Shown here one piece after another: positions 1 to 64,000 of a stretch of 64,000 nt of DNA. Positions within the stretch are counted from its first letter, which is position 1; every line of letters starts with the position of its first letter. The notes beneath the pieces were generated by a model. It worked only from the letters and a program-made list of their open reading frames with translations. It did not search any database and was not told the DNA's origin. This stretch comes from Dehalococcoidia bacterium (GTDB taxonomy: Bacteria > Chloroflexota > Dehalococcoidia > Bin125): NCBI GenBank assembly GCA_022825855.1, contig JAJDWB010000009.1, forward strand, positions 186,001 to 250,000. The letters run 5' to 3'. A program made the translations under genes and the position numbers.

Positions 1-439
1 GGACCTTGATGTACTCCTCGGTGCGGCTCGGGCGCTGCTTGATATTGACGCCGAGCGCCTCGAACTCCTGCCATTGCCAACCGACGCCGATGCCCAGCCG
101 CAGCCGTCCGTTGGAGAGGACGTCGATCTCAGCCGCCTGTTTGGCAACCAGGATCGGCTCGCGCTGGGCAAGCACCAGCACATTGGGCTGCAGCGCGATC
201 TGGTTGGTGACCTCTGCCAGCCAGGCCATCAGTGTCATCACCTCGTGCTGATGCACATCGTCGGTGTAGGCGCCTGACTGCGGGCGATCGGGACGCGAGT
301 AGGCGTAGAGGATGTGGTCGGCCATGGTGATGTAGTCGCAGCCGAGCGCGTCGACGCCCTGCGCCCAATCTCGCAGTTGCGAGATGTCCCAGTGCCAGTG
401 CCAGGCGGGAATCTGGCAGCCGAACTCGTACTGCGGCAT
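1..439 (-). CDS. Luciferase-like monooxygenase (LLM family), 3' end cut by window edge
   Basis: The protein starts MPQYEFGCQIPAWHWHWD and runs off the left edge, so only about 146 N-terminal residues are seen. MADHILYA, then ALQPNVLVLAQREPILVAKQ and LRLGIGVGWQWQEFEALG, are typical of the TIM-barrel F420- or FMN-dependent luciferase-like monooxygenases, which oxidise small organic substrates in the cytoplasm. The ATG is preceded by an AAGGGGA ribosome site, which supports the start. The substrate cannot be told from the sequence. The choice of F420 over FMN is open, but the Ddn-like gene at 30500-30877 suggests the organism uses F420. Confidence 0.85.
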   Translation of the reverse strand, partial: MPQYEFGCQIPAWHWHWDISQLRDWAQGVDALGCDYITMADHILYAYSRPDRPQSGAYTDDVHQHEVMTLMAWLAEVTNQIALQPNVLVLAQREPILVAKQAAEIDVLSNGRLRLGIGVGWQWQEFEALGVNIKQRPSRTEEYIKV

Positions 440-529
440 GAGGCGTCCCCTTCGAATCACTCTGCGTTGACGGCGTGCGGTCAGGTGTATCCTAAGCGCA
501 TCCTCAAAGCACCTGGAGACCTGTGCGAT

Positions 530-769
530 ATGGCGTTGGACGAACGGCATGCCGGCGAAGAAGGCGTTCTGCGAAGCGATATCGCGGATGTGATCGACCG
601 CGCAGCTGCGATGGCGGTGTATGCGTTTGCCTCGGTCACCCAGGCCGGCCAGACCGAGGGTCTGCGCCTGCCGCCGCAGCTCGCCGAGCACCTCGCCGAG
701 GCAACCTACGTCGATGTCCTGCGCTACTCGCTGGACGAGTGCACCTGCCCCTGCCACCAGGAGCACTAG
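530..769 (+). CDS. Small cysteine-containing hypothetical protein
   Basis: The 79-residue protein begins MALDERHAGEEGVLRSDIAD. It ends in a compact Cys/His cluster, DECTCPCHQEH, which could bind a metal. The start at 530 is chosen because GGAG lies about 12 nt upstream and the longer upstream reading has no ribosome site. The gene diverges from the monooxygenase at its left. The helical middle (IDRAAAMAVYAFASVTQAGQ) and the tail are all that can be described. I do not recognise the family. Confidence 0.5.
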   Translation: MALDERHAGEEGVLRSDIADVIDRAAAMAVYAFASVTQAGQTEGLRLPPQLAEHLAEATYVDVLRYSLDECTCPCHQEH

Positions 770-896
770 CAGGCAGCTCAGTCACACGCGGGCGCAGGAC
801 TCCCCGGTAACGACACCGTCAATGAAGCAGGGCTACACTGCGAGTGACTGCGATCACGCAGATTGACCTACACGCGACCATACGAAGGAGCAATCG

Positions 897-1532
897 ATGA
901 CCACGGCGACCAAGGAATCGGTGGTAACCCCGGAACGGTTCAAGTCGGGGATGACCTGGAACCAGTACCTGGCCTTCATCAACTCTGAGGAGAACTTCGG
1001 ACGCCTGACGCCGGGCGGACAGCCGCGCGGCGACGCCAACGTCGAGCGCTTCATCCGCAACATGTCCGCCTGGCAGATCTCCGAAGATGGACGTGAGGCC
1101 CTGCAGTCGCTGCCCCGCCTGAAGATGCTCGTCCTGGGCGAGGACTGGTGCCCGGACGTCTACCGCGGCCTGCCGGTGCTGGCCGAGATCGCCGCGACCG
1201 CCGGCTGGGAACTGCGCATCTTCGCTCGCGACGAGAACAACGACATCATGGCCGAGTTCCTCAAGGACGGCCAGCACGAGTCGATCCCGACGGCGGTGCT
1301 CTACACCCTCGACCACGAGTACATCGGACACTGGATCGAGCGCCCCGCGGTGGCCAACGAGCACATGGCCAACATGCAGAAGCTGTTCAGCCGCAGAGAG
1401 GGCGAATCGGAAGACGAGATGCGCGCCCGCATCCGCCAGGGCTACCGGGACCTGCAGTCCTCCGACGAGTGGGCATCCTGGCGCGACGCCACCGTTGACG
1501 AAATCGTCGATCTGGTCCGCAGCAACTCGTAG
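897..1532 (+). CDS. Thioredoxin-family protein with a single active-site cysteine
   Basis: The 211-residue protein has a thioredoxin-like fold. A beta strand LKMLVLGEDWCPDVYRGLPV carries the WCxxx active-site turn, and ESIPTAVLY supplies the cis-Pro region. The turn reads W-C-P-D-V, so the resolving cysteine of CxxC is missing and a normal dithiol exchange is not possible. No signal peptide is seen, so it is cytoplasmic. A GAAGGAG site precedes the ATG. It resembles the short bacterial Thioredoxin_9-type proteins found beside redox genes. The exact role is unknown; a monothiol oxidoreductase or a binding protein are both possible. Confidence 0.75.
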   Translation: MTTATKESVVTPERFKSGMTWNQYLAFINSEENFGRLTPGGQPRGDANVERFIRNMSAWQISEDGREALQSLPRLKMLVLGEDWCPDVYRGLPVLAEIAATAGWELRIFARDENNDIMAEFLKDGQHESIPTAVLYTLDHEYIGHWIERPAVANEHMANMQKLFSRREGESEDEMRARIRQGYRDLQSSDEWASWRDATVDEIVDLVRSNS

Positions 1533-1539
1533 GGGCCGC

Positions 1540-2190
1540 TCACCCGCCGAACGGACTGTCCTCGGGTTCGTCCGGCTCGTCGTCGATCATCATGGGCGGG
1601 TCTTGCTCCAGTGATCGCATTGCCCGCCAGGTGATGAACCAGCGCTGCAGCGCGGTCAGGTTGGTCAGCACGGCGAGCAGCCAGAGGATCGGGATGAGCT
1701 GACCCGAGAGCAGGCCGATGGCCATGATGAGCACGCGCTCCAGCCGCGTGCCCAGGCCGGTGCGAATGCTGACCCCGAACTCGCCAGCCTTCGATCGCGT
1801 GTAGCTGACCATCATGCTGCCGAACAGCGAGACGCCGATCAGCACCATCGCCGTGCGGTCGTAACGCTCGACGTCGCTGTACCAGATCAACAAGGCGAAG
1901 AGCAGGGCAAAATCGGCCAGCCGATCGGAGACGGCGTCGAAGACGGCGCCCCAGTCGGTCGCCCGATCCGTCGCGCGAGCGACGGCCCCGTCTAGCATGT
2001 CGAACGCGGCAGCCGCAAGCATCACGATCCCTGCTTGCCAGAACATGCCGTAGGCGGCCAGCGCGGCTGCCCCGCCCATGCCCAGCAGGCCGATAATCGT
2101 CAGCGCGTTCGGCGTCAGACCCGTGCGCGCGACGGTCTGTCCGACTCGCTCGGACAAGCCCTGAGATATCGAGTGAGGAAGAAGAGACAC
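1540..2190 (-). CDS. CDP-alcohol phosphatidyltransferase, probable phosphatidylinositol-phosphate synthase
   Basis: This is a membrane enzyme that joins CDP-diacylglycerol to an alcohol. The full CDP-alcohol motif D-x2-D-G-x2-A-R-x8-G-x3-D-x3-D is present, with D64, D67, G68, A71, R72, G81, D85 and D89, and several hydrophobic spans follow. The 216-residue length matches PgsA-type PIP synthases. Its neighbours (PimA-like glycosyltransferase, PatA-like acyltransferases, inositol-3-phosphate synthase) make inositol 1-phosphate the likely acceptor, as in mycobacterial pgsA1-patA-pimA. Glycerol phosphate cannot be excluded. The C-terminal acidic tail DDEPDEPEDSP is not part of the catalytic fold. 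Confidence 0.85.
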   Translation of the reverse strand: MSLLPHSISQGLSERVGQTVARTGLTPNALTIIGLLGMGGAAALAAYGMFWQAGIVMLAAAAFDMLDGAVARATDRATDWGAVFDAVSDRLADFALLFALLIWYSDVERYDRTAMVLIGVSLFGSMMVSYTRSKAGEFGVSIRTGLGTRLERVLIMAIGLLSGQLIPILWLLAVLTNLTALQRWFITWRAMRSLEQDPPMMIDDEPDEPEDSPFGG

Positions 2191-2269
2191 GAGGTGCTCT
2201 GGAGGAACCCGACCGCCTGGATTTCACTCTACACAGAGGACCGGCGCTACGGCTCGCGGCGTATGCCGA

Positions 2270-3166
2270 TTAGTCGTAAAACAGTCGCTTGCCGATGAAG
2301 AACAAGAGGATCAGTACGGGGATCGCGGCCGCAATCATGACTACGTGATTGAGATTCAACGTCTCATAGAAGGGCCGGTCCTGCGCCTCGATGTAGGGCC
2401 AGAGCAACAGCAGGGCGCGCTCCGCGTTGTCGGTGAACTCGTCGATGAATCGCTCTTGCGGAATGTCGTAGACCTGTTCCAGCGCGTCATAGAACGGCAC
2501 ACCGTCGCTGGTCACGCGGAACAGCTCGGCCAACGATTCCGGCCCCCAGTCCTGGATCATCCAGGCCAGCATGCCGCCAGCCTGTCCGAAGTACTTGGCC
2601 TGGAACTGCCAGGTGCTGGGAATCGACTCGAGTTGCTCGAAGCTGTAGTAGTCCTCGTGGTCAAAGAGCACCACCGATCCGGCGCGTCTCAGGTAGAAGC
2701 CGGGCAGCGGTCCCTGCGACCAGAAGCCCAGCGCCGAGCGCAGCCACAGCGGCACCTGGTCTCCATGCGGCGCCGCGGCTGCGTCGATCAGGGCGTTGGT
2801 CACCGTACTGCGGACGCTGCCCGACGCATTGCGCGTCACGTGCAGCACGATCCAGTCTTCCTCGATTCCCGATGGATACGCGGTCGCATCGCTCGGATCG
2901 CTGCCCTGCGGCCAGACGATCAGGGCCAATCGCTGATCGACGGACGCATCGAGCAAATCGCTGACCAGGTCGTACGCGCCCTGTCCGTGATCGGCCAGAT
3001 CGTCGGCGCGAATCTCGCCTTGCGTGTGCCAGAGAGTCAGGTCGCTGCGCTCCGACATGACCCAGTCAAGACGCTCGGTCTGCCCACGCGCCGTCGGCGT
3101 GAGCACGGCAGCCAGAGTTGTCAGGGCAATCAGCGCAGCAAGCGCAAGTGGTCGAGCAGCAATCAC
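2270..3166 (-). CDS. Membrane-anchored peptidase-MA-like protein lacking the catalytic HExxH
   Basis: It has an N-terminal signal/anchor (ALAALIALTTLAAVL) and a C-terminal transmembrane helix (VVMIAAAIPVLILLFFIG), so most of its 298 residues should lie outside the cytoplasm. The layout resembles the peptidase MA family. The position of the helix that should carry HExxH reads VTNALIDAAAAP, and the downstream WLDEGMA motif appears as LWLRSALGFW, so the zinc site is gone. The start is GTG, 9 nt after the stop of the upstream glycosyltransferase gene. An active relative lies at 12565-14064. A binding or scaffold role at the envelope is plausible but unproven. Confidence 0.6.
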   Translation of the reverse strand: MIAARPLALAALIALTTLAAVLTPTARGQTERLDWVMSERSDLTLWHTQGEIRADDLADHGQGAYDLVSDLLDASVDQRLALIVWPQGSDPSDATAYPSGIEEDWIVLHVTRNASGSVRSTVTNALIDAAAAPHGDQVPLWLRSALGFWSQGPLPGFYLRRAGSVVLFDHEDYYSFEQLESIPSTWQFQAKYFGQAGGMLAWMIQDWGPESLAELFRVTSDGVPFYDALEQVYDIPQERFIDEFTDNAERALLLLWPYIEAQDRPFYETLNLNHVVMIAAAIPVLILLFFIGKRLFYD

Positions 3167-3175
3167 GGAAGCAGG

Positions 3176-4216
3176 TTAGGGCCGAATCAGGGTGAGATAC
3201 AGTTCCAGGTGCTCGGCGGCGATCGCCGCAGCGTCGAATCGCTGCGCCGCCGCCCGTCCCCGTTCGCCTAGCTCGCGGCGCAGCACAGCACTGCGCCAGA
3301 GCTCGGCGATGCGCTCTGCCAAGGCCTGCGCGTCGCCGGGTGGGACCAGCAGAGCTGCGTCGCCGTCGTTCGCAGCGATCCGGTAGCCGGGAATGTCCGA
3401 GGCAATGATCGGCAGTCCGGCGGCCATCGCTTCGACCAGCACCAGGCCCAGTGCCTCGCCCCCGGTGGCGGGAAACACGGCGCACGCGGCCGACTGCATC
3501 AGCTCAGGAATCCGTTCATGGGGCACGGCTCCGAGAAAGGTCGTCTTCGAGTCGGCCATTCGACGAGTCGGTTCGCGGGTCGGTCCCGCGACGACGAGCC
3601 GAGCGTTGTCCATGTGCCTCACTGCCTCGATCAGTGTGGCCAGGCCCTTGCGCGGCTCGTCGCGGCCGACAAAGAGAATCGTGTTCAACTCAGAGTTTGG
3701 TTGGACTTCGCGGAAGGGCGCCAGGTCGAGGCAGGGAGCGATGATTGAGGGAGACTCAGGCAGCGCCGCCTCGGCCATCTCGCGGGAGACCCGGCTGGCG
3801 CAGACCACGGCGTCGGCCTGCTCCAGCAGAAGCCGCGATATCGGCCGCGTCCAGTGATAGAAGCGCCTCGCGGTCGACTCGGCGGAGTGCAGCGTCACGA
3901 CAGTCGGCGCCGAGTCGGGATGCAGCAGCGACAGTGGGCCGAGCAATGGCAGCAGCGGTTCCTGGATATGGAGAATCTCGTGCGGCTTGCGCAGGAATCC
4001 GCGCAGACGCCACAGGTCCCGGGGATGCCAGCTCAGGTCGGCGCGGGTTCCCCCGAGCCGGACCCGTAACGGCTGTACCGGGGCGAAGACCTGCGAGTCA
4101 TGACCCAACCGGCCCAGCGCCGCCGAGAGCGCCAGCGTGTGAGTCTGAACCCCGCCGGGTTCTCGGAGGTTGTAGGGCAAGACGTGAGCGATACGCACGT
4201 GATGGAGTGTATGCAT
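3176..4216 (-). CDS. GT4-family glycosyltransferase, PimA-like
   Basis: This GT-B fold glycosyltransferase has the N-terminal segment RIAHVLPYNLREPGGVQTHT, a Rossmann strand TILFVGRDEPRKGLATLIEA and the GT4 donor-site motif GGEALGLVLVEAMAAGLP with the paired glutamates. In mycobacteria PimA adds mannose from GDP-mannose to phosphatidylinositol on the inner face of the membrane. The neighbouring lipid genes suggest the same here, but GT4 enzymes differ widely in substrate. The start is taken at the ATG at 4216, 24 nt after the PHP gene ends. The GTG at 4198 is an equally good start by homology. The length is about 346 residues, normal for the family. Confidence 0.8.
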   Translation of the reverse strand: MHTLHHVRIAHVLPYNLREPGGVQTHTLALSAALGRLGHDSQVFAPVQPLRVRLGGTRADLSWHPRDLWRLRGFLRKPHEILHIQEPLLPLLGPLSLLHPDSAPTVVTLHSAESTARRFYHWTRPISRLLLEQADAVVCASRVSREMAEAALPESPSIIAPCLDLAPFREVQPNSELNTILFVGRDEPRKGLATLIEAVRHMDNARLVVAGPTREPTRRMADSKTTFLGAVPHERIPELMQSAACAVFPATGGEALGLVLVEAMAAGLPIIASDIPGYRIAANDGDAALLVPPGDAQALAERIAELWRSAVLRRELGERGRAAAQRFDAAAIAAEHLELYLTLIRP

Positions 4217-4239
4217 CGCCGGCGCGGGACGGCGTGTTG

Positions 4240-4992
4240 TCAGCGGCGGCGACGCAGGATGGCTCTGGGAGTGGCGCTGATACCTCTCCACTGTTGTCGG
4301 AGCAGGCGGCTGAGGCCGATCTCGCTCAAGCGTGGATAGTCGCCCAGTTCGCCGCTGGTGGCGCCGGCGACGAGCGCGGCGCGCAGCGCGTCCTGGCCTT
4401 CTCCGGAGAATGTGGTCACCGCTGAGCCGACCTGCTCGTGGAAGTGAGCGTCCGAGCCTCCGGTGGCCGGCAGGTTCCAATGCCGGTTGGCCTCGATCAC
4501 GCGGCCCCGACGCCAGCGGGCCGACGGAATGGGATTGGCGGTCTCGATGCCGAGGATCGGCGGCTCGGCCCCGCTGCGCTCGGGAGCGAGGTCGCGCAGG
4601 AGCCGATTGACGTCGCCGACGCTCAGCGCGGGAGGCATCACGGCGGCGGGATGGGCGACGATGGCGATGCCTCCCTGTTTCCAGATCGCCTCGATCGTCG
4701 CCGCGGCGCTGCGAAACAAGGGGATCGGCTCGTCGATCCAGAGGGCCAGAATGTGACCGTTGCGGCTGGTCACCTCACTGCCGACGATTACCTCGACCGC
4801 GTGATTGGCCCGCGCCGCAGCCTCGCGGGCCAGATGTGCGCCGCGCGTCTGGTCGTGATCCGTGATCGCCACTATGTCGACGCCGCGACGCCGCGCCGCA
4901 TTGAGGATCGTCAGCGCGTCGTCCATCCCGTCCGATTCCGCGGTATGGACCTGCAGGTCCGCGCGGCCAAGTGGGATGTCCGGTTCGGTCAT
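4240..4992 (-). CDS. PHP-domain metal-dependent phosphoesterase
   Basis: The 250-residue protein has the PHP metal-site motifs in order: DLQVHTAESDG near residues 12-22, ITDHD, GSEVT, a lone AHP, and GGSDAH near the C-terminal third. PHP enzymes of this size hydrolyse small phosphate esters or 3',5'-nucleotide phosphates in the cytoplasm with two or three metal ions. It overlaps the acyltransferase upstream by 4 nt and is followed by the glycosyltransferase gene, so it is in one operon with the lipid genes. A phosphatase step in lipid-precursor turnover is an inference only. Confidence 0.8.
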   Translation of the reverse strand: MTEPDIPLGRADLQVHTAESDGMDDALTILNAARRRGVDIVAITDHDQTRGAHLAREAAARANHAVEVIVGSEVTSRNGHILALWIDEPIPLFRSAAATIEAIWKQGGIAIVAHPAAVMPPALSVGDVNRLLRDLAPERSGAEPPILGIETANPIPSARWRRGRVIEANRHWNLPATGGSDAHFHEQVGSAVTTFSGEGQDALRAALVAGATSGELGDYPRLSEIGLSRLLRQQWRGISATPRAILRRRR

Positions 4993-5921
4993 GCGGACGC
5001 CTCGGCAGTGTGCTCGCGAGGATGTGGATCGTCCCAGGGCGTGTCGCGGCAGGGCGCCCAGGGCGACTCGGCGACCCGCCAGAGGTGGGCGTGCTCGGCG
5101 ATGATCGGCTCAAACAGCCGCGCGACGTTGGCGATGTTGGTGCGCGTGTCAAGCGCGCGGTTGCCCTTGAGCAGCAGCTCCAGGGGCGGCAGGAAGGTGA
5201 CGTCGAACTGGAGCCGATCCGGACCATGCCTGCGAACCACGTACAGCGGCAGCAGGTCGGCCTCAGCGCGGATCGCGAGGTCGACCGCACCCACGGGGAA
5301 GCGGGCCTGCCGTCCGAAGAAGGGGACGCACGCGCCGCCGCCCTGCCGGTCCCTATCCCAGAGAATGCAAACGACCCCTCCGGCGCGCAACGTACGCAGG
5401 GCGGAGGCGACTCCGATCTGGGTCGCCGTCAGGAACTCGATGCCGACGGCCGCTCGTGCGGCGTTGACGGCTTCCAGATGTTGGGGATCGTCGAGCCGTT
5501 CGACCAGCGCGACGGCCGGGATGTCGAGCGCCGCGAGCGCCTTGACCGCGACCTCGGGATTGGAGATATGCGCCGTCGTCAACACGACGCCGCGGCCGGA
5601 ACGATGGGCGTCAAGCAGGTGATCAAGTCCGGTGACATGCAGGTGCCGGTCGAGCACCACCTGCGGCGAGAGTGACGGCAGTATGGCCAGGTCCACGTAG
5701 TAGCGCGCGGTCTCGGCAATGACCTCGGCGGTCGCCCGGTTGAGTTGACGGGCGGAATCGTCGGGCCGTATCCGCTGGAGGTTGTTGCGAATGCGAATTC
5801 GCCGGCGCTCCAGCAACGGCAACGCCATTGAGGCCGCCGTTTCGGCAATGGCATACAGCGTCCGGCGCGGGAGAAGTCTGGCCAGCCAGGCCAGGACTGA
5901 GAGCGCGATCGTGGTCGGCAT
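4989..5921 (-). CDS. LpxL/PatA-family lipid acyltransferase (first of two)
   Basis: The 310-residue protein has the lysophospholipid/lipid A acyltransferase signature TTAHISNPE, in which H118-x4-E123 is the catalytic pair, preceded by an N-terminal hydrophobic helix and a basic stretch (ERRRIRIRNNLQRIRP). The acidic partner is Glu rather than the more usual Asp. In mycobacteria PatA of this family acylates the mannose of PIM. It overlaps the PHP gene by 4 nt and follows a second acyltransferase by 12 nt, so the two are probably coexpressed. Which acceptor each uses cannot be told. Confidence 0.8.
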   Translation of the reverse strand: MPTTIALSVLAWLARLLPRRTLYAIAETAASMALPLLERRRIRIRNNLQRIRPDDSARQLNRATAEVIAETARYYVDLAILPSLSPQVVLDRHLHVTGLDHLLDAHRSGRGVVLTTAHISNPEVAVKALAALDIPAVALVERLDDPQHLEAVNAARAAVGIEFLTATQIGVASALRTLRAGGVVCILWDRDRQGGGACVPFFGRQARFPVGAVDLAIRAEADLLPLYVVRRHGPDRLQFDVTFLPPLELLLKGNRALDTRTNIANVARLFEPIIAEHAHLWRVAESPWAPCRDTPWDDPHPREHTAEASA

Positions 5922-5933
5922 GTCCGCATGTTC

Positions 5934-6785
5934 TCACGAACGGAACAACTCGCGGAACTGATACCACTGATCGGGGCCTGATCTGAGCGCGGGCTCGAAG
6001 GCCGGGAGGAGTGGGTCGCCGGGCGTGTAGTCCAGGTCGATGTGGGGTTGGAAGCGGAACTCATGGCCCTGTCGCGTGGCGGTCAGAGGAATCAGTTTGG
6101 CGCCGGTGCGCTGGGCGATGCGGTGTAGCTCGTCTGGTAACTCGATCGGGCGGCCAAAGACCTGGTCGGAGCGCGTCCGTTCCGCCGGTCGAGGCGGACG
6201 ATCGAAGAGGATGGCAGCAGTGCCCTTGGCTTGCAGATGCTCGACGATGTGTCGCAGCCCGGCGCGCCCGCCGGCGGGAGTCATGCCGAGCCGCGCTCGT
6301 TGCTCCTGAATGGCCCGATCAAGCGCCGGATGACCGAGGTCGTCGATCAGGACCATCGACGGACCAATCCGGTGTCTGAACGCGCCGCCGAGGATGTCCC
6401 AGTTCCCAAAGTGGATCACCGCGAAGAGAATCGGGCGGCGCTCGTACCACTCCTCGAGCTGCCGCCAGTGGTCGGCCCAGACCGGATCGTCGCCTGCGAC
6501 GGCGTCGAAGCAATCGGACGGCGCGAGCTCGTCAAGCCTGACGGCGTCCACGAGGTACTCGCCGTAGCGCCGGAACTGGGCGCACGCGAGACTGTGAGCG
6601 TCGCCGCTCCACTCGACGTGGGGCACCAGGAACTCGGCGTTGGCCCGGGCGGCGTTGCGTCCACGCGGCCAGCCCAGATAGACGGCGTCCATCAGACGGC
6701 GGGCGGCGGCGTAGGCCAGGGGACGCGGCAGCGTCCGGGCCGCGCGTCCGAGCGTGTGGTAGCCAAGCGCCAACGGATGGATCAC
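5934..6785 (-). CDS. LpxL/PatA-family lipid acyltransferase (second)
   Basis: This is a 283-residue member of the same acyltransferase family as its downstream neighbour but clearly divergent in sequence. The catalytic motif is FAVIHFGNWD, with H125-x4-D130 in the classical form. The start is GTG at 6785. It is the first gene of a minus-strand run 6785-1540 (acyltransferases, PHP, glycosyltransferase, peptidase-like, phosphatidyltransferase) with small gaps or overlaps. Two different acyltransferases in one run suggest two acylation steps on the same glycolipid, which is an inference. Confidence 0.8.
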   Translation of the reverse strand: MIHPLALGYHTLGRAARTLPRPLAYAAARRLMDAVYLGWPRGRNAARANAEFLVPHVEWSGDAHSLACAQFRRYGEYLVDAVRLDELAPSDCFDAVAGDDPVWADHWRQLEEWYERRPILFAVIHFGNWDILGGAFRHRIGPSMVLIDDLGHPALDRAIQEQRARLGMTPAGGRAGLRHIVEHLQAKGTAAILFDRPPRPAERTRSDQVFGRPIELPDELHRIAQRTGAKLIPLTATRQGHEFRFQPHIDLDYTPGDPLLPAFEPALRSGPDQWYQFRELFRS

Positions 6786-6856
6786 GGTGTTCGCCAGCCC
6801 GGAGGACCACCTGGTCGCCGGCGTCGGCTCCCCCCCAAAGGGAGCGCCTGGTCAGG

Positions 6857-7978
<1,122 letters not shown>

Positions 7979-8174
7979 GTGGGGATCCTTCCGCGGAGAC
8001 TGCGGTCTCGCATGACTTGCCGAAGTGGATCGGGATCTCGCACCATGGCGACCGCGTCGTCCACCTGCGAGTATTGCAATGTACCAGCAAGGGTGGCGAG
8101 TCGCTGTTGCCATCTACATAGCGCGGCGCGGTCGACCCGACCGCAAGGGAGCCGAGGCAGGGTAGTCTGGCTCC

Positions 8175-8984
8175 ATGCCCGATCCTCGTGAGTTGGTGGC
8201 CGAGATGTATCTCCAGTTCGCGGAGGAGCTGGCGGATGCGTCCGGCGATGCAATCCGGCCCTGGTTTCGCAAGCATCCCGAGGTCGAGCGCAAGAGCGAC
8301 GGCACGCCCGTGACCCGGGCCGATCGCGCGGCTGAAGGCGCGATCCGCGAGCGCATCGCCGATCGTTACCCCGGTCACGGCGTGATCGGCGAGGAATACG
8401 GGTCCGAGCGTACCGATGCGGAGTGGGTTTGGGTCATCGATCCGATCGACGGGACCGGAGCATTCGTCTCGGGATTGCCGACGTTCGGCACCCTGATCGC
8501 GCTGTTGCAGGACGGTCGGCCGCTGCTCGGCGTACTTGACCAACCAATATTGCGGGAGCGCTGGTCCGGTGTGGACTATCCCCAGGTCGTCATGCGAACT
8601 ACACACAACTCACACGTTATCCACACTTCGTCAACGGTCCAGCTCGAAAGCTGCATTGGGTTCGCAACCACGCCGGAGATGTTCGACGAGGCGGAAACCG
8701 CGGCCTGGGCGCGTCTGTCCAGTTCACTGGAACGGGTGCGCTACGGCGCCGACTGCTACGCCTACGGCCTGTTGGCCTCGGGCTATGTGGATATCGTGTG
8801 CGAGGCCTCGCTCAAGAGCTGGGACTACCTCGCCCTCGCGCCGGTGGTGCGCGGCGCGGGCGGTCAGATGACCGACTGGGAGGGCGACCCGCTGACACTT
8901 GAATCAGGCTCCCGCGTGCTCGCCGCCGCGACCGCGCAGGCGCACCGGGCCGCAATTGTTTGCCTCGGGCAAACAAGCAGGTAA
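8175..8984 (+). CDS. Inositol monophosphatase-family phosphatase
   Basis: The 269-residue protein has the three metal-site motifs of the family: GEEYGSE at residues 72-78, DPIDGTGAF at 89-97, and SWDYLAL in the C-terminal part. It should remove phosphate from inositol monophosphates using Mg2+. HisN-type histidinol phosphatases share this fold, so that activity cannot be excluded. Divergence from the inositol-3-phosphate synthase gene across a gap of about 200 bp supports the inositol assignment. No signal peptide is seen. Confidence 0.8.
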   Translation: MPDPRELVAEMYLQFAEELADASGDAIRPWFRKHPEVERKSDGTPVTRADRAAEGAIRERIADRYPGHGVIGEEYGSERTDAEWVWVIDPIDGTGAFVSGLPTFGTLIALLQDGRPLLGVLDQPILRERWSGVDYPQVVMRTTHNSHVIHTSSTVQLESCIGFATTPEMFDEAETAAWARLSSSLERVRYGADCYAYGLLASGYVDIVCEASLKSWDYLALAPVVRGAGGQMTDWEGDPLTLESGSRVLAAATAQAHRAAIVCLGQTSR

Positions 8985-9090
8985 CAGTGCGCACGGCGGC
9001 ACCATGGTGAGCGCATCAATCTGTGGAAACGCGGTGAAGTGCGTGGACAGGCAGTGGATCAATTCGGCAGAACCGCGCGGCGACAAGTGG

Positions 9091-9312
9091 CTAGCCGGCG
9101 GCGTCGGCGTGGGCCTTGACCTTGCGCAATACCGGCAGCCCGGTGCGCGGATTCTCGACGACTTCGTAGCCTTCGGGAATCTCGTCGATCGCCCCGGGCT
9201 TCTCCGACTTGGCGAAGAAGTAGATGCGCTGCGCGTGGTGATTGCGCAGCTCGATGTCCCGCGCGTGAAGGAAGTAGGTCTCCTGGCGTTGGTTGGTCGT
9301 GGAGTAGGCCAT
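9091..9312 (-). CDS. Small conserved hypothetical protein (73 aa)
   Basis: The protein reads as one small domain with QETYFLHARDIELRN, QRIYFFAK, a central AIDEIPEGYEVVENPRTGLP and a basic LRKVKAH end. I have seen this pattern as an uncharacterised small protein in Chloroflexota and Actinobacteria, but no function is known to me. It has no cysteine, signal peptide or membrane helix. It points away from the lipoprotein gene to the right, so it probably has its own promoter within 9313-9412. Confidence 0.6.
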   Translation of the reverse strand: MAYSTTNQRQETYFLHARDIELRNHHAQRIYFFAKSEKPGAIDEIPEGYEVVENPRTGLPVLRKVKAHADAAG

Positions 9313-9412
9313 GGCTCGCGGCCTCCAAACTATTGATCAGCCGCCTATGCAGTTGCATGGTATATTCAAGCGCTTTTCTCAGCGATTGTCAATTGTGCTC
9401 CTCTTGCCCCTT

Positions 9413-10411
9413 ATGTTGGCTCCGCGCCGGTCTCTGATCCATGCAGCCTGGATCATGCTGGCAGTCGCAACGGTGGCTTCCGCGTGCAATGGAGGCGGCG
9501 ATTCCGGACCCGCTGAAGGCGTCGCCGACCGTGCCGCGGGCACTGAGTGGAATGTCGTCGAAGCCGACCGGGATGTCCGTTGGCTGCCGGTTCTGGCGAC
9601 CCAGGACCTGGCAGTCGGAGTGAAACGGATTGCCTTCAGTCTGGACGGACTAAAGCTCAGCGAGCAGCCGCCCACGGTCAGGGTCTCGCTCTTCGCGCTG
9701 GACCTGGATCGCGAGACGCCGCGCTCGGTGCAGTACGCGCGATTCATCGCCTATGACCCAAGTGTGGGCATCGCGGCGCACGGACACGCCGATTCGAGCG
9801 TCACCGACCGGGCGTTGCCGGTCGGCCGCGGGGTCTACGTGATTCCGGTGCGGCTGGAGTCTGCCGGACTCTGGGGCCTGCTGGTCGAGATGACCTCGGA
9901 CGAGGCCGAAGAGTCGGTCCGGCTTCGCTTCTCGGTGCGGGAGCGCCAGGCAGCCCCGGGCGTGGGCGAACGGGCGCCTGCAGTGCACTCCCGGACTCGC
10001 TCGGATGTCGCATCTCTGGCCGAGTTGACCTCCGACCCCGATCCCGAGCCGGGTCTCTACGCCGTATCGATTGCGGAGGCGCTGGATCAGAACCGCCCGC
10101 TGTTGCTGACCTTCGCCACGCCGGCGTTCTGCCACTCGCGCACCTGCGCGCCGGTGCTGGCGGCGGTCAAGTCGGTCTGGCGCGAGTTCTCGGACGAGAT
10201 CAACGGGATTCACGTCGAGGTGTTCGAGAATCCCGACAACCCAACCCTGTTGGTGGAATCGGAGGCGTTCGTCGCCTGGCGCTTGCCGTCCGAGCCGTGG
10301 GTCTTCGTAATCGACGGCGCCGGCGTGATCCGCTACGCCTTCGAAGGCGCGGTCACCGAGGAAGAGTTGCGGTCGGCCGTCGAGTGGGTGGTGCAGGAGG
10401 CGGGCGGATGA
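9413..10411 (+). CDS. Thioredoxin-fold lipoprotein with a CxxxxC motif
   Basis: The start at 9413 is chosen because it gives a clean lipoprotein signal, a basic N-terminus then AAWIMLAVATVASAC, ending in a lipobox with Cys about residue 25. A low-complexity linker and a beta-rich domain follow. The C-terminal third is thioredoxin-like: LLLTFATPAFCHSRTCAPVL carries two cysteines spaced CxxxxC rather than CxxC, and LPSEPWVFVIDGAG holds the cis-Pro region. It is likely anchored at the outside of the membrane and acts in thiol chemistry or as a degenerate binder. Confidence 0.7.
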   Translation: MLAPRRSLIHAAWIMLAVATVASACNGGGDSGPAEGVADRAAGTEWNVVEADRDVRWLPVLATQDLAVGVKRIAFSLDGLKLSEQPPTVRVSLFALDLDRETPRSVQYARFIAYDPSVGIAAHGHADSSVTDRALPVGRGVYVIPVRLESAGLWGLLVEMTSDEAEESVRLRFSVRERQAAPGVGERAPAVHSRTRSDVASLAELTSDPDPEPGLYAVSIAEALDQNRPLLLTFATPAFCHSRTCAPVLAAVKSVWREFSDEINGIHVEVFENPDNPTLLVESEAFVAWRLPSEPWVFVIDGAGVIRYAFEGAVTEEELRSAVEWVVQEAGG

Positions 10412-10509
10412 CCGGAAGAGAGCATGCTCGGTTGCGGGAGGAGCGGCCGATTCGGTAGGGAACTCGGATCGCCGGACGGTTACGCTGTGTGGCGAGGGTG
10501 AGGAACGCT

Positions 10510-11376
10510 ATGGCGTTGGCGGCTCCCGAGCGGGCCCAGATTCGGCAGCAGTTCGAAGCGATCGAGGGTCCGCTCAAGCTGGAGTACTTCCATCAGAGTC
10601 CCCGCCGGGTGATGGTGCCGGGCCGGCCGGACAAGCCGTCGTGCGAACTGGCGCAGGAGATCTACGAGGAGATCGCCTCGCTCTCGGACCAGATTTCGCT
10701 AACGGTCTACGAACATGAAGATGAACCGGAACAGGTCGAACGCCGCGACATCGTCGATGTGCCCTGCGTGCTGATCCGGGGCGAGCTGAACCGTCCCCTG
10801 CGTTTCTACGGCGCGCCCAACGGTCACCTGCTGGTGGCGATGATCCGGGCAATGGTGCTCGCCTCAACCCGCCAGGCCAAACCCTCGGCCCAGATGAAGC
10901 GGGCTCTGGGCAAGCTGCGCCGGCCGACTCGGCTGCGGCTGCTGGGCTCGGTCATGGATCCGAACTCGGGACAGGCCGCGCTGGCCGCTTGCGCCGCCTC
11001 GCTGCTGTCTGCCAAGCTCCAGACCGACGTGTTCGCCATCGAGGAATTCACCGAGATCGCCGCGCGCTCTGGCGTGAACGCGGTGCCGGCGTTGTTCATC
11101 GACGACCGGCTGTTCGCCGCCGGGCTAGTCGAGCCGCTGTCGATGGTGGAGTTCATCGGACTGTGGCAGTCTCGGCCGGAGAAAGCGCAGCTCAATCCGA
11201 TTACCGCGCAACCCGGCACGGCGACTCCATGGCGTCCCCCTCAACCGGTGCACGACCACGCCGGACCACGCTCGATCGATCCGGTTGCCGCCGCCGCCGG
11301 GGCGGCGCGCGAGGCGGCCGTGACGCCGGAGGGCATGAGACGGACCGAAGGCGGGCTGATCGTCCCCAATCGGTAG
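10510..11376 (+). CDS. Tandem thioredoxin-fold protein without CxxC (PDO-like)
   Basis: The 288-residue protein resembles glutaredoxin-like protein disulfide oxidoreductases built from two thioredoxin folds. The second fold shows LRLLGSVMDPNSGQAALAAC, where the family has TPTCPYC, and a cis-Pro VNAVPALFIDD. The first fold also lacks CxxC. Ordinary disulfide exchange is therefore unlikely. The C-terminus is extended and Pro/Ala-rich. The ATG at 10510 is chosen over the GTG at 10489 because GTGAGG sits at the right distance. Its job is unknown; it is one of several redox-degenerate proteins here. Confidence 0.65.
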   Translation: MALAAPERAQIRQQFEAIEGPLKLEYFHQSPRRVMVPGRPDKPSCELAQEIYEEIASLSDQISLTVYEHEDEPEQVERRDIVDVPCVLIRGELNRPLRFYGAPNGHLLVAMIRAMVLASTRQAKPSAQMKRALGKLRRPTRLRLLGSVMDPNSGQAALAACAASLLSAKLQTDVFAIEEFTEIAARSGVNAVPALFIDDRLFAAGLVEPLSMVEFIGLWQSRPEKAQLNPITAQPGTATPWRPPQPVHDHAGPRSIDPVAAAAGAAREAAVTPEGMRRTEGGLIVPNR

Positions 11377-11430
11377 TACGCTCAAAGCAGATTCCACTAT
11401 TGCCATCGCGAACGACTGCGGAGATCCAAC

Positions 11431-12568
11431 GTGGCCGATGTAGCTGAATTGCGCGAGTCGCTGGAGGCCCTGACCGGTCGATTGAACGACATCCTGGAGC
11501 GTCTTTGACCTGTCCGGAGTTGAGGCCGAGATCGCGCGGCTGGAGACCCAGTCGACCGCGCCGGGATTCTGGGACGACGCCGAGCGCGCGCGCTCGGCAA
11601 TGAAGCGGCTCGCCGCTCGGCAGCGAACGGTTGAGGTCTGGCGCGGTCTCGAGACGCGGCTGCGCGACGCAGTGGAACTGCTTGAACTCGCCGACGACGA
11701 GGAGTTGGCGCAGGACCTGGCCAGCGAGGCGCGGACGATCGAAGAGGACTTGGAGCGGCGCTCGTTCGAGCTGGCCTTCTCCGGTCCCTACGATTCGCGG
11801 CCTGCTGTGATCTCGATCTTCGCCGGTTCGGGCGGTGTCGATTCGCAGGACTGGACCGAGATGCTGCTGCGCATGTACCAGCGCTGGGCCGAGCGCTCCG
11901 GCTTCAGCGTCGACCTGGTCGACATCGTCCAGGGCGACGAGGCGGGGCTCAAATCGGCAACGCTCGAGGTACGCGGGGAGGCCGACGGCGGCGGCGCCTA
12001 TGGCTGGCTGCGATCCGAGCATGGCGTCCACCGGCTGGTGCGCATCTCACCCTTCGACCAGAACCACGCCAGGCACACCTCCTTTGCCCGCGTCGAGATC
12101 ATGCCCGAGACCGAGGATGCGGCCGAAGTCGAAATCGACGAAGACGACCTCAAGATCGATGTCTACCGCGCCTCGGGCAACGGCGGACAGAATGTGCAGA
12201 AGAACTCGACCGCGGTGCGGATCACACACGTGCCGACGGGTTTCGTGGTGAGCTGCCAGAACGAGCGCTCGCTCCGGCGCAACCGGGAATCGGCCATGCG
12301 CGTGCTTGAAGCGCGGCTGCTGATGCTGGAAGAGCAGAAGCGCGAGGAGGAGCGCCTGGCGATCCGCGGCGAACACATCGAGGCAGGCTGGGGCAATCAG
12401 ATCCGCTCCTACGTGCTGCAGCCGTATCGCATGGTCAAGGACTTGCGCACGCAGCACGAAACGTCGGACACCGACGGCGTGCTGGACGGCGAGATCGGCC
12501 AGTTCTTGCGCGCCTCGTTGAAACACCAGATCGGCCAGGAAGCCCGCGGAGCGGAGGCGGTGGCATGA
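11431..12568 (+). CDS. prfB: Peptide chain release factor 2, with programmed +1 frameshift
   Basis: RF2 recognises UAA and UGA stop codons and triggers release of the finished protein from the ribosome. Translation starts at GTG 11431, runs 25 codons to CTT TGA at 11503-11508, then shifts +1 to read GAC and continues in frame to 12568. The slippery site CTTTGAC with GGAG three bases before CTT is the classical RF2 autoregulatory frameshift, in which low RF2 favours the shift. The second frame has the GGQ loop in SGNGGQNVQKNSTAVR, and the anticodon-like tripeptide region lies upstream (VHRLVRISPFDQN follows it). The product is about 378 residues, near the family norm. Confidence 0.95.
11497..11509 (+). 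promoter_or_regulatory. RF2 programmed frameshift site
   Basis: GAG CGT CTT TGA C: a Shine-Dalgarno-like GGAG three nucleotides before the slippery CTT codon, then an in-frame TGA followed by C. Its spacing matches the known E. coli prfB site. Scarce RF2 lets the ribosome slip forward to make the full protein. Confidence 0.92.
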
Positions 12569-14064
12569 GTCGAACAGTCCGGCTGTTCGGACTCGTCACA
12601 GCGGTCGTAGCGCTGGCAGCGTGGCTGCTGACGGCCTTCGTCGGCGCGCAATCGGTCGATCGGCCGACCGTGCAGGGCATGCGGTTCGAGAACAACTGGC
12701 CCGACTCGGTCACGGTGACGGCCCTGGTCGACAACGCAGCGGAAGTCGAATCGGCCACCTTCCTCTACGCCGTCCTGCCCGAAGGCGCGCTGACCCGACA
12801 GCCGGCCGAGATCCAGACCGGCGATGTGACCCGGGTGACGGCGGAATTCCCGACCCGCGATCCAATGCTCTGGATACCCGCCGGGGCCGACTTCGAGTGG
12901 CGCTGGGAGTTCAAGTACGAGTCAGGAGACACGTTCGAGACCGACTCGCAGATCTGGCGCTACGAGGATCCGCGTTTCGAATGGGAATCGCTCCAGGAAG
13001 GTGTGCTGGAAGTCGCCTTCTACGAGGACCGTGGCACGGCCGAGACGATGCTGCGCGAGGGGCTGGAGGCGCTGGACGAGATTTCACCGTTCCTGGGACT
13101 GGATGAGTTGATCCCGATCAAGGTCTACGTCTGGGCCAACACCGAGGATGCGCGCGAGGTGGAACGGATCCGCTCGGAGAGCTTCGAGGAGTCGGTGATC
13201 ACCGGCGGCACGCGAGTGCTGGCCGACCTGGTCCACATCTACACGCCTTCGCGCTGGGTCGTCCGGCACGAACTGACCCACGTGCTGACCAAGCTGGCCG
13301 GCGAGGGACCGTACGGCGATCTGCCGGCCTGGCTGGACGAAGGCATGGCAACGCTCGCCGAGGGCGACTGGCTCGAACGCCGCGGCCAGGCGCTGCAGTT
13401 CGCGATCAACAACGACATCGTGCTCTCCCTGCGCAGCATGGAGTCGCCCTCCAACCGGCCCGGCTTCGTCGACATCTTCTACGGCCAGTCGGCGGCCATC
13501 GTGCTCTACCTGATCAACGAGTACGGACCCGAGAACATGAACGACTTCTTCCAGGCGTTCAAGGAGGGGCAGTCGGTCGAGGATGCGTTGTCTTCGGTCT
13601 ACGGCCACGACCGCGAAAGCCTCGAGAATGCCTGGCGCGACTCGGTCGGACTCCCGCCGCGTGAACCGGAAGAGGACCGTTCCACGCGGATCGAGGACGA
13701 CGTGATCGGCGGTCCTGAGGTGGCAGACGCGGAGCAGTCGGAGGACGCCGGCGACGAGCAGCCGGAGGCCGACGAATCGCAGCAACAACAGGACGGGCAG
13801 CAGCAGGCTGCGTCGGAGTCGGCCGAGCCGGAATCGCAGGACGAGAGCGAGCAAGCCGAACAGGCTTCCGCCTCGCGCTCCGAAGAGGAGATCGCCGAGC
13901 GTGTCGCCGAGATCGAGCGCCGCCAGGATCAGCGGCGCGACCGACCGATCTTCGAGGACGCTGAGCCATTTCCCTGGGAGTACCCGTTGATCGGCATCGC
14001 CGGCGCGCTGGTGCTGCTGAGCGGACTCATGCTGGCGCGAGTCCTGTCGCCGCGACGCGACTAG
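12565..14064 (+). CDS. Membrane-anchored peptidase MA family zinc metalloprotease
   Basis: The 499-residue protein has an N-terminal signal/anchor (LVTAVVALAAWLLTAFVGAQ), a beta-rich domain, then the gluzincin motif HELTHVLT (H235, E236, H239) and the downstream glutamate motif LPAWLDEGMATLAEG, both intact. A long Gln/Glu/Ser-rich acidic stretch and a C-terminal transmembrane helix (IGIAGALVLLSGLMLA) follow. It is probably an envelope protease facing outward. It overlaps prfB by 4 nt, so translation is likely coupled. It is the active counterpart of the degenerate protein at 2270-3166. Confidence 0.8.
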   Translation: MSRTVRLFGLVTAVVALAAWLLTAFVGAQSVDRPTVQGMRFENNWPDSVTVTALVDNAAEVESATFLYAVLPEGALTRQPAEIQTGDVTRVTAEFPTRDPMLWIPAGADFEWRWEFKYESGDTFETDSQIWRYEDPRFEWESLQEGVLEVAFYEDRGTAETMLREGLEALDEISPFLGLDELIPIKVYVWANTEDAREVERIRSESFEESVITGGTRVLADLVHIYTPSRWVVRHELTHVLTKLAGEGPYGDLPAWLDEGMATLAEGDWLERRGQALQFAINNDIVLSLRSMESPSNRPGFVDIFYGQSAAIVLYLINEYGPENMNDFFQAFKEGQSVEDALSSVYGHDRESLENAWRDSVGLPPREPEEDRSTRIEDDVIGGPEVADAEQSEDAGDEQPEADESQQQQDGQQQAASESAEPESQDESEQAEQASASRSEEEIAERVAEIERRQDQRRDRPIFEDAEPFPWEYPLIGIAGALVLLSGLMLARVLSPRRD

Positions 14065-14077
14065 CCGGCTTCGCGGA

Positions 14078-14974
14078 CTAGCGCTGTTGGGCGATTCGCG
14101 CGGCCCGAGTGACGTTGTTGAGCAGCATTGCCACAGTCATCGGCCCGACGCCGCCGGGCACAGGCGTGATCGCCCCCGCAACCTCGCTGACGGACGCGAA
14201 GTCGACATCTCCGACCAGCCGGTAGCCGCGTTGGCGCGTGGCGTCGTCAACCCGGTTGATGCCGACGTCGATCACGGTCGCGCCCGGTCGGACCATGTCG
14301 GCGCTGACGGTGTTGGGCCGGCCGGCCGCGGCCACGACGATGTCCGCCTCCCGCGTGACGGCGGCGAGCTCGGGCGTGTTCGTGTGACAGACCGTCACGG
14401 TCGCGTTGGCGCCCTGCCGCTTTTGGGCCAGCATCGCCGCGAGCGGCATACCCACCAGCCGGCTGCGGCCGACAATCGCCACGCGCTTGCCGCCCGGGTC
14501 GGCGCCGCTGCGCACGAGGAGCTGCTGCACCCCGTGCGGCGTCGCCGGCAGATAGCGTTCGCGCCCCTGCATGATTCGCCCCTGGTTGGTGGGATGCAGA
14601 CCGTCCACATCCTTGAGCGGGTCGATCCGGTCCAGCAGCACGTCCGCGTCGACGCCCTCCGGCAGTGGGAGCTGAAGAATGATGCCGTGCACGTCGGGAT
14701 CGGCGTTGAGCAGCTCGATCCGGTCACGAATCCGGCGCTCGGTCTGCCTGGGTTCGAAGTCGGCCTCGATCCGGTGGATGACCACCTTGATCCCGGTTTC
14801 CCGACCGGCCCGCTCCTTGCCCCGCACGTAAGACGCCGAGGCCGGATCGTCGCCGACGAGCAACACCGCCAGGTGCGGCAGCAGCCCGCTCGCAATCATG
14901 TCCTCGACCTGCCGAGCCAGCGCCTCGCGGATGCCGGCGGCAATCGCCGCGCCGTCAATGATCGTCGCCGTCAT
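14078..14974 (-). CDS. folD: Bifunctional methylene-THF dehydrogenase/methenyl-THF cyclohydrolase
   Basis: FolD interconverts 5,10-methylene-THF, methenyl-THF and 10-formyl-THF with NADP, supplying one-carbon units. The sequence shows the catalytic Lys segment SYVRGKERAGRETGI, the substrate loop LQLPLPEGVDADVLLDRID, PATPHGVQQLL, the NADP turn VGRSRLVGMPLA and the C-terminal signature PVPGGVGPMTVAMLLNN. The 298-residue length is normal. It faces acpS across a short gap of 74 bp. Confidence 0.95.
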   Translation of the reverse strand: MTATIIDGAAIAAGIREALARQVEDMIASGLLPHLAVLLVGDDPASASYVRGKERAGRETGIKVVIHRIEADFEPRQTERRIRDRIELLNADPDVHGIILQLPLPEGVDADVLLDRIDPLKDVDGLHPTNQGRIMQGRERYLPATPHGVQQLLVRSGADPGGKRVAIVGRSRLVGMPLAAMLAQKRQGANATVTVCHTNTPELAAVTREADIVVAAAGRPNTVSADMVRPGATVIDVGINRVDDATRQRGYRLVGDVDFASVSEVAGAITPVPGGVGPMTVAMLLNNVTRAARIAQQR

Positions 14975-15048
14975 GCCCTCAGCGTATGACAGCGCCCAAA
15001 CCGACGGTGCGCTCTGCGAGCTCCACGACGTTGATACGCTGCATTCCG

Positions 15049-15432
15049 ATGTTCGGCGACCTGACCTGCGGCGTGGACCTGTTGCTGCTGGAGCGCTTCG
15101 AAAGCGTGCTCAACCGGCATCCCGAGCGATTCCCGCGCCGCATCCTGACCGACCGCGAACGTGAGTATTGCGGCAATCGACTGGCCGAGATGGCCGTGCG
15201 CTTCGCCGGCAAGGAAGCGGTGATGAAGTGCCTGGGCACCGGAGTCCGCGGAGTCAAGTGGAAAGAGATAGAGATTCTGGCCAACGCTCGCGGCAAGCCG
15301 GTCGTGATCCTGCACGGCGGGGCCAGCGCTCGGGCCCACGAGATTGGCCTGGAGCGCATCGAGATTAGCCTGACCCACGAGAAAAACATGGTCTGCGCGT
15401 TCGCAGTCGGGCAGCCCCGCCCGCGGCCATAG
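15049..15432 (+). CDS. acpS: Holo-[acyl-carrier-protein] synthase
   Basis: AcpS transfers the 4'-phosphopantetheine arm from CoA to a serine of acyl carrier protein. The start at 15049 gives MFGDLTCGVDLLLLERFES, where the GVDLLLLERF block carries the Mg-binding Asp. The second block is FAGKEAVMKCLGTG and the third ISLTHEKNMVCAFAV. The 127-residue length fits. A longer upstream reading adds 21 unrelated residues with no ribosome site. Confidence 0.9.
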   Translation: MFGDLTCGVDLLLLERFESVLNRHPERFPRRILTDREREYCGNRLAEMAVRFAGKEAVMKCLGTGVRGVKWKEIEILANARGKPVVILHGGASARAHEIGLERIEISLTHEKNMVCAFAVGQPRPRP

Positions 15433-15492
15433 CAATCACACCAGAGCGACCCGGTCGCCGCCAACGCCTCACTGGACACCTGGAGCATCGCG

Positions 15493-17184
15493 ATGAAACT
15501 GCTGACTTCGGAGGAGATGCGTGAGCTCGAACAGCGGGCCGAGGCGGCCGGCGTCTCGACCGAGACGCTGATGGAGAACGCGGGGCTGGCGGTCGCGCAG
15601 GAAATCTGGATGCAGCTCGGCTCGCTAGAGGATCGGCGCATCGCGGTCCTCGTCGGACCGGGCAACAACGGCGGCGACGGCCTCGTAGCGGCGCGCCACC
15701 TGCACGAGTGGGGCGCGCAGGTCCGGGTCTACGCGCTGCGCGAGCGCTCGGACGCACAGTGGAACCAGACGGTCGAGCAGGGCGTGCCCTGCGGCGCGGC
15801 AACCGACGACGAGAACTTCGAAGCGCTGGAGGCGCTGCTGTCGGGCGCGGAGGCGATCATCGACGCCTTGCTGGGCACCGGCTCGTCGCGTCCGATTGCA
15901 GGCGACCTGGCCGAGATCATGCAGCGTCTGGCGGCCGTGCGCTCGCGCACCGTCAAGCCCAAGCTGGTCGCCGTCGACTTGCCCACCGGCCTCGACGCCG
16001 ACAGCGGCCGGCTCGATCCGCTGGCCGTGGCCGCCGACGAGACCGTGACCTTCCACGCGCCCAAAGTCGGTCTCTACATGCAACCGGGCGCGGGCGCGGC
16101 CGGATCGGTGCAGCAGGTCGAGATCGGGATTCCGCCCGGCCTGGACGAGGACCTGCAGACGGAGGTTCTGGAGCGTCGCGCGGCCAAGTCGCTGCTGCCC
16201 GCGAGACCGGCCGACGCGCACAAGGGCACGTTCGGCCGGGTGCTGATCATCGGCGGCTCGGCCCGCTATCCCGGCGCCGCCGTGCTCGCCGCGCGCGGCG
16301 CCTATCGCGCTGGCGCCGGACTGGTCACGATCGCGACGCCGCAGTCGATCGCCATGTCGATGATCTCTGCAGTCCCCGAAGCGACGCTGCTGCCGCTGCC
16401 CGAACATGACGAAGGCGTCGTCTCCGGCCACGCCGCCTGGGAGGTCGTCCGCGACGAGCTACCGGAAGTGGATGCGGTCGTGCTCGGCTGCGGATTCGGC
16501 CGGCTCGACCACAGCGGAGTGTTCGTGCGGCGCTTCCTGATCTCCGAGGAAGTCTCGGCCGTGCAGGGCATCGTGGTCGACGCCGACGGGCTCAACCTGC
16601 TCACTGGCGACCTGTCGGTCGTGCCCGCTGCGGTGGCGCCGCTGGTGCTGACCCCGCACCCGGGCGAGATGGGCCGCCTGACCGGGCTGTCGACCGAAGA
16701 CGTCCAGGGCCGCCGGCTGACGCTGGCGCGCGAGCGGGCCGCCGAGTGGGGTTGTCACGTCGTGCTCAAGGGCGCGAACACCATCGTCGCGACTCCCGAC
16801 CGTCGGGCCCGTGTCTCCGAAGTGGCGCAACCGGCGCTGGCGACCGCCGGCACCGGCGACGTGCTGAGCGGCGCGATCGGCGCACTGATCGCGCAGGGAC
16901 TGTCGCCCTTCGATGCGGCGACGCTGGGCGTCTACCTGCACGGAGACGCCGGCAATCGTGCGGCGCGGTCGAACGGCACGATCGGCGTGACCGCAGGCGA
17001 CGTGGCCGATCAGTTGGCGCTGGCCTCACGCTCATTGTCCGGCGAGGAACCGGTCGAAGCGCCGTCCATGGGCGGCTTCGGAGCCGGCCTGGGCGGAGGC
17101 ATGGGCGACATGGGCGGCCTGGGCCAGATGGCCGGAGGCGGAGTTGGCGGCGGACTGGAAGGTCTGCTGGGCGGTCCCCAGTAG
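15493..17184 (+). CDS. nnr: Bifunctional NAD(P)HX epimerase/dehydratase with Gly/Met-rich tail
   Basis: It repairs hydrated NAD(P)H: the N-terminal YjeF-type epimerase domain (residues about 1-210, with VGPGNNGGDGLVAARHL and DALLGTGSSRP) interconverts the R and S forms, and the C-terminal domain (about 235-510, with TPHPGEMGRLTGLS and TAGTGDVLSGAIGALIAQG) dehydrates them using ADP or ATP. The last 40 residues are a Gly/Met-rich tail with GGFGAGLGGGMGDMGGLG, which is not usual in this family and recalls the disordered GGM tails of chaperonins. The tail is in the same frame with no break. Confidence 0.9.
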   Translation: MKLLTSEEMRELEQRAEAAGVSTETLMENAGLAVAQEIWMQLGSLEDRRIAVLVGPGNNGGDGLVAARHLHEWGAQVRVYALRERSDAQWNQTVEQGVPCGAATDDENFEALEALLSGAEAIIDALLGTGSSRPIAGDLAEIMQRLAAVRSRTVKPKLVAVDLPTGLDADSGRLDPLAVAADETVTFHAPKVGLYMQPGAGAAGSVQQVEIGIPPGLDEDLQTEVLERRAAKSLLPARPADAHKGTFGRVLIIGGSARYPGAAVLAARGAYRAGAGLVTIATPQSIAMSMISAVPEATLLPLPEHDEGVVSGHAAWEVVRDELPEVDAVVLGCGFGRLDHSGVFVRRFLISEEVSAVQGIVVDADGLNLLTGDLSVVPAAVAPLVLTPHPGEMGRLTGLSTEDVQGRRLTLARERAAEWGCHVVLKGANTIVATPDRRARVSEVAQPALATAGTGDVLSGAIGALIAQGLSPFDAATLGVYLHGDAGNRAARSNGTIGVTAGDVADQLALASRSLSGEEPVEAPSMGGFGAGLGGGMGDMGGLGQMAGGGVGGGLEGLLGGPQ

Positions 17185-17221
17185 GCCATACCATCGGGAA
17201 CAAACCAGCGAGGAGGAACCA

Positions 17222-17548
17222 ATGAGCCGAGTCAGCTATAGCTGCACGATGCAGGAAGGCCAGGTCGCCGACGACGTCCGAGCCAAACTGGCGGATGGCT
17301 TGCGCCAGGTCACCGCCGACGTGCTGGGCGAAGCGCCGGACGACGTGCCGGTCGATTTCTCCGACATCCCAACCGGGTTCGGGTTCCGCGGCGGCGAGCC
17401 GTCCACGACATCCCTGGTTCGGGGCAGCATCGTCGGCGGCGTCACCCAGGACGTGCGCGAAGACCTGATGCGCCGGATCTGCGACATGTGGATGGAGATC
17501 AGCGGCTGCACCGTCGACGAACTGGTCGTCTCCGCCCGAGATACGTGA
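17222..17548 (+). CDS. Tautomerase-superfamily protein (first of two), Pro-1 absent
   Basis: The 108-residue protein has the beta-alpha-beta pattern of the 4-oxalocrotonate tautomerase/MIF group: VSYSCTMQEGQVADDVRAKL, then DVPVDFSDIPTGFGFRGGEP and a C-terminal helix. After Met the residue is Ser, not the catalytic N-terminal Pro that defines active members. ATG at 17222 has GAGGAACC upstream. It stands just before a second, better preserved member. It may act on a different substrate, or form a hetero-oligomer with its neighbour; that is inference. Confidence 0.55.
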   Translation: MSRVSYSCTMQEGQVADDVRAKLADGLRQVTADVLGEAPDDVPVDFSDIPTGFGFRGGEPSTTSLVRGSIVGGVTQDVREDLMRRICDMWMEISGCTVDELVVSARDT

Positions 17549-17601
17549 ACTGAACCGCTAGCATGAACCCATAGCCGCCATCGCGAGAGAGGATGCCGCC
17601 A

Positions 17602-18006
17602 ATGCCGTACTACCGATGTGTCGTGCCCAGGGACTCCGTGCCTTATGACCAGCGCGCAGAAGTCGCCAGGGCGTTCACCGACATTCATTGCGGTTCGACC
17701 GGCGCGCCGCGCAGCTTCGTCCACGTCGTCTTCGACGAGCACGACGACCGCTGGGACACGCCCTACTTCCTTGACGGCGGGAACCGCGCGGGCCGCCCGG
17801 AGGAGTTGAAGGCGCAGTTGCTGAACGACTTGATGTCGGCCTTCCGCGAGATCACCGGTGTGTCGTCCGACGAGTTCAGCGGGCGGATCACCGAAGGTCC
17901 GGCGAGTTGGACGATGGAAGGCGGGATGGTCTTGCCCGAGCCGGGCGAAGAGACCGCCGAGTGGTACGAGCACGACCTCCAGAGCCAGGCCGCTGCCGGC
18001 GGCTAG
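17602..18006 (+). CDS. Tautomerase-superfamily protein (second) with Pro-1
   Basis: Starting at the ATG at 17602 gives MPYYRCVVPRDSVP, so removal of Met leaves the catalytic N-terminal proline of the tautomerase superfamily. AGAGAGG lies about 12 nt upstream, which favours this start over the ATG at 17593. Later it has RSFVHVVFDEHDDRWDTPYF, similar to the cis-3-chloroacrylic acid dehalogenase group, though that is a fold-level match. The 134-residue length is about twice the smallest tautomerases. The substrate is unknown. Confidence 0.65.
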   Translation: MPYYRCVVPRDSVPYDQRAEVARAFTDIHCGSTGAPRSFVHVVFDEHDDRWDTPYFLDGGNRAGRPEELKAQLLNDLMSAFREITGVSSDEFSGRITEGPASWTMEGGMVLPEPGEETAEWYEHDLQSQAAAGG

Positions 18007-18152
18007 CTCCGCAGCACTTCGTCGCGCAAGCCGGGCTGTCCGACAACCCGGTCTGCACTTGCCCAGCCCCGTGAGGTTGGTGCCGCCTGCATCCGGCCAC
18101 TCCGAACCCGGTGACGGGGTAGGCTGAGTGCGCACTGATCTTGGGGGATCTA

Positions 18153-19394
18153 ATGGACGAGCGCATTGTGGTGACGGGGATGGGTGCGGTCACGGCGGTG
18201 GGCGCGACGGCGGCTCAGACCTGGCAATCGCTGGTCGCCGGACAGTCGGGCGTGCGGACCATTTCCATTTTCGATCCCTCCCGCCTCTCGGTGCGGATCG
18301 CGGCGGAGGTGTCGGACTGGAGACCGGACGACTACATGGCGCGCAAGGACGCGCGCCGCATGGATCGCTACTCCCAGTTCGCCATCGTCGCCTCGCAGGA
18401 GGCCGCCGCCGACGCCGGCTTCGATAGCGGATTCGACGGCTCCGACCGGGTCGGCGTGATGATCGGCACTGGCATCGGCGGGATCAGCACGACCCAGGAG
18501 CAATTCCGCATCCTCGACTCCCGCGGTCCCGATCGCGTATCGCCGTTCGCCGTGCCGATGATGCTGCCCAACATGGGCTCCGGACAGGTCTCGATCGCCC
18601 TGCAGGCGCGGGGACCCAATCTCGCGCCCATGTCGGCCTGCTCCTCCGCCGCCGACGCGTTCGGCCTCGCCGCCGAGACGATTCGCCGCAACGAAGCCGA
18701 TGTCATGGTGGTCGGCGGCGCGGAAGCGCCGCTCTGCGAGATGGCCGTGGCCGGTTTCGCCTCGGCGCGCGCGCTCTCGGGCCGCAATGAAGACCCTGCC
18801 GCCGCTTCGCGGCCCTTCGACGCCGAGCGCGACGGATTCGTCATGGGCGAAGGCGCAGCCGTGCTGGTGCTCGAGCGAGCCGAACACGCCCTCGCACGAG
18901 GGGCCGAGATCGTGGCCGAGCTCTGCGGCTACGGCTCGGTGGGCGACGCCTATCACATCACCCAGCCCGCAGAGGGCGGCGACGGCGGCGTCCGCGCCAT
19001 GTCGCTGGCGCTGGAGCGCTCCGACATCGAGCCGTCCGAGGTCGATTACATCAACGCGCACGGCACATCCACGCCGCTCAACGACAAGTTCGAGACGATG
19101 GCGATCAAGAGCGTCTTCGGCGAGTCGGCCTACGGTCTCTCCATCTCCTCGACCAAGTCGATGACCGGTCACCTCCTGGGAGCGGCGGGCGCCGTGGAAG
19201 CCGTGGCCACGGTCGAAGCGATCCGCTCGAACATGATTCCTCCGACGATCAACCTGCAGCATCCAGACCCCGACTGCGACCTCGACTACACGCCCAATGT
19301 CTGCCGCGAGCGCGAGGTTCGCGTCGCCATTTCCAACTCGATGGGCTTCGGCGGACACAACGCCTGCCTCGTCTTCAAGCGCTGGGACGGCTGA
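18153..19394 (+). CDS. fabF: Beta-ketoacyl-ACP synthase II
   Basis: FabF elongates acyl-ACP with malonyl-ACP in fatty acid synthesis. The nucleophile is C163 in SACSSAADAFG. The two catalytic histidines lie in NAHGTSTPLND and in MTGHLLGAAGAVEA, preceded by the STKS lysine segment. The protein is 413 residues, as expected. The ATG at 18153 has GGGGGAT 4-8 nt upstream; a TTG at 18141 is possible but weaker. acpS is only 3 kb away, so fatty-acid genes share this stretch. Confidence 0.93.
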   Translation: MDERIVVTGMGAVTAVGATAAQTWQSLVAGQSGVRTISIFDPSRLSVRIAAEVSDWRPDDYMARKDARRMDRYSQFAIVASQEAAADAGFDSGFDGSDRVGVMIGTGIGGISTTQEQFRILDSRGPDRVSPFAVPMMLPNMGSGQVSIALQARGPNLAPMSACSSAADAFGLAAETIRRNEADVMVVGGAEAPLCEMAVAGFASARALSGRNEDPAAASRPFDAERDGFVMGEGAAVLVLERAEHALARGAEIVAELCGYGSVGDAYHITQPAEGGDGGVRAMSLALERSDIEPSEVDYINAHGTSTPLNDKFETMAIKSVFGESAYGLSISSTKSMTGHLLGAAGAVEAVATVEAIRSNMIPPTINLQHPDPDCDLDYTPNVCREREVRVAISNSMGFGGHNACLVFKRWDG

Positions 19395-19421
19395 GCCGGG
19401 CGTCGGACAGGACCTGGAACC

Positions 19422-21146
19422 GTGGTGCGAGAGCGCTCGGACGGTTGGCTCGGCCGCACCTGGCAGATCGCCGAGCCGCACGACGCGCCGCCCATCGAAG
19501 GTCTCGACGCCCCCTCCTTCGTCGGCCGCCTGCTCAGGCGCCGCGGCGTCGACACGGTGCCCGCGGCCCAGGAGTTCCTCAATCCCGAGTGGTACCGACC
19601 GGCCGACACCGCGGTACTCGGCCAGTGGACCGAGGCGATCGATCGCATTCAGCTCGCCGCCGAACGCGGCGAACCGGTCGCGATCTACGGCGACTACGAC
19701 GTCGATGGGATCACCGGCACCGCAATCCTGACCGAGGCCCTGCGCGAGGTCGGCATCGACGCCCGGCCCTACATTCCGCACCGCGAGCGCGAGGGCTACG
19801 GCATTCAGGACGCCGCGCTGGCCCAACTGGCAGCCGGCGGCGCGCGCGTCCTGATCACCGCCGACTGCGGCATCACCGCGCTCAACGAGATCGCGGCCGC
19901 CCGCGACCGCCACGGCATGGACGTGATCGTGCTCGATCATCACGAGCCCGCCGACGCACTTCCCCAGGCCACGGCCATCGTCACGCCCAAGCTCGCGCCC
20001 AATGGACACCCGCTCTCCGAACTCTCGACCGGCGGGCTGGCCTATCGCTTCGCCCACGCGGTCGCCGAGCGGATGCAGTCGCCCGTGGACCAACGCCGCT
20101 GGCTCGATCTGGCGGCCATGTCGACGGTCGCCGATGTCGTCCCCCTGCGCGGCGAGAACCGCTGGATCGTGCACCAGGGACTGCGCGCGATCGCGGCGAC
20201 CGAGCGTCCCGGACTGCGCCAGCTCCTGCAATCGGGCCGCAGCCGCGCGCCGGTCGATACCGAGACGATCGGCTTCCAGATCGCGCCCAGGATCAACGCA
20301 GCCGGCCGTCTCGACGACGCCACCCTGGCGCTGGAAATGCTGATGGAGCGCGATCGCGAGTCGGCGCTGGAACTTGCGGCGCGCTTGAATCGGCTCAACG
20401 ATCAACGGCGGCGGCTCACCTCCGAGGCGATGGTCGACGCGCAGGCGCAGATTCAACGACAGCTCGATCCCGCAGGCCAGGCGCCGCTGGTGCTCTTCGT
20501 CGGCGGGCAGGACATCCACCACGGGATCGTCGGCATCGTCGCCGGACGCCTCGCCGACGAATGGTCGCGCCCGGCTTTTGCCTGGTCGCTGGTCGACGGC
20601 GAAGCGCGCGCCTCCGGCCGCAGCGCGGCCGGATTCGACCTCGTGCGAATGCTCGACGGCGCTCGCGACCTGCTGATTCGGGGCGGTGGACACGCGATGG
20701 CCGCCGGCTTCTCGGCGATGCCCCAACAGATGGGCGCGCTCATGGCCCGCTTCAACGACCTCGCCCAGGCGCAGCTCAACGCGGGCGAGGCCGGCGCCTG
20801 GGCCGCGCTGGAAGGCCGCACGGAGATCGACGCCCAGGTCCCGCTCTCGGCGCTGTCGCCGCAGATCGTCCACTGGATCGAACGTCTCGCACCCTTCGGC
20901 GAGAGCAACCCCGCGCCCGTCTTTCTCAGCAACGGGGTCCCCGTACGCAGCGTCAAGACCGTCGGCCAGGACGACGCGCATCTGCGCCTCGATCTGGACG
21001 GCTGGTCGGCCATCGGCTGGCGGCTGGGCAAGGCAGCCTCCCAGGTCCAGTCGCGCGTCGACCTCGTCTGGCGGCTGCGCCGCGGTCTCAGGGGCCGTCC
21101 CGAACTGGAAGTCATCGATCTGTCCGTGAGCGGCCAGGGCGCCTGA
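19422..21146 (+). CDS. recJ: Single-stranded-DNA-specific exonuclease
   Basis: RecJ degrades single-stranded DNA 5' to 3' in recombination and repair. DHH-family motifs are in order: YGDYDVDGITG, TADCGIT, VLDHHEP, then STVADVVPL, and in the DHHA1 part SGRSAAGFDLV and GGHAMAAGFS. The C-terminal OB-fold region (APFGESNPAPVF) is present. The GTG start at 19422 is the first codon of the frame after the fabF stop. Its 574 residues match the family. Confidence 0.93.
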   Translation: MVRERSDGWLGRTWQIAEPHDAPPIEGLDAPSFVGRLLRRRGVDTVPAAQEFLNPEWYRPADTAVLGQWTEAIDRIQLAAERGEPVAIYGDYDVDGITGTAILTEALREVGIDARPYIPHREREGYGIQDAALAQLAAGGARVLITADCGITALNEIAAARDRHGMDVIVLDHHEPADALPQATAIVTPKLAPNGHPLSELSTGGLAYRFAHAVAERMQSPVDQRRWLDLAAMSTVADVVPLRGENRWIVHQGLRAIAATERPGLRQLLQSGRSRAPVDTETIGFQIAPRINAAGRLDDATLALEMLMERDRESALELAARLNRLNDQRRRLTSEAMVDAQAQIQRQLDPAGQAPLVLFVGGQDIHHGIVGIVAGRLADEWSRPAFAWSLVDGEARASGRSAAGFDLVRMLDGARDLLIRGGGHAMAAGFSAMPQQMGALMARFNDLAQAQLNAGEAGAWAALEGRTEIDAQVPLSALSPQIVHWIERLAPFGESNPAPVFLSNGVPVRSVKTVGQDDAHLRLDLDGWSAIGWRLGKAASQVQSRVDLVWRLRRGLRGRPELEVIDLSVSGQGA

Positions 21147-21244
21147 CCTCATCCCCCATCAACAGACACGCCACGAGCGGCGGCCCGGGCCGCTGCATCC
21201 GTTAACCTGATTCACATTCGCGGCTGACTCAGAGAGGCGTCACT

Positions 21245-23206
21245 ATGGCTGTTCGCAACGTGGGAGTGGTGGGACACCAGGGTGCGGGCAAGACCACGCT
21301 GGTCGAGTCGCTGGCCTTCGCCATCGGTGCGACGACGCGGCTGGGACGGGTCGAGGACGGCAACACGATCGCCGACTACGACCCCGAAGAGCAGGAACGT
21401 GGAATGTCAATCTCGACCTCCCTGGTCTCCCTCGAACACGAGGGCGTGCGCATGAATCTGCTCGACGCCCCCGGCTACGCCGACTTCGTCGGCGAGCTCG
21501 TCGCCGCCATATCGGTCGTCGACGCGGTAATCGTGGTCGTCGACGCCTCCTCCGGCGTGCAAGTCGGCACCGAAACAGCCTGGCGCATGGCCGGCAAGCG
21601 CGGGATCCCCCGAGCAGTCGTAATCTCTCGCCTCGACCGCGACAACTCGTCCTTCGAGGACGCTCTCGCCTCGGTCCAGTCCATCCTCGGTTCCGAGTGC
21701 CAGCCGCTGTACCTCCCCAACGCCTCCGAAGCATCCTTCTCCGAGCTGACCGACGTCCTCGCCGATCCAGACGCCGACGGCCGCGAGGGCCTGATCGAGC
21801 AGATCGTCGAAGCCGACGAAGACCTGATGATGCTCTACCTGGAAGACGAACAGATTGAAGAAGACGACCTGCGGGCCGCGCTGAAGACGGCCGTCCTGGC
21901 CGGTTCGCTGGCCCCGGTGCTGCCCAACTCAGCCGCCGGCGGCATCGGCGCGGGCGAGCTGTTGCGGCTGATCGCCGAAGCGCTGCCCGATCCCTCCGAG
22001 GCGCCGCCGATTGCCGAAGGCCTCGAAGACAGCGGCGAGCCCGCCGCGTTCGTCTTCAAGACCACGGCCGACGAGTTCGTCGGGCGGCTCTCGTACCTAC
22101 GCGTCGTCTCCGGTTCGATCGGCGGCGACGCCCATCTCGACAACGCGCAAAGTGGCGAAGACGAGCGCCTCACCGGCTTGTCGCGCGCCGCAGGCAAGAC
22201 CTTGACCGCGGTCTCCGAGCTGGCCGCCGGCGACATCGGCGTCGTCACCAAGCTGCAGCACACAACCACCTTCAACACGCTGCGAGCCAAAGGCTCCAGC
22301 CTGCTCGTGCCCGCGCCCGATATGCCGCTGCCAATCTTCGCCGCCGCGGTCGAACCCAAGACCAAGGCCGATGTCGACAAGCTGGGACCGTCCCTGGCCA
22401 GGCTGGTCGAGGGCGACCCGACCTTGCAGATCGAACGCGACCGCGACTCCGGCGAGACGATCCTCAGCGGTCTGAGCGAGTCGCACGTCCAGCTCTCCGC
22501 AGGGCGCCTGTTCAGCAAGTACCACGTCGAGGTTGAGATCAAGGATCGGCAGGTCCCCTACCGCGAGACGGTCACCACCACCGGACAGGCCGAGTACCTG
22601 CACAAGAAGCAGACCGGCGGCAGCGGCCAGTACGCCCGCGTCGCGCTGCGGGTCGAGCCGCAGCCTCGCGGCGCCGGCTTCGAGTTCAGCGACGAGATCG
22701 TCGGCGGCGCAGTCCCGCGCAACTACATTCCGGCGGTCGAGAAGGGCGTGGTCGAGTCGCTCCCCAGAGGAGTCTTCCCGCTCACCGACCTGCGCGTCAC
22801 GCTCTACGACGGCAAGCACCACGATGTCGACTCGTCGGAGATGGCCTTCAAGCTGGCCGCCTCACAGGCGCTCAAGGAAAGCGTCTCCAGCGCGCGTCCC
22901 ATCCTGCTGGAGCCGATCCAGACCTTCCGCATCACCGCACCCGAGTCGTCCACCGGCGACATCATCAGCGACCTCAACTCACGCCGCGCCCGCGTGTTGG
23001 GCATGGAACCTGCCGACGAACCGCCCGCATCCTCGGTCGTCATCGCCGAAGGCCCGATGGCCGAGTTCCTGCACTACGCGACCGATCTGCGCTCGATGAC
23101 CGGCGGTCGCGGCACCTTCACCTGGCAGTTCGACCGCTACGACCAGGTTCCCGAGCACGTCGCCCAGAAGGTCCGCCAGGACGCCGAGGCCGCCGCAGCC
23201 GGCTAA
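21245..23206 (+). CDS. Elongation factor G-like protein (EF-G2 type)
   Basis: The 653-residue translational GTPase is shorter than housekeeping EF-G. G1 is GHQGAGKTT, the switch I region reads EEQERGMSIST (ERGITI in EF-G), and G3 is DAPGYADF. The guanine-specificity motif usually NKxD reads SRLD, an unusual change. Domain II to V blocks follow, with RGAGFEFSDEIVGGAVPRNYIPAVEKG. It has the usual EF-G C-terminal domains. EF-G2-like proteins have been linked to recycling or stress, but none of this can be read from the sequence. Confidence 0.85.
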   Translation: MAVRNVGVVGHQGAGKTTLVESLAFAIGATTRLGRVEDGNTIADYDPEEQERGMSISTSLVSLEHEGVRMNLLDAPGYADFVGELVAAISVVDAVIVVVDASSGVQVGTETAWRMAGKRGIPRAVVISRLDRDNSSFEDALASVQSILGSECQPLYLPNASEASFSELTDVLADPDADGREGLIEQIVEADEDLMMLYLEDEQIEEDDLRAALKTAVLAGSLAPVLPNSAAGGIGAGELLRLIAEALPDPSEAPPIAEGLEDSGEPAAFVFKTTADEFVGRLSYLRVVSGSIGGDAHLDNAQSGEDERLTGLSRAAGKTLTAVSELAAGDIGVVTKLQHTTTFNTLRAKGSSLLVPAPDMPLPIFAAAVEPKTKADVDKLGPSLARLVEGDPTLQIERDRDSGETILSGLSESHVQLSAGRLFSKYHVEVEIKDRQVPYRETVTTTGQAEYLHKKQTGGSGQYARVALRVEPQPRGAGFEFSDEIVGGAVPRNYIPAVEKGVVESLPRGVFPLTDLRVTLYDGKHHDVDSSEMAFKLAASQALKESVSSARPILLEPIQTFRITAPESSTGDIISDLNSRRARVLGMEPADEPPASSVVIAEGPMAEFLHYATDLRSMTGGRGTFTWQFDRYDQVPEHVAQKVRQDAEAAAAG

Positions 23207-24048
23207 TCCGACCGCGGCCGCAGCTCGAACACCATGCGGATCCGCGAGGTCACAGACTCGCTGCCGCCGAACACCGGCGTCGGCTCGAAGCCGTCATCGG
23301 CAAACGCCGCTTCCGCCGATTCCTCGACGACGCGTGACGCCGTCAGGCTGCCGATCGGGCTGAGCTCTACGACTCGCACGATCTCGTACCCCATGTGATC
23401 GGCGATCGAGTCGGCGGTCGACTGCGCATCGTCGATCGCGTCCAGCAGCGCCAGCCGCTCCGCTTCGGCCCGGCCCGACGCGGTGAAGTCAAGCCCGTCG
23501 AAGTGCAGGCCGTCGCCACCGGCGCCAATCACCAGGTCGACCAGTCCACCGGCGAACCCGGTGCCGCGAATCGCAATCTGCAGCCGGTACTCGTACTCCC
23601 AGCCTCGCAGCACGCGGCCTGATTCGGTCCAGTCCCAGACCTGACCGAGTCGGAATCCGACCGTCTGCAATCCGTTGGGCGAGATGCAGGTCGGGTCCGC
23701 CGTGTGATCGGCATGCTCCGGCTCGCCTGGCGTGCAACTCTCCACGACGGCGTCGCGGATCGCGTTGACCACGAGCACGCCCGCCTGGCGAGCTTCCAAC
23801 GCGGAATCGCGCTCGATCACCACCCTGAACCGCGCCACCGCGCCGTCGTAGGCCACCGTCCGCGAGGCAACGCCGTCGATTGTCAGCGTGGTCAACTCTT
23901 CCTCGGAGGAGGGAACCAGCTTCAGGTCGTACTCCTGATCGGCGCTGACCCTGAGCGCGCCCGCGATCAACAGCGCGGCCGTGACCGCCAGCAGCGCGAG
24001 CAATGCCAGCAGTCGCCCCGATGTCGCATGCAGTGCCGTGAACTTCAT
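23203..24048 (-). CDS. Secreted SIMPL-domain (DUF541) protein
   Basis: The 281-residue protein has a signal/anchor sequence (LLALLALLAVTAALLIAGAL) and then the SIMPL pattern: TLTIDGVASRTVAYDGAVAR, a helix with AVVESCT, a strand WEYEYRLQIAI, and a helix rich in Ala/Asp followed by GYEIVRVVELSP. This family is found outside the cytoplasmic membrane and has no settled function. It converges with the EF-G-like gene, the two stop codons overlapping by 4 nt. Confidence 0.75.
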   Translation of the reverse strand: MKFTALHATSGRLLALLALLAVTAALLIAGALRVSADQEYDLKLVPSSEEELTTLTIDGVASRTVAYDGAVARFRVVIERDSALEARQAGVLVVNAIRDAVVESCTPGEPEHADHTADPTCISPNGLQTVGFRLGQVWDWTESGRVLRGWEYEYRLQIAIRGTGFAGGLVDLVIGAGGDGLHFDGLDFTASGRAEAERLALLDAIDDAQSTADSIADHMGYEIVRVVELSPIGSLTASRVVEESAEAAFADDGFEPTPVFGGSESVTSRIRMVFELRPRSD

Positions 24049-24118
24049 ACCCTGACCCTTTCGCGATCTGCCGCTGAAGTGCTGCCGAAGTGCCGCTCAG
24101 CGCGGCCCCTCACCTACA

Positions 24119-24862
24119 TTACGTCTGCAACGGCTCAGTTGTTCCGTCCAGGTGCCGAGCGAAGAAGTCGAGCATCGTCTCCCAGGCCGACTCCGCCGAC
24201 TCCTCGTGATGACCAACGGACATCGGAGAAAGTCGAACAAACAACGACTGCAGCCCCTGGTACTGACTCATGAACGAGTGTCCGGCCCCCGCGTACACCT
24301 TGATCTCATGCTCCATGCCGAGTTCATCCAGATGCCCACGCAACCGCTCGGCTTGCCCCACGAACACGCGGTCCCGCTCCCCGTATCCCGCAAAGACCGG
24401 ACAGATCCCCTCCAGCGCCTCAACCTCCCGAGGCACCGCGCCGTAGAAATCCGCCGCGACGCCGATCGGCGACCGCGCCGCGTGCAGGATCGCAAACCCG
24501 CCGCCCAGGCAAAACCCGGCCACCGCTAACCGCGACTCGTCGACATCCTCGCGTTCGGCCAGCCATACCCGCGCCGTCTCAATGTCATCGAAGGCGCGCC
24601 CCGAGCCGCTGCGCAGCGCCCGCATCGTCCGACGAATACAGATCGGCTTCGCCCGTGGTCCGACCGAATAGAGATCCGGCGCCAGCGCCACGTACCCGTG
24701 TTCGGCAAACCGACGCGCAATCCGCCGGATGTCGTCGTTGAGCCCAAACAGTTCGTGCAGGACCAGCACCCCGGGCCGTGGGCCCTCGGACGACTCCGGC
24801 GACGCCAGGTATGCGGATAGAACACCATCGCCTGTCGGAATGCGCACGGATTGGGTCGGCAT
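24119..24862 (-). CDS. Dienelactone hydrolase family protein
   Basis: The 247-residue alpha/beta hydrolase has a cysteine nucleophile, C118 in AGFCLGGG, as in dienelactone hydrolase. The acid is in the YGERDRVF segment and the histidine in AGAGHSF. The N-terminal half has GVLVLHELFGLNDDIRRIA. Many relatives hydrolyse other esters, so the natural substrate is open. The protein has no signal peptide. It diverges from the enoyl-CoA hydratase-like gene. Confidence 0.85.
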   Translation of the reverse strand: MPTQSVRIPTGDGVLSAYLASPESSEGPRPGVLVLHELFGLNDDIRRIARRFAEHGYVALAPDLYSVGPRAKPICIRRTMRALRSGSGRAFDDIETARVWLAEREDVDESRLAVAGFCLGGGFAILHAARSPIGVAADFYGAVPREVEALEGICPVFAGYGERDRVFVGQAERLRGHLDELGMEHEIKVYAGAGHSFMSQYQGLQSLFVRLSPMSVGHHEESAESAWETMLDFFARHLDGTTEPLQT

Positions 24863-24938
24863 CAGCCACCTCCTGATCTCGCGATAGCCTGCGGATGATA
24901 CGGCTCGCGTGAGCCAACACTAGCGAAGGATTGGCACA

Positions 24939-25724
24939 GTGGCTGACTACGACACCCTCGGATACGAGGTCGCCGACGGCGTGGCGACAATCACCATCAA
25001 CCGGCCCGAGGCCGCCAACTCGCTCTCGTTGGACATGTGCCGCGAGCTGATGGACGCGTCGATCCAGGTGGACGACGACCCCGACGTACGCGCCGTCGTC
25101 TTCCGCGGCTCGGGACGATTCTTCTGCACCGGCGCCGATCTGCGCGGATTTCCCCCGGCCGGTCCCGAGATGGCGACCTACGTCAAGGAAATGACCACCT
25201 ACCTCCACGCCGCGGTCTCGCGATTCGCCCGCATGGACCCGCCGATGATTACCGCTATCAATGGCACCTGCGCCGGCGCGGGCATGAGCCTCGCCCTGAT
25301 CGGCGACCTCGCCCTGGCCGGTGAGTCCTCCCGCTTCACCATGGCCTACTCCCGCATCGGCCTCACGCCCGACGGTTCCTCCACTTACTTCCTGCCCCGG
25401 CTCGTCGGCCTGCGCCGCGCGATTGAACTCTGCCTCACCAACCGCATGCTTTCCGCCCAGGAAGCGCTGGACTGGGGCATGATCAACCGCATCGTGCCTG
25501 ACGACGAACTGCACACGTCCGCCCACGAACTCGCCGCGCAGCTCGCCGCCGGCCCGACCGAATCGATCGGCGCAGCCAAGCGCCTCTACCACCTGTCCTG
25601 GAACGAGGGCCTCGAAACGCAGATGGAGTGGGAGACGCGAGCGATCACCGAAGCCGCGCGCCGCCCCGAGGCCAGGGAAGGCCTGACCGCCTTCTTCGAG
25701 AAGCGCGACCCGGTCTTTCGCTAG
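24939..25724 (+). CDS. Enoyl-CoA hydratase/isomerase family protein
   Basis: The 261-residue crotonase-fold enzyme shows TITINRPEAANSLS, the oxyanion-hole strand AVVFRGSGRFFCTGADL, INGTCAGAGMSLALIGDLALA and YSRIGLTPDGSSTYFLPRLV. Crotonases act on acyl-CoA thioesters as hydratases, isomerases or hydrolases. The catalytic glutamates of the classical hydratase are not clearly placed, and the Asp in GLTPDGSS suggests an isomerase-like member. GTG start with GCGAAGGA upstream. It fits with the CoA-transferases and hotdog enzymes at 39-42 kb and 47-53 kb. Confidence 0.85.
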   Translation: MADYDTLGYEVADGVATITINRPEAANSLSLDMCRELMDASIQVDDDPDVRAVVFRGSGRFFCTGADLRGFPPAGPEMATYVKEMTTYLHAAVSRFARMDPPMITAINGTCAGAGMSLALIGDLALAGESSRFTMAYSRIGLTPDGSSTYFLPRLVGLRRAIELCLTNRMLSAQEALDWGMINRIVPDDELHTSAHELAAQLAAGPTESIGAAKRLYHLSWNEGLETQMEWETRAITEAARRPEAREGLTAFFEKRDPVFR

Positions 25725-25763
25725 TCCGGACCAGAACCCCGGCAGAGCTCCGGAGTCCAATCC

Positions 25764-26192
25764 ATGTCCGACGCCGACGATCCCCTCCTCGCCTTCCTCC
25801 ACGGCGAACTCGAGCAGATCGAGGATGCCGTGGGCTTCAGCCAACTGTTGGCGCTGCCCACGATCCCGCTCGAAGCGTCGCACGGCGAGTCGCAGACCTT
25901 GAGCTGGTCCTACCGCTTCACCTGGCAGGAGGTCGAGCGCAGCCGCCGATACGTGCTCCCGCTGGATCGCGAACGCGCGCGCGCAGCCCGGCGTCCGGCC
26001 GTCGAGCAGATTGTCCGCCGGCTCGAATCACAATTGGACGGCGAAGTTGCGGGACACGCCTTGCCCGTCGGCGACCTCCGCCGGCGGGTCAGCCTGAACG
26101 CAATCCTCAACGTCTATGCCGTCCAGGAGTCGATCGACGTCGGTCCGCTGCAGACCTGGCCACCGCCGACGACGCAGGCCGGCGACGAGTAG
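25764..26192 (+). CDS. Hypothetical protein (142 aa)
   Basis: The acidic N-terminal helix (DDPLLAFLHGELEQIEDAVG) is followed by a stretch with TLSWSYRFTWQEVERSRRYV and a C-terminal part with VSLNAILNVYAVQES. There is no signal peptide or membrane helix. It stands alone between the enoyl-CoA hydratase-like gene and the alcohol dehydrogenase gene. I do not recognise the family. Confidence 0.5.
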   Translation: MSDADDPLLAFLHGELEQIEDAVGFSQLLALPTIPLEASHGESQTLSWSYRFTWQEVERSRRYVLPLDRERARAARRPAVEQIVRRLESQLDGEVAGHALPVGDLRRRVSLNAILNVYAVQESIDVGPLQTWPPPTTQAGDE

Positions 26193-26254
26193 CATTGCGG
26201 GCAAGCAACCGCTCGTCAGTCTCTATCGGCAGTTGCACTAGGAAGGAACCGGAC

Positions 26255-27298
26255 ATGAAAGCTGTGGTGATGGAAGGCGTCCGCCAGCCCCTGGTGGTGC
26301 GAGATTTCCCCGATCCCGTGATTGGCCCGAAGGACGCGCTCGTGCGGGTCGAGGCCTGCGGCGTCTGCCGCTCCGACTGGCACCTCTGGCAGGGCGACCT
26401 CTCCTGGGTCGGATTCGAGCTGCCCATTCCCTGTGTGCTGGGACATGAGTGGGCGGGCACGGTCGAAGCGGTCGGCGACGACGTCGAACACATCCGCCCC
26501 GGCATGCGCGTGCTCACACCGTTCCACAACGGCTGCGGCAACTGCCAGATCTGCCGCAGCGGCCTGCCCAACATCTGCGACACCCAGGGCGGATTCGCCG
26601 GCGGCTTCGCCCAGAAGGCGGCCATCTACAACGCCGACTTCAACGCCATCCCGCTGCCCGACAACGTCTCCTTCGAGGCCGGCGCGGCCATGGGCTGCCG
26701 CTTCATGACCTCCTACCACGGCGTCGCCGACCGCGGCGAGGTCTCGGGCGGCGACTGGGTCGTGGTCAACGGCTGCGGCGGCATCGGCCTCTCGGCCGTG
26801 CAGGTCGCCGCCTCGCTTGGCGCGCAGGTCATCGCCGTCGACCTCGAGGAAGGCAAGCTCTCCCTCGCCCGCTCCCAGGGCGCCGTCGAGACAATCAACG
26901 CGCTGGAACACGATGTGCCCGCCAGGGTCCGCGAGATCACCGACGGCGGAGCCAACGTCTCCGTCGACGCGCTCGGCATCAAGGCGACGATGCTCAACTC
27001 GGTCAACTCCCTGCGCAAAGGCGGCGTCCACGTCCAGATCGGCATCACCTCGGCCGACGAAGCGGGAGAAGTCGGCCTGCCGATCGACTTCATCACCATG
27101 TCCGAGATCGAGTTCCGCGGCTCGCTGGGCCTGCCCAACCAGAACTACCCCTCGATGCTCAACATGGTCGCCTCGGGCAAACTGCAGCCCGAGACCATCG
27201 TCTCCGAGACCATCTCGATCGACCAGGTCCCCGAGGTCGTCGAGTCGATGACCACCTTCCAGACCACCGGCTTCGTCACCATCACGGACTTTGCCTAG
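26255..27298 (+). CDS. Zinc-dependent alcohol dehydrogenase family protein
   Basis: The 347-residue medium-chain dehydrogenase has the catalytic zinc ligand block EACGVCRSDWHLW (C35, C38) and GHEW (63-66). The structural zinc loop CGNCQICRSGLPNIC carries C94, C97, C100 and C108. The Rossmann turn is VNGCGGIGLSAVQVAA. The natural substrate is an alcohol or aldehyde but cannot be named. The start at 26255 has GGAAGGAACC upstream; a longer open frame is not a real extension. Confidence 0.88.
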   Translation: MKAVVMEGVRQPLVVRDFPDPVIGPKDALVRVEACGVCRSDWHLWQGDLSWVGFELPIPCVLGHEWAGTVEAVGDDVEHIRPGMRVLTPFHNGCGNCQICRSGLPNICDTQGGFAGGFAQKAAIYNADFNAIPLPDNVSFEAGAAMGCRFMTSYHGVADRGEVSGGDWVVVNGCGGIGLSAVQVAASLGAQVIAVDLEEGKLSLARSQGAVETINALEHDVPARVREITDGGANVSVDALGIKATMLNSVNSLRKGGVHVQIGITSADEAGEVGLPIDFITMSEIEFRGSLGLPNQNYPSMLNMVASGKLQPETIVSETISIDQVPEVVESMTTFQTTGFVTITDFA

Positions 27299-27345
27299 GC
27301 GTCGATTCACCTCGGGACAGTTGCGCGAAGTCCCAGATTTGAGTC

Positions 27346-27409
27346 GCCCCCGCGCAGGCGGGGGCCCGATGTCCAGGTGGGCGCTCGCTGGCCCCGCCTG
27401 CGCGGGGCC
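27346..27409. repeat. Inverted pair of REP-like palindromes
   Basis: Two perfect hairpins: GCCCCCGC-GCAG-GCGGGGGC (27346-27365) and GGCCCCGC-CTGC-GCGGGGCC (27390-27409), with about 24 bp between them. The loops GCAG and CTGC are complementary, so the pair faces head to head like a BIME. The same GCAG-loop hairpin recurs at 46625 and 52936. They lie in a 216-bp gap (27299-27514) that holds no gene I can see. Confidence 0.7.
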
Positions 27410-27514
27410 GACGTTGGTAGGTAAACGCGCAGTTCTCCGCGGGGAGAATGGTTGTGCGGGAGCGGCACCAGTGCGTTGACGATTGGGGCTGCGATAGCTT
27501 CGGGAGACACAGCC

Positions 27515-28417
27515 ATGCCCAACGACTGTCCCCATTGCACATGGATCGGCGAGCGCCGCTTCTGCCCTGCCTGCGGGGCCGCGCTCTGGTCTCCCGACAC
27601 CGATGAAGGCGCGGCCGAGTGCACCGTCGTCCTCTCATTCGATGTCGACGGCGCATCGGGCATGATCAACCGCAATCCGCAGATCGAGCATCTGCCCTCG
27701 GCCCGCTCGTTCGGCGACTACGGCCCCGCCGTCGCCGTGCCCCACATCCTCGCCGCGCTGGCGCGAGCAGTCGTGCCCGCCTCGTTCTACATCCCCGGCT
27801 GGGTCGCCGAGCGCAATCCCGCCACCGTCGAACGGATCGCCGCAGCCGGACACGAGATCGGACACCACGGCTACCTGCACGAGCCTCCCGCCACGCTCAC
27901 GGCCGAAGAAGAGGCCGAAGTGCTGGACAGGGGCAGCGACATCCTGCAGGGCATCACCGGCGAACCGGTCGCCGGCTACCGTTCGCCCTCTTGGGAGTTG
28001 AGCGATGTCTCCCTGCAACTCATGGCCGAGCGCGGTTTCCGCTACGACTCCTCGCTGATGGGCTCGGACGCCCCCTACTGGGTCGCCGCCGGCGACTCCC
28101 GGCTGGTCGAGCTGCCGATTCACTGGGCGCTCGACGACTATCCCTACTTCGTCTTCGCACCCACCGACGGCCGCCGCTTGCAGGCCGCCCCCGAGCAGGT
28201 CGAGTCGACCTGGAAAGCCGCCTTCGACGAAATCCGCCGCCGGGGCGGCGTCTTCACCCTCACCATGCACCCCTACATCATCGGCCGCCCCGGCCGAGTC
28301 GCCATGCTCGAACGCCTGATCCAGTACATGCGCTCAAAGTCCGGCGTCACCTTCACCCGCGCCGTCGACGTCTGCGACGAGTTCGCCGAGCAGTGGGCTT
28401 CGGCGCGGCCGCAGTAG
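27515..28417 (+). CDS. Polysaccharide deacetylase with N-terminal zinc ribbon
   Basis: The start at 27515 puts a Cys4 ribbon first (MPNDCPHC, then RFCPAC, with C5, C8, C17, C20), then the NodB homology domain with SFDVDG, the metal-binding HEIGHHGYLHEP, YRSPSWELS and a C-terminal TLTMHPYIIG. NodB enzymes remove acetyl or other N-acyl groups from polysaccharides or related amines using a metal ion. The ribbon could serve binding or regulation and is not common in this family. No signal peptide is seen, so a cytoplasmic substrate is possible. Confidence 0.75.
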   Translation: MPNDCPHCTWIGERRFCPACGAALWSPDTDEGAAECTVVLSFDVDGASGMINRNPQIEHLPSARSFGDYGPAVAVPHILAALARAVVPASFYIPGWVAERNPATVERIAAAGHEIGHHGYLHEPPATLTAEEEAEVLDRGSDILQGITGEPVAGYRSPSWELSDVSLQLMAERGFRYDSSLMGSDAPYWVAAGDSRLVELPIHWALDDYPYFVFAPTDGRRLQAAPEQVESTWKAAFDEIRRRGGVFTLTMHPYIIGRPGRVAMLERLIQYMRSKSGVTFTRAVDVCDEFAEQWASARPQ

Positions 28418-28440
28418 CTTCAGCACTCCACTCACTCGTC

Positions 28441-28463
28441 ATACCCGCGCTTGTCGCGGGTAT
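28441..28463. repeat. Palindromic intergenic hairpin
   Basis: ATACCCGCG-CTTGT-CGCGGGTAT is a perfect 9-bp stem just after the deacetylase gene. A related sequence (CATCCCGCGCTTGACGCG) is at 58320. There is no T run after it, so a simple terminator is not indicated; it fits the scattered REP-like family. Confidence 0.6.
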
Positions 28464-28501
28464 CTCGCCGGGTACGGCACAGCGCTGGATAAGCTGTCCG
28501 T

Positions 28502-29113
28502 GTGAGCTCCACCTCCGACCGCTTCGACAACGCCATCGTCGCAATCGACGCGGCCAACGCAGACGATCCCTTCACGCTCACGGTCGACGGTCAAGAACGG
28601 CCCAAGGAACAGACCCACGCCGAGATGATGACGCGCTGGGTCAGGGAGCTCAACCCGGACGCATCCGAGGAACTGCTGCTCGCCGCCCGAGCCCATCACA
28701 TCCGCCGCTGGATGATTCCCCGCTCGACCTTTCCCGCCGGACGCTCCGCTTACCTGCGCTGGCGGCGGGCGCTGCACGCCGTCCACGCCGAGCTGACGGC
28801 CGCGATCCTCGAGGAGTGCGGCTACCCGCGCCAATCGGTCGAGCGAGTCGCCGCCCTCGTCGCCAAGGCCGACCTGCTGCAGGCCGGCGACCCCGAGGCG
28901 CAGACCCTGGAAGACGCGCTCTCTCTCGTCTTCCTCGACACCCAACTCGAGCCCCTGCTCGACGACCTCGACGACCGCCAGCTCAGACGGGCGTTGGGCC
29001 GCACCTGGCGTAAGATGTCGCCCAACGGCCGGGCCGCCGCCCGACGATTGCATCTCTCCGACCGAGCGGTTGAAACGTGTTCCCTGTTGGTCGACGGATT
29101 CGCCGATGGCTGA
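28502..29113 (+). CDS. DUF4202 family protein
   Basis: The 203-residue protein matches DUF4202 along its length: AIVAIDAANADDP, PKEQTHAEMMTRWVRELNP, LAARAHHIRRWMIPRSTFP, YLRWRRALHAVHAELTAAIL and ALSLVFLDTQLEPL. The His pairs and acidic residues suggest an HD-like metal site, but the function of the family is not known to me. The start is GTG. It overlaps the following methyltransferase gene by 8 nt, which suggests translational coupling. Confidence 0.85.
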   Translation: MSSTSDRFDNAIVAIDAANADDPFTLTVDGQERPKEQTHAEMMTRWVRELNPDASEELLLAARAHHIRRWMIPRSTFPAGRSAYLRWRRALHAVHAELTAAILEECGYPRQSVERVAALVAKADLLQAGDPEAQTLEDALSLVFLDTQLEPLLDDLDDRQLRRALGRTWRKMSPNGRAAARRLHLSDRAVETCSLLVDGFADG

Positions 29114-29915
29114 CCATCCTCAGGACCGCTACACGCACGGCCATCACGAGTCGGTCGTGCAGTCCCACGCCCGCCGCCGCGCCGAGGTCGAAGCCTGGTT
29201 CCTGCTGCCGCGGCTTGAACCGGGCATGGCCCTGCTGGACGCCGGCTGCGGCCCGGGCACCGTGACCGCGGGTCTGGCCAGAGCCGTGTCCCCTGGACAC
29301 GTGATCGGACTCGATGCGGCGCCCGAGGTGCTCGAACACGCCCGACTCCACGCCTCCGAGGAAGCGGTCGACAATGTCGACTTCGTCGCCGGCGACGTCT
29401 ACGCGCTCGACTTCGCCGACGCCGAGTTCGATGTCGTCTACGCCAACCAACTCCTGCAACACCTCGCCGATCCGATCCGCGCTCTCGGCGAGCTGCGCCG
29501 CGTGCTCAAACCCGGCGGCCTGCTCGCCGTCCGCGACGCCGACTACGCCACGATGTCGCCCCATCCCAAGTTCCCGCAGTTCCCGGACTGGAATCGGCTC
29601 TACCACGAGGTCGCCTACCGCAACCGCGCCGAGCCCGACGCCGGCCGCACCTTGCCCGCCTGGGTGCGCGCCTCAGGATTCCCGCACATCGAGATTCATC
29701 CCAACGTCGTCGCCATGGACGGCGAGGAAGCCAGGATCTGGGGCCGCACCTGGTCCCAGCGCATTCTCTACAGCGGCATCGCCGATCAGGCGCTCGAATA
29801 CGGTCTAGCCGACCAGTCGGAACTGCAACGAATCTCTGACGGCTGGGCAACCTGGGCCGAGTCCCCGGAGCCGTTCTTCATGTTCACCCAGATCGCCGTC
29901 CTCGCGCCCCGCTAG
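29106..29915 (+). CDS. Class I SAM-dependent methyltransferase
   Basis: The 269-residue Rossmann methyltransferase has motif I LLDAGCGPGTVTAGLA, then GLDAAPEVLEHAR, the motif IV strand FDVVYANQLLQHLADP, and LRRVLKPGGLLAVRDADY. The acceptor is unknown; its architecture is like the small-molecule methyltransferases of the UbiE/Methyltransf_11 group. It shares an 8-nt overlap with the DUF4202 gene and so probably works with it. Confidence 0.85.
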   Translation: MADHPQDRYTHGHHESVVQSHARRRAEVEAWFLLPRLEPGMALLDAGCGPGTVTAGLARAVSPGHVIGLDAAPEVLEHARLHASEEAVDNVDFVAGDVYALDFADAEFDVVYANQLLQHLADPIRALGELRRVLKPGGLLAVRDADYATMSPHPKFPQFPDWNRLYHEVAYRNRAEPDAGRTLPAWVRASGFPHIEIHPNVVAMDGEEARIWGRTWSQRILYSGIADQALEYGLADQSELQRISDGWATWAESPEPFFMFTQIAVLAPR

Positions 29916-30151
29916 TCGGCGACCTCCGCCTGCCCGGCGCGCTTCGCACGACGTTCGCGGATGACATCAAGCGCCACATCGTGAATGAGCTGAATGTGAC
30001 TCACTCCAGTGGCCGTTTCCTCGGCCACGAGTTCCTTGACCTCATCAAAAGTGAAACGAACTTGGATGACCGCTCCAGGTTTGTCGGCGACTACCCACTC
30101 GACGGGCTCGTCTTCAAAGTCCTCGTCCGGAAATCGGAGGTCATGCGTCAT
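29912..30151 (-). CDS. Probable antitoxin of a BrnT-like module
   Basis: The 79-residue acidic protein (DLRFPDEDFEDEPVEWVVAD) has a C-terminal helix with ALDVIRERRAKRAG. It overlaps the upstream toxin-like gene by 4 nt. Toxin first, then antitoxin, is the order of BrnTA modules. I cannot place its DNA-binding domain from sequence alone, so the antitoxin role is from context. Confidence 0.5.
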   Translation of the reverse strand: MTHDLRFPDEDFEDEPVEWVVADKPGAVIQVRFTFDEVKELVAEETATGVSHIQLIHDVALDVIRERRAKRAGQAEVAD

Positions 30152-30471
30152 GGTCGGTTTCTCTTTCCACCTGGTTGATCATATCGAGATTCCTGCGCGG
30201 CGTTGGATCTCCAGCCAGTGACAAGATGAGCGACCCGCTGCTGATCAGGATGCTCAATGATGAACGTCAACACCCTGCCATCGTCGCAGGGCCCAATCAT
30301 CATCCAACGGGGCCGAAGACCGCGACGCACCCGTTCCCGGTTTCCCTTGTTCGGGAAGAATTTCGGGCGTATGTCCAACGTGGCCTCAGCATCTGCCACG
30401 GTCAACCCATGTGCAGCGAGCTCCTCGCGTGAGGAGGAGTTCCACTCCAGGCTGATGACGAATGGAGGCAT
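30148..30471 (-). CDS. BrnT/DUF4258-like toxin candidate
   Basis: The reading starts at ATG 30471, giving MPPFVISLEWNSSSREELAA, then HGLTVADAEATL, a basic patch ERVRRGLRPRW, the strand MMIGPCDDGRVLTFII, and AHLVTGWRSNAAQESRYDQ. This order (EW.., HG.., ER.., strand, ..ARxAxxxExxxY) recalls the BrnT RNase toxins. A longer TTG start at 30507 is possible. It would act on cytoplasmic RNA, and the downstream 79-residue protein would neutralise it. This assignment is by pattern and is moderate. Confidence 0.5.
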   Translation of the reverse strand: MPPFVISLEWNSSSREELAAHGLTVADAEATLDIRPKFFPNKGNRERVRRGLRPRWMMIGPCDDGRVLTFIIEHPDQQRVAHLVTGWRSNAAQESRYDQPGGKRNRP

Positions 30472-30499
30472 CTCTCGGGTCGGACCAAGCGAATGCCGC

Positions 30500-30877
30500 T
30501 CACTCAAACACCACCTCGATCAACGGCGACCCATCCACCCACTCCTGCACGTTGTCCTCGTTGATGTACTCGCTCAGCTTCTTCGCCGACAGAAACACCG
30601 TCCGCTTCTCGTCCTCATCCGTCACAGCCCGCGCCGTGCCCTCAAGCTCCGCCTCGGTCGACTCCTTGAAGTGGAACGTGATCGCCGGATTCGCCAGCAC
30701 GTTCGCGTACCACGACCTCGGACCCGGTCGCCCCGTGATGTAGTAACGGTCGTCGACGTTGTGAAACCAGATCTCCAGCCGCTTCGGCTCGCCGCTCGAG
30801 CGGCCGATCGTCGTGATATCGATCACCAGGTCGTTGGCCAGCGCCGTGGCAATGCCGGGGTCGGATGTTGAAGCCAT
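30500..30877 (-). CDS. Ddn-type deazaflavin (F420)-dependent nitroreductase family protein
   Basis: The 125-residue split-barrel flavin/deazaflavin protein has IDITTIGRSSGEPKRLEIWF, YYITGRPGPRSWYANVLANP and TARAVTDEDEK, matching the Ddn/Rv3547-type fold that uses F420. The start overlaps the stop of the gene upstream (TGATG). The substrate is unknown. Together with the luciferase-like gene at the left edge it suggests that the organism makes F420, which is an inference. Confidence 0.75.
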   Translation of the reverse strand: MASTSDPGIATALANDLVIDITTIGRSSGEPKRLEIWFHNVDDRYYITGRPGPRSWYANVLANPAITFHFKESTEAELEGTARAVTDEDEKRTVFLSAKKLSEYINEDNVQEWVDGSPLIEVVFE

Positions 30878-31392
30878 CAGTCGTGTCCGTTCTTGCTCAT
30901 CTGCAGGTGCCTGCGCTCGTGCTCCAGGAACCACTCCTTGCGATCCAGCCCGCCGCCGTAGCCGCCCAGACCGCCGTCCGAGCGCACGATCCGGTGGCAT
31001 GGTACGGCGATCCCGACCGGATTGCGCCCCGTCGCCGTGCCCACCGCCCGATACGCCGACGGCTTGCCCACCGCACGCGCGATGTCCTGGTACGACACCG
31101 TGCGTCCGGCCGGCACCTCGCGAATCGCCTGCCAGACCGCCACCTGGAACTCCGTCCCCTGCGGATCGATCGCAATCTCATCAATCGCCTCAACATCGCC
31201 CTCGAAGTACGCCGCCACCGCGTCGCGTACTCGCTGCGCCTCGCCCGACAGCCCGGACTCAACCGACTCCGCCTCAGGCTCAACCACCGGACGCGCCCAG
31301 GTCTCGACGAACCCAGCCTCGCGCAGCGCCCCGTCCGCAATCGCCAGGTACATCGTCCCCAACGGCGTCTCGATCCAACACTGCTCGTTCAT
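30877..31392 (-). CDS. ogt: Methylated-DNA--protein-cysteine methyltransferase
   Basis: It takes the methyl group from O6-methylguanine onto its own cysteine. The active site is GIAVPCHRIVRSDGGLGGYGGGLDRK, given here in parts: PCHR and the following GG-YGGGL loop. The helix-turn-helix segment is AVWQAIREVPAGRTVSYQDI. ATG at 31392 has AGGAGGGC 6 nt upstream, which decides against the longer reading. It diverges from selD across 124 bp. Confidence 0.9.
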   Translation of the reverse strand: MNEQCWIETPLGTMYLAIADGALREAGFVETWARPVVEPEAESVESGLSGEAQRVRDAVAAYFEGDVEAIDEIAIDPQGTEFQVAVWQAIREVPAGRTVSYQDIARAVGKPSAYRAVGTATGRNPVGIAVPCHRIVRSDGGLGGYGGGLDRKEWFLEHERRHLQMSKNGHD

Positions 31393-31460
31393 GGCTGCCC
31401 TCCTGTTCGTGCTCATCAACGTCAGGCTACGCTCCGACCTGACAGAACGCAAGTACTAGT

Positions 31461-31487
31461 CGTATCGCCGCTCGACTGGGCGATACG
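31461..31487. repeat. Inverted repeat between ogt and selD
   Basis: CGTATCGCC and GGCGATACG form a 9-bp inverted repeat with a 9-nt loop, about 30 bp before the selD ATG. It could be an operator for both divergent genes, or a hairpin in the selD leader. Confidence 0.5.
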
Positions 31488-31516
31488 CTGACCTCCAGAC
31501 AGGAGCGCGCCCGCAC

Positions 31517-32620
31517 ATGTCCGATCGCGACAACCGAGCCGTCCGCCTCACCGACCTCGCCCGCTGCGGCGGTTGAGGCTCCAAGTTCGGCCCCGAAGGC
31601 CTGGCTCACGTGCTGAGCCATCTCGGACCACAGTTCCCGCCCGACGAGCACCCCGAGCTGCTCGTCGGACTCGCGCGTCCCGACGACGCCGCCGTCTATG
31701 CCATCGACGACCAGCGCGCGCTCGTCCAGACCCTCGACTTCTTCGCCCCGCTCGTTGACGACCCCTACCAGTTCGGCGCCATCGCCGCCGCCAACGCCAT
31801 GTCCGACGTCTACGCCATGGGCGGACGCGTCCTCTTCGCCCTCAACATCGCCGCCTTCCCCGAGGATCTCCCTCCCGACATCATCGCCGACGTCCTCCGC
31901 GGCGGAGCCGACAAGGTCCGCGAAGCCGGCGCAGTCATCGCCGGCGGACACACCATCATCGACGAGGAACCCAAGTACGGACTCGCCGTCACCGGCGAAG
32001 TCGCCCGCGACCTGATCCGCACCACCGGCGGCGCGCAGCCCGGCGACACCATCATCCTGACTAAGGAAATCGGCACCGGCGTCCTCATCGGAGCCAACCA
32101 GCAGGGCGCAGTCTCCGACGACCACTGGAACGCCGCCGTCAACCAGATGATGACCCTCAACCGCGACGCCGCCGAAGCCGCCTCCGATCCCGACCTCGCC
32201 GCCGGAGTCCACGCCATCGCCGACGTCACAGGATTCGGACTCGCCGGACACCTGCACGAAATGGCCGAACTCAGCGACGCCGCCATCGAGATCGACCTCG
32301 GCGCAGCCCCCGCCCTCGGCGGACTCGCCGAAGCCGTCGCCGCCGGATTCGGCTCCGGCGGTCAGTCCCGCAACCGCGAGTACTACGGCGCACGCCTCAC
32401 CGTCCACGGCAACCGCGAACTCACCACCTTCGAGGAAGCCCTCCTCTACGACCCCCAGACCTCCGGCGGCCTCCTGATCGCCGCCGGCACCGTCGAAGCC
32501 CCCCACCTGATCCACGAACTCCAACAGCGAGGCGTCACCGCCACACCCATAGCCCGCGTCACCGAACCCGCCTCCGGCGGACGCCTCAGCGTCAGTCCGC
32601 CCGAGAATCCCCGTGTCTGA
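31517..32620 (+). CDS. selD: Selenide water dikinase with in-frame TGA (selenocysteine)
   Basis: SelD makes selenophosphate from selenide and ATP, the selenium donor for tRNA-Sec. The reading starts at ATG 31517 and has TGA at codon 20 (31574-31576), exactly at the redox active site (CGGUGSK), where relatives have Cys or Sec. The rest is in frame and typical: RPDDAAVYAIDDQRALVQTLDFF, GAIAAANAMSDVYAMGG, GGHTIIDEEPKYGLAVTGEV and DPQTSGGLL. It is 367 residues long. The second active-site Cys of E. coli (C19) is Ser here. It overlaps lhgO by 8 nt. Confidence 0.9.
31602..31620 (+). promoter_or_regulatory. SECIS-like hairpin in selD
   Basis: TGGCTCA-CGTGC-TGAGCCA forms a 7-bp stem about 25 nt after the selD TGA, in the range of bacterial SECIS elements. 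The arms GGCTCA/TGAGCC are the same as those after two of the three thiol-oxidoreductase TGAs, but the loop is longer. Confidence 0.55.
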
Positions 32621-33827
32621 CCACGACGTCGCCGTCATCGGAGCCGGCATCCTCGGACTCTCCACCGCCATGGCCCTCGCCACCCGACACGACGGCCTCC
32701 GCGTCGTCGCCCTCGAGCAGGAATCCGCCGTCGGACGACACCAGAGCGGCAACAACTCCGGCGTCATCCACTCCGGCCTCTACTACCGACCCGGCTCCGC
32801 CAAGGCCCGCATGGCCGTCGCCGGCGCCGAGCGCATGTACGCCTTCTGCGACGAGCACGGCATCGGCGCCGAGCGCTGCGGCAAGGTCGTCGTCGCCACT
32901 CACGACTCCGAACTCGAGCGCATGCGCGAACTCCACCGCCGTGGCGACGCCAACGGCGTGCCCGGCATCCGCGAACTCGGACCCGACGAACTCCGTGAGT
33001 TCGAGCCCAACGCCGCCGGCGTCGCCGCCCTCCACATCCCCTCCACCGGCATCGCCGACTACCGCGGCGTCTGCGAGAAGTACCGCCAACTGCTCGAATC
33101 CGCCGGCGGCTCCGTCCGCCTGCAGTCTCGCGTCGGCGCCGTCCGCGTCGACCGCGACGGCGTCCGGCTCGCAACCACCACCGGAATCGTCAACGCGAAG
33201 TACGCCGTCAACTGCGCCGGACTCCAGGCCGACCGCATCGCCCGACGCGCCGGCGCGCCCGAGGCCCGCGACCTCCGCATCGTCCCCTTCCGCGGCGAGT
33301 ACTATGACCTCGTCCCCGCCGCGCGACACATGCTCAAGAACCTCATCTATCCCGTCCCCGACCCCGCCTTCCCCTTCCTCGGCGTCCACTTCACCCGCCG
33401 GCTCGACGGCTCAGTCGAGGCTGGACCCAACGCCGTCCTCGCCCTCAAGCGCGAGGGCTACCGCTGGCGCGACATCGCCCTCCGCGACGCCGCCGAGTCC
33501 CTCTCCTGGCCCGGCTTCCTCCGCCTCGCCCGCGGCCACTGGCAGACCGGCCTCGGCGACGTCTGGCGCAGCGCCAACAAGTCCGCCTTCGTCAACGCCC
33601 TCCAGCGCCTGATGCCCAACCTCGAACCCGATCAGCTCGTCCGAGGAGGAGCCGGAGTCCGAGCCCAGGCCCTGCGCCGCGACGGCACCCTCGCCGACGA
33701 CTTCGAAATCGCCCACCAGAACCGCCTCATCCACATCCTCAACGCCCCCAGCCCCGGCGCCACCGCCAGCCTCCTCATCGGAGAACAAATCGCCCAAACC
33801 GCCAACAAATCCTGGCTCGGCGCCTAA
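32613..33827 (+). CDS. lhgO: L-2-hydroxyglutarate oxidase
   Basis: LhgO is an FAD enzyme that oxidises L-2-hydroxyglutarate to 2-oxoglutarate and passes the electrons to the respiratory chain. FAD site VIGAGILGLSTAMALA is at the N-terminus, then GRHQSGNNSGVIHSGLYY, a family hallmark, and LIYPVPDPAFPFLGVHFTR. The C-terminus has GAGVRAQAL and ILNAPSPGATASL. The GTG start overlaps the selD end. The 404-residue length is normal. Confidence 0.9.
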   Translation: MSDHDVAVIGAGILGLSTAMALATRHDGLRVVALEQESAVGRHQSGNNSGVIHSGLYYRPGSAKARMAVAGAERMYAFCDEHGIGAERCGKVVVATHDSELERMRELHRRGDANGVPGIRELGPDELREFEPNAAGVAALHIPSTGIADYRGVCEKYRQLLESAGGSVRLQSRVGAVRVDRDGVRLATTTGIVNAKYAVNCAGLQADRIARRAGAPEARDLRIVPFRGEYYDLVPAARHMLKNLIYPVPDPAFPFLGVHFTRRLDGSVEAGPNAVLALKREGYRWRDIALRDAAESLSWPGFLRLARGHWQTGLGDVWRSANKSAFVNALQRLMPNLEPDQLVRGGAGVRAQALRRDGTLADDFEIAHQNRLIHILNAPSPGATASLLIGEQIAQTANKSWLGA

Positions 33828-33869
33828 CCCCAACCGCAGTCACCCCCCGCCTCATCGCCCCTCCCCGTC

Positions 33870-33914
33870 GCCCCGCGCCCCGCATGCCCCGTACTTGATA
33901 CAGGGACGCGGGGC
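33870..33914. repeat. Nested palindromic repeat between convergent genes
   Basis: An outer stem GCCCCGCG/CGCGGGGC encloses an inner hairpin made from CCCCGTA and TACAGGG. It lies in the 201-bp gap between lhgO and the repeat-protein gene, and its GC-rich arms match the style of the other scattered palindromes. It may also act as a bidirectional terminator. Confidence 0.5.
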
Positions 33915-34028
33915 CCAGACCACCCAACCTCGCACCACTCTCCGGCCTCACTCATCTCCGCAGACGATCGCGCGCGGATCCTCGTCGTACGTGTCGAGGG
34001 CTCAGTCATCGAGAGCGAACGGCGTGCA

Positions 34029-34589
34029 TCAGTCAGCGGGAGCCAACGTGCCGCCGAACGCCTCATCGAGGCTGATCACCTCTTCCTCGCCATCCTCGAT
34101 CCGATCCTGCATCCACGCCGAGTACGTGGCCATCAGCGCTTGCCACCAGTGTTCCTCATGCCACTCCCCGATCGGCGGAAACTGGTCAAGGCAGAGCAAC
34201 TCAAAGTCGACCAGCTCAAGCCGCTCGTCGATTGAGATGGAACTGAGCTCCGCTGACTCGTCCTGAAAGGCCCGCTCAAGTTGCGCACCATCGCGCGAGG
34301 CTCGGGCTTCGCGCGTCGCTCGGACGGCGCGGTCGTACTCCGCATCCGACCACTGGCCGATCGGCGGGTACCGGTCCAGGTCGATGTCGCGGAAGTCAAT
34401 TTGCAGTAGCCGAAAATCGGCGTGCGGATCGCCCGGCGCGATCGCGGCAGGACTGTCGAAGATTGCGTCGCGCCAGTGATCGTCCGTCCACTCCGCAAGC
34501 GGAGGAAACTCATCCCAGTCAAGACCGTCCAAATCGACAAACCGAGCCCGCGGATCCACACCCTCAGCCTGAACAGCAATCTCGACCAT
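34029..34589 (-). CDS. Acidic protein built from three internal repeats
   Basis: The 186-residue protein carries three copies of a motif, FPPLAEW (28-34), YPPIGQW (74-80) and FPPIGEW (138-144), each preceded by an LD/ID-rich strand and followed by HW or EY and an Ala-rich helix. The start at 34589 has GGGAGG upstream. The spacing of about 46 and 64 residues suggests triplication with drift. No known family is recognised, and it has no membrane helix. Base composition is slightly lower in GC than the neighbours at 31-33 kb. Confidence 0.6.
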   Translation of the reverse strand: MVEIAVQAEGVDPRARFVDLDGLDWDEFPPLAEWTDDHWRDAIFDSPAAIAPGDPHADFRLLQIDFRDIDLDRYPPIGQWSDAEYDRAVRATREARASRDGAQLERAFQDESAELSSISIDERLELVDFELLCLDQFPPIGEWHEEHWWQALMATYSAWMQDRIEDGEEEVISLDEAFGGTLAPAD

Positions 34590-34788
34590 GACGCCTCCCT
34601 CACCGTCTAAGTTTACGTCGCGCGCTGCGGATCGATCGAGAGCCGACCGATTGCGGGCCGCGTTGATTCGTCGCATGAGCTCAAATGCCCTCTGCAGATG
34701 CGGAACTGTCAGGCCAGCTCACCAACGTACTTGAACATCATGCCGACCCTTGAACCGCTTGAACTCGTTCCACCTTACGCCTTACCTC

Positions 34789-34817
34789 TTGACACATCTG
34801 ACCTGTTGCCGTAATTC
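34789..34817 (+). promoter_or_regulatory. Sigma70-type promoter for the DUF5343 gene
   Basis: TTGACA at 34789-34794, a 17-nt spacer, then TAATTC at 34812-34817. An AAGGAG ribosome site and the ATG at 34858 follow. This is a near-consensus promoter by E. coli standards, unlike most promoters in this window. Confidence 0.6.
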
Positions 34818-34857
34818 TGAACCATCGGTTGGTTGCCGAGCTGTAAGGAGATGACCC

Positions 34858-35592
34858 ATGGAGACCACCACTGAAGACCGGCGCCCCTATGCGCCAAGCG
34901 CCAATGTTGTCGCAGTCCTACATCGAGCACGAACCAGAAACCTGCCTCCCCAGATCGACGACGCCTTCTTCAACATTGCCGACGTACCCAAGTCCGCACA
35001 TGGACCGGTGCGAGAGACGCTGCAGTTTCTCGGCCTGATTGACTCGGAAGGCGCACCTAGTGCCACGTTCGAGAAGATTTCAGCGGCATCGGACAGCGAG
35101 TTTCAGTCGACTCTGGAGCAAGTCGTGCGCCAAGCTTACGCGGACGACTTCGCTGTAGTGGATCCGTCTAGGGACTCAGCTGACACGCTTATCAACAATT
35201 TCCGCCGGTACAAACCACGTTCTGTAACGGATCGGATGCGGATGCTGTTCACGGGCCTTTGTCGAGAAGCGGGTATCCCGGTAGCCGAGCAGCAGAAGGA
35301 ACGTCGTGCCTCTCCAAAGCGGCCTCGCCGAGCGCCACGGAAGCCGATGCCTGCAGCAGGCCCTTCGGCACCTGCGACCTCTAGGGATGCCGTATCGCAG
35401 CGAGAGCAAATCGTTGTCCCCATCTCCCATGCTGACATTGTCGCGTTGAATGACGAAGCGGCGTTCTTGAAGATTTGGGAATCGCTCGGAAGGCTGGAGT
35501 GGAGCAGGGCCATGGCGGACGCCCCGAGTAAGTCACCGCAGACTGACGAACTGAAAAAACTTGGGCCCGGGACTGGCGCAAGTGAGAACTGA
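34858..35592 (+). CDS. DUF5343-like protein of lower GC content
   Basis: The 244-residue protein begins METTTEDRRPYAP, then IDDAFFNIADVPKSAHGPVR and TLQFLGLIDSEGAPS, as in DUF5343 winged-helix proteins. A basic linker (RRASPKRPRRAPRKPM) separates the N-terminal part from a C-terminal part with SHADIVALNDEAAFLKIWESL. DUF5343 proteins are often found in accessory and defence-related DNA. Composition is more AT-rich than the flanks, which suggests transfer. A consensus promoter and a strong ribosome site precede it. Confidence 0.7.
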   Translation: METTTEDRRPYAPSANVVAVLHRARTRNLPPQIDDAFFNIADVPKSAHGPVRETLQFLGLIDSEGAPSATFEKISAASDSEFQSTLEQVVRQAYADDFAVVDPSRDSADTLINNFRRYKPRSVTDRMRMLFTGLCREAGIPVAEQQKERRASPKRPRRAPRKPMPAAGPSAPATSRDAVSQREQIVVPISHADIVALNDEAAFLKIWESLGRLEWSRAMADAPSKSPQTDELKKLGPGTGASEN

Positions 35593-35601
35593 AGACTGAA
35601 G

Positions 35602-35643
35602 GGGCGTGGCCCACGCGACTTGGCGGTTACCTGGGCCACGCCC
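35602..35643. repeat. Inverted repeat, 12-bp arms
   Basis: GGGCGTGGCCCA and TGGGCCACGCCC are exact complements separated by 18 nt, right after the DUF5343 gene and before the next small gene. It could be a hairpin terminator or a leader structure. No T tract follows. Confidence 0.55.
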
Positions 35644-35671
35644 TTGCGGTTGCAGCGTTAGGAGGATTCCC

Positions 35672-35917
35672 ATGCTGCGCCTCAAGCATACCGACCGAGA
35701 GTCGGAGGAGATTCGGGAGTGGCCAGACGGTCGTAGGGTTTCTAGCCGCACGCGCGAGGAGGTGCGGGAAGTCGGGCTCGACTGGAATCTCCTGAAGACC
35801 TTGCGTGGCCTCTCGCACCGGCAACTGGCGAACACCGTTCTGCGGGAACTGATTCCAAGGCTCGGGTTGTTTCTGCTCTTGCGGGAGTTACTCGAAGCCG
35901 TAGGGGCCAGGTTCTAA
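35672..35917 (+). CDS. Small hypothetical protein
   Basis: The 81-residue protein is basic: MLRLKHTDRESEEIREW, GRRVSSRTREEVREVG, then LKTLRGLSHRQLANTVLREL and a hydrophobic LGLFLLLRELLEAVG. TAGGAGG precedes the ATG by 7 nt, which is strong support. It follows the DUF5343 gene and hairpin, so it may belong to the same acquired segment. No function can be given. Confidence 0.55.
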   Translation: MLRLKHTDRESEEIREWPDGRRVSSRTREEVREVGLDWNLLKTLRGLSHRQLANTVLRELIPRLGLFLLLRELLEAVGARF

Positions 35918-36075
35918 GTGTCGACGGGCTTGTCGGCAGAGCGTGCCGCCCTCCCAGTGCTCGCCTGCCGCCGTGACTCGGGGTCCACCAGTACCGCGCC
36001 CGTGACACCGGCCACAGCTTGGCCGCGACCGACGATTGCTGCGCCCTGATAACCTGACCGCTTGAGGAGATCCCG

Positions 36076-36372
36076 ATGACCCTCCGCTACACCGCTGAGA
36101 TCTACGAGGAAACAGACGGCTATGCCTCGGTCTGCCCTGAGCTCGAAGTCGCGAGCTGCGGCGACACAATCGAAGAAGCGAGAGCGATGCTCGTCGAGGC
36201 CATCGAACTCACGCTCGAAGACATTACCGCCGAGGAGTACGAGTTCCGCGTCAGCGGTGAGATGTCAGCCACGAGCGATATGCCCGATGACGAGCCGCTG
36301 GAGGACTCAACACTGGTCGAGTCCTCGCAGATCGAAGTGAATGTGGACCTTCCCTTCGTGCCGGCGCGCTAG
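36076..36372 (+). CDS. hicB: HicB-family antitoxin (copy 1)
   Basis: The 98-residue protein has the HicB-type partial RNase H fold: YTAEIYEETDGYASVCPELE, GDTIEEARAMLVEAIELTLED. It would bind and block HicA, and possibly repress its own promoter. A hicA-like gene follows at 2 nt. It is clearly homologous to the copy at 38696-38995 (similar VEAIELTLED and DLPFV ends). Confidence 0.8.
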   Translation: MTLRYTAEIYEETDGYASVCPELEVASCGDTIEEARAMLVEAIELTLEDITAEEYEFRVSGEMSATSDMPDDEPLEDSTLVESSQIEVNVDLPFVPAR

Positions 36373-36374
36373 CC

Positions 36375-36584
36375 GTGCGAGTCCTCACCGCTCGTCAGGT
36401 CAATCGGATTCTTGAGCGCCAGGGATTCGTCCAGGTGCGCCAGCGCGGCAGTCACCGGAGATATCGAGGGGTCGTCAACGGGATCACGCGATACGTCTCG
36501 GTGGCGCAACATCGCGACATCCCTCCCAACACGCTCAGATCAATCATCAAGCAGTCCGGGCTCCCTCTATCCCTGTTCGAGTAG
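36375..36584 (+). CDS. hicA: HicA-family toxin (copy 1)
   Basis: The 69-residue double-stranded-RNA-binding-fold protein (GTG start) has the fold's motif QRGSHRRYRGV, whose histidine is the catalytic residue in HicA mRNA interferases. It then has SVAQHRDIPPNTLRSIIKQSGLPLS. HicA cuts mRNA in the cytoplasm and is held by HicB. The gene order antitoxin-toxin differs from the usual hicA-hicB. Confidence 0.8.
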   Translation: MRVLTARQVNRILERQGFVQVRQRGSHRRYRGVVNGITRYVSVAQHRDIPPNTLRSIIKQSGLPLSLFE

Positions 36585-36651
36585 ATTGCCAACTCACCCC
36601 AGATCCGGGTCGCCCTCTCCCGTCACCCCCAACACACCACAAACCCCCAAC

Positions 36652-36673
36652 CGAACGCCCGTACGCATACAAT
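36652..36673 (+). promoter_or_regulatory. Orphan promoter with LexA-like dyad (copy A)
   Basis: CGAACGCCCGTACG at 36652-36665, then TACAAT at 36668-36673. This is nearly the same sequence as the terminase promoter at 55126-55147, extending upstream through a C-rich tract and AACACACCAC. In this copy the second half-site is GTAC, not GTTC. No clear -35 is seen. Confidence 0.6.
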
Positions 36674-36712
36674 CAACAACACCCAACCACCCACACAACC
36701 CAGGAGCCCCAC

Positions 36713-36805
36713 ATGAAACCCAGCATTCCCCAACCCCACCTACCCCCACGCCAACAAATCTTACCCACATCTGACCTCAACCAGACAAAATCCGACCGGA
36801 TCTGA
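36713..36805 (+). CDS. Tiny ORF after the orphan promoter (uncertain)
   Basis: An ATG with CAGGAG 7-8 nt upstream opens a 30-codon frame (MKPSIPQPHLPPRQQ start). It is Pro/Gln-rich and matches no protein I know. The stretch 36585-36898 is otherwise gene-free, unusually poor in G on this strand, with several ATCTGAC repeats at about 36776-36818. The ORF may be a remnant or leader left behind by the promoter module. Confidence 0.25.
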   Translation: MKPSIPQPHLPPRQQILPTSDLNQTKSDRI

Positions 36806-36898
36806 CCAAATCTGACATCACCCAGCCCAAATCCCCCGCCCACACCACACTTTCGCGCATTCCAGCCCCAATTCACGCCACTTTCTGCCCATGCCGCC

Positions 36899-38569
36899 CT
36901 ACTCGCAACACTCCCCAACATCCAACCGGCAGAAGCACGATGACTCCACCGGCAGGTCGGCCCGAGCCTGGGCCAGGTCCAGCCGCTGCCGAGCCACCGC
37001 CGCCAGCTCCGGTTGGTCCAGCCGCTCCAGGCATTCGACGTACCCGGCCAGCGCCCAGATGTTGTCCAGGTGCTGCCGAGGCCGGCTCACCGACGAGTCA
37101 TAGCCCAGGTCCGCCCGGTACACCTCCAGCGCCTCCGCCACCCGACCCCGCTCCAGCAGCAGCGCCCCCAGCGCATGCCGCACCGGCTGCATCCAGCCCC
37201 ACGGCTCGTCGTAATGCAGGTCGTCATCCAGCTCCACCGCCCGCCGCAGGTGCCCAAACGCCTCGTCGAACGCCCCCTGCCGATACGCAACCTCACCGCG
37301 CATCATCTCCTGCGCGATCGCCAGGATGTCCCGGCTCGGATTGTTGAACTGATACCGCGTCTCCGGCACCGCCTCGTACGCCCGCTCGAACTCCGCCGCC
37401 TCCGCCGCCGCCTCATCCGTCCGACCCAGCGTCGCCAGCGCAATCGCCCGCGCGTAGCGCATCGTCGCCGTCGTCACGCAGTACAGCTCGCGATCCTCTG
37501 GCAACTCCTGCGCTAGGATCTCCTCCCACTTGCCGAACCGCACCATCACGTGCTGCTCGATCGGCACGAACGACTCCAGCCAATCCGCCATATTCGGCGA
37601 CTCCATCCGCAGCAGCGCCTCGGGAATCTCCCCCTGCATCGCCCGTGCCGTCTCAATCGCCTGACCGTACTGACCCAGGAACATCGCCCCGTAGATCTTG
37701 AAGTGATAGTTGTGGCAGCGGTACATCGTGTAGAAGTTGAACGCCCCCCGCTCCTCCACGAACAGCCGGTCCGCCTCGATCGCCCGCCCATTCCAGTCGA
37801 CGACGCTCTGGTAGTCCCCGCACAGCACATCTATGTGCGTCCCCATGTGCTGCAAGTGCCCCGAACCCGGCACCAACCCCTTCAATCGGTCGGCAGCCCG
37901 CAGCGCCGCCTGCGGAAACGGCGACATCTCCATCAGGTGGATGTACATGTGCAACAGCCCGGCATGCGGCTCGTCGCCGCAGTGCTCGCAATGCTCCATC
38001 GCCCGCTCCAGGACGCCCCGCGCCTCCACCGTGTCCGCTCCCTCAGCCGGCTCGCCCGTCGCCAGATCCCACAGCGACCACGGAGTCCGATTCATCATCG
38101 CCTCGGCAAACAACGACGCCACATCCGCATCATCCGCGTGCCGGCCGTAGACCTCACGCATCGCATCGGCGTAGTCGTCAACCCAGGGCATCATGTCCTC
38201 AAGCGGCTGCCGCGACGGATAGCGCCGCAGCAGCGCCGCGGTCAGGTCCCGCTCCGCCGCCGTGCCCCGAGTCGCCAGTTCAGCCGCCCGCTTCGCCGAG
38301 TCGAACGCTCGCCCAAGCGCATCCGCCGTCTCCTGGCGTCCGAACGCCTCCCAGGGCTTGTTGTAGTTCGGCCCAATCGCATACGCCACGCCCCAGTGCG
38401 CCATCGCACAGTCCGGATCTGCCTCAACCGCTTGCTCAAAGCAATACACCGCCTCGTCATGGTTGAACCCGTACGTCCACGCCAACCCCCGGTCGAACCA
38501 GGTCTGCGCCTCGGACGACGTCGTCGTAATCGTTCGGCTGTACCCGCCGAGGTCGTAGGCGTAGGTCAT
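36899..38569 (-). CDS. Tetratricopeptide-repeat protein
   Basis: The 556-residue protein starts MTYAYDLGGYSRTITTTSSE and has TPR-type helical pairs: FDRGLAWTYGFNHDEAVYCF, EQAVEADPDCAMAHWGVAYA, later IMLFRADRLKGLVPGSGHL-type helices and MGTHIDVLCGDY. The C-terminal helices include ALAGYVECLERLDQPELAA. It has no signal peptide. Homologues are common as uncharacterised TPR proteins in Chloroflexota and Actinobacteria; a scaffold or regulator role is only possible. It sits between two hicBA modules. Confidence 0.7.
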   Translation of the reverse strand: MTYAYDLGGYSRTITTTSSEAQTWFDRGLAWTYGFNHDEAVYCFEQAVEADPDCAMAHWGVAYAIGPNYNKPWEAFGRQETADALGRAFDSAKRAAELATRGTAAERDLTAALLRRYPSRQPLEDMMPWVDDYADAMREVYGRHADDADVASLFAEAMMNRTPWSLWDLATGEPAEGADTVEARGVLERAMEHCEHCGDEPHAGLLHMYIHLMEMSPFPQAALRAADRLKGLVPGSGHLQHMGTHIDVLCGDYQSVVDWNGRAIEADRLFVEERGAFNFYTMYRCHNYHFKIYGAMFLGQYGQAIETARAMQGEIPEALLRMESPNMADWLESFVPIEQHVMVRFGKWEEILAQELPEDRELYCVTTATMRYARAIALATLGRTDEAAAEAAEFERAYEAVPETRYQFNNPSRDILAIAQEMMRGEVAYRQGAFDEAFGHLRRAVELDDDLHYDEPWGWMQPVRHALGALLLERGRVAEALEVYRADLGYDSSVSRPRQHLDNIWALAGYVECLERLDQPELAAVARQRLDLAQARADLPVESSCFCRLDVGECCE

Positions 38570-38695
38570 GGCGCATCCTTCAGAAGCGGCAGTCGTCCAG
38601 GCTCACTGAGAATCGTAAACTGTTCGCCGCTGCCGAGGACGCAGCCAACGCCTCCGTCTTGAGTCCTGATACCTTGACCTTCGGGAGGCGACCAC

Positions 38696-38995
38696 ATGCA
38701 ACGACTGACCCTCACCGCCGACATCTACCTGCAGGACGGGTGGTACATCTCCCGTTGCGCGGAGCTGGGCATTGGCAGCCAGGGAGAGACGATTGATCAC
38801 GCACGCGAAATGCTGATCGAGGCCGTCGAACTGACCCTGGAAGACATGGACCAGGAGCAATACGAGGGACGACTGAGCGGGGCCTACTTCGCCAAGAGCG
38901 ACATCACCGAAGAAGAGATCCTTGAGGGCTGTGAGCTGGTGCAGCAATGCTCGATCACGGTCAATGCTGACCTGCCCTTCGTGCTGGCTCGTTGA
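38696..38995 (+). CDS. hicB: HicB-family antitoxin (copy 2)
   Basis: The 99-residue protein starts MQRLTLTADIYLQDGWYISR and continues CAELGIGSQGETIDHAREML and EAVELTLEDM, with DLPFV near the end. It matches copy 1 along its length, so the two modules share an origin. The hicA-like toxin gene begins just after the stop. Confidence 0.8.
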   Translation: MQRLTLTADIYLQDGWYISRCAELGIGSQGETIDHAREMLIEAVELTLEDMDQEQYEGRLSGAYFAKSDITEEEILEGCELVQQCSITVNADLPFVLAR

Positions 38996-38997
38996 GC

Positions 38998-39207
38998 GTG
39001 CGAGCACGCTCGTGGCGCCAAGTGTGCCGAGTCTTGGAACGTGAGGGGTTCGTCCTTCTCAGGCAGCGCGGCAGCCATCTCAGATATCGGGGCATCGTTT
39101 ACGGCCAGGTTCAACTTGTAACCGTTCCCCGTCATCGCCAACTCAAGCCGGGCACATTGGGGGACATCATCAGGCAATCCGGCCTCCCGAAAGACCTGTT
39201 CGAGTAG
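38998..39207 (+). CDS. hicA: HicA-family toxin (copy 2)
   Basis: The GTG at 38998 is chosen by comparison with copy 1; a TTG at 38992 overlapping the hicB stop is possible. The protein has RQRGSHLRYRGIV with the likely catalytic His, and TVPRHRQLKPGTLGDIIRQS. It should be an mRNA interferase held by the preceding HicB. The two modules lie on either side of the TPR gene. Confidence 0.8.
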   Translation: MRARSWRQVCRVLEREGFVLLRQRGSHLRYRGIVYGQVQLVTVPRHRQLKPGTLGDIIRQSGLPKDLFE

Positions 39208-39226
39208 CCCGCGTATCCTCCTCTGC

Positions 39227-40414
39227 ATGACTACCAACCACCAACTCTCTCCACCCCTCGACGGCATCACCGTCATCAACGCCGGACAGATTCTCGCCGC
39301 TCCCCATTGCGCCACTATGCTCGCCGAGTTTGGCGCCGACGTGATCAAGGTCGAACGACCCGGCACCGGCGAGCCCAATCACGGCACCATCTCCTACGTA
39401 CAGGAGAATCGCTCGCAGCGCGGCGTGACCTGCAATCTCGCCGATCCCCGAGGCAAGGACCTGTTCCGCCGGCTCTGCGCGCAGGCCGATGTGCTGATCG
39501 AGAACTTCCGCCCGGGCACCCTCGAGAAGATGGACCTCGCGCCCGACTCCTTGCGCGAACTCAATCCCGGACTGGTCGTCACCCGCGTCTCCGGCTACGG
39601 CCAGACCGGTCCCTACCGCGAGCGCGCCGGCTTCGACCGCGTCGCCCTCGGCTTCGCCGGCATGACCTACCAGACCGGCTGGGCTGACGGTCCGCCCGTG
39701 CGGCCCGGATACATGGTCGCCGACTACTCAGCCGGCGTCTTCGCCGCCATGGGCACGCTGATGGCCCTGCGCGCCCGCGACGTCAACGGCGGCGCGGGCC
39801 AGGATGTCGACGTGGCGCTCTACGAGGCGATCTGGAAGCAGTCGGGTACCCACGCTTCCCAGTTCGCACACAGCGGCCGCAACCGCGATCGCAGCGGCAA
39901 CTACTGGCCCGGCGTCGTGCCGGCCGAGCAATGGGCAACCGCCGACGGCCACCACCTGATCATCAACGCGACCACCCAGGGAACGTTCGAGCGCCTGGTC
40001 GCCGCCATGCAACGCCCCGAGCTGCTCTCCGATCCGCGCTTCGAGGTCCACGCCATCCGCCGCAAGAACTACGAAGCGATCCACGAGATCGTCGGCCAAT
40101 GGATCGGCTCCCTGACGCTCGAACAGGTCCAGCACCTGCTCGACAAGCACGGCGTCCCCGCGACCAAGGTCTACGCGACTTCCGACATCATGGCGGACGA
40201 GCACTACGCCGCCCGTGACCAGATCGTGGCCGTGCCATCGGAGCAGCACGGCGACCTGCCCCAACCCGGGATCGTCCCCCGCCTCTCCAGGACGCCCGGC
40301 GCCGTCAAGCACCGCGCCCCGACGCTGGGCGAGCACAACCGCGAGATTTACGGCGGCCTGCTCGGCGTCGGCGACGACGAACTGCAGCAGCTCGCGCAGG
40401 ATGGAGTGATCTGA
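39227..40414 (+). CDS. CaiB/BaiF (family III) CoA-transferase
   Basis: The 395-residue protein moves CoA between carboxylic acids. The N-terminus has the typical LDGITVINAGQILAAPHCAT and LAEFGADVIKVERPGTGE. The catalytic Asp is in MVADYSAGVFAAMG. It ends with TLGEHNREIYGGLLGVGDDELQQL. Its stop overlaps the ATG of the hotdog gene by one base. These three genes (39227-42098) may form a pathway for an acyl-CoA acid, such as a hydroxy acid or aromatic acid, but no substrate is visible. Confidence 0.9.
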   Translation: MTTNHQLSPPLDGITVINAGQILAAPHCATMLAEFGADVIKVERPGTGEPNHGTISYVQENRSQRGVTCNLADPRGKDLFRRLCAQADVLIENFRPGTLEKMDLAPDSLRELNPGLVVTRVSGYGQTGPYRERAGFDRVALGFAGMTYQTGWADGPPVRPGYMVADYSAGVFAAMGTLMALRARDVNGGAGQDVDVALYEAIWKQSGTHASQFAHSGRNRDRSGNYWPGVVPAEQWATADGHHLIINATTQGTFERLVAAMQRPELLSDPRFEVHAIRRKNYEAIHEIVGQWIGSLTLEQVQHLLDKHGVPATKVYATSDIMADEHYAARDQIVAVPSEQHGDLPQPGIVPRLSRTPGAVKHRAPTLGEHNREIYGGLLGVGDDELQQLAQDGVI

Positions 40415-41268
40415 TGACCACCGCAATCGTCGAACGCACGATCACCGCCTTTCTCGACGGCGACGACTCGCTGGAAATCAACAACATCATCCACTCGACC
40501 GCTGGCGCCGCGCGCTTCGGCTACACCGGCCCGCTCGTCGGCGGCACCACCGTCTACTCCTGGTCAGCCGCCGCGCTGATTGAGGCGCTCGGCAATCAAT
40601 GGCTCGACCAGGGCTGGGTCGAGTTCCAGCTCCGCAAACCTGTCTACCCCGAGGAACTGATCACGACCCGCGTCTCCCCGCTTCCCCCCTCTGGGGGGAA
40701 GCTGTCGAAGACTGAAGGGGGGTCCCCCACGGTCGAGTTCACCATGACCAAGCACAACGGCGACATCGCCGTCCGGGGCACCGCCGGACTCGGCATCGCC
40801 GGCTTCAACTCCGAGATCACCGACGCGAGTGATCGGTCACCGGTCCCCCAGCCCGACGATCGCCCCTTCATTACCAGGGCGCTGGCCCCGCTCGGCGAGG
40901 ACCTGCCCGCCATGTCCATCGACCTGAGCGCCACCGAGTCGACGCGCTACGCCGCCGAACTGGCTCGAGATCCCGGCCCGCTCTGGCGCGGCCCAGGCGC
41001 GCGCGTGCATCCCGGCTGGATCGCCCAGCGAGCCAACGCCCTGCTCGCCCACACCTGGCGCTACACCGCGATCCACGCCTCCAGCCAGATCCAGCACCTC
41101 GCCCCCGTCCAGCCCGACCAGCGCCTCCTCGTCAGCGGACGGCTCGCGTCGGGCTACGAACGCAAGGGCCACGAGTACGCCGTGATCGACCTGACCATCA
41201 GCGCCGAGGACGGCCGCGACCTGGTCCGCATGCGCCAACCAACCATCTACCAGGTCGCCGCACGCTGA
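40414..41268 (+). CDS. Double-hotdog (FAS1/MaoC-type) dehydratase with an inserted repeat
   Basis: The 284-residue acyl-dehydratase-like protein has two hotdog halves: TAFLDGDDSLEINNIIHS, then a C-terminal WRGPGARVHPGWIAQR and YTAIHASSQIQHLAPVQP. It is a paralogue of the next gene. Between ITTRV and VEFTM it has about 20 extra residues (SPLPPSGGKLSKTEGGSPT) that the paralogue replaces with six. The DNA of this insert is a palindromic repeat found twice elsewhere. Enzyme activity may be affected. The partner CaiB gene is directly upstream. Confidence 0.75.
   Translation: MTTAIVERTITAFLDGDDSLEINNIIHSTAGAARFGYTGPLVGGTTVYSWSAAALIEALGNQWLDQGWVEFQLRKPVYPEELITTRVSPLPPSGGKLSKTEGGSPTVEFTMTKHNGDIAVRGTAGLGIAGFNSEITDASDRSPVPQPDDRPFITRALAPLGEDLPAMSIDLSATESTRYAAELARDPGPLWRGPGARVHPGWIAQRANALLAHTWRYTAIHASSQIQHLAPVQPDQRLLVSGRLASGYERKGHEYAVIDLTISAEDGRDLVRMRQPTIYQVAAR
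40679..40729. repeat. Palindromic repeat inside a coding region
   Basis: CTTCCCCCC-TCT-GGGGGGAAG at 40681-40701, followed by CTGTCGAAGACTGAAGGGGG. The same hairpin and flank occur inverted at 55934-55977 and in variant form at 47256-47304. It is in frame in the hotdog gene. Confidence 0.7.
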
Positions 41269-41279
41269 GGAGACCCGCC

Positions 41280-42098
41280 ATGACCACTCCAACCATCGAA
41301 CGCACCACCACCGCCTTCCTCGACGGCGAGGACTCCATCGAAATCGACAACATCATCCACTCGACCGAGGGCGCCACCAAGTTCGGCTTCTCCGGCGCGC
41401 TGGTCGGCGGCGTCACCGTCTACTCCTGGGCCGTGCCCGCCCTGATCGAGGCGCTCGGCGAAGACTGGCTCGACTCCGGCTGGATCGACTTCCGCCTCCG
41501 ACGCCCCGTCTACCCCGGCGACGAAATCACGACTCGCGTCATGCCATCCGACGGCGGCGTCGAGTTCACCATGGCCAAGGAATCCGGCGAAGTCTGCATC
41601 GCCGGAACCGCCGGATTGGGCGAGGCCGACTTCTACGCCGACCTCGCAGTCGCGCAGAATCGCAACCCCGTCCCCCCGGCCGACCCGCCGACCCTGCTCA
41701 CCCCCCAGAACCTGCCGATCGGCGAGGACCTGCCCGCCATGGCCGTCCCCATGACCCTCGCAGACGCCGCCGCCTACGCCGACCAGTTCGCCCGCGACCC
41801 GCATCCGCGCTGGCGCGGCGACGCAGCCCGCCTGCACCCCGGCTGGATCGCCGGCCGCTGTGTCCGCCTGACCAAGCACACCTACAGCTATCCCGCCGGC
41901 ATCCACGCCGGCAGCCAGATCCAGATGCTCGGCCCCGCCCGCGCCGGTCAGACCCTGACCGTCTCCGGCCACGTCACCGACGGCTACCGTCGCAAGCAGC
42001 ACGAATACTGCCTGCTCGACGTGACCATCAGCGACGAAACCGGCCGCGACCTCGCCTGCCTCCGCCACCGCACGATCTACCAGGTCGGCGGCGGCTAG
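41280..42098 (+). CDS. Double-hotdog (FAS1/MaoC-type) dehydratase paralogue
   Basis: The 272-residue paralogue of the preceding protein has TAFLDGEDSIEIDNIIHSTE, VGGVTVYSWAVPALIEA, ITTRVMPSDGGVEFTMAK and WRGDAARLHPGWIAGRC. It lacks the repeat-encoded insertion, so it gives the ancestral form of that loop. The two genes are 11 nt apart. Either could be a dehydratase or hydratase of a CoA-linked acid made by the CaiB enzyme. Confidence 0.75.
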   Translation: MTTPTIERTTTAFLDGEDSIEIDNIIHSTEGATKFGFSGALVGGVTVYSWAVPALIEALGEDWLDSGWIDFRLRRPVYPGDEITTRVMPSDGGVEFTMAKESGEVCIAGTAGLGEADFYADLAVAQNRNPVPPADPPTLLTPQNLPIGEDLPAMAVPMTLADAAAYADQFARDPHPRWRGDAARLHPGWIAGRCVRLTKHTYSYPAGIHAGSQIQMLGPARAGQTLTVSGHVTDGYRRKQHEYCLLDVTISDETGRDLACLRHRTIYQVGGG

Positions 42099-42215
42099 AC
42101 CGCTCAACGACCCCGTAGTCGACTCCGACACAGAGCCGCCGCGGGACCGGCAGATCGGTCCCGCACGCGCCCGTCAGCACCCGTCTACGCCCGCGCCCAG
42201 GCATAGACTGTTCGC

Positions 42216-43616
42216 ATGGCACGAAGCATTTCCGCGTTCGCCTCCTGGCGCCAACACACCTTCGCCGCCCTCAACGACCGCCACTTCCGCGTGCTCTTCA
42301 TCGGCACGCTCTTCGCCACCTTCGCCTACATGATGATGTTCCTCGTCATGTCGATCGTGTCCTACGACCTGTCCGGCAACAACACGGCGGTCGGGGTCGT
42401 CGGCATGGGCGTCGGCATTGCGATGCTGCTGGCCCCGTTCGGCGGCGTCATCGCCGACCGCGCCAACCGCAAGTGGGTGATCGTCATCGGCCAGGGCGGA
42501 GGCGCAGCGATGCTCGCCCTCACCGGCCTGCTCCTCTTGCTGGGCTGGCTGACCCTGCCGCTGATGTTCATCCTGATGATGCTGCTCGGCTTCACCTTCG
42601 TCCTGATGGGCCCCGCCCGCAACGCCTTCACCGCCGACCTGATCGGACCGCAACTCGTCGGAAACGCGATCGTCCTCAACCAACTCGCCCACACCCTCGG
42701 CCAACCCCTCTCTCCCTTCATCGCCGCGATCCTGGTCGAATCATTCGTCGGTTCGGGCGGAACCTACGTAGTCATGGGCGCGCTCGTCGCGGTCGGCGTG
42801 CTCACCGTCGCGATGATGCCCAATCGCCAACGAGAACGAGACCAGCGAGAGGCCGAAGCCGGACGCCCCGCTCCGACCCGCAGAAACGTCCTCAGCGACA
42901 TCGCTGACGGCGCCCGCTATGTCTGGTCGCGTCCGTCGTTGCGGCTGATGCTGCTGGTCTTCGTCAGCTCGGTCGTGATCGGCTTCCTCTTCCGCATCCT
43001 CACGCCCGCCTTCCTCGACCAGCACCTCGACCGGCCAACCAGCGACATGGGACCGCTGTTCCTGGTCAACGGGATCGCCGCGTCGATCGTCGCCTTCATC
43101 GTCGCCGGCGCAGCAACCAGCCGTTGGGCATGGCCGGCCGTCTTCGTGCTCGTGGCGACGATGGGGCTCGGCTACTTCGTCCTGGCCGCCTCGCAGAATC
43201 TCGGTCATGCGATGATCGCCATGGCCCTGCTCGGTCCCGGATTGCAAGGGCCCGTCATGATCCTCCAGGCGCGGATCATGATGCACACCGAGTCCGCCTA
43301 CTACGGACGCGTCATGTCCTTCACCATGATGGCCTGGGGTGTGCAGATGGTCGCCGGTGGACCCGCCGGAGCCCTGGCCGACGCGATCGGCGAGCGAGAA
43401 GTCTTCGCCGGTATGGGACTCGCAGCCCTGGCCATCACCGCGCTCGGTGTCTTCGGCTGGCTGGCAATCCGCAAGCACGACCGTCCCCCGCTGCCCGCGA
43501 TGCCCGTACTCGCCGCCGACGCCAACGGCGGCGGGGCAGTGGCCGTGTCGGCCATGCCTCCGCCGCCGATGCTGCGCCCCGTCGCGCTCATGTCCGGCCA
43601 GAAGATCGACCGCTGA
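42216..43616 (+). CDS. Major facilitator superfamily exporter
   Basis: The 466-residue protein has about 12 transmembrane segments, including FIGTLFATFAYMMMFLVM and the first-loop GVIADRANRKWVIV (the MFS G-x3-D-R-x2-R-K loop in modified form). It is most like EntS-type drug or siderophore exporters. The C-terminal 50 residues are Pro/Ala/Met-rich and cytoplasmic. It converges with the phage amidase gene at 28 nt. The substrate is unknown. Confidence 0.8.
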   Translation: MARSISAFASWRQHTFAALNDRHFRVLFIGTLFATFAYMMMFLVMSIVSYDLSGNNTAVGVVGMGVGIAMLLAPFGGVIADRANRKWVIVIGQGGGAAMLALTGLLLLLGWLTLPLMFILMMLLGFTFVLMGPARNAFTADLIGPQLVGNAIVLNQLAHTLGQPLSPFIAAILVESFVGSGGTYVVMGALVAVGVLTVAMMPNRQRERDQREAEAGRPAPTRRNVLSDIADGARYVWSRPSLRLMLLVFVSSVVIGFLFRILTPAFLDQHLDRPTSDMGPLFLVNGIAASIVAFIVAGAATSRWAWPAVFVLVATMGLGYFVLAASQNLGHAMIAMALLGPGLQGPVMILQARIMMHTESAYYGRVMSFTMMAWGVQMVAGGPAGALADAIGEREVFAGMGLAALAITALGVFGWLAIRKHDRPPLPAMPVLAADANGGGAVAVSAMPPPPMLRPVALMSGQKIDR

Positions 43617-43644
43617 CCGCTGCCGCCCGACGCTCCTACTCCGA

Positions 43645-44343
43645 TCAGTTCGCGCTCGGCGGACCGTGCCGGTGCGACTCGAGCGCCGACAGCCGCCGCT
43701 CCAGTCGGCCGATCCTCGACTCGATCGTCGACAGCTCGCCGATCCGCTCCAGCAGCGCCGACCAGGGGAAGTCCCGGCCCGGATCCGACTTCTGCCGCGT
43801 CAGCTCGCTGTGGCCGACGTGGAAGCGGCGGTCGACCGGAATCCCGTACTTCTCGCAGACGTAGGCCGACCAGGCGGCCACCGTCTCGAACTGCCGGCTG
43901 CCGGGCAGAAACGTCTCGCCGATCTCCCGCGCGTAGCCCTCGATCTCAATCGACAGCATGCACGTGTTGTAGCTCACATACTCGTCCCGCCACCAGCTCG
44001 GCCGCGGCAGGATCAGATCCTTGCGCCGCACGCCCTGCGCCCAGGCGAAGTCCTCGTCGCGGACCATTTGGTACAGGTCCCCGTCCGAGTCCGCGTAGTA
44101 GTTGGTGCTGGCGTTCGCCCGCGGATCCTCGAACCACTTGGGCGTCACCTCGTTGTCGTCCCACGGTTCCTCCGGCGTGTGGTAGCAGAGCGCCACGAAA
44201 CAGCGCTCCGCGCCCGAGTAAGGCCGCGTCGAGGCCGCGTAGTAGTTCGAGGTATGCGCCGGATACCAGATCGTGCGCGCCCCCTCGGGCAACCCGTCGA
44301 TCCCGGCCAGGTCCGGCGCCGGCGAATGGGTGTTGGTGGTCAT
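43645..44343 (-). CDS. N-acetylmuramoyl-L-alanine amidase (phage endolysin type)
   Basis: The 232-residue amidase_2/PGRP domain cuts the amide bond between MurNAc and L-Ala in peptidoglycan. Zinc ligands are in the segments FVALCYHTPEEPW and FHVGHSELTRQKSDPGRDF, with a conserved Tyr in the first half. The C-terminus has a coiled-coil-like IESRIGRLERRLSALESHR. The start at 44343 overlaps the upstream holin-like gene by 4 nt. There is no signal peptide, so it would need a holin to reach the wall. Confidence 0.85.
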   Translation of the reverse strand: MTTNTHSPAPDLAGIDGLPEGARTIWYPAHTSNYYAASTRPYSGAERCFVALCYHTPEEPWDDNEVTPKWFEDPRANASTNYYADSDGDLYQMVRDEDFAWAQGVRRKDLILPRPSWWRDEYVSYNTCMLSIEIEGYAREIGETFLPGSRQFETVAAWSAYVCEKYGIPVDRRFHVGHSELTRQKSDPGRDFPWSALLERIGELSTIESRIGRLERRLSALESHRHGPPSAN

Positions 44344-44642
44344 GCGCCGCCTCCCGTCCGCTCCGTGCGGTCCGTTTGGTCCGCCCCGTCCGTTCGGCCT
44401 GCTTGCTCGCCGCGCTGCTCGCGGCTGCGCAGCACGCCGTAGCCGGCCGCCACCGCGACCGCCATCGAGCGCACCGCATCCGAGGCGGGAATGCCCACGA
44501 TCCCGGTCTCCAGCGCCGCCCAGACCCCGATCATTCCGATCGCGATCACCGCCCGCACGCTGCCTCGCGGCAGCCACAGCGGGTCCGGCGCGCTCGGACG
44601 CGCCTCCCCGGGCCGTTCAAATGGATGAGCCTGTTCGCTCAT
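44340..44642 (-). CDS. Holin-like small membrane protein
   Basis: The 100-residue protein has two hydrophobic segments (VIAIGMIGVWAALETGIVGI and SMAVAVAAGYGVLRS) separated by a short turn, and a charged C-terminus with repeated TDR/TERT motifs. Its place just upstream of an amidase gene, with coupled translation, is typical of holins. GGAAAGGAAT precedes the ATG. No sequence family is recognised, so the holin role is from topology and context. Confidence 0.55.
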   Translation of the reverse strand: MSEQAHPFERPGEARPSAPDPLWLPRGSVRAVIAIGMIGVWAALETGIVGIPASDAVRSMAVAVAAGYGVLRSREQRGEQAGRTDGADQTDRTERTGGGA

Positions 44643-44662
44643 GTTCGATTCCTTTCCAGTCG

Positions 44663-44750
44663 GGCGGCCTCAGCCGCCCCGTACGATCCCGGCGGCCTCA
44701 GCCGCCGCGGACAATGCCAGCGGCGCTAGCCGCCGCGGACTATGAATGCC
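44663..44750. repeat. Three-copy tandem repeat of about 28-30 bp
   Basis: GGCGGCCTCAGCCGCC occurs twice exactly (44663-44678 and 44691-44706), with a third diverged copy GCGGCGCTAGCCGCC at 44720. On the minus strand each copy reads as (I)VRGG then a stop codon. They cover the end of the small membrane protein gene and the spacer after it. Confidence 0.65.
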
Positions 44751-44977
44751 GATCCCAACCCGATCGCGGCCAGCAACACCGTGCCGCCGCCCAGGGCGAT
44801 GTAGAGCCGGTCGATCCGCGCATCGATCAGGTCGAGACCGCTCTCGATCCGGCGCAGATACTGCCACAGCGCGTCGGTCTGGCTCTCGAGACACGACGGC
44901 AGGCAGCCGCCCGGACCGGCCGGAGTTGCCGGGTCGGACGGCTGCGACGCGTGGCGGCTGAAGTTCGGTAGTGACAT
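44726..44977 (-). CDS. Small C-terminally anchored membrane protein
   Basis: The 83-residue protein has a soluble N-terminal half with two Cys (GGCLPSCLES), a helical ALWQYLRRIESGLDLIDARIDRL, then a single membrane helix (TVLLAAIGLGSAFIV) at the C-terminus. It lies between the holin-like gene and other small phage-like genes, so it may be a lysis accessory protein. Its last codons are part of a tandem repeat. Confidence 0.5.
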   Translation of the reverse strand: MSLPNFSRHASQPSDPATPAGPGGCLPSCLESQTDALWQYLRRIESGLDLIDARIDRLYIALGGGTVLLAAIGLGSAFIVRGG

Positions 44978-45010
44978 GTCGTCCTTTCTGTGGCGTCGCC
45001 GCCGCCTCGC

Positions 45011-45343
45011 CTAGCCGGCGGCCGTGGGGAACGGCTCGCGGCCCTCCGCCAGGACCCGCCACCGCTCCGGCAGCTCGTCCAGCGATCGCGCCTCGCGCCA
45101 CTCCATCGCTCGATGCTTCATGTACTTGTTGGCCGGCACCGCCTGCCAGCGATCCTCCTCTTTCAGCGGATTGCCCTTGGCATCGATGTCCTCGGGATTG
45201 AACATCACGATGTCGTAGCTCTGCAGGCCGTTGCCCTGCGAGCGCGCCTGCCGGTACTCGTGGTGGCTGAGCAGGACGGCCCGCTCGCCCGGTGCGACCA
45301 GCGCCGGAGCGCCCGGCTTCTCCTCGTGCTTGTTGGTGTCCAT
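45011..45343 (-). CDS. Small protein of the capsid block, unknown
   Basis: The 110-residue protein starts MDTNKHEEKPGAPALVAPG and has ERAVLLSHHEYRQARSQG and DIVMFNPEDIDAKGNPLKEED. GAGGAA upstream of 45343 supports the start. Its position between a capsid-type gene and the lysis genes suggests a minor structural or morphogenesis role. I find no known family. Confidence 0.45.
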   Translation of the reverse strand: MDTNKHEEKPGAPALVAPGERAVLLSHHEYRQARSQGNGLQSYDIVMFNPEDIDAKGNPLKEEDRWQAVPANKYMKHRAMEWREARSLDELPERWRVLAEGREPFPTAAG

Positions 45344-45395
45344 CGTTCGCTTCCTCTCTCGCGTCCCTTCGGACGCATTCGCTTCTTGTGGGTGT

Positions 45396-45713
45396 TCAGC
45401 TCGGACCGAGACCGGCATTGATCTCGGTATCGAGCCAGGGTCGGGCCTCGATCTCCACCGACTCGTGCGGCAGACCTTGCGCCTCCGCTGCCTCAAGCAG
45501 CAGGCGTTCGGCTTCGCGCGCGTCGTGGAATCCGTGACCCAGCAGCGCCTGGCCGCGGCCGAGATACTCCCGGCCGTGGCGATCGCGCTTCGGCGTCCGC
45601 AGGCAGGCCCGCTGCGCCCGCAGGCCGACCCCGAGCTGCGGCGCCGAAAAGCGCTCGGACCGCAGCTCGGAGAAGTCGGCCGGCGACCACAGGCCGCGTT
45701 CGTCCAACGGCAT
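45396..45713 (-). CDS. Small protein directly after the capsid gene, unknown
   Basis: The 105-residue protein starts MPLDERGLWSPADFSELRSE, with a conserved-looking FSAPQLGVGLRAQRACLRTPK and GHGFHDAREAERLLLEAAEA. The ATG lies 2 nt after the capsid stop codon, so it is cotranscribed. The location matches head-tail connector or decoration genes of phages, but the sequence does not prove it. Confidence 0.45.
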   Translation of the reverse strand: MPLDERGLWSPADFSELRSERFSAPQLGVGLRAQRACLRTPKRDRHGREYLGRGQALLGHGFHDAREAERLLLEAAEAQGLPHESVEIEARPWLDTEINAGLGPS

Positions 45714-45715
45714 CG

Positions 45716-46597
45716 CTAGACTCCGTCCGCCGTGATCTGGCAGCCGTGGTGCGTGTACCCGGCGATCCCGGTGTCGTAGTCGGCGATCGAGCGCAGGGTC
45801 ACCCCCGGCCACTCCGCCTCCTTGAACTGCGACATCTCCCAGTCCATCGAGCAGGCCCAGACCAGCGCATCGGTGCCGAACATCGAGCAGATGTAGTCGC
45901 CCGCGTCGTCCGCGGCCATGTAGCCGTCGACGAACACGGTCGTGCCCATCAGCGGGATCTCCGACACGTGGAAGCGCCGGATCAGCCGCTCGGACACGCC
46001 CGACGGAATCCAGCTCGAATTCGTCCCGACGCCCGACGCGCCCAGGTCTTCCAGCACGTGCTCGGCCACCACCGGCGACAGCACGGTCACGACGTTGCCG
46101 CGCGGCGGGCCGCCCTTCACGCGCTTGACCGTCTGCAGCGTGCGTCGCGCCTCGCGCAGCTTGGCCAGCGTCAGCTTCACCCCGGTCCGGCCGATGTCGT
46201 TGTCGGTGTGCCAGTTGGCGAACTCGCCGGTCAGGTCCGTGTCGATGTCCTGGCCCTGCGACAGCGCCATCTCGTCCGAGACCAGGCGCACCAGGTCTTC
46301 CTGCGAGTAGTTGATCGCCCGCACGTGGATCCGCACGTAGATCGCCCGGAAAGTGGGCGAAATCGTCGTGCTGGCCAGCGTGAAGCGCGACGTCGTCGAG
46401 AGCTCCGCATTCTCCGCCGGCGTCTGCACGCTCGAGACGCTCGAGACGCGCGGAATCTGCGCGCTGGCCGAGCCCTTCGGCACGATCAGCTTGCGCGCCA
46501 GCGACAGCATCGGCGCCGACTGCGGCATCTGCGCAATCGTGCGCTCGACCATCTCCGTGTACGACCCGGAGATGTGGGTGGAAAGCGTGTCAGCCAT
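45716..46597 (-). CDS. Phage major capsid-like protein
   Basis: The 293-residue protein starts MADTLSTHISGSYTEMVERT and has an N-terminal helix, then the capsid-type middle with YVRIHVRAINYSQEDLVRLV, DEMALSQGQDIDTDL, and KLREARRTLQTVKRVKGGPP-type helical and beta segments. The C-terminus has MGTTVFVDGYMAADDAGDYI and AEWPGVTLRSIADYDTGIAGY, typical of HK97-fold capsid proteins. AAAGGAAC upstream supports the start. This is a pattern-level match and the family is not certain. Confidence 0.65.
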   Translation of the reverse strand: MADTLSTHISGSYTEMVERTIAQMPQSAPMLSLARKLIVPKGSASAQIPRVSSVSSVQTPAENAELSTTSRFTLASTTISPTFRAIYVRIHVRAINYSQEDLVRLVSDEMALSQGQDIDTDLTGEFANWHTDNDIGRTGVKLTLAKLREARRTLQTVKRVKGGPPRGNVVTVLSPVVAEHVLEDLGASGVGTNSSWIPSGVSERLIRRFHVSEIPLMGTTVFVDGYMAADDAGDYICSMFGTDALVWACSMDWEMSQFKEAEWPGVTLRSIADYDTGIAGYTHHGCQITADGV

Positions 46598-46624
46598 GAG
46601 TGTTCCTTTCTCTGTCTGTGGTCA

Positions 46625-46642
46625 TGCCCGCGCAGGCGGGCA
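46625..46642. repeat. REP-like hairpin with GCAG loop
   Basis: TGCCCGC-GCAG-GCGGGCA is a perfect 7-bp stem in the gap between the capsid-type gene and the upstream scaffold-like gene. The GCAG loop is the same as in the copies at 27346 and 52936. Confidence 0.6.
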
Positions 46643-46664
46643 CGGCTCTGTCCGGGCGTGAACG

Positions 46665-47117
46665 TCACGCCTCCGGATGTGCGGCCAGCCACTGCGCGAA
46701 CTGCGATCGCCGCTGCTGGCGCAGCGCCGGACTGTCCGCCGAGTGAATCAGGTCGGTCCATTCGCGGACGCTGCTCGGCTCAGCCGGCGGCGCGCCGCCA
46801 TGCAGGCCCGAGGTCGGCCGCTGCTGCGCCGAGCGCACCTGCGACTCGAACTCGCGGGTCAACTCGGCGCGCACCCGCTGCTCGCGCTCGCAGGCCGCCC
46901 GTTCCGCGATCAGATCGCGCCACACGCCCGCCACCTCGCCCGGCTGCTCCGCCGAGGACAGGCGCTCGCGCTCGTCCTCCGACAGTTCGCCGATCGCGGT
47001 CAGCATCGCCTCGCGCAGGGGACGCTCGCCGCCGCCGGCGCGTCCCTCGCCCTCAGGCGCGTCCGGTCGCTCGCCGGGCGGTCCGGCAACCTGGCTGCTG
47101 GGTTGGGTTGAGTCCAT
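46665..47117 (-). CDS. Scaffold-like protein of the capsid block
   Basis: The 150-residue protein is charged and helical: EDERERLSSAEQPGEVAGVW, AACEREQRVRAELTREFE. That is typical of phage scaffolding proteins, and it is placed directly upstream of the capsid gene as in most dsDNA phages. A TTTGGAGGC site precedes the ATG. It is the first gene of the minus block 47117-43645. The name is given from place and helical character only. Confidence 0.5.
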   Translation of the reverse strand: MDSTQPSSQVAGPPGERPDAPEGEGRAGGGERPLREAMLTAIGELSEDERERLSSAEQPGEVAGVWRDLIAERAACEREQRVRAELTREFESQVRSAQQRPTSGLHGGAPPAEPSSVREWTDLIHSADSPALRQQRRSQFAQWLAAHPEA

Positions 47118-47137
47118 CGCATGCCTCCAAACAAACT

Positions 47138-47169
47138 GAGCGCCGACGGCCTGGTACCGTTCGGCGCTC
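47138..47169 (-). promoter_or_regulatory. Hairpin in the leader of the capsid block
   Basis: GAGCGCCGACGG and CCGTTCGGCGCTC pair with a single-base bulge around a TACCAGG-type loop, 20 bp before the scaffold-like ATG on the minus strand. It could control translation or terminate transcription from outside. Confidence 0.4.
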
Positions 47170-47201
47170 GGAGGCGCGCATCCATGTCAACGCTGATATC
47201 T

Positions 47202-47215
47202 CGAACATACGTTGG
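47202..47215 (-). promoter_or_regulatory. LexA-like dyad upstream of the capsid block
   Basis: CGAACATACGTTGG on the plus strand, read as CCAACGTATGTTCG on the minus strand, resembles the CGAAC-N4-GTTC dyads of the terminase promoter. On the minus strand AGATATCAG follows, at the place of the -10. The match is one half-site exact and the other one base off. Confidence 0.4.
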
Positions 47216-47255
47216 TTGCCGGTCGATTTCAAGTGGCCCTATGTGGCCTGGGCAA

Positions 47256-47304
47256 CTCCCCTCTCCCCCCGTCCAGGGGGGAGATGCCGAAGGCAGAGGG
47301 GGCC
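47256..47304. repeat. Palindromic repeat, variant of the 40679 family
   Basis: CTCCCCCC-GTCCA-GGGGGGAG then ATGCCGAAGGCAGAGGGGG. It is the same arrangement as the in-gene copy at 40679, with changed loop and flank. It lies in the 233-bp intergenic region between the capsid block and the fused CoA-transferase. Confidence 0.6.
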
Positions 47305-47350
47305 TGTTTGGTCGGACCGGCGCGAACCAGGCTGGGGCTATCCTGAGCCA

Positions 47351-49765
47351 ATGCTCAGCGACACCCGGATTCTGGACCTGACCGACGAGCCGCTCGCCTT
47401 CGGCGCGCGCCTGCTCGCCGATCTGGGCGCCGAAGTGGTCCGCGTCGAAGACGCACGCGGCGACCGCTTGCGAATGCGCGAGCCGGCGCTGGACGGCGAC
47501 GCGCCGCGCGAGGAACGCGGCTGGGCCCACCTGCTCTACAACGCCGGCAAGCGCTCCGTCGCGGTCGATCCCGACGACCCCGCCGTCTGGGCCCGGATCG
47601 AATCGCTCCTGCCTCGGTTCGACGCCCTGCTCGCGCCGCTGGAGCCCAGGGGCGCGCTGGCCGACTGGCTCGAACGCGGACGCGCAGGCGATTGGTCGTC
47701 GCAGATTCCCGTCGTCGACGCCGTCTTCCGCCGCGGCGCGAACGAGCCGATGACCGACCTCACCGCCATGGCCGCCGGCGGTCACGTCGTGCTCAATGGA
47801 CATCCCCAGGACCCGCCCGTCTGGGCCGGCGGCAACCTTTCCCACAAGCAGGGCTCGCTCGCCATGGCCGAAGCCGCCATGGCCCTGATCTTCCAGCGCC
47901 GCCGGGGCGGCGCCTGCGGACGCATCACCGTCTCCATCCAGGAGGCCGTCGCCTTCACCACCCTGCAGACCGCCAGCGGCAACTTCTGGACCTGGCACGG
48001 CGTCTCCCCCGACCGCCACATCCCGATCGGCTCCGGCGCGACCTTCCAGGCCGGCGACGGTCACTGGGTCTCGTTCACGATCCATCCGCCCCACTGGCCG
48101 CGATTCGTCAAGTGGGTCGACGAAGTGCTCGGCGCGCCCGAGCTGCGCGAACCCCAGTGGGACGACGAGTTCTACCGCGAGGCCCACAACGACGAAATCA
48201 GACCCTGGATCGAGCGCCTCTGCCGGGCGCTGACCGTCACCCAACTCCACGACCGCGGCCAGCAGCTCGGCCTGCTCGTCTTGCCCATCAACACGGTCGA
48301 GGAGGTCGCCCGCGACCCGCACCTCCACGCCCGCGGCTACTACCAGGACGTCGAACACCCGCACCTCGCCCGGACCCTGACCCTCCCCCGCCCCGCCGTC
48401 CGCACCCGCGGCAAACAACCCCAGGCCCGTCGAGCCCCCACCCTCGGCGAACACACCAACGAAATCTTCCCAACCTCCCCCTCCGATCCCCTCTCCCTGA
48501 GGGAGAGGGTGAGGGTGAGGGCCCCTTCTGCCACCCTCTACAACTCCCAACCCCCGCCCCGCCGACCCCTCGACGGCGTCCGCGTGCTCGACTTCACCTG
48601 GGCCATCGCCGGCTCCCTCGGCACCCGCCTGCTCGCCGACCTCGGCGCAGAGGTGATCAAGATCGAATCCGAATCACGCATCGACCCGATCCGCTACCGC
48701 GGCGTCCAGCCGCCCGATCACTTCTCGATCAACACCAACGGCACCTTCAACGACTGCGCCGGCGGCAAGAAGTCGGTCACCCTCAATCTCAAGACCGAAG
48801 AAGGCATCGAAGCAATCCGCCAACTCGCCCGGCACGCCGACGTCGTCACCTCCAACTACACGCCCTACCGCCTCGACCGCTGGGGCATCGGCTACGACGA
48901 CCTGCGCCAAATCCGTGACGACATCATCCTTTGCAACGTCGCCGTCATGGGCATCGAGGGACCGCGCGCCGAGTGGCGCTCCTACGGCAACGGCATCATC
49001 GCCATGTGCGGACTCGCCCACCGCTCCGGATTCCCCGACCGCTCGCCGATCGGCCTGGGCACCCTCCACTCCGACTTCACCGTCCCCTTCTACCTCGCCG
49101 CCTCCGTGATCGCCGCCCTCGACGACCGCGAGCGCACCGGCAACGGACGCTACCTCGAAATCGCCCAGTACGAGACCGCCGTGCAGTTGCTGGATACCGA
49201 GCTCGTCGAAGCCCTCAACGGCGTCGCCGAACGCCCACGCATCGGCAACCGCTCGCCCTTCATGTCCCCGCACGGCGTCTTCCCCGCCACCGGCGACGAC
49301 CGCTGGGTCGCCATCGCCTGCCGCGACGACGCCGACTGGCGCAGCCTCTGCCGCGTCATCGGCCGCGCCGACCTCGCCTCCCGCCGCGACCTCGCCGACC
49401 TCCCCGGCCGTCAGGCCCACGAGGACGAACTGGGGGCCGTCATTTCCGAGTGGACCCAGAACCAGGACGAGTGGACCTCCTACCGCCTGCTGATCAACGC
49501 CGGCGTCCCCGCCAGCCCCGTCGAACGGCTCGAAGACTTCTTCGCCGGCCAGGACCCTGCCATGCGCGACGCCTACCAACCCGCCGACTCTCCCGAGGGC
49601 TGCAGCTTCCAGATCATCCGCGAGCCTGTCCTCTGGGACGGCCAGCGCCTGCCCGCCGTCCGCGCCCCGATCTGGGGAGAACACACCGAGGATGTCCTCC
49701 AGGGCTTGCTCAACTACAGCGACGACGACATGGTCCGCCTCGCCGCCGCCGGCACGCTCGGCTAG
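47351..49765 (+). CDS. Fused two-domain CaiB/BaiF CoA-transferase
   Basis: The 804-residue protein carries two family III CoA-transferase units. The first (about 1-375) has RLLADLGAEVVRVEDARGDR and ends with PTLGEHTNEIF. The second (from about 400) starts LDGVRVLDFTWAIAGSLGTR and has the catalytic Asp in LGTLHSDFTVPFYLAA and WGEHTEDVLQGLL at the end. The first unit shows GGNLSHKQG where the Asp should be, so only the second looks active. The linker DPLSLRERVRVRA is coded by a palindromic repeat at 48489. Some bacterial members are naturally double, but the repeat linker is unusual. Confidence 0.8.
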   Translation: MLSDTRILDLTDEPLAFGARLLADLGAEVVRVEDARGDRLRMREPALDGDAPREERGWAHLLYNAGKRSVAVDPDDPAVWARIESLLPRFDALLAPLEPRGALADWLERGRAGDWSSQIPVVDAVFRRGANEPMTDLTAMAAGGHVVLNGHPQDPPVWAGGNLSHKQGSLAMAEAAMALIFQRRRGGACGRITVSIQEAVAFTTLQTASGNFWTWHGVSPDRHIPIGSGATFQAGDGHWVSFTIHPPHWPRFVKWVDEVLGAPELREPQWDDEFYREAHNDEIRPWIERLCRALTVTQLHDRGQQLGLLVLPINTVEEVARDPHLHARGYYQDVEHPHLARTLTLPRPAVRTRGKQPQARRAPTLGEHTNEIFPTSPSDPLSLRERVRVRAPSATLYNSQPPPRRPLDGVRVLDFTWAIAGSLGTRLLADLGAEVIKIESESRIDPIRYRGVQPPDHFSINTNGTFNDCAGGKKSVTLNLKTEEGIEAIRQLARHADVVTSNYTPYRLDRWGIGYDDLRQIRDDIILCNVAVMGIEGPRAEWRSYGNGIIAMCGLAHRSGFPDRSPIGLGTLHSDFTVPFYLAASVIAALDDRERTGNGRYLEIAQYETAVQLLDTELVEALNGVAERPRIGNRSPFMSPHGVFPATGDDRWVAIACRDDADWRSLCRVIGRADLASRRDLADLPGRQAHEDELGAVISEWTQNQDEWTSYRLLINAGVPASPVERLEDFFAGQDPAMRDAYQPADSPEGCSFQIIREPVLWDGQRLPAVRAPIWGEHTEDVLQGLLNYSDDDMVRLAAAGTLG
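48486..48527. repeat. Palindromic repeat coding the linker of a fused protein
   Basis: CCTCTCCCTGAGGGAGAGG followed by GTGAGGGTGAGGGCCCC. The related hairpin CCTCTCCCT-CAG-AGGGAGAGG lies in the terminase gene at 54670. Both are in frame inside coding sequence. Confidence 0.6.
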
Positions 49766-51108
49766 GGAATCTCCGGGTCGTAGTCCATCCCGATGTGGCC
49801 CCGCTCGCGCAACCCTGCGAACTCCGCCTCCGAGTAGCCCAGCACCTCGCGGTACACGTACTCGTTATCCTCGCCCAGCGCGACCGGCGGCTTGCGAATT
49901 CCCAGCGGCGTCTCCGAGAAGCGGATGAACGGCTTGTTGAAGCGGAACGCCCCGACACCGTCGTACAGCTCGTGCACTTCGTTCAGTTCCCGATGCTGGA
50001 CGTGGGCGTCGTCGTAGATCCGAGACGAATCCAGCACCGGCGCGGCCGGCACCCCGTGCGACTGCAGCAGATGCATCAGCTCGTAATCGTCCCGCGTCGA
50101 GGTCCACTCGCCGATCCGCGCGTCCAGTTCGTCGTGACGCGCCAGCCGCCCCTCGTTGTACCGCAACTCAGGGTCGCGCGCCCACTCCGGATCGCCCATC
50201 GCCTCGCGCAGACCGATCCACTGCTCGTCGTCCATCACCGAGATCGAGATCCAGCGGTCCCCGCCGTCCGCGCCGTCGCCCTCCGAGCGGGCCGGGTAGA
50301 GGTTGTACGGCGCACAGCCGTCGACCGACCGATTCCCCGTCCGCCCCTGCACAACCCCGTTGAAGGAGTAGTCCATGAACGCCTGCGCCAGCATCCCGCC
50401 CGCGCACTCCGCCTGGGCCAGCTCGATCAGTTGCCCCTCTCCCGTGCGCCGCCGATGCCGCAGCGCCGACATCACCGCGAACGCCCCATGCGCCCCGGCG
50501 ACGTAGTCGCCCGAGAAGATCGAAGTGATGTACGACGGATCCAGATCGGGATAGCCGCGCAAGAGCGTGTGGCCCATCACCGACTCAAGATGCACGCCCA
50601 GCGCCCGCGCAAACCGGTACGGCCCGTCCGAGCCGTAGGCCGGCATCCGCAGCATGACCAGGTCCTCGCGCGCCGCTCGCAGGAAGTCCGGCCCGATCCC
50701 GATCTTCTCCAGCGTGCCCGTGGCGTTGTTCTCGACCAGCGCGTCCGACTCGGCCACCAGCCGCGCGAAGATCTCCCGCCCCTCTTCCGAGAGCAGGTCG
50801 ACCGTCATCGAGTGCTTGTTGCGGTACTGCTGCACGAACGTCGGGCAGTAGTTCCATGGCCGCGGACCCGGCTCCGAGTGCGGATAGCCGGTCGCCCAGC
50901 CGGCGCCCGCCTTGACCAGCTCCGGCGAGGGCCGCGCCTGACCGCCGCGCGTCATCGGCTGCCAGACGTGCATGTTCTCGACCTTGATCACCTCCGCGCC
51001 CAGGTCGGCCAGCAGCGTCGTCGCAAACGTCCCCGCCCACACCACGGTCAGGTCAATCACCCGAACACCCGAAAGCGGCAACGTCATGGCTGGCATGCTA
51101 TCGCTCAC
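49762..51108 (-). CDS. CaiB/BaiF CoA-transferase
   Basis: The 448-residue protein has LSGVRVIDLTVVWAGTFATT, LLADLGAEVIKVENMHVWQP and the catalytic Asp in SIFSGDYVAGAHGAFAVM. The GTG start at 51108 overlaps the hicA stop; internal ATGs at 51096 or 51087 are also possible. It converges with the fused CoA-transferase, with a 4-nt overlap of stop codons. Substrate unknown. Confidence 0.85.
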   Translation of the reverse strand: MSDSMPAMTLPLSGVRVIDLTVVWAGTFATTLLADLGAEVIKVENMHVWQPMTRGGQARPSPELVKAGAGWATGYPHSEPGPRPWNYCPTFVQQYRNKHSMTVDLLSEEGREIFARLVAESDALVENNATGTLEKIGIGPDFLRAAREDLVMLRMPAYGSDGPYRFARALGVHLESVMGHTLLRGYPDLDPSYITSIFSGDYVAGAHGAFAVMSALRHRRRTGEGQLIELAQAECAGGMLAQAFMDYSFNGVVQGRTGNRSVDGCAPYNLYPARSEGDGADGGDRWISISVMDDEQWIGLREAMGDPEWARDPELRYNEGRLARHDELDARIGEWTSTRDDYELMHLLQSHGVPAAPVLDSSRIYDDAHVQHRELNEVHELYDGVGAFRFNKPFIRFSETPLGIRKPPVALGEDNEYVYREVLGYSEAEFAGLRERGHIGMDYDPEIP

Positions 51109-51323
51109 TCAAACAGCGACCGCGGAAGCTCCGAGCGTCGAATAATCTCGGCGAGCGTGCCAACACGCAACGTGCGATGTAGTGGAACGGTCAGCGGCCG
51201 ATTGAGATCGCCGTCGGGTGGCACGAAGTTCACATGGCTACCGCGTTGGCTCAGCTCTTCGATGCCGTTCCGCGAGAGAATGTCGCATACTTGCCATCCG
51301 GACAGCCTGCGTAACTTAGCCAA
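51105..51323 (-). CDS. hicA: HicA-family toxin (copy 3)
   Basis: The 72-residue protein has SQRGSHVNFVPP with the likely catalytic His, and TLRVGTLAEIIRRSELPRSL. It overlaps the preceding hicB by 8 nt and the following CoA-transferase GTG, so the three are a coupled unit. It is more distant from the copies at 36.4 and 39.0 kb. Confidence 0.8.
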   Translation of the reverse strand: MAKLRRLSGWQVCDILSRNGIEELSQRGSHVNFVPPDGDLNRPLTVPLHRTLRVGTLAEIIRRSELPRSLFE

Positions 51324-51630
51324 TGGCGCTCTCGCTCACCGGTACCTCAACGGCAAACGAGAACCGGCCAACCTCCACGATCGACATCTGATCTTCCTCA
51401 TCGAACTCCTCGAATTTCTCGGGAAGAGACACAGGCGGTCCACTTAACCGCCGTTCGATCTCCTCCGCCGGCAGAATCTCAAGGAGACCCTCCACTGCGT
51501 CTCGAATCATCTCCTGCGCGTCCTCGACCGAGTCACCCTGAGTCAACACATCCATCTCCGGGCAAAACACGAGGTAGCCCGGCGGCGACTCTTTGTCTTC
51601 GTACAGGATTCCGGTCAGCTCGTGCGCCAT
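51316..51630 (-). CDS. hicB: HicB-family antitoxin (copy 3)
   Basis: The 104-residue protein has GILYEDKESPPGYLVFCPEM, a GDSVEDAQEMIRDAVEGLLE helix and an acidic EKFEEFDEEDQMSIVE region before its end. It matches HicB antitoxins; the C-terminal part would hold the DNA-binding or dimer domain. It is the first gene of the unit. Confidence 0.75.
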   Translation of the reverse strand: MAHELTGILYEDKESPPGYLVFCPEMDVLTQGDSVEDAQEMIRDAVEGLLEILPAEEIERRLSGPPVSLPEKFEEFDEEDQMSIVEVGRFSFAVEVPVSESAIG

Positions 51631-51656
51631 GCCAACTCCAGACTCCGCTCACGTTC

Positions 51657-52880
51657 TCAGGCTATCGCCCCCGACTCGCGTAGTTTCGTTAACTCTCCCG
51701 CCCCAAACCCGCACTCCGACAGGACCTCGTCCGTGTGCTCGCCCAGCCTCGGCGGCGGACGCCGCAGCGACCACGGCGAGGCCGGCATGATCAGCGGACG
51801 ACCCGGCAGCCTCACCTCCCCCAGCTCCTCGTGATCGACCGTCGACCAGAAGCCGCGATCGCTGAAGTGCGTGTCCTCGAACAGCTCGTCCACCGAGAAC
51901 AGCGGACCGCAGAGCACCTTCGCCTCGCGCGCCGCTTCCCAGATCTCGCGCTTGCTGCGCTCCAGCGCCCAGGGCAGGAACATGCCGTTGAACTCGTCGA
52001 CCAGGTCGGGAATCAGGTTCACGCCCGGCTGCCACCATTTCTCCTCCTGCAGCCAGTCGGGACGGCCCAGCATCTCGTTCAGCCGCGGGATGCGGAAGGC
52101 GGCGCCCGAGAACTCCACGTAGCCGTCGGCGCAGGGATAGACGCCCGAGAGCATGCCCGCCGCCGGCCCCGGCGCGCGCAGCGATTGCCGCCCGGCGAAC
52201 TCGTACCCGATCGTCGCCGCGTGACGCCGGTCGACCCCGTTGAACTGCGCGTCGGCCATGGCGAAGTCCACGTGCTGCCCCTCGCCCCGCAACTCGGCCG
52301 CCGTCAGCGCCGCCATCGCCCCCGTCGCCGCCGCCGCCCCGCACTCGACCAGCGACGCCGTGCCGTACATCTTGACCGGCTCGCGATCCTGCACCCCGAT
52401 CGAGTACATCTCGCCGGCGAAGCCGTAGAGCACGAGGTCGGATATGCGGTAATCGCGGTAGGGCGAGTCCTGTCCGAACGGCGTGATCGAGACCATCGGC
52501 AGATTGCCGCGCAGCGACGACACCCGCTCCCAGCCGATGCCCAGCGCGTCCAACCGGCCCGCAGGTTGCGATTCGACCACGATGTCGGCGCGCTCGATCA
52601 GCCGCTCGATCACCGGCAGTGCCTCCGGATGCTCGATGTCGAGCACCAGCGAGCGCTTGTTGGTATTGAAGTAGAAGAAGGTGCCCGAGCGCTCGGGACC
52701 GGGAGTGCCCCGGTACCAGGGTCCGACCGATCGCGACGGGTCGCCCCCGGGCGGCTCGATCTTGATCACATCCGCGCCGAAGTCGGCAAACAGCTTGGTG
52801 CAATAGGGCCCCGCAATGTGCTCCGTCAGATCCAGCACCGTCACACCGTCGAGAGGCCCCACAGCACCTGCTCCAGTCAT
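51657..52880 (-). CDS. CaiB/BaiF CoA-transferase family protein, catalytic Asp not seen
   Basis: The 407-residue protein has LDGVTVLDLTEHIAGPYCTK, LFADFGADVIKIEPPGGDPS and the end PPPRLGEHTDEVLSECGFGA. At the usual Asp site it reads YGTASLVECGAAAATGAM, so the nucleophilic Asp is replaced and the protein may be inactive or use another residue. The start at 52880 directly follows a repeat-rich stretch. It is the third CoA-transferase gene in 6 kb. Confidence 0.8.
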   Translation of the reverse strand: MTGAGAVGPLDGVTVLDLTEHIAGPYCTKLFADFGADVIKIEPPGGDPSRSVGPWYRGTPGPERSGTFFYFNTNKRSLVLDIEHPEALPVIERLIERADIVVESQPAGRLDALGIGWERVSSLRGNLPMVSITPFGQDSPYRDYRISDLVLYGFAGEMYSIGVQDREPVKMYGTASLVECGAAAATGAMAALTAAELRGEGQHVDFAMADAQFNGVDRRHAATIGYEFAGRQSLRAPGPAAGMLSGVYPCADGYVEFSGAAFRIPRLNEMLGRPDWLQEEKWWQPGVNLIPDLVDEFNGMFLPWALERSKREIWEAAREAKVLCGPLFSVDELFEDTHFSDRGFWSTVDHEELGEVRLPGRPLIMPASPWSLRRPPPRLGEHTDEVLSECGFGAGELTKLRESGAIA

Positions 52881-52965
52881 CCCCACGAACTCCCGTCGTC
52901 CCCGCGAACTGTCGTCGTCCTGGAGAACTCCCGTCGTCCCCGCGCAGGCGGGGACACAGCGTGAG
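52881..52965. repeat. Tandem REP-like stretch upstream of a CoA-transferase gene
   Basis: CTCCCGTCGTCCCCGCG occurs twice (about 52889 and 52929), the second continuing into the hairpin GTCCCCGC-GCAG-GCGGGGAC (52936-52955). CGTCGTC units repeat between. It is the same GCAG-loop family as at 27346 and 46625. Confidence 0.6.
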
Positions 52966-53015
52966 TCTAAGGCCAGCCAACCCCGACCTCGATACGCTGA
53001 GACTCGGAGGCGATC

Positions 53016-53267
53016 ATGATCACGTGCACGATCAGAGCGCGATTCCGCAACGGCGTCCTCGAGCCGATCGAGGACGTCGATTTCTTGATCGAAGACCAAG
53101 AACTTCTCATCACGTTGAACCCTGTGGATGAACACGGAGATCCGCTCATCTGGTCTGTGCCGGCCACCTTGCCGGACATGCATGGCGATCCAGACGGCTT
53201 CATCAAGGCCATCTACCTGGCCCGCATCGACGGCACCCATCCATCGAGGCGTCCCTGGCCCACATGA
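53016..53267 (+). CDS. AF2212/DUF104-like antitoxin-type small protein
   Basis: The 83-residue protein starts MITCTIRARFRNGVLEPIED, with the family's F-x-NGVL-xP strand, then VDFLIEDQELLITLNP. DUF104 proteins usually act as antitoxins beside VapC-type toxins; no toxin gene follows here. A weak ribosome site precedes it. If it is an orphan it may be a remnant. Confidence 0.5.
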   Translation: MITCTIRARFRNGVLEPIEDVDFLIEDQELLITLNPVDEHGDPLIWSVPATLPDMHGDPDGFIKAIYLARIDGTHPSRRPWPT

Positions 53268-53293
53268 GTCTCTGACACCGGCGGCATGGACGA

Positions 53294-54724
53294 TCATGGG
53301 TCGGTCATCAGGGCGGCGCGGCCGAACTGGAGGGGGGTGTTCTTGATCCGGCGGGGCCTGAAGACTCTCGGCCGCTGGACGAGTTCGTGCATGTAGCGAT
53401 CGGCGTCGAGCAGGTCGTCGAGCTTCTTCACCGGCCTGGGACTCGCGCCCGACTCCTGCGCCCAGCGGTACTCGCGCATCCGCTCGGGGAACCGCTCGAG
53501 AGTGGGCGCGTAGAACGAGCGCGGCGGGTCGGCGGCCAGCCGGTCCTGCACCAGCGAGATGCCCCAGGCGACCGAGCCGTCGCCGCCGCGGCTGGGCACG
53601 ACGTCGATCCCCTGGCGGCGCTGATGGTCGATCCAGGCGCCCTGCGAGCGGTCGGCGCACCAGCGGATGCGGCCGAAGACCTGCCGGCAGCGCCGCTGCC
53701 ACTGCTCCAGGCGCTGGATCACGCCCTCGCCGCGCTCCTCGAACTCGTCCAGCCGAATCAGCACGTTGGGACCGCAGGCCGCGCGCGAGTCGGTGATCCC
53801 GGCGACGATCCCGGCGGTGTAGTGCGCGTCCTCCGACGGTCCGCCGAAGTCCAGCCCGCCGGCGTAGCGGACGAAGGGCGGCAGGGGACCGCTCCAGCGG
53901 TGCAGCCGAGGCTGGAAGCGGGCGTAGACCTGCCCGGCGAAGGCGTCGAAGCTGCCCTCGATGAAGCGCTCGACCCATTCGCCCCGGTGCAGGGCGCGCT
54001 GCTGCTCCGCGTAGTTGGGCGGCAAGTGCGGATTGTCGGCGATCCGCGCCGGGACGAAGACGACGCGGCCCTCGGCCAGCGCCAGCGACTGCTCGTCCAG
54101 CTCGCGCCGCACGAACCAGCGCTCGAACCAGCCCGGCCAGGGATTCGAGGCGGCCACGAACCAGCGCTGCTCCTGCGCCGGATGCCGCAGCCGCGTCAAC
54201 AGCATCTGCGCCGCCTCCTCCGCCACCTCCCCGGCTTCGTCGATCAGGACCGCGCCGTACTGCTGGGAGCCAAGGCCGGTCCAGTCGGAGAGATGGCGGA
54301 AGTTGACGGTCGACACCTGGCCGGGCGGCCACTTGGGCATGGCGAGCTGGACGAGGTTGGTGGGCTGCTGCTGGCGGCGGCGGATGAACTCAGGCGGGCA
54401 GACGGCGAAAAACTCGCGCATGGTGGTGGCGGAGAGATTGGTGAAGTCGTCGCGGGCGACGAGCACGTTGTTGCCCGGGTGCATGAGGGCCGCGTCGATG
54501 GCGAGTTCGACGATGGCCCGGGTTTTGCCGCCGCCCATGGCTCCGCCATACCCGACCAAGGCGAGGCCGGGCCTGGGGGCCAGGTTGAGCGCGTCGTACA
54601 GCTCGCGCTGCCGTGCCGTAGGAAAAAAACTGCGGAGGCCGTGGAGCGGGTGGCGCCCCTCGGCCCCGACCTCTCCCTCAGAGGGAGAGGAGGGATGCGG
54701 ATTAGGGTGGTTCGTCGTCGTCAT
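53294..54724 (-). CDS. Phage terminase large subunit
   Basis: The 476-residue ATPase/nuclease drives DNA into the empty head. Walker A is VGYGGAMGGGKTRAIVELAI, Walker B is YGAVLIDEAGEVAEE with the catalytic Glu, then the motif III-like WFVAASNPWPGW. The nuclease half has YAGGLDFGGPSEDAHYTAGI with acidic metal ligands. The first 20 residues (NPHPSSPSEGEVGAEG) are coded by a palindromic repeat at 54670, so the true start or N-terminus is uncertain. It overlaps the preceding small gene by 23 nt. Confidence 0.85.
   Translation of the reverse strand: MTTTNHPNPHPSSPSEGEVGAEGRHPLHGLRSFFPTARQRELYDALNLAPRPGLALVGYGGAMGGGKTRAIVELAIDAALMHPGNNVLVARDDFTNLSATTMREFFAVCPPEFIRRRQQQPTNLVQLAMPKWPPGQVSTVNFRHLSDWTGLGSQQYGAVLIDEAGEVAEEAAQMLLTRLRHPAQEQRWFVAASNPWPGWFERWFVRRELDEQSLALAEGRVVFVPARIADNPHLPPNYAEQQRALHRGEWVERFIEGSFDAFAGQVYARFQPRLHRWSGPLPPFVRYAGGLDFGGPSEDAHYTAGIVAGITDSRAACGPNVLIRLDEFEERGEGVIQRLEQWQRRCRQVFGRIRWCADRSQGAWIDHQRRQGIDVVPSRGGDGSVAWGISLVQDRLAADPPRSFYAPTLERFPERMREYRWAQESGASPRPVKKLDDLLDADRYMHELVQRPRVFRPRRIKNTPLQFGRAALMTDP
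54670..54690. repeat. Palindromic repeat at the terminase N-terminus
   Basis: CCTCTCCCT-CAG-AGGGAGAGG sits in frame near the start of the large terminase gene. It belongs with the copy in the fused CoA-transferase linker at 48486. Confidence 0.55.
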
Positions 54725-55088
54725 TGCTGCTCCCGTCTTCGTCTTCGGTTTCCGACTCCGACTCGGTGGTCGGTTCGCTCTCGCTGGTGCAGGCGCTGAA
54801 CATAGAGAGGTCGGTCAGGTCGACGCCGTCGAGCGCTTCGCAGCGTTCGTAGAACTCGCGAGTCGCGGGGTCGAGGTGCAGGTCGGCCTGCTGGGCGAAC
54901 CTCTCGGCGGTGAGCCGGGCGATCTGCTTGCCCTGCTCGTAGAGGCCGGTGATGCGAGCCATCATGCCCAGAGCCTTGATGCGGACGTGCGAGGGTCCAT
55001 TTGCGGCTTCGTGGGCGATGCCGGCCCTGATGGCGTCGGCGGTGTAAGGGACGGGCGGCTTGAGCTGAGTGGTTGCGGTGTCGGACAT
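54702..55088 (-). CDS. Terminase small-subunit-like protein
   Basis: The 128-residue protein starts MSDTATTQLKPPVPYTADAI and has ALGMMARITGLYEQGKQIAR and a helical ERFAQQADLHLDPATREFYE segment, then an acidic tail with ESESETEDEDGSS. Its position before the large subunit and overlap with it fit TerS, which binds phage DNA. No clear helix-turn-helix was seen, so the name rests on context. Confidence 0.5.
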   Translation of the reverse strand: MSDTATTQLKPPVPYTADAIRAGIAHEAANGPSHVRIKALGMMARITGLYEQGKQIARLTAERFAQQADLHLDPATREFYERCEALDGVDLTDLSMFSACTSESEPTTESESETEDEDGSSNDDDEPP

Positions 55089-55125
55089 TGGGTGAACTCC
55101 TGTTCTTGGTTGTGTCAGGAGATCG

Positions 55126-55147
55126 ATTGTATGTGAACGGGCGTTCG
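55126..55147 (-). promoter_or_regulatory. Terminase promoter with LexA-like dyad (copy B)
   Basis: On the minus strand CGAACGCCCGTTCA (55147-55134), two bases, then TACAAT (55131-55126); the ATG is at 55088 with ACAGGAG before it. The dyad is CGAAC-N4-GTTC, as in LexA boxes of Gram-positive and related bacteria. The AACACACCAC and C-rich stretch upstream are shared with copy A at 36.65 kb. There is no -35 consensus. Confidence 0.65.
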
Positions 55148-55239
55148 GTGGGGGGCGGTGGTGTGTTGTCGGGTTGACTTGGGGGGGGAGGCGGAGAGCC
55201 TAGTCGTCTGTCTGGCATACTGGAGCGGAGGAGCGTGCG

Positions 55240-55509
55240 ATGGCGGAATCCCGGCCTGCGGAGGAAATTGCCCGTTTGGGCGACGAGATCTATGAGCGAG
55301 TGGTGCGGTCGCAGGTCGAGCGGGATCACGAGGGCGAGTACGTCGCGATCGACGTGGAGAGCGGCTGCTGGGCGGTGGCGGAGGATCTGCGGGAGGCATC
55401 CAGGGGCCTGCGGGCGCAGCAGCCGGAGGCGGTTGACGTCTGGCTGCTGAGGGTTGGGCATCGGACGCTGCATCACATGGGCGGGCGCCCCCTGGGACGC
55501 GCCGGGTGA
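55240..55509 (+). CDS. Small protein upstream of an aspartic protease gene
   Basis: The 89-residue protein begins MAESRPAEEIARLGDEIYER and has YVAIDVESGCWAVAEDLREA. It overlaps the next gene by 4 nt (GTGA). Pairs of such a small helical protein with a clan AA aspartic protease are common in bacteria and look like toxin-antitoxin modules. It lies divergent to the terminase genes across a 151-bp gap. Confidence 0.55.
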   Translation: MAESRPAEEIARLGDEIYERVVRSQVERDHEGEYVAIDVESGCWAVAEDLREASRGLRAQQPEAVDVWLLRVGHRTLHHMGGRPLGRAG

Positions 55510-55874
55510 TCGAGGGCAGGGTCAGCGCGGCCTACGAGGCTGTGGTCAGACTGACAATCCAGGGGCCGGCGGGCGCGGCGCGCGAGATTGAGGCCGTGAT
55601 CGACACCGGGTTCAACGGATTCCTGACGTTGCCGCCCGAAGTGGTTGAGGAATTGTCGCTGCCGCTGGAGGGCATCGGACGCGCCACGCTGGGCGACGGA
55701 TCGGAGACGACATTCCCGTTCTACGACGTGGGCGTGCTCTGGGACGGGCAGATGCGCTACGGCCTGGCCGACGCCGCGGCCACGACGCCCCTGGTGGGCA
55801 TGTCGCTGCTGCGGGGCTACGAGCTGCACATTGCCGTCGAACCCGGCGGCCGGGTCGTTGTGGAGTCGCGCTAG
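55506..55874 (+). CDS. Retropepsin-like (clan AA) aspartic protease
   Basis: The 122-residue protein has the catalytic loop AVIDTGFNGFLTLP (D-T-G) and the flap region GDGSETTFPFYDVGVLW, with LVGMSLLRGYELHI after it. That is half a pepsin fold, so it should act as a homodimer. The GTG start overlaps the preceding stop. Target unknown; see the small partner. Confidence 0.75.
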   Translation: MIEGRVSAAYEAVVRLTIQGPAGAAREIEAVIDTGFNGFLTLPPEVVEELSLPLEGIGRATLGDGSETTFPFYDVGVLWDGQMRYGLADAAATTPLVGMSLLRGYELHIAVEPGGRVVVESR

Positions 55875-55933
55875 GGGTGCCTGTTGGCCGGCTGGGTCTG
55901 GCTGCTGGCCAAGTTTCAGCGCGGTGGCCGGGG

Positions 55934-55977
55934 AGTCCCCCTTCAGCCTTCAGCAGCTTCCCCCCTCTGGGGGGAAG
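55934..55977. repeat. Palindromic repeat, inverted copy of the 40679 family
   Basis: CTTCCCCCC-TCT-GGGGGGAAG at 55957-55977, with GTCCCCCTTCAGCCTTCAG before it. Read on the minus strand this is the in-gene repeat at 40679. It lies in the 127-bp gap between convergent genes. Confidence 0.65.
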
Positions 55978-56001
55978 CGGGAGAGGGTGGAAGCACGGGA
56001 G

Positions 56002-56730
56002 CTATCCCGATTCGGCGAGGTCTGTGACGAGGTCGATCAGGGCGTCGGCGGCGGAGGGGGCTCGCTGGCCGTTGACGGTGATCGCGGGGGTGCTGCTGAG
56101 ACCGTTGGCGACGGCGTCGAGATGCTGGTCGTAGATGCGGTCGATGTGGGTGCGGTCGTCGATGCACTGGGCGAACTGGCCGGTGTCGAGGCCGAAGTCG
56201 GCGGCGATCGCGACGGCGCCGTCGCGGGTGTAGGCCTCGCGGCCGGGGCGGGCGAAGTAGTGGTCGTGGAACTCCCACCAGTGGTCCTGGTCGCCGGCGC
56301 ACTCGGTGGCGAGCGCGGCCATCTCCGAGCTGACGCCGTGGTTGATGATGTGCCGGTACTCGAAGCGGGCGAGTCCGGTGGCGATCAGTTCTTGCTCGAT
56401 GCGCGGCCCAACCTGGGTCGCGAAGTGGCGGCAGCCGCCTCAAAGGAAGTCGGAGTACTCGGTGATCAGGATCGGCGCGTCGGGGCTGCCCAGCGTGGCG
56501 CGGCCGCGGACAACCTGGACGCGCGGCTGTTCCTCGGCCTGGGCGGGCTGAGCGGACTGAGCGGACTGGGCGGACTGCGGATCGCCAGCCTGGTAGGCCT
56601 GCGACTGCGCGGCCGAGGGCCGGGACTGCGAGTCGCCGCCGCAGGCGGCCGCGAGCAGGGCGCCCGCCACAAGCGCCGCCGCGAACACCGTCATATGCCT
56701 GCTGAGTCTGCTGAGTCTGGTGAGCATCAT
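56002..56730 (-). CDS. Selenocysteine DsbA-family lipoprotein 1
   Basis: The 242-residue protein has a lipoprotein signal (VFAAALVAGALLAAAC), a Gln/Ala/Ser-rich linker, then a DsbA-like (Thioredoxin_4) domain. The active site is DFLUGGC: TGA at codon 97 (56442-56440) is where the first Cys of CxxC would be. The frame stays open to the end, with cis-Pro in SSTPAITVNG. It overlaps the stop of gene 2. It would be an exposed thiol/selenol oxidoreductase. TGA here could in principle be a nonsense mutation, but three paralogues share it. Confidence 0.85.
56403..56421 (-). promoter_or_regulatory. SECIS-like hairpin of selenoprotein 1
   Basis: On the minus strand GCGACCCA-GGT-TGGGCCGC, an 8-bp stem with one mismatch, begins 18 nt after the TGA. 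Place and apical GGT loop match the hairpin of gene 3. Confidence 0.6.
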
Positions 56731-57473
56731 CCACCTTCTTCCGACTGGGCGGCCTCGGCCGCGGCTTTGACCTGATCGAGGATCGCGTTGACCGAGCGTC
56801 CACCGGGTTGTCCGTTGATGCGGAAGGTCGGGGTGCCTTCGACGCCCTCGGCGATCGCCTGCTGCTGCATCTGCAGGATGCGGTCGCGGTGTTCCTGGTT
56901 GTCGATGCACTGGGTGAATCGGGCGACGTTGAGGTCCTGGTCGCGGGCCAGGTCGATGGCGCCGGCGCGGGTGAAGCTGCGCGCCTGGGCGCGGAGCAGG
57001 TAGGCGTCGTGGAACTGCCACCAGGCGCCCTGGTCGCCGGCGCATTCGGTGGCCAGAGCGGCGAATTGGGAGGCGGGGCCGAAGACGATGAAGTGGCGGT
57101 ACTCGTAGCGGGCGAGTCCGGTGCGAATCGCTTCTTCGATGATCAGCGGCTCAAACTGAGCCGCGAAACTGCGGCAGCTTGGTCACTGGAAGTCGGAGTA
57201 CTCGACGATCAGCACGGGCGCGTCGGGATCGCCGACGACGTTGCGGGTGAAGGGCAGGCCCTCGCGGTGTCCGAAGGTGATCTCGGCGGGGATGTCGAAC
57301 TCGATGCCGGACTGGGCGACGGCGGCGTCCTGCTGCTGCATGATCGAGGCCTGGCGGTACTGGCGCTCGCTGCGCGGGGTGTCGCCGGTGGAGGGCGCGC
57401 CGCCCGAGCCGCAGGCGGCGATCAGGACGGCGGCCACGGCCGCGATCGCCAGCAGGCAGAGGGAGCGGGTCAT
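56727..57473 (-). CDS. Selenocysteine DsbA-family lipoprotein 2
   Basis: The 248-residue protein has signal LLAIAAVAAVLIAAC, then a linker and the DsbA-like domain NVVGDPDAPVLIVEYSDFQ followed by U (TGA, codon 97, 57185-57183) and PSC, so U-P-S-C. Later blocks are YEYRHFIVFG, ALATECAGDQGAWWQFHDAY and cis-Pro EGTPTFRING. It overlaps the next gene by 4 nt, and lies 45 nt from gene 3, so the three form an operon. Confidence 0.85.
57146..57164 (-). promoter_or_regulatory. SECIS-like hairpin of selenoprotein 2
   Basis: On the minus strand GCGGCTCA-GTT-TGAGCCGC is a perfect 8-bp stem starting 18 nt after the TGA. Loop and arms are close to the gene 3 hairpin. Confidence 0.65.
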
Positions 57474-57518
57474 GCGTCGAGCGTACTCCAGATGGGTCGG
57501 CGGGGACGGGCGCAGGCG

Positions 57519-58283
57519 TTACTCGCCGGCTGCGGCGGCGGACTCGACGGCGGACTTGATCTCGTCCCAGACCGGGTCGACGCGGACGCCGTCGACGAAG
57601 ACGGTGGGCGTGGCCTGGACGCCGCGCTGGCCGCCTTCCTCGTAGGAGGCGCTGACGATCGGGAAGGTCTCGCCGTTCTCGATGCAGGCCCAGAAGCGGT
57701 CGGCGTCAAGTCCTTCAAAGGTGGCCTGGCGGTTGAGGCCGAGCTCGGTGAAGAGCGTCTCGTCGCCGGCCATGAAGCGATCGTGGAAGGGCCAGAAGGC
57801 GCCCTGCTCGGCGGCGCACTCGACGACCACGGCGGCAAAGACGGCGTCGTCGCCAAGGACGGGCATGTGTCGGAACTCGAAGCGGGCGATGCCGGTGGCG
57901 ACGAACTGTTCCAGGATCTGCGGCTCAACCTGAGCCGAGAATTGCTGGCAGAACGGTCAAGTGAAGTCGCCGTAGTACTCGATCAGGACGGGCGCATCGG
58001 GCTCGCCGAGCAGGTTGCGCTGGCTGCGCAGTCCCTTGTGCTCGCCGACGGCGTCGGTCGGCAGTGGCTCGGTCTGGGCGTCGTCCTGGGCGTCGGGCTG
58101 GGGCTGTTCGGCCGCCGCGGACTGCTCAGGCTGCAGCTGTGCCCGCTGCTGCTGGGAAACGGTCGCCTCGCGCTCGGCGCGCTGGGAGGTCTGGGTGGCG
58201 GTCGACCGGGGCGGGTCGTCACCGGAGCCGCAGGCGATGACGAAGGCGGCAACCAGAACCAGGCCCGCAAGCAGGGATCGCAT
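57519..58283 (-). CDS. Selenocysteine DsbA-family lipoprotein 3
   Basis: The 254-residue protein has signal GLVLVAAFVIAC, a Gln/Ala/Asp-rich linker, then LLGEPDAPVLIEYYGDFT followed by U (TGA, codon 109, 57959-57957) and PFC, so U-P-F-C. After it come EFRHMPVLGDDAV, ECAAEQGAFWPFHDRF and cis-Pro VQATPTVFVDG. It is the first gene of the three-gene operon on the minus strand. With two other copies it would form a set of outer-face selenol oxidoreductases, possibly for disulfide formation or peroxide/thiol defence. Confidence 0.85.
57921..57937 (-). promoter_or_regulatory. SECIS-like hairpin of selenoprotein 3
   Basis: On the minus strand CGGCTCA-GGT-TGAGCCG is a perfect 7-bp stem starting about 19 nt after the TGA, with an apical GGT as in known bacterial SECIS loops. 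Confidence 0.65.
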
Positions 58284-58359
58284 GGAGTCAGCCTATCGCG
58301 AGAGGCTGGCAACAGCCGTCATCCCGCGCTTGACGCGAGACCCGGACCCCTTCGTCGCG

Positions 58360-60024
58360 TCAGCCGCGGAGGCGGGACATCTCGTCGCGGAGCTGTTGCA
58401 GGCTCATGGGGCCGAGGTCGAGGGCGGCCTGGTGGAAGCTCTTGAGGTCGAAGGCGTCGCCGAGGGAGTCGCGGGCGGCCTCGCGGGCGGCGAGCCACTC
58501 TCGTTCGCCGACCTTGTAGGAGATCGCCTGGCCGGGCCAGCCGAGGTAGCGGTCGACCTCGCTGGCGAGCATCTGCTCGGGGAAGAAGGAGCGCTCGATG
58601 AGGAAGGGCAGGGCGAGCTCGGGGGTCCAGATCTCGCCGCCGTGGTAGGGCTCGCGCTCGGGGATCGGCAGTTCGAGGTGCATGCCGATGTCGATCACGA
58701 CGCGCACGGCTCGCAGCGCCTGGCTGCTGAGCAGGCCCATGTAGTAGGCCGGGTCCTCGAGGTAGCCGAGTTCGGCCATCAGCCGCTCGGCGTAGAGCGC
58801 CCAGCCCTCGACGTAGCCGGAGGTGCCGGCCAGCAGTCGCTGATAGCGGGTGAGCTGCTCGCCGAGGTAGCGGGTCGTGCCGATCTGCAGGTGGTGTCCG
58901 GGAACGCCCTCGTGATAGCAGACGGAGAGTTCACGCCAGAGCGGGAAGCGAGTCGCGCCGCCGGTCGGATACCAGGTCCGGCCGGGCCGGGAGAAGTCCT
59001 CGGAGGGTCCGGTGTAGTACATGGCCAGCGCGCCGCCGGGCGGGGCGATCATCGCTTCGATCCGCTGGACGGGGTCGGCGATGTCGAAGTGCGTGCCGAG
59101 CAGCGCCTGCATCGTCTGGTCCTGGGTCTGCTGCATCCAGTCGCGGAAGGCGTCCTCGCCCTCGATGGCGCGCTCGTCGTCGGATTCGAGCATGGCGATC
59201 GCCTCGGCGACGGTCGCGCCGGGCGAGATCCGTTCGGCGGTCTCGGCCATCTCGGACTGGATGCGCCAGACCTCTTCCCAGCCCCACTGGTAGGTCTCGT
59301 CGAGGTCCAGCTCGATCCCGTTGAAACCGCGCGAGGCGGCCTGGTAACGGTCGCGGCCGACCGGGTCGCGAGGGTTGGCCCTGGGCAGATACTCGGTCTC
59401 GAGCCAGTTGGCCATCGCGGCATATCCCTGCTCGGCGGCGGTGGCCTGCTCGCCGCCGTCAATGCCGAGGCTGTCGCAGAGCTGTTGAAAGAAGGATGGG
59501 CTCTCGCCGGCGCCCGACCAGACGCGGCACTGTTCGATGCCGCCGCGGACCTGGCGCTGGGCGACGACGATGCCCTGTTCCATGCCGGCGGCCAGGGAGG
59601 CCCGGTAGCGGTCCAGGGCCTCGGGCACCGCGCCCATACGCTCGACGAGGCGGGCCTGGTCTTGCTCGGTCTCGCGGGGCATGAGGTCGAAGACCTGGCG
59701 CGTGTTCTGCAGCGGCGAGGCGAGGATGTTGAGCGAGCGCAGGTGCTCCTGCTGCGCTTCCAGTTCGGCCTCATAGGCGAAGCGCTCCAGCATCACGTCG
59801 CGTGCGACGCGATCGCGCTCGGTCTCGACCTCGACGCGGCGCAGCGCCGCCTCCGCGGCGCGGCGGACGTCGGCGCGCTGTTCGTGGCCGTCAGGCGAGT
59901 AGTCGGTCAGCTCGGTCTCGCGGCCGGGGATGCCCAGCGACGTGGCGAGGTTCGGATGCGCGGCGGCGAGCGCGTCCACGTACCAGTCGGAGATGGCCGA
60001 TACCGAGGTGAGTTCGTTGCTCAT
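58360..60024 (-). CDS. DUF885-family metallopeptidase-like protein
   Basis: The 554-residue protein has the family's zinc motif SVCYHEGVPGHHLQ with an HExxxGHH arrangement, then GTSGYVEGWALYAERLM and SQALRAVRVVIDIGMHLELP. The family resembles M32/M3-like peptidases and is usually cytoplasmic or periplasmic. No signal peptide is seen from the ATG at 60024, so it may be cytoplasmic; the longer frame is not a better start. It diverges from the portal-like gene. Confidence 0.85.
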   Translation of the reverse strand: MSNELTSVSAISDWYVDALAAAHPNLATSLGIPGRETELTDYSPDGHEQRADVRRAAEAALRRVEVETERDRVARDVMLERFAYEAELEAQQEHLRSLNILASPLQNTRQVFDLMPRETEQDQARLVERMGAVPEALDRYRASLAAGMEQGIVVAQRQVRGGIEQCRVWSGAGESPSFFQQLCDSLGIDGGEQATAAEQGYAAMANWLETEYLPRANPRDPVGRDRYQAASRGFNGIELDLDETYQWGWEEVWRIQSEMAETAERISPGATVAEAIAMLESDDERAIEGEDAFRDWMQQTQDQTMQALLGTHFDIADPVQRIEAMIAPPGGALAMYYTGPSEDFSRPGRTWYPTGGATRFPLWRELSVCYHEGVPGHHLQIGTTRYLGEQLTRYQRLLAGTSGYVEGWALYAERLMAELGYLEDPAYYMGLLSSQALRAVRVVIDIGMHLELPIPEREPYHGGEIWTPELALPFLIERSFFPEQMLASEVDRYLGWPGQAISYKVGEREWLAAREAARDSLGDAFDLKSFHQAALDLGPMSLQQLRDEMSRLRG

Positions 60025-60211
60025 CGTGTGTCCCGTTCCATGCGTTGGGTTGCTTGCGAGTGACAGTTTCGCATCCAATGTGAAGTCGGACGTTGTGGCT
60101 GTCGAGAGCTCAGTCTGTCCACAACATCCACAGGTCATTCACGATTGGCGTGGAATTTCGGGCACAGAAGATGGAGTGGGGGCTCCAACCGCACATGCTT
60201 TCTGCTAATGT

Positions 60212-60225
60212 TGAACGTTCATTCG
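60212..60225. promoter_or_regulatory. Weak LexA-like dyad before the portal gene
   Basis: TGAACGTTCATTCG reads as TGAAC-N4-ATTCG; one half is TGAAC and the other half differs at one base. TAATGT upstream (about 60206-60211) could be a -10. Two mismatches to the terminase dyad make this low confidence. Confidence 0.3.
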
Positions 60226-60249
60226 GGCGGACACAGTTGAGAGGAACGG

Positions 60250-62301
60250 ATGATGACGACGATGACGGCGACGGCGGGCAGGGAAGAGCCCGCGTACGAG
60301 GAGGAGTCGGGGCGGATTGCGGCCCGGACACTGAGCGAGGCGGACCTGAACCACATGCTGGGACAGCTTGGCGGCGGACGCTCGGCGTCGCGCGGCGCGT
60401 TGAGTCGGTTTTCGGCGTTGCACGACAAGATCCGCGAGCGCGAGACGCACCTGTACAACTCGAAGCAGGCCAACCCGCGGTTTTCTCCGCCCTACAAGGA
60501 GGCGCAACCGTGGCAGACCGACTTGTTGCGCCGCACCTGGTCGCAGTTGCGGCAGCGGCTGACCGAGCATCCGCTGCGGGTGCACGTCGAACCGCCGGAC
60601 GACTCGCCCTCGGCGCGGGAGGCGGCCGACAACCTGGAGCACGTGCTGGAGCAGGGTCTGCGTCATGTCGAAGATCGGACGCACCTGTCGCTGCAGGCCG
60701 ACCTGGGCTACGGACAGGTCTGCCTCTGCTTCGGCGTCCTGCACTGGCAGCAGGCACAGCACCGGATGCCGGTGTTTCCGGCGCGGGAGCAGCGCGGTTC
60801 GCGGCCCGAGGATGCGGAGGATCGGCGGCGTTTTCGCCGGGCGCGCTCGGAGGACGGTCCCTCGCTGCCCTGGATTGAGACGGAGGAGAGCCGCCGCGAT
60901 CGCGACCGCCAGCGGCAGGCGGCGGCTGGTTTTCCCTGGGACATCGAGGTGATCCGGCCGGATCAGTTCGCGTTCGTCGAGGATCACGGCTCGGGCAACG
61001 GCCTGGGCCTGGCCGTGGTGCTGCGCGAGGTGGGCCTGTTCGAGTACCGCAACCGGCTGCGGGAGCAGGACCGGCTGGCGCTGCAGATGACCGCGGTGGC
61101 GGGCGAACCGTCGCTGCGGATCGCGCGGGCGGTGGACGCGCCGCTGCCCGATGAACCCTCGGGCGCGGGCTGGGGCGAGCGGCTGCGGGTCGCCTCGGTC
61201 TGGACGCGCGACGAGTACTACGAGCTGGCGGCGCTGGAGCGACCGTCCCGCTCGGCGAGCAGATCGGACGAACACCTGCGTCACGAGTGGACGCTGATCA
61301 AGTCGCATCCGCATCCCTACGAGATGCCGCCGTTCGCGATCGCGGAGGCGGACACCAACGATCACTCCGACATGGTGCGGCGCTGGGAGCCGACGCTGGA
61401 AGGCATCTACCGCGCCAAGCCGCGCTACGACTTCGAGCGATCGCTGGGCCACTTCCTGGCCGAACAGACGGCGACGCCGCTCTACTGGGTGCAACTGGCG
61501 GACGGCACCTATGAGACCGACGCGAATGGCCAGCGGATCGAGCTCACGCCCAGCGGCGCAGAAACGATCGAGCTGCCCCCCGGGGCATCGCTGCACCGGG
61601 TGGAGTTCCAGGTCGCTCCTGCGTTCGTCGAGTTCCTGCGCCTGTCGCACGAGGAGTTGCTCAACGCGGCGCCGGACGCGGGCACGGTCGATCGGGGCGA
61701 GATCGGCCCGAACACGCAGCCGCACACGCTGAACCTGCTGCTCGGTTCCCGCAACTTGCAAGTGCAGCAGCTCAAGCGGGCGCAGACCCGGGCGGCGCGG
61801 ACGATGCTGCGCAACATGGCGCTGGTAATGTCCAAGCCGCTCTCGGAGGGCGGCTTCGGCGCGCCGGTCTGGGTCTTTGCCAAGGGCAAGAACGGCCGGC
61901 TGCAGCGGCGCGAGACGGTCTGCGTCGAGCCGTCGCAGATTCCCTCGCTGGAGATCGACGTCTGGATCGACCCCTACTCGTCGGCGCAGCGGATCGCGGT
62001 ACAGGAACACGGACGGGCGCGGCTCAACGATCCGCTGGATCCGCTCGACCAGCGCGGCTACCTGGAGGAGTACATCGGCGAAGAGCACGCGGAGCAGGTG
62101 CTGGCCCGGCATCGGCAGTGGCGGATGGAACAGGCGCGCTTCGAGCGCGAGCTCTCGCGGGCGCGCGGCGTCGACCCGCCCGAGCCGCAGACGAGGCCGG
62201 CGGGCGGTCCCGACGTGCCGGCGTCGAGCCGCCTGCGGGGCGAGCTCGCGCCGCTGGGACGGCTGGTCTCGGCGGACGACGACCGCACGGCGAGCCCGTG
62301 A
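60250..62301 (+). CDS. Phage portal-like protein
   Basis: The 683-residue protein has the portal-type plan: a helical N-terminus (EADLNHMLGQLGGGRSASRG), a stem/wing region ADLGYGQVCLCFGVLHWQ, PWDIEVIRPDQFAFVEDHGS, then a helical central part with FQVAPAFVEFLRLSHEELLN and LLGSRNLQVQQLKRAQTRAA. The C-terminus has VWIDPYSSAQRIAVQEHGRA and ends charged. A portal is a dodecameric ring at the head vertex through which DNA enters. GAGAGGAA precedes the ATG. It stands far from the terminase and capsid blocks. The match is by overall plan. Confidence 0.6.
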   Translation: MMTTMTATAGREEPAYEEESGRIAARTLSEADLNHMLGQLGGGRSASRGALSRFSALHDKIRERETHLYNSKQANPRFSPPYKEAQPWQTDLLRRTWSQLRQRLTEHPLRVHVEPPDDSPSAREAADNLEHVLEQGLRHVEDRTHLSLQADLGYGQVCLCFGVLHWQQAQHRMPVFPAREQRGSRPEDAEDRRRFRRARSEDGPSLPWIETEESRRDRDRQRQAAAGFPWDIEVIRPDQFAFVEDHGSGNGLGLAVVLREVGLFEYRNRLREQDRLALQMTAVAGEPSLRIARAVDAPLPDEPSGAGWGERLRVASVWTRDEYYELAALERPSRSASRSDEHLRHEWTLIKSHPHPYEMPPFAIAEADTNDHSDMVRRWEPTLEGIYRAKPRYDFERSLGHFLAEQTATPLYWVQLADGTYETDANGQRIELTPSGAETIELPPGASLHRVEFQVAPAFVEFLRLSHEELLNAAPDAGTVDRGEIGPNTQPHTLNLLLGSRNLQVQQLKRAQTRAARTMLRNMALVMSKPLSEGGFGAPVWVFAKGKNGRLQRRETVCVEPSQIPSLEIDVWIDPYSSAQRIAVQEHGRARLNDPLDPLDQRGYLEEYIGEEHAEQVLARHRQWRMEQARFERELSRARGVDPPEPQTRPAGGPDVPASSRLRGELAPLGRLVSADDDRTASP

Positions 62302-62326
62302 GCGCGAACTGGGAAGGGAGGCGGAG

Positions 62327-62533
62327 ATGACACTGGAACACGAGATTCGCTGTACGAACCAGGAGTGTCCCAGCCGGACACACACGGCAGGCGAGGGGCA
62401 CGGGGGACGCGGGGCGCTGGCCTGCCGGGTCGAGGACCACGCGACGCACGTCACGATCGTCTGGAAGTGCCGGCGCTGCAAGCAAGGGCAACGCACGCCG
62501 CTGCCGAAGTTGGCGGACCGTCCGGACGGCTAG
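62327..62533 (+). CDS. Small zinc-ribbon protein after the portal gene
   Basis: The 68-residue protein has CTNQECPSRTH, then ACRVEDHATH and VWKCRRCKQGQRTP, so two CxxC/CxxxxC pairs that could hold one zinc. It follows the portal stop by 25 nt with GGGAGG upstream, so it is cotranscribed. It may bind nucleic acid or a protein. I do not recognise the family. Confidence 0.5.
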   Translation: MTLEHEIRCTNQECPSRTHTAGEGHGGRGALACRVEDHATHVTIVWKCRRCKQGQRTPLPKLADRPDG

Positions 62534-62536
62534 CGG

Positions 62537-63679
62537 TTAACGGCTCACGGCGGGTCGTAGCGCGCCGTCGGCGATCTCGAAGGAGGCGGCGAGATCGCCG
62601 GCGGCGATCGGCACGACGGCGGGGTCGGCGCTGGTCAGGATGACCTGTGCCATCGCCGAGACCGCGCCGGCGGTGCGCTCGCGCCGCTCGGGATCGAGCT
62701 CGCTGAAGACGTCGTCGAGCAAGAGGATCGGCGCGTCGCGGTCGCTGGCGCGCAGGTACTCGGCCTCGGCCAGGCGCATGGCCAGGACTGCGGCGCGCTG
62801 CTGGGCTCGCGAGGCGAAGTTGGCGGCGGGCCGACCGTCGAGGTCGATCAAGAGATCGTCGCGGTGCGGTCCGACGCTGGTCGAGCCGCGAGCCAGGTCG
62901 CGGGCGCGAGACTCGGGCAGCGACGGATCGTCGGCGGGGGCGTAGGAGAGGGTCAACGCCTCGCTCGGTTCGTCGGCGGCGCGCAGGGCCTGGTGGCTGC
63001 GCTCCGCCTGCTCCGAGAGGGCTTGAGCCGCTTCGGCGCGGGCTTGCCAGATCGGGGTCGCGGCGGCGGCGAGCAGCTCGTCCCACTGGTCCAGTTCCTG
63101 CTCGCGGGCGCGTCCCTCGGCGATCCGCTTGAGCAGCGCGTTGCGCTGGCTCAGGGCTCGCTGGTAACGGCTGAGATGGGCGGCGTGGGCGGGCGCGAGC
63201 TGGCCGATGGCGACGTCAAGGTAGCGGCGGCGCAGGGCGGAGCCGCCGGTCAGCAGCTCGATGTCCTGAGTGGTGAACTGGACGGCGCGGATCGCGCCGA
63301 GGGCGTCGCCGGCGCGCCGGGCGACGCCGTTGACGCGGATGCGCTTGGAGGTCAGCGGCGCGCCGCTGCGCTGTCGGGCGCCTCCGGCGGCGCCGCCGCT
63401 GCGGGCGGCGAGCGCGATCTCGACCTCGACCGGTTCGTCGCGGACGAGCGCCGAGCCGGCGATGCGGGCGATCTGCGGTAGGGGCGCGGACCAGCGGATC
63501 AGCTCGCCCTCAGTCTGGGCGCGGGTCGAGCGCAGCGCGGCGAGCATGTAAATCGCCTCGACCAGGTTGGATTTGCCGGCGGCGTTGGCGCCGCTGATCA
63601 GCGTGACGCCGGGCGGCAGGTCGAGCTGGAGGTCGGTCCAGGATCTGAAGTTGGCGAGTTGGACTCGGGTCAGGTGCAC
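62537..63679 (-). CDS. recF: DNA replication and repair protein RecF
   Basis: RecF helps load RecA at single-strand gaps. The ATPase Walker A is SGANAAGKSNLVEAIYML at the N-terminus, the signature follows late, and the Walker B is APILLLDDVFSELDPERRER. The 380-residue length is right. It converges with the small zinc-ribbon gene at 3 nt. Unlike many genomes it is not beside dnaA or dnaN in this window. Confidence 0.93.
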   Translation of the reverse strand: MHLTRVQLANFRSWTDLQLDLPPGVTLISGANAAGKSNLVEAIYMLAALRSTRAQTEGELIRWSAPLPQIARIAGSALVRDEPVEVEIALAARSGGAAGGARQRSGAPLTSKRIRVNGVARRAGDALGAIRAVQFTTQDIELLTGGSALRRRYLDVAIGQLAPAHAAHLSRYQRALSQRNALLKRIAEGRAREQELDQWDELLAAAATPIWQARAEAAQALSEQAERSHQALRAADEPSEALTLSYAPADDPSLPESRARDLARGSTSVGPHRDDLLIDLDGRPAANFASRAQQRAAVLAMRLAEAEYLRASDRDAPILLLDDVFSELDPERRERTAGAVSAMAQVILTSADPAVVPIAAGDLAASFEIADGALRPAVSR

Positions 63680-63703
63680 ACGTCGGAGTGTATGGCGGAA
63701 GAG

Positions 63704-63952
63704 CTAGAGGACTTCGGCAATGGCCACGGCGGCGGCGGCGATGGTGATGCCGATACCGGTCTGAATCGCCATGGCGCGCCAGAAGAGCTTCTCGATGCGC
63801 TCATTGAGTTCGTCTCGGAGCCGGTCCAGGTCGCCCCTCGTGGCGAGGTCGGCGGTGCTGCGTTCCTGGGTCTGCACGATGGCGCGGGCCTGAGGCTCGG
63901 GGATGCCGCTGGCGACCAGTTCGTCGAAGGCCTGAAGGCTGCTGTAGACCAT
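63704..63952 (-). CDS. Small coiled-coil protein with C-terminal membrane helix (DUF1640-like)
   Basis: The 82-residue protein has LQAFDELVASGIPEPQARAI, a coiled-coil stretch LATRGDLDRLRDELNERIEK, and a C-terminal membrane helix (GIGITIAAAAVAIAEV). This plan is like DUF1640 proteins. The ATG at 63952 has GGGGGA 7 nt upstream and is preferred to 63958. It is upstream of recF on the same strand, 24 nt away. Confidence 0.65.
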   Translation of the reverse strand: MVYSSLQAFDELVASGIPEPQARAIVQTQERSTADLATRGDLDRLRDELNERIEKLFWRAMAIQTGIGITIAAAAVAIAEVL

Positions 63953-64000
63953 GGGCATTCCCCCGCATCTGCCCCGCGATGCACTCAATTCTAGAGATTG

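Follow-up and report, generated by a model that had tools for sequence, protein, structure and literature searches.

What are two almost identical promoters, each with a LexA-like dyad, doing within one 64-kb stretch of a Dehalococcoidia genome, where one of them stands before a terminase cassette and the other was described in the first-pass annotation as an orphan? The genome is assembled as 2.82 Mb in 22 contigs, and the stretch analysed here (64,000 nucleotides, hereafter the window) lies within contig 13. The dyad had been read as a LexA box that would couple terminase expression to DNA damage. We consider it probable that both sites are LexA operators within a genus-restricted, LexA-controlled network of terminases, HTH genes and repeat arrays. 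The features concerned are as follows.

53294–54724, minus strand: terminase large subunit (phrog_2, Terminase_3/Terminase_6N)
54702–55088, minus strand: gene in the small-terminase position, 128 aa, with an acidic C-terminus and no family match over the curated cut-off
55094–55105, minus strand: GAACAGGAGTTC, a second perfect dyad, which overlaps the ribosome-binding site of the small-terminase-position gene
55126–55147, minus strand: promoter core of the terminase cassette, with a perfect dyad GAAC-N4-GTTC at 55135–55146 and the −10 TACAAT at 55126–55131
36652–36673, plus strand: promoter core of a dispersed element, with the dyad GAAC-N4-GTAC at 36653–36664 and the −10 TACAAT at 36668–36673
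36702–36805, plus strand: ribosome site AGGAG (36702–36706) and an open reading frame of 30 codons (ATG at 36713)
36716–36819, plus strand: 10-bp repeat array, with clear CTGAC units at 36769–36819, the 18-mer discussed below included (match to the R1 model at 36649–36849, 113 bits)
36820–36879, plus strand: tail of the element, homologous to the 3′ coding part of HTH genes

Both promoters lie exactly where, and on the strands on which, they had been placed. The terminase-side core, CGAACGCCCGTTCACATACAAT (55126–55147), and the second core, CGAACGCCCGTACGCATACAAT (36652–36673), are identical at 20 of 22 bases, and a longer local alignment gives 43 identities in 51 columns with two gaps, close to the likeness of 40 in 46 originally proposed. 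The description as near copies is borne out, although the dyad is perfect at the terminase site alone (GAAC-N4-GTTC) and reads GAAC-N4-GTAC at the other; and the distance from dyad to TACAAT, given before as two or three bases, is three at both. With up to three mismatches allowed, the pattern CGAACGCCCGTNCNNATACAAT occurs in the window at these two sites only (shuffles, 0.01), and chance alone would not be expected to produce this likeness in the promoter pattern. Within the window, the plain dyad shows no enrichment when one mismatch is permitted (7 sites vs 4.05 expected). The second perfect dyad (55094–55105), which is 41 bp from the first and is present at the copies L010 and L023 too, could be a further operator, or no more than the ribosome site itself.

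Across the whole genome, the dyad combined with the −10 (pattern CGAACNNNNGTNCNNATACAAT) occurs 11 times exactly and 35 times within two mismatches, against 0 for the reversed control, whereas the strict dyad GAAC-N4-GTTC alone is found at 27 sites, the same number as its reversed-pattern control. A genome-wide scan of the kind suggested in the first-pass annotation returns enrichment for the composite promoter and none for the bare dyad. The window’s two promoters are 2 of these 35 family members. Twenty-nine of the matches head arrays, 22 leading into CTGAC units and seven into other units (CGAAC, CCTGAA or CCAACC), and the remaining six head small genes resembling the gene that precedes the terminase, one match (C16:66140) being classed solely through its R1 model match; reading of the downstream DNA found an unrelated gene behind none of the 35. 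The so-called orphan therefore keeps its position but loses its orphan status, as it heads a dispersed element of ~220 bp. Assembly breaks fall at copies of the terminase or small gene (contig starts C13:62, C14:62 and C20:161, and contig end C22:470783), and the copy numbers are therefore lower bounds.

Is the dyad read by LexA? The genome encodes a LexA with a full-length TIGR00498 match (149.7 bits) and one RecA, and PF01726 is found in 15 of 15 genomes of the genus, in 14 over the cut-off. The strict patterns miss the lexA and recA boxes of this genome; a degenerate form, GNAC-N4-GTNC, is visible in the promoter alignment of the 15 genomes. It is present at 14 of 15 lexA promoters (reversed pattern, 0/15; shuffle rate, 0.038), and all 15 recA promoters carry GCAC-N4-GTTC (reversed pattern, 0/15; shuffle rate, 0.024), these 15 genomes being of one genus, such that the footprints partly reflect shared ancestry. 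Ten of the lexA boxes are perfect GAAC-N4-GTTC and four have GTAC, the genome under study having GTAC-N4-GTTC; the sole lexA promoter outside GNAC-N4-GTNC, in genome G013, has GAAC-N4-ATTC. The four inner bases of the boxes vary across the 15 genomes. The degenerate forms at the element promoters (GAAC-N4-GTGC, -GTAC and -GTCC) are those of the lexA and recA boxes.

A lack of the dyad at SOS genes such as recA and lexA had been named beforehand as the observation that would speak against LexA. No such lack was found, GNAC-N4-GTNC standing before both genes; the strict dyad, on the other hand, is at par with its control genome-wide, and no recognisable repair gene was found behind it at the 15 sites examined of the 27. 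The LexA reading of the dyad is supported by these promoters, and LexA control of the family appears likely. Since the dyad stands at the lexA and recA promoters, the terminase genes are likely to be coupled to DNA damage as well. A LexA box of the GAAC-N4-GTTC form has reportedly been seen in Dehalococcoides, green non-sulfur relatives, a report that our literature search did not find. The form has been described for Firmicutes and Actinobacteria, and the motif here agrees with it (PMC3323433). The Gram-positive LexA/SOS regulon is alike in having a LexA-family repressor, a dyad at lexA and recA, and operators that overlap promoters. It is unlike the present case in two respects. First, the lexA and recA boxes of this genome are degenerate in one half (GTAC and GCAC). 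Second, the targets seen here are mostly a multi-copy family of terminases, HTH genes and arrays, not repair genes.

A few observations touch on the same subject. The divergent intergenic region before lexA (L045) has a dyad, TTCGTACATCTACGAA, at a distance of about 240 bp from lexA; as such it is not conserved in other lexA promoters. The window contains a DNA-repair gene at 62537–63679 (minus strand) with SMC-type ATPase matches in PHROGs, which we take to be RecF-like. A PafBC-like activator motif was considered and set aside, its spacing to the −10 being unsuitable.

Rather than LexA, a regulator belonging to the element family, such as an HTH autorepressor, might bind the operator; it would also read the GAAC-N4-GTTC-like sites at lexA and recA. 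HTH genes do carry the operator at their own promoters, as an autorepressor would: the match is exact at 13 of 25 and within one mismatch at another eight (exact shuffle rate, 0.012; L159 and L162, without upstream sequence, were left out), and the other four are no better than two mismatches, L177 having a misplaced start and a site seen on rereading. Some copies have a further dyad, GTCG-N4-CGAC, ~31 bp before the operator (6 of 30 sites in this genome exact, 4 more with one mismatch); it is possibly the site of another regulator, which may thus be involved. However, the operator form at lexA and recA is common to nearly all 15 genomes, including G003, G004, G007 and G013, in which our searches found neither arrays nor the HTH family (the latter was found in 10 of the 15). 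We regard control by a regulator of the family’s own as quite improbable, and LexA as the preferred reader of the operator.

The element that the second promoter heads consists of promoter, ribosome site, ATG, 10-bp repeat array and conserved tail. When 20 CTGAC-class elements of this genome are aligned, operator, −10, Shine–Dalgarno sequence, ATG, 10-bp units and tail follow in order, with an invariant C at nearly every 10-bp step and an 18-mer, TCTGACCAAATCTGACAT, identical in all 20; the larger length differences amount to about whole units. Ribosome site and ATG are conserved across the family, the encoded peptide far less so. A sequence-only model of the element, R1, has 35 matches in this genome (E up to 0.01) and, under stricter filters, matches in 10 of the 14 other genomes of the genus and in none of 26 genomes of other genera; a CTGAC-pattern scan of named species genomes gave ten stretches, of which eight lie in MAGs of Dehalococcoidia. 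Coding constraint was rejected as the cause of the array, as a period of 10 is not a multiple of 3; in addition, the array follows the stop codon in the HTH genes L163 and L169. A phage origin of the arrays was likewise rejected, the sole exact viral match being judged a chance match within a coding stretch. The CTGGAC unit has no match in the viral sequences searched.

An array that lies downstream of promoter and start codon, in sense direction in all copies read, could act in RNA, for instance in short regulatory transcripts whose repeats load Rho (rut) or bind a protein. Units of the CTGACCAAAT class are rich in C, and there is no RNA structure, RNAalifold having found no pair in the elements. 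This reading does not sit well with a C:G balance that differs by unit class, TTGGACATGA having more G than C, against a rut site (which we rejected on the TTGGAC class, with G 3 and C 1 per unit), nor with the 10-bp period common to all classes, which fits helical phasing in DNA. Action in RNA thus seems distinctly unlikely, and a role of the arrays as DNA is preferred.

The HTH genes provide a link between element and protein. In one R1 match in this genome (L088), the array falls within the coding sequence of an HTH gene, in its 3′ portion. In 25 HTH-gene 3′ regions (leaving out loci L159, L172, L173 and L184) the best repeat lag is 10 in 16, 20 in four, 11 in one and another in four, vs a best lag of 10 in none of the 25 corresponding 5′ regions. 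The tails of nine of ten HTH genes outscore all 500 shuffles against a profile of 39 element tails; the failing one, L166, was probably cut at the wrong place. With their tails homologous to those of HTH genes, the dispersed elements therefore look like HTH genes minus the HTH part. In addition, CTGGACAAAT replaces CTGACCAAAT in most elements seen of G002, G005, G009, G010, G011 and G012, and among the loci fetched the HTH genes of G012, G005 and G010 have the CTGGAC unit where the gene of this genome has CTGACC. Genome G006 has both unit kinds, and the genome under study has a minor CTGGAC copy; L168 is an exception among the CTGGAC-type genes, with mostly CGGGAC units, and other HTH paralogues have CGAAC, CCTGAA or TTGGAC units. 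The parallel change of unit in HTH genes and dispersed elements looks like protein/site co-evolution.

What the HTH protein might be was approached by profile and fold. Its AlphaFold2 model has an HTH followed by a long helix (80–128), and the fold search gave no match at E ≤ 0.001. Among eight HTH proteins, none matched small-terminase profiles over the cut-off, the matches being mostly to generic HTH families (one protein had Terminase_5 at E 0.0032, under the cut-off, and one phrog_7067 at E 0.045), and the protein was found in none of the phage records searched. A reading of the HTH proteins as small terminases thus gained no support from profiles or folds.

If the elements are HTH genes without the HTH part, they could be non-autonomous mobile repeats, that is, MITE-like internal deletion copies of HTH genes mobilised by some enzyme, with promoter and array retained for mobility; such a reading is compatible with LexA control. 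The make-up of the element (HTH-gene promoter, start, array and tail) and a copy number that varies strongly by species, 35 here vs 7 in G001, are what it would lead one to expect. Bacterial MITE-like repeats are similarly short, dispersed and devoid of the coding part of the parent gene. Unlike them, the elements here appear constrained at orthologous sites in operator, ribosome site, ATG and array. At least five elements are orthologous between this genome (G000) and G001, the window’s element included, for which one flank is matched. Across four pairs that were aligned, again with that of the window, the operator is conserved at 28 of 28 positions (seven each) and the −10 at 21 of 24, but the leader at 58 of 100, a comparison biased towards agreement, since best match was used to place the promoter. 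Among the G001 stretches examined there were occupied orthologues only and no empty sites. Furthermore, an unsystematic look noticed no terminal inverted repeats or target duplications. Mobile repeats are for us a possible but rather doubtful account of the elements.

Turning to the terminases, relatives of the large subunit are found in 14 of the 15 genomes, and the operator and −10 stand before 15 of 26 cassettes with at most one mismatch (eight exactly; reverse strand, 3/26; shuffles, 0.08), two or more mismatches being found at the other 11; the 26 are the distinct terminase loci with enough upstream sequence, with L146 and L152 (short) and L139 (duplicate) left out. Ordinary prophage remnants with an SOS-box promoter, in which the arrays would be decaying, functionless repeats, might give a similar picture. 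SOS-controlled prophage promoters are common, and the terminases are of phage type, with 44–47% identity to copies on viral contigs. However, among the 20 window ORFs given to PHROGs, several of which may not be real genes, the large terminase was the only packaging or structural gene, a cross-match of the RecF-like ATPase apart, and no capsid or portal family was seen among the window ORFs tested. Decay also fits poorly with an 18-mer identical in 20 of 20 diverged copies, and with units that change in step in a species’ HTH genes and its dispersed elements. Prophage remnants are therefore an improbable explanation, and the LexA-controlled network is retained.

The DNA itself displays the operators, the shared array units, the homology of the tails and the conservation in orthologues; LexA binding and induction at these promoters we infer. 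LexA, sitting on GNAC-N4-GTNC in the spacer between −10 and −35, would keep the promoters off, and DNA damage would open them through RecA-stimulated self-cleavage of LexA. From the open terminase site the small-terminase-position protein and the large terminase would be made, and from the open site at 36652 a short transcript of the dispersed element, in which the HTH coding part of an HTH gene appears to be missing while its promoter, start codon, 10-bp array and tail are kept. An HTH oligomer might then read one 10-bp unit per helical turn, and the HTH protein might bind the dispersed arrays as well as the one within its gene. More tentatively, the HTH–array complex and the terminase could together form a packaging-initiation (pac-like) complex. 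The network is perhaps, then, a domesticated packaging (pac-like) system. In its fullest form, this would be packaging triggered by SOS, in which LexA releases several terminase cassettes along with the HTH proteins, each of these proteins reads an array found in its gene and at tens of chromosomal sites, species-specific units keep the sets apart, and the chromosome of damaged cells is packaged or cut from fixed points, the arrays being pac-like sites of a gene-transfer-agent-like or satellite-like system. Taken as a whole, we consider that scenario unlikely.

Known systems offer parallels. LexA control of a small terminase is already known from staphylococcal islands, and Ubeda 2007 is said to be the primary paper for such control of SaPI operon I. 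This operon, which comprises terS and capsid-remodelling genes, is described as LexA-controlled in a further source (PMC5052747). A small-terminase(-position) gene behind a LexA-type promoter is common to both; the present case differs in its two-gene cassette with the large terminase, in several copies, and in its dozens of arrays, and, in contrast to SaPI, no integrase, replication or capsid genes were seen beside the cassette among the 20 window ORFs given to PHROGs. The pac site of SPP1 spans the promoter and the beginning of terS and has direct repeats; the HTHs of a small-terminase ring are about one DNA turn apart, such that ~100 bp could wrap around it, and the SF6 DNA-binding domain shows little sequence specificity (PMC4737164). 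Here too, HTH genes contain or adjoin ~100 bp made up of 10-bp units. Unlike the SPP1/SF6 case, the units are strongly conserved, occupy the 3′ portion of the gene and are dispersed over the chromosome. With profile and fold tests of the HTH proteins giving no small terminase, we would treat the resemblance to SPP1 pac and to SaPI as likeness, not membership.

New here would be a LexA switch acting on an entire dispersed family, and this in a genus of Chloroflexota that is known from metagenome-assembled genomes; in one genome, a LexA-type switch appears to stand on terminase cassettes, HTH genes and ~30 array elements. A search for literature on SOS terminases in Dehalococcoidia, LexA-box repeats and domesticated Chloroflexota terminases gave no matching title or abstract within a coverage that mostly leaves out subscription journals. 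If the arrays start packaging, the family would amount to a chromosome-wide DNA-export system under SOS control.

Finally, some arrays and matches stand apart from the family described above. A search of defence families gave one weak match, to mad1 (E 0.0017). Arrays of the CCTGAAAAAA class (L013, L027, L241 and L242) have short inverted repeats downstream, e.g. CCAGTAAAACACTGG. At L086, L122 and L125, arrays of the same class as those of the family lie behind the promoter ATGTTCTGGTANGATC or a close form of it, without the LexA-type operator, and at L089, L090 and L091 arrays lie behind a third promoter type, GTAGAATNAACGTACC, that of L091 directly after a PIN-domain-like gene.

Follow-up and report, generated by a model that had tools for sequence, protein, structure and literature searches.

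The window considered here is a stretch of 64,000 nucleotides from the genome of a Dehalococcoidia bacterium (contig JAJDWB010000009.1, positions 186,001 to 250,000), whose assembly comprises 2.8 Mb in 22 contigs and is 96% complete. Three adjacent genes on its minus strand, denoted A, B and C, are predicted to encode exported proteins of the Thioredoxin_4/DsbA-like type. The features of this array, together with the selD gene of the same window, are the following (U, Sec: selenocysteine).

57519..58283 (-): gene A, 254 codons, predicted exported lipoprotein, Thioredoxin_4/DsbA-like, putative Sec109 in U-P-F-C
57957..57959 (-): putative Sec TGA codon of gene A, codon 109
57920..57938 (-): SECIS-like hairpin of gene A, TCGGCTC AGGTT GAGCCGC
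56727..57473 (-): gene B, 248 codons, predicted exported lipoprotein, Thioredoxin_4/DsbA-like, putative Sec97 in U-P-S-C
57183..57185 (-): putative Sec TGA codon of gene B, codon 97
57146..57164 (-): SECIS-like hairpin of gene B, GCGGCTC AGTTT GAGCCGC
56002..56730 (-): gene C, 242 codons, predicted exported protein and probable lipoprotein, Thioredoxin_4/DsbA-like, putative Sec97 in U-G-G-C
56440..56442 (-): putative Sec TGA codon of gene C, codon 97
56403..56421 (-): SECIS-like hairpin of gene C, GCGACCC AGGTT GGGCCGC
58360..60138 (-): DUF885 gene, directly upstream of the array, a conserved neighbour in the genus
31517..32620 (+): selD, selenide water dikinase, predicted Sec protein with TGA 31574-31576 in CGG-U-GSK and a hairpin at about 31602-31620

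Each of the three frames contains exactly one internal TGA, located where the CxxC motif begins, and continues past it to a normal stop by way of a cis-Pro loop (ATP, GTP and STP in A, B and C). The matches to the Pfam family Thioredoxin_4 (PF13462) span the TGA and reach 98.8, 96.2 and 77 bits, respectively, against a gathering cut-off of 23.2. The layout is common to all three proteins: a signal sequence, a lipobox cysteine, a linker, and a single Thioredoxin_4 domain. A preliminary description of this DNA had reported three tandem minus-strand DsbA/Thioredoxin_4 genes with one in-frame TGA (codons 97, 97 and 109) in place of the first cysteine and a frame that runs to a normal end with a cis-Pro loop; coordinates and reading were the same when the sequence was re-read. 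It had also called all three products lipoproteins, which fits A (VIAC) and B (IAAC), whose lipobox is clear by eye, whereas that of C (AAAC) is weaker. Genes A and B are separated by 45 bases and the ATG of gene C overlaps the stop of gene B (ATGA), hence A, B and C are probably expressed as one transcript. DUF885 flanks the copies in the genus, most of which are in tandem, on one side; we do not propose it as a part of the mechanism. A further open reading frame of the window, at 53294-54724 (-), resembles a phage terminase-like ATPase (GGAMGGGKTRA), and a similar protein is found elsewhere in the host genome (G000 C22:362220).

Conservation and related families

Thioredoxin_4 is matched four times in the host genome, and every matching gene contains a single TGA. 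One of these copies, the fourth, lies on a different contig (G000 C7:52547-53011; L021), reads UPAC and has a different N-terminal region, which is long, shows an apparent internal repeat (RLFPxGT...STPV) and is without lipobox. Four to five copies with one TGA apiece, mostly in tandem, are found in 13 of 14 relatives of the same genus; in the fourteenth, an assembly of 470 contigs, the Thioredoxin_4 search gave no copy. The TGA occupies the same column in 65 of 65 distinct family sites from 16 genomes, which, together with the four of four copies in the host, excludes a TGA by chance. Stop-free frames in close relatives, which the preliminary description had named as evidence of a local mutation, do not occur, as every copy in the genus has the TGA at this position. 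In homologues outside the family that carry cysteine instead, an alignment places this cysteine in exactly the TGA column, as is characteristic of a selenoprotein gene.

Outside the family there are fewer copies, which carry Sec or Cys depending on the genome, and DsbA-like genes with Sec are found singly in other Chloroflexota. Among the matches listed for 197 sampled genomes of the class, adjacent TGA-bearing copies are found solely in this family, in agreement with the earlier remark that a tandem set of three is unusual. A quick tree separates the 65 family sequences from the rest by a single branch (SH-aLRT 91) and resolves them into five paralogue clades (support 97-100); the duplications are therefore older than the genus. 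No reversion to Cys is seen among these 65 sequences. Database records that contain the same arrays are named Dehalococcoidia or Chloroflexota metagenome bins. Another Chloroflexota bin encodes a lipoprotein in one frame (L158:5013-6698) with three consecutive DsbA-like domains, two of which would carry Sec (UPFC, UPAC), while the third is without CxxC.

DsbA-like and DsbG-like selenoproteins have been described as families before (PMC1088965, PMC1794560, PMC9312934, PMC13188914), and the preliminary description had stated that DsbA-like ones are known from some bacteria. Those of the Sargasso Sea and genome surveys (PMC1088965, PMC1794560, PMC9312934) have UxxC at the DsbA active site and a bacterial SECIS in common with the genes considered here. 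A tandem all-Sec set is not mentioned in the searched portions of these three papers. What DsbA-like selenoproteins and others with a thioredoxin fold do in prokaryotes is still largely uncharacterised (PMC13188914). The closest named family is NF041057 of NCBIfam (Rcas_1661 family thioredoxin-like (seleno)lipoprotein), which appears as a 'DsbG-like protein' with UxxC in the same publication and likewise comprises exported thioredoxin-like lipoproteins. UxxC is present in A, B and C (the lipobox as given above), and their matches to this family are strong in terms of E-value (5e-34 to 1e-41), yet the scores of 118, 135.4 and 142.7 bits stay under the curated cut-off of 190. Among the matches listed, none of the 197 sampled genomes of the class passes this cut-off. 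The array differs from NF041057 in having three to five Sec paralogues per genome, mostly in tandem. Literature searches on Rcas_1661 and on selenocysteine in SAR202 gave nothing direct.

Decoding of the TGA codon

The machinery for selenocysteine is complete, with selA, selB, selC and selD all in one genome, as expected for a host of selenoprotein genes. The preliminary description had named selA, selB and selC as the genes to look for: SelA matches with 414.6 bits, SelB with 344.5 bits (curated cut-off 242) and tRNA-Sec with 70.2 bits (Rfam cut-off 47), such that the possible objection of a missing selB or selC falls away. The fourth component, SelD (358 bits), is encoded in the window itself, as previously noted, and the in-frame TGA of its gene corresponds to a position where SelD often carries Sec.

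The hairpin downstream of the TGA keeps a fixed register, from TGA+22 to TGA+40, and reads (G)CGGCUC-AGGUU-GAGCCG(C) or a variant thereof. A clear departure from this consensus is seen in one of 65 family sites (L068:6904). The loop is AGGUU in 45 of the 65 sites and its G at column 30 is invariant, giving A, B and C the conserved loop G of a SECIS element. Compared to shuffles of synonymous codons, nucleotides 15-48 fold more stably (mean z = -2.27, below -1 in 58 of the 65 sites). For 11 Cys homologues the corresponding z is -0.19, and for windows taken downstream within the Sec genes themselves it is about 0. In an alignment of 34 chosen sequences, 92% of stem cells are paired versus 31-42% with one arm slid. 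Both sides have changed in three of the seven stem pairs (best supported for a U-A pair, which also occurs as C-G and G-C), and a compensatory change from G-C to A-U is seen as well, where the 34 sequences are related and the changes counted are non-independent events; the pair of columns 25/37 is unpaired in 10 of the 34. A covariance model of the hairpin ranks the four DsbA-like Sec genes of the host first (E 1.6e-18 to 4e-15), the next match having E = 0.004, and its search of the genome gave no convincing SECIS beyond these four TGAs. Among the weaker matches (E 0.004-0.6), those on the stored strand that start with TGA have no sensible read-through frame. We note that the stem-loop also codes for the peptide FAAQVEP, which is absent from the Cys homologues, and so offers a clear example in which an RNA signal has shaped the sequence of a protein.

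An alternative is that the TGAs are real stops, due to pseudogenes or assembly errors, or that TGA is reassigned throughout the genome. Beyond the fact that the frames are open solely with TGA read as a residue, nothing speaks for this alternative, and we consider it extremely improbable. A local mutation or assembly error is ruled out by the identical TGA column in 65 distinct sites of 16 genomes, and the SECIS statistics contradict a stop as well. Genome-wide reassignment is ruled out by the presence of RF2 (encoded at about 11.5-12.6 kb, with a CTTTGA frameshift site) and by several genes that terminate in TGA, among them gene B and selD. Since TGA still acts as a stop, recoding must be local. 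From these sequence data, decoding of the TGA in A, B and C as selenocysteine appears very well supported, and we regard it as close to certain.

A read-through scan for further selenoproteins covered about 1.15 Mb of the genome in two passes and is non-exhaustive, as the second pass missed gene C and the C7 copy. Besides gene B and a UGSC-type protein, the strict first pass returned three sites that are implausible; the second pass recovered gene A, gene B, selD and again the UGSC-type protein. The latter is a candidate selenoprotein (G000 C10:264483; L255) with the sequence ALAD-U-G-S-C-TTCSVHD, resembling the UGSC-motif family. In one stretch of the assembly (G000 C16:300000-360000; L239-L241) the G+C content, otherwise about 0.66, jumps to 0.70-0.71, and the style of the gene starts also looks different; it is likely a binning contamination or an island.

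Fold, partners and proposed function

The AlphaFold model of gene B has a pLDDT of 96-98 across the domain and predicts a thioredoxin fold with a helical insertion, UxxC and cis-Pro, the combination expected of a DsbA/BdbD-type oxidase. Its best solved structural match is Bacillus subtilis BdbD (Z 21.1, rmsd 2.2, 168 residues), followed by TsdA/DsbA of Corynebacterium diphtheriae (Z 19.6). Both are monomeric extracytoplasmic oxidoreductases with Cys at the active site, where A, B and C would have Sec. Across 22 sequences, ten columns show no variation; among them are those of the U/C pair, of C144 and C189, and of the cis-Pro P215 (gene B numbering). The second pair, C144/C189, is located on helices in positions similar to the structural disulfide of Mycobacterium tuberculosis DsbA (Rv2969c), a member of the same superfamily; such a non-catalytic pair on helices is described for this protein and for Wolbachia alpha-DsbA1 (PMC3792642). 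It is highly probable that A, B and C are exported thiol oxidoreductases.

BdbD works with a DsbB-type partner, for which no counterpart was found in this family. M. tuberculosis DsbA, a Cys enzyme, works with VKOR. A search for VKOR gave no match in 20 genomes of the family and a search for DsbB none in the 19 family genomes searched; the partner of a typical DsbA/BdbD-type oxidase was thus not found, where a distant or unrecognised one may exist. In other families of the class, the DsbA-like gene, either Sec or Cys, often adjoins VKOR. MauE was considered as a VKOR-like partner; the weak matches in the genus are to a DoxX/MauE-like protein without CxxC in its sequence. A DsbD_TM (CcdA-like) protein is found in every family genome searched.

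G000 C22:125989-126828 (126226-126801 within; L199:4490-5329): DsbD_TM/CcdA-like protein of the host genome

In the one genome searched for linkage, this gene is unlinked to the array. Its SPCVLPLVP segment is C-terminal, after a WTPC segment, as if circularly permuted, and this order of the matched pieces recurs in other genomes. A possible selenocysteine VKOR was observed in one genome (L069:3949; G026 C216:25624-26001), in which the CxxC reads U-P-W-C via an in-frame TGA; a strong hairpin lies downstream of this TGA and the gene is located directly after a Sec DsbA-like gene. VKOR is not mentioned in a 2026 review that was searched, and a literature search on VKOR with selenoproteins gave nothing direct.

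The redox state outside the cell can be approached by cysteine counts, as has been done likewise for disulfides in mycobacteria (PMC12421883). In about 1.1 Mb of the genome, with a suspect stretch and haem proteins removed, the number of cysteines is even in 10 of 11 Cys-bearing exported proteins, as compared to 269 of 593 cytosolic ones (269:324, p = 0.0036), a comparison that involves just 11 exported proteins, a home-made gene caller and a crude signal prediction. The bias suggests that disulfides form outside.

We propose the following scheme, to which we assign a probability of about 0.5 as a whole. Ribosomes would read the TGA as Sec using SelB and the hairpin that follows. After export, a lipid anchor, clear in A and B and likely in C, would tether the products to the membrane from outside. 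A flexible linker would carry the catalytic domain, which is predicted to fold like the monomeric oxidases of the DsbA type (BdbD, actinobacterial DsbA). The Sec site is established for the family as the exposed, attacking position of the motif. The target of Sec, as N-terminal nucleophile of UxxC, would be a thiol, a disulfide or an oxidised sulfur of the substrate, and the resulting selenenyl-sulfide would be resolved by the second Cys. The most likely role, that of an oxidase/isomerase, would be the making and repair of disulfides in exported proteins, where each paralogue may serve different substrates. Given the lack of a match to VKOR or DsbB, the enzymes would need an unconventional route of re-oxidation, such as a direct reaction with peroxide or oxygen via a selenenic acid, or a membrane partner that has escaped recognition. 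Sequence and statistics provide the Sec signals, the conservation, the predicted fold and the lack of a VKOR or DsbB match, whilst export, substrates, direction of electron flow and re-oxidation are inferred.

Against a role as oxidase, the usual re-oxidant of a DsbA was not found in the family, and every family genome searched has a conduit of the CcdA/DsbD type, normally a source of electrons for reductases. Moreover, selenenyl-sulfides exceed disulfides in reducing character, a poor fit for a strong oxidase. The same selenoproteins may then act as extracytoplasmic reductases that receive electrons from cytosolic thioredoxin via the CcdA/DsbD-type protein and keep exported thiols or cytochrome cysteines reduced, or repair oxidised cysteines, with a function similar to TlpA, CcmG or DsbG. 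We take this to be a serious alternative with roughly one chance in three. It agrees with the lowered redox potential of a CxxC centre that contains Sec and with the dipeptide between U and C, which in several paralogues is GG, GN or PN as opposed to the PH of strong oxidases. A predicted fold closest to monomeric oxidases argues the other way, as do the lack of linkage between array and CcdA-like gene in the genome searched and the oxidising compartment suggested by the even-Cys bias and the invariant second Cys pair. Disulfides thus apparently form outside in the absence of a recognised VKOR or DsbB, which leaves either an unusual re-oxidation of the Sec enzymes, or another oxidant together with Sec reductases fed by CcdA.

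Improbable in our view, with a likelihood well below that of reductases, is a role as cell-surface Sec-dependent peroxidases or detoxification enzymes on a DsbA scaffold, acting on peroxide, sulfenic acids or metal(loid)s. Sec at the attacking position favours peroxide chemistry, and the same genome encodes the UGSC-type candidate; nevertheless, the proteins retain the cis-Pro along with both UxxC positions, in the manner of enzymes of disulfide exchange, and no peroxidase family was matched.

New, as far as we found, are the conserved tandem set of all-Sec paralogues and the missing re-oxidase. Returning to the proposed disulfide-forming role, a far-reaching version of it would be a selenium-dependent oxidative folding, in which Sec-DsbA paralogues on the outer face replace DsbA plus VKOR or DsbB, and Sec permits re-oxidation by peroxide or O2; we consider this version unlikely, at odds of about four to one against. 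An old set of multiple paralogues, all Sec across the genus, coincides with no detectable VKOR or DsbB, and this raises a testable question: can Sec stand in for the membrane re-oxidase in disulfide formation?
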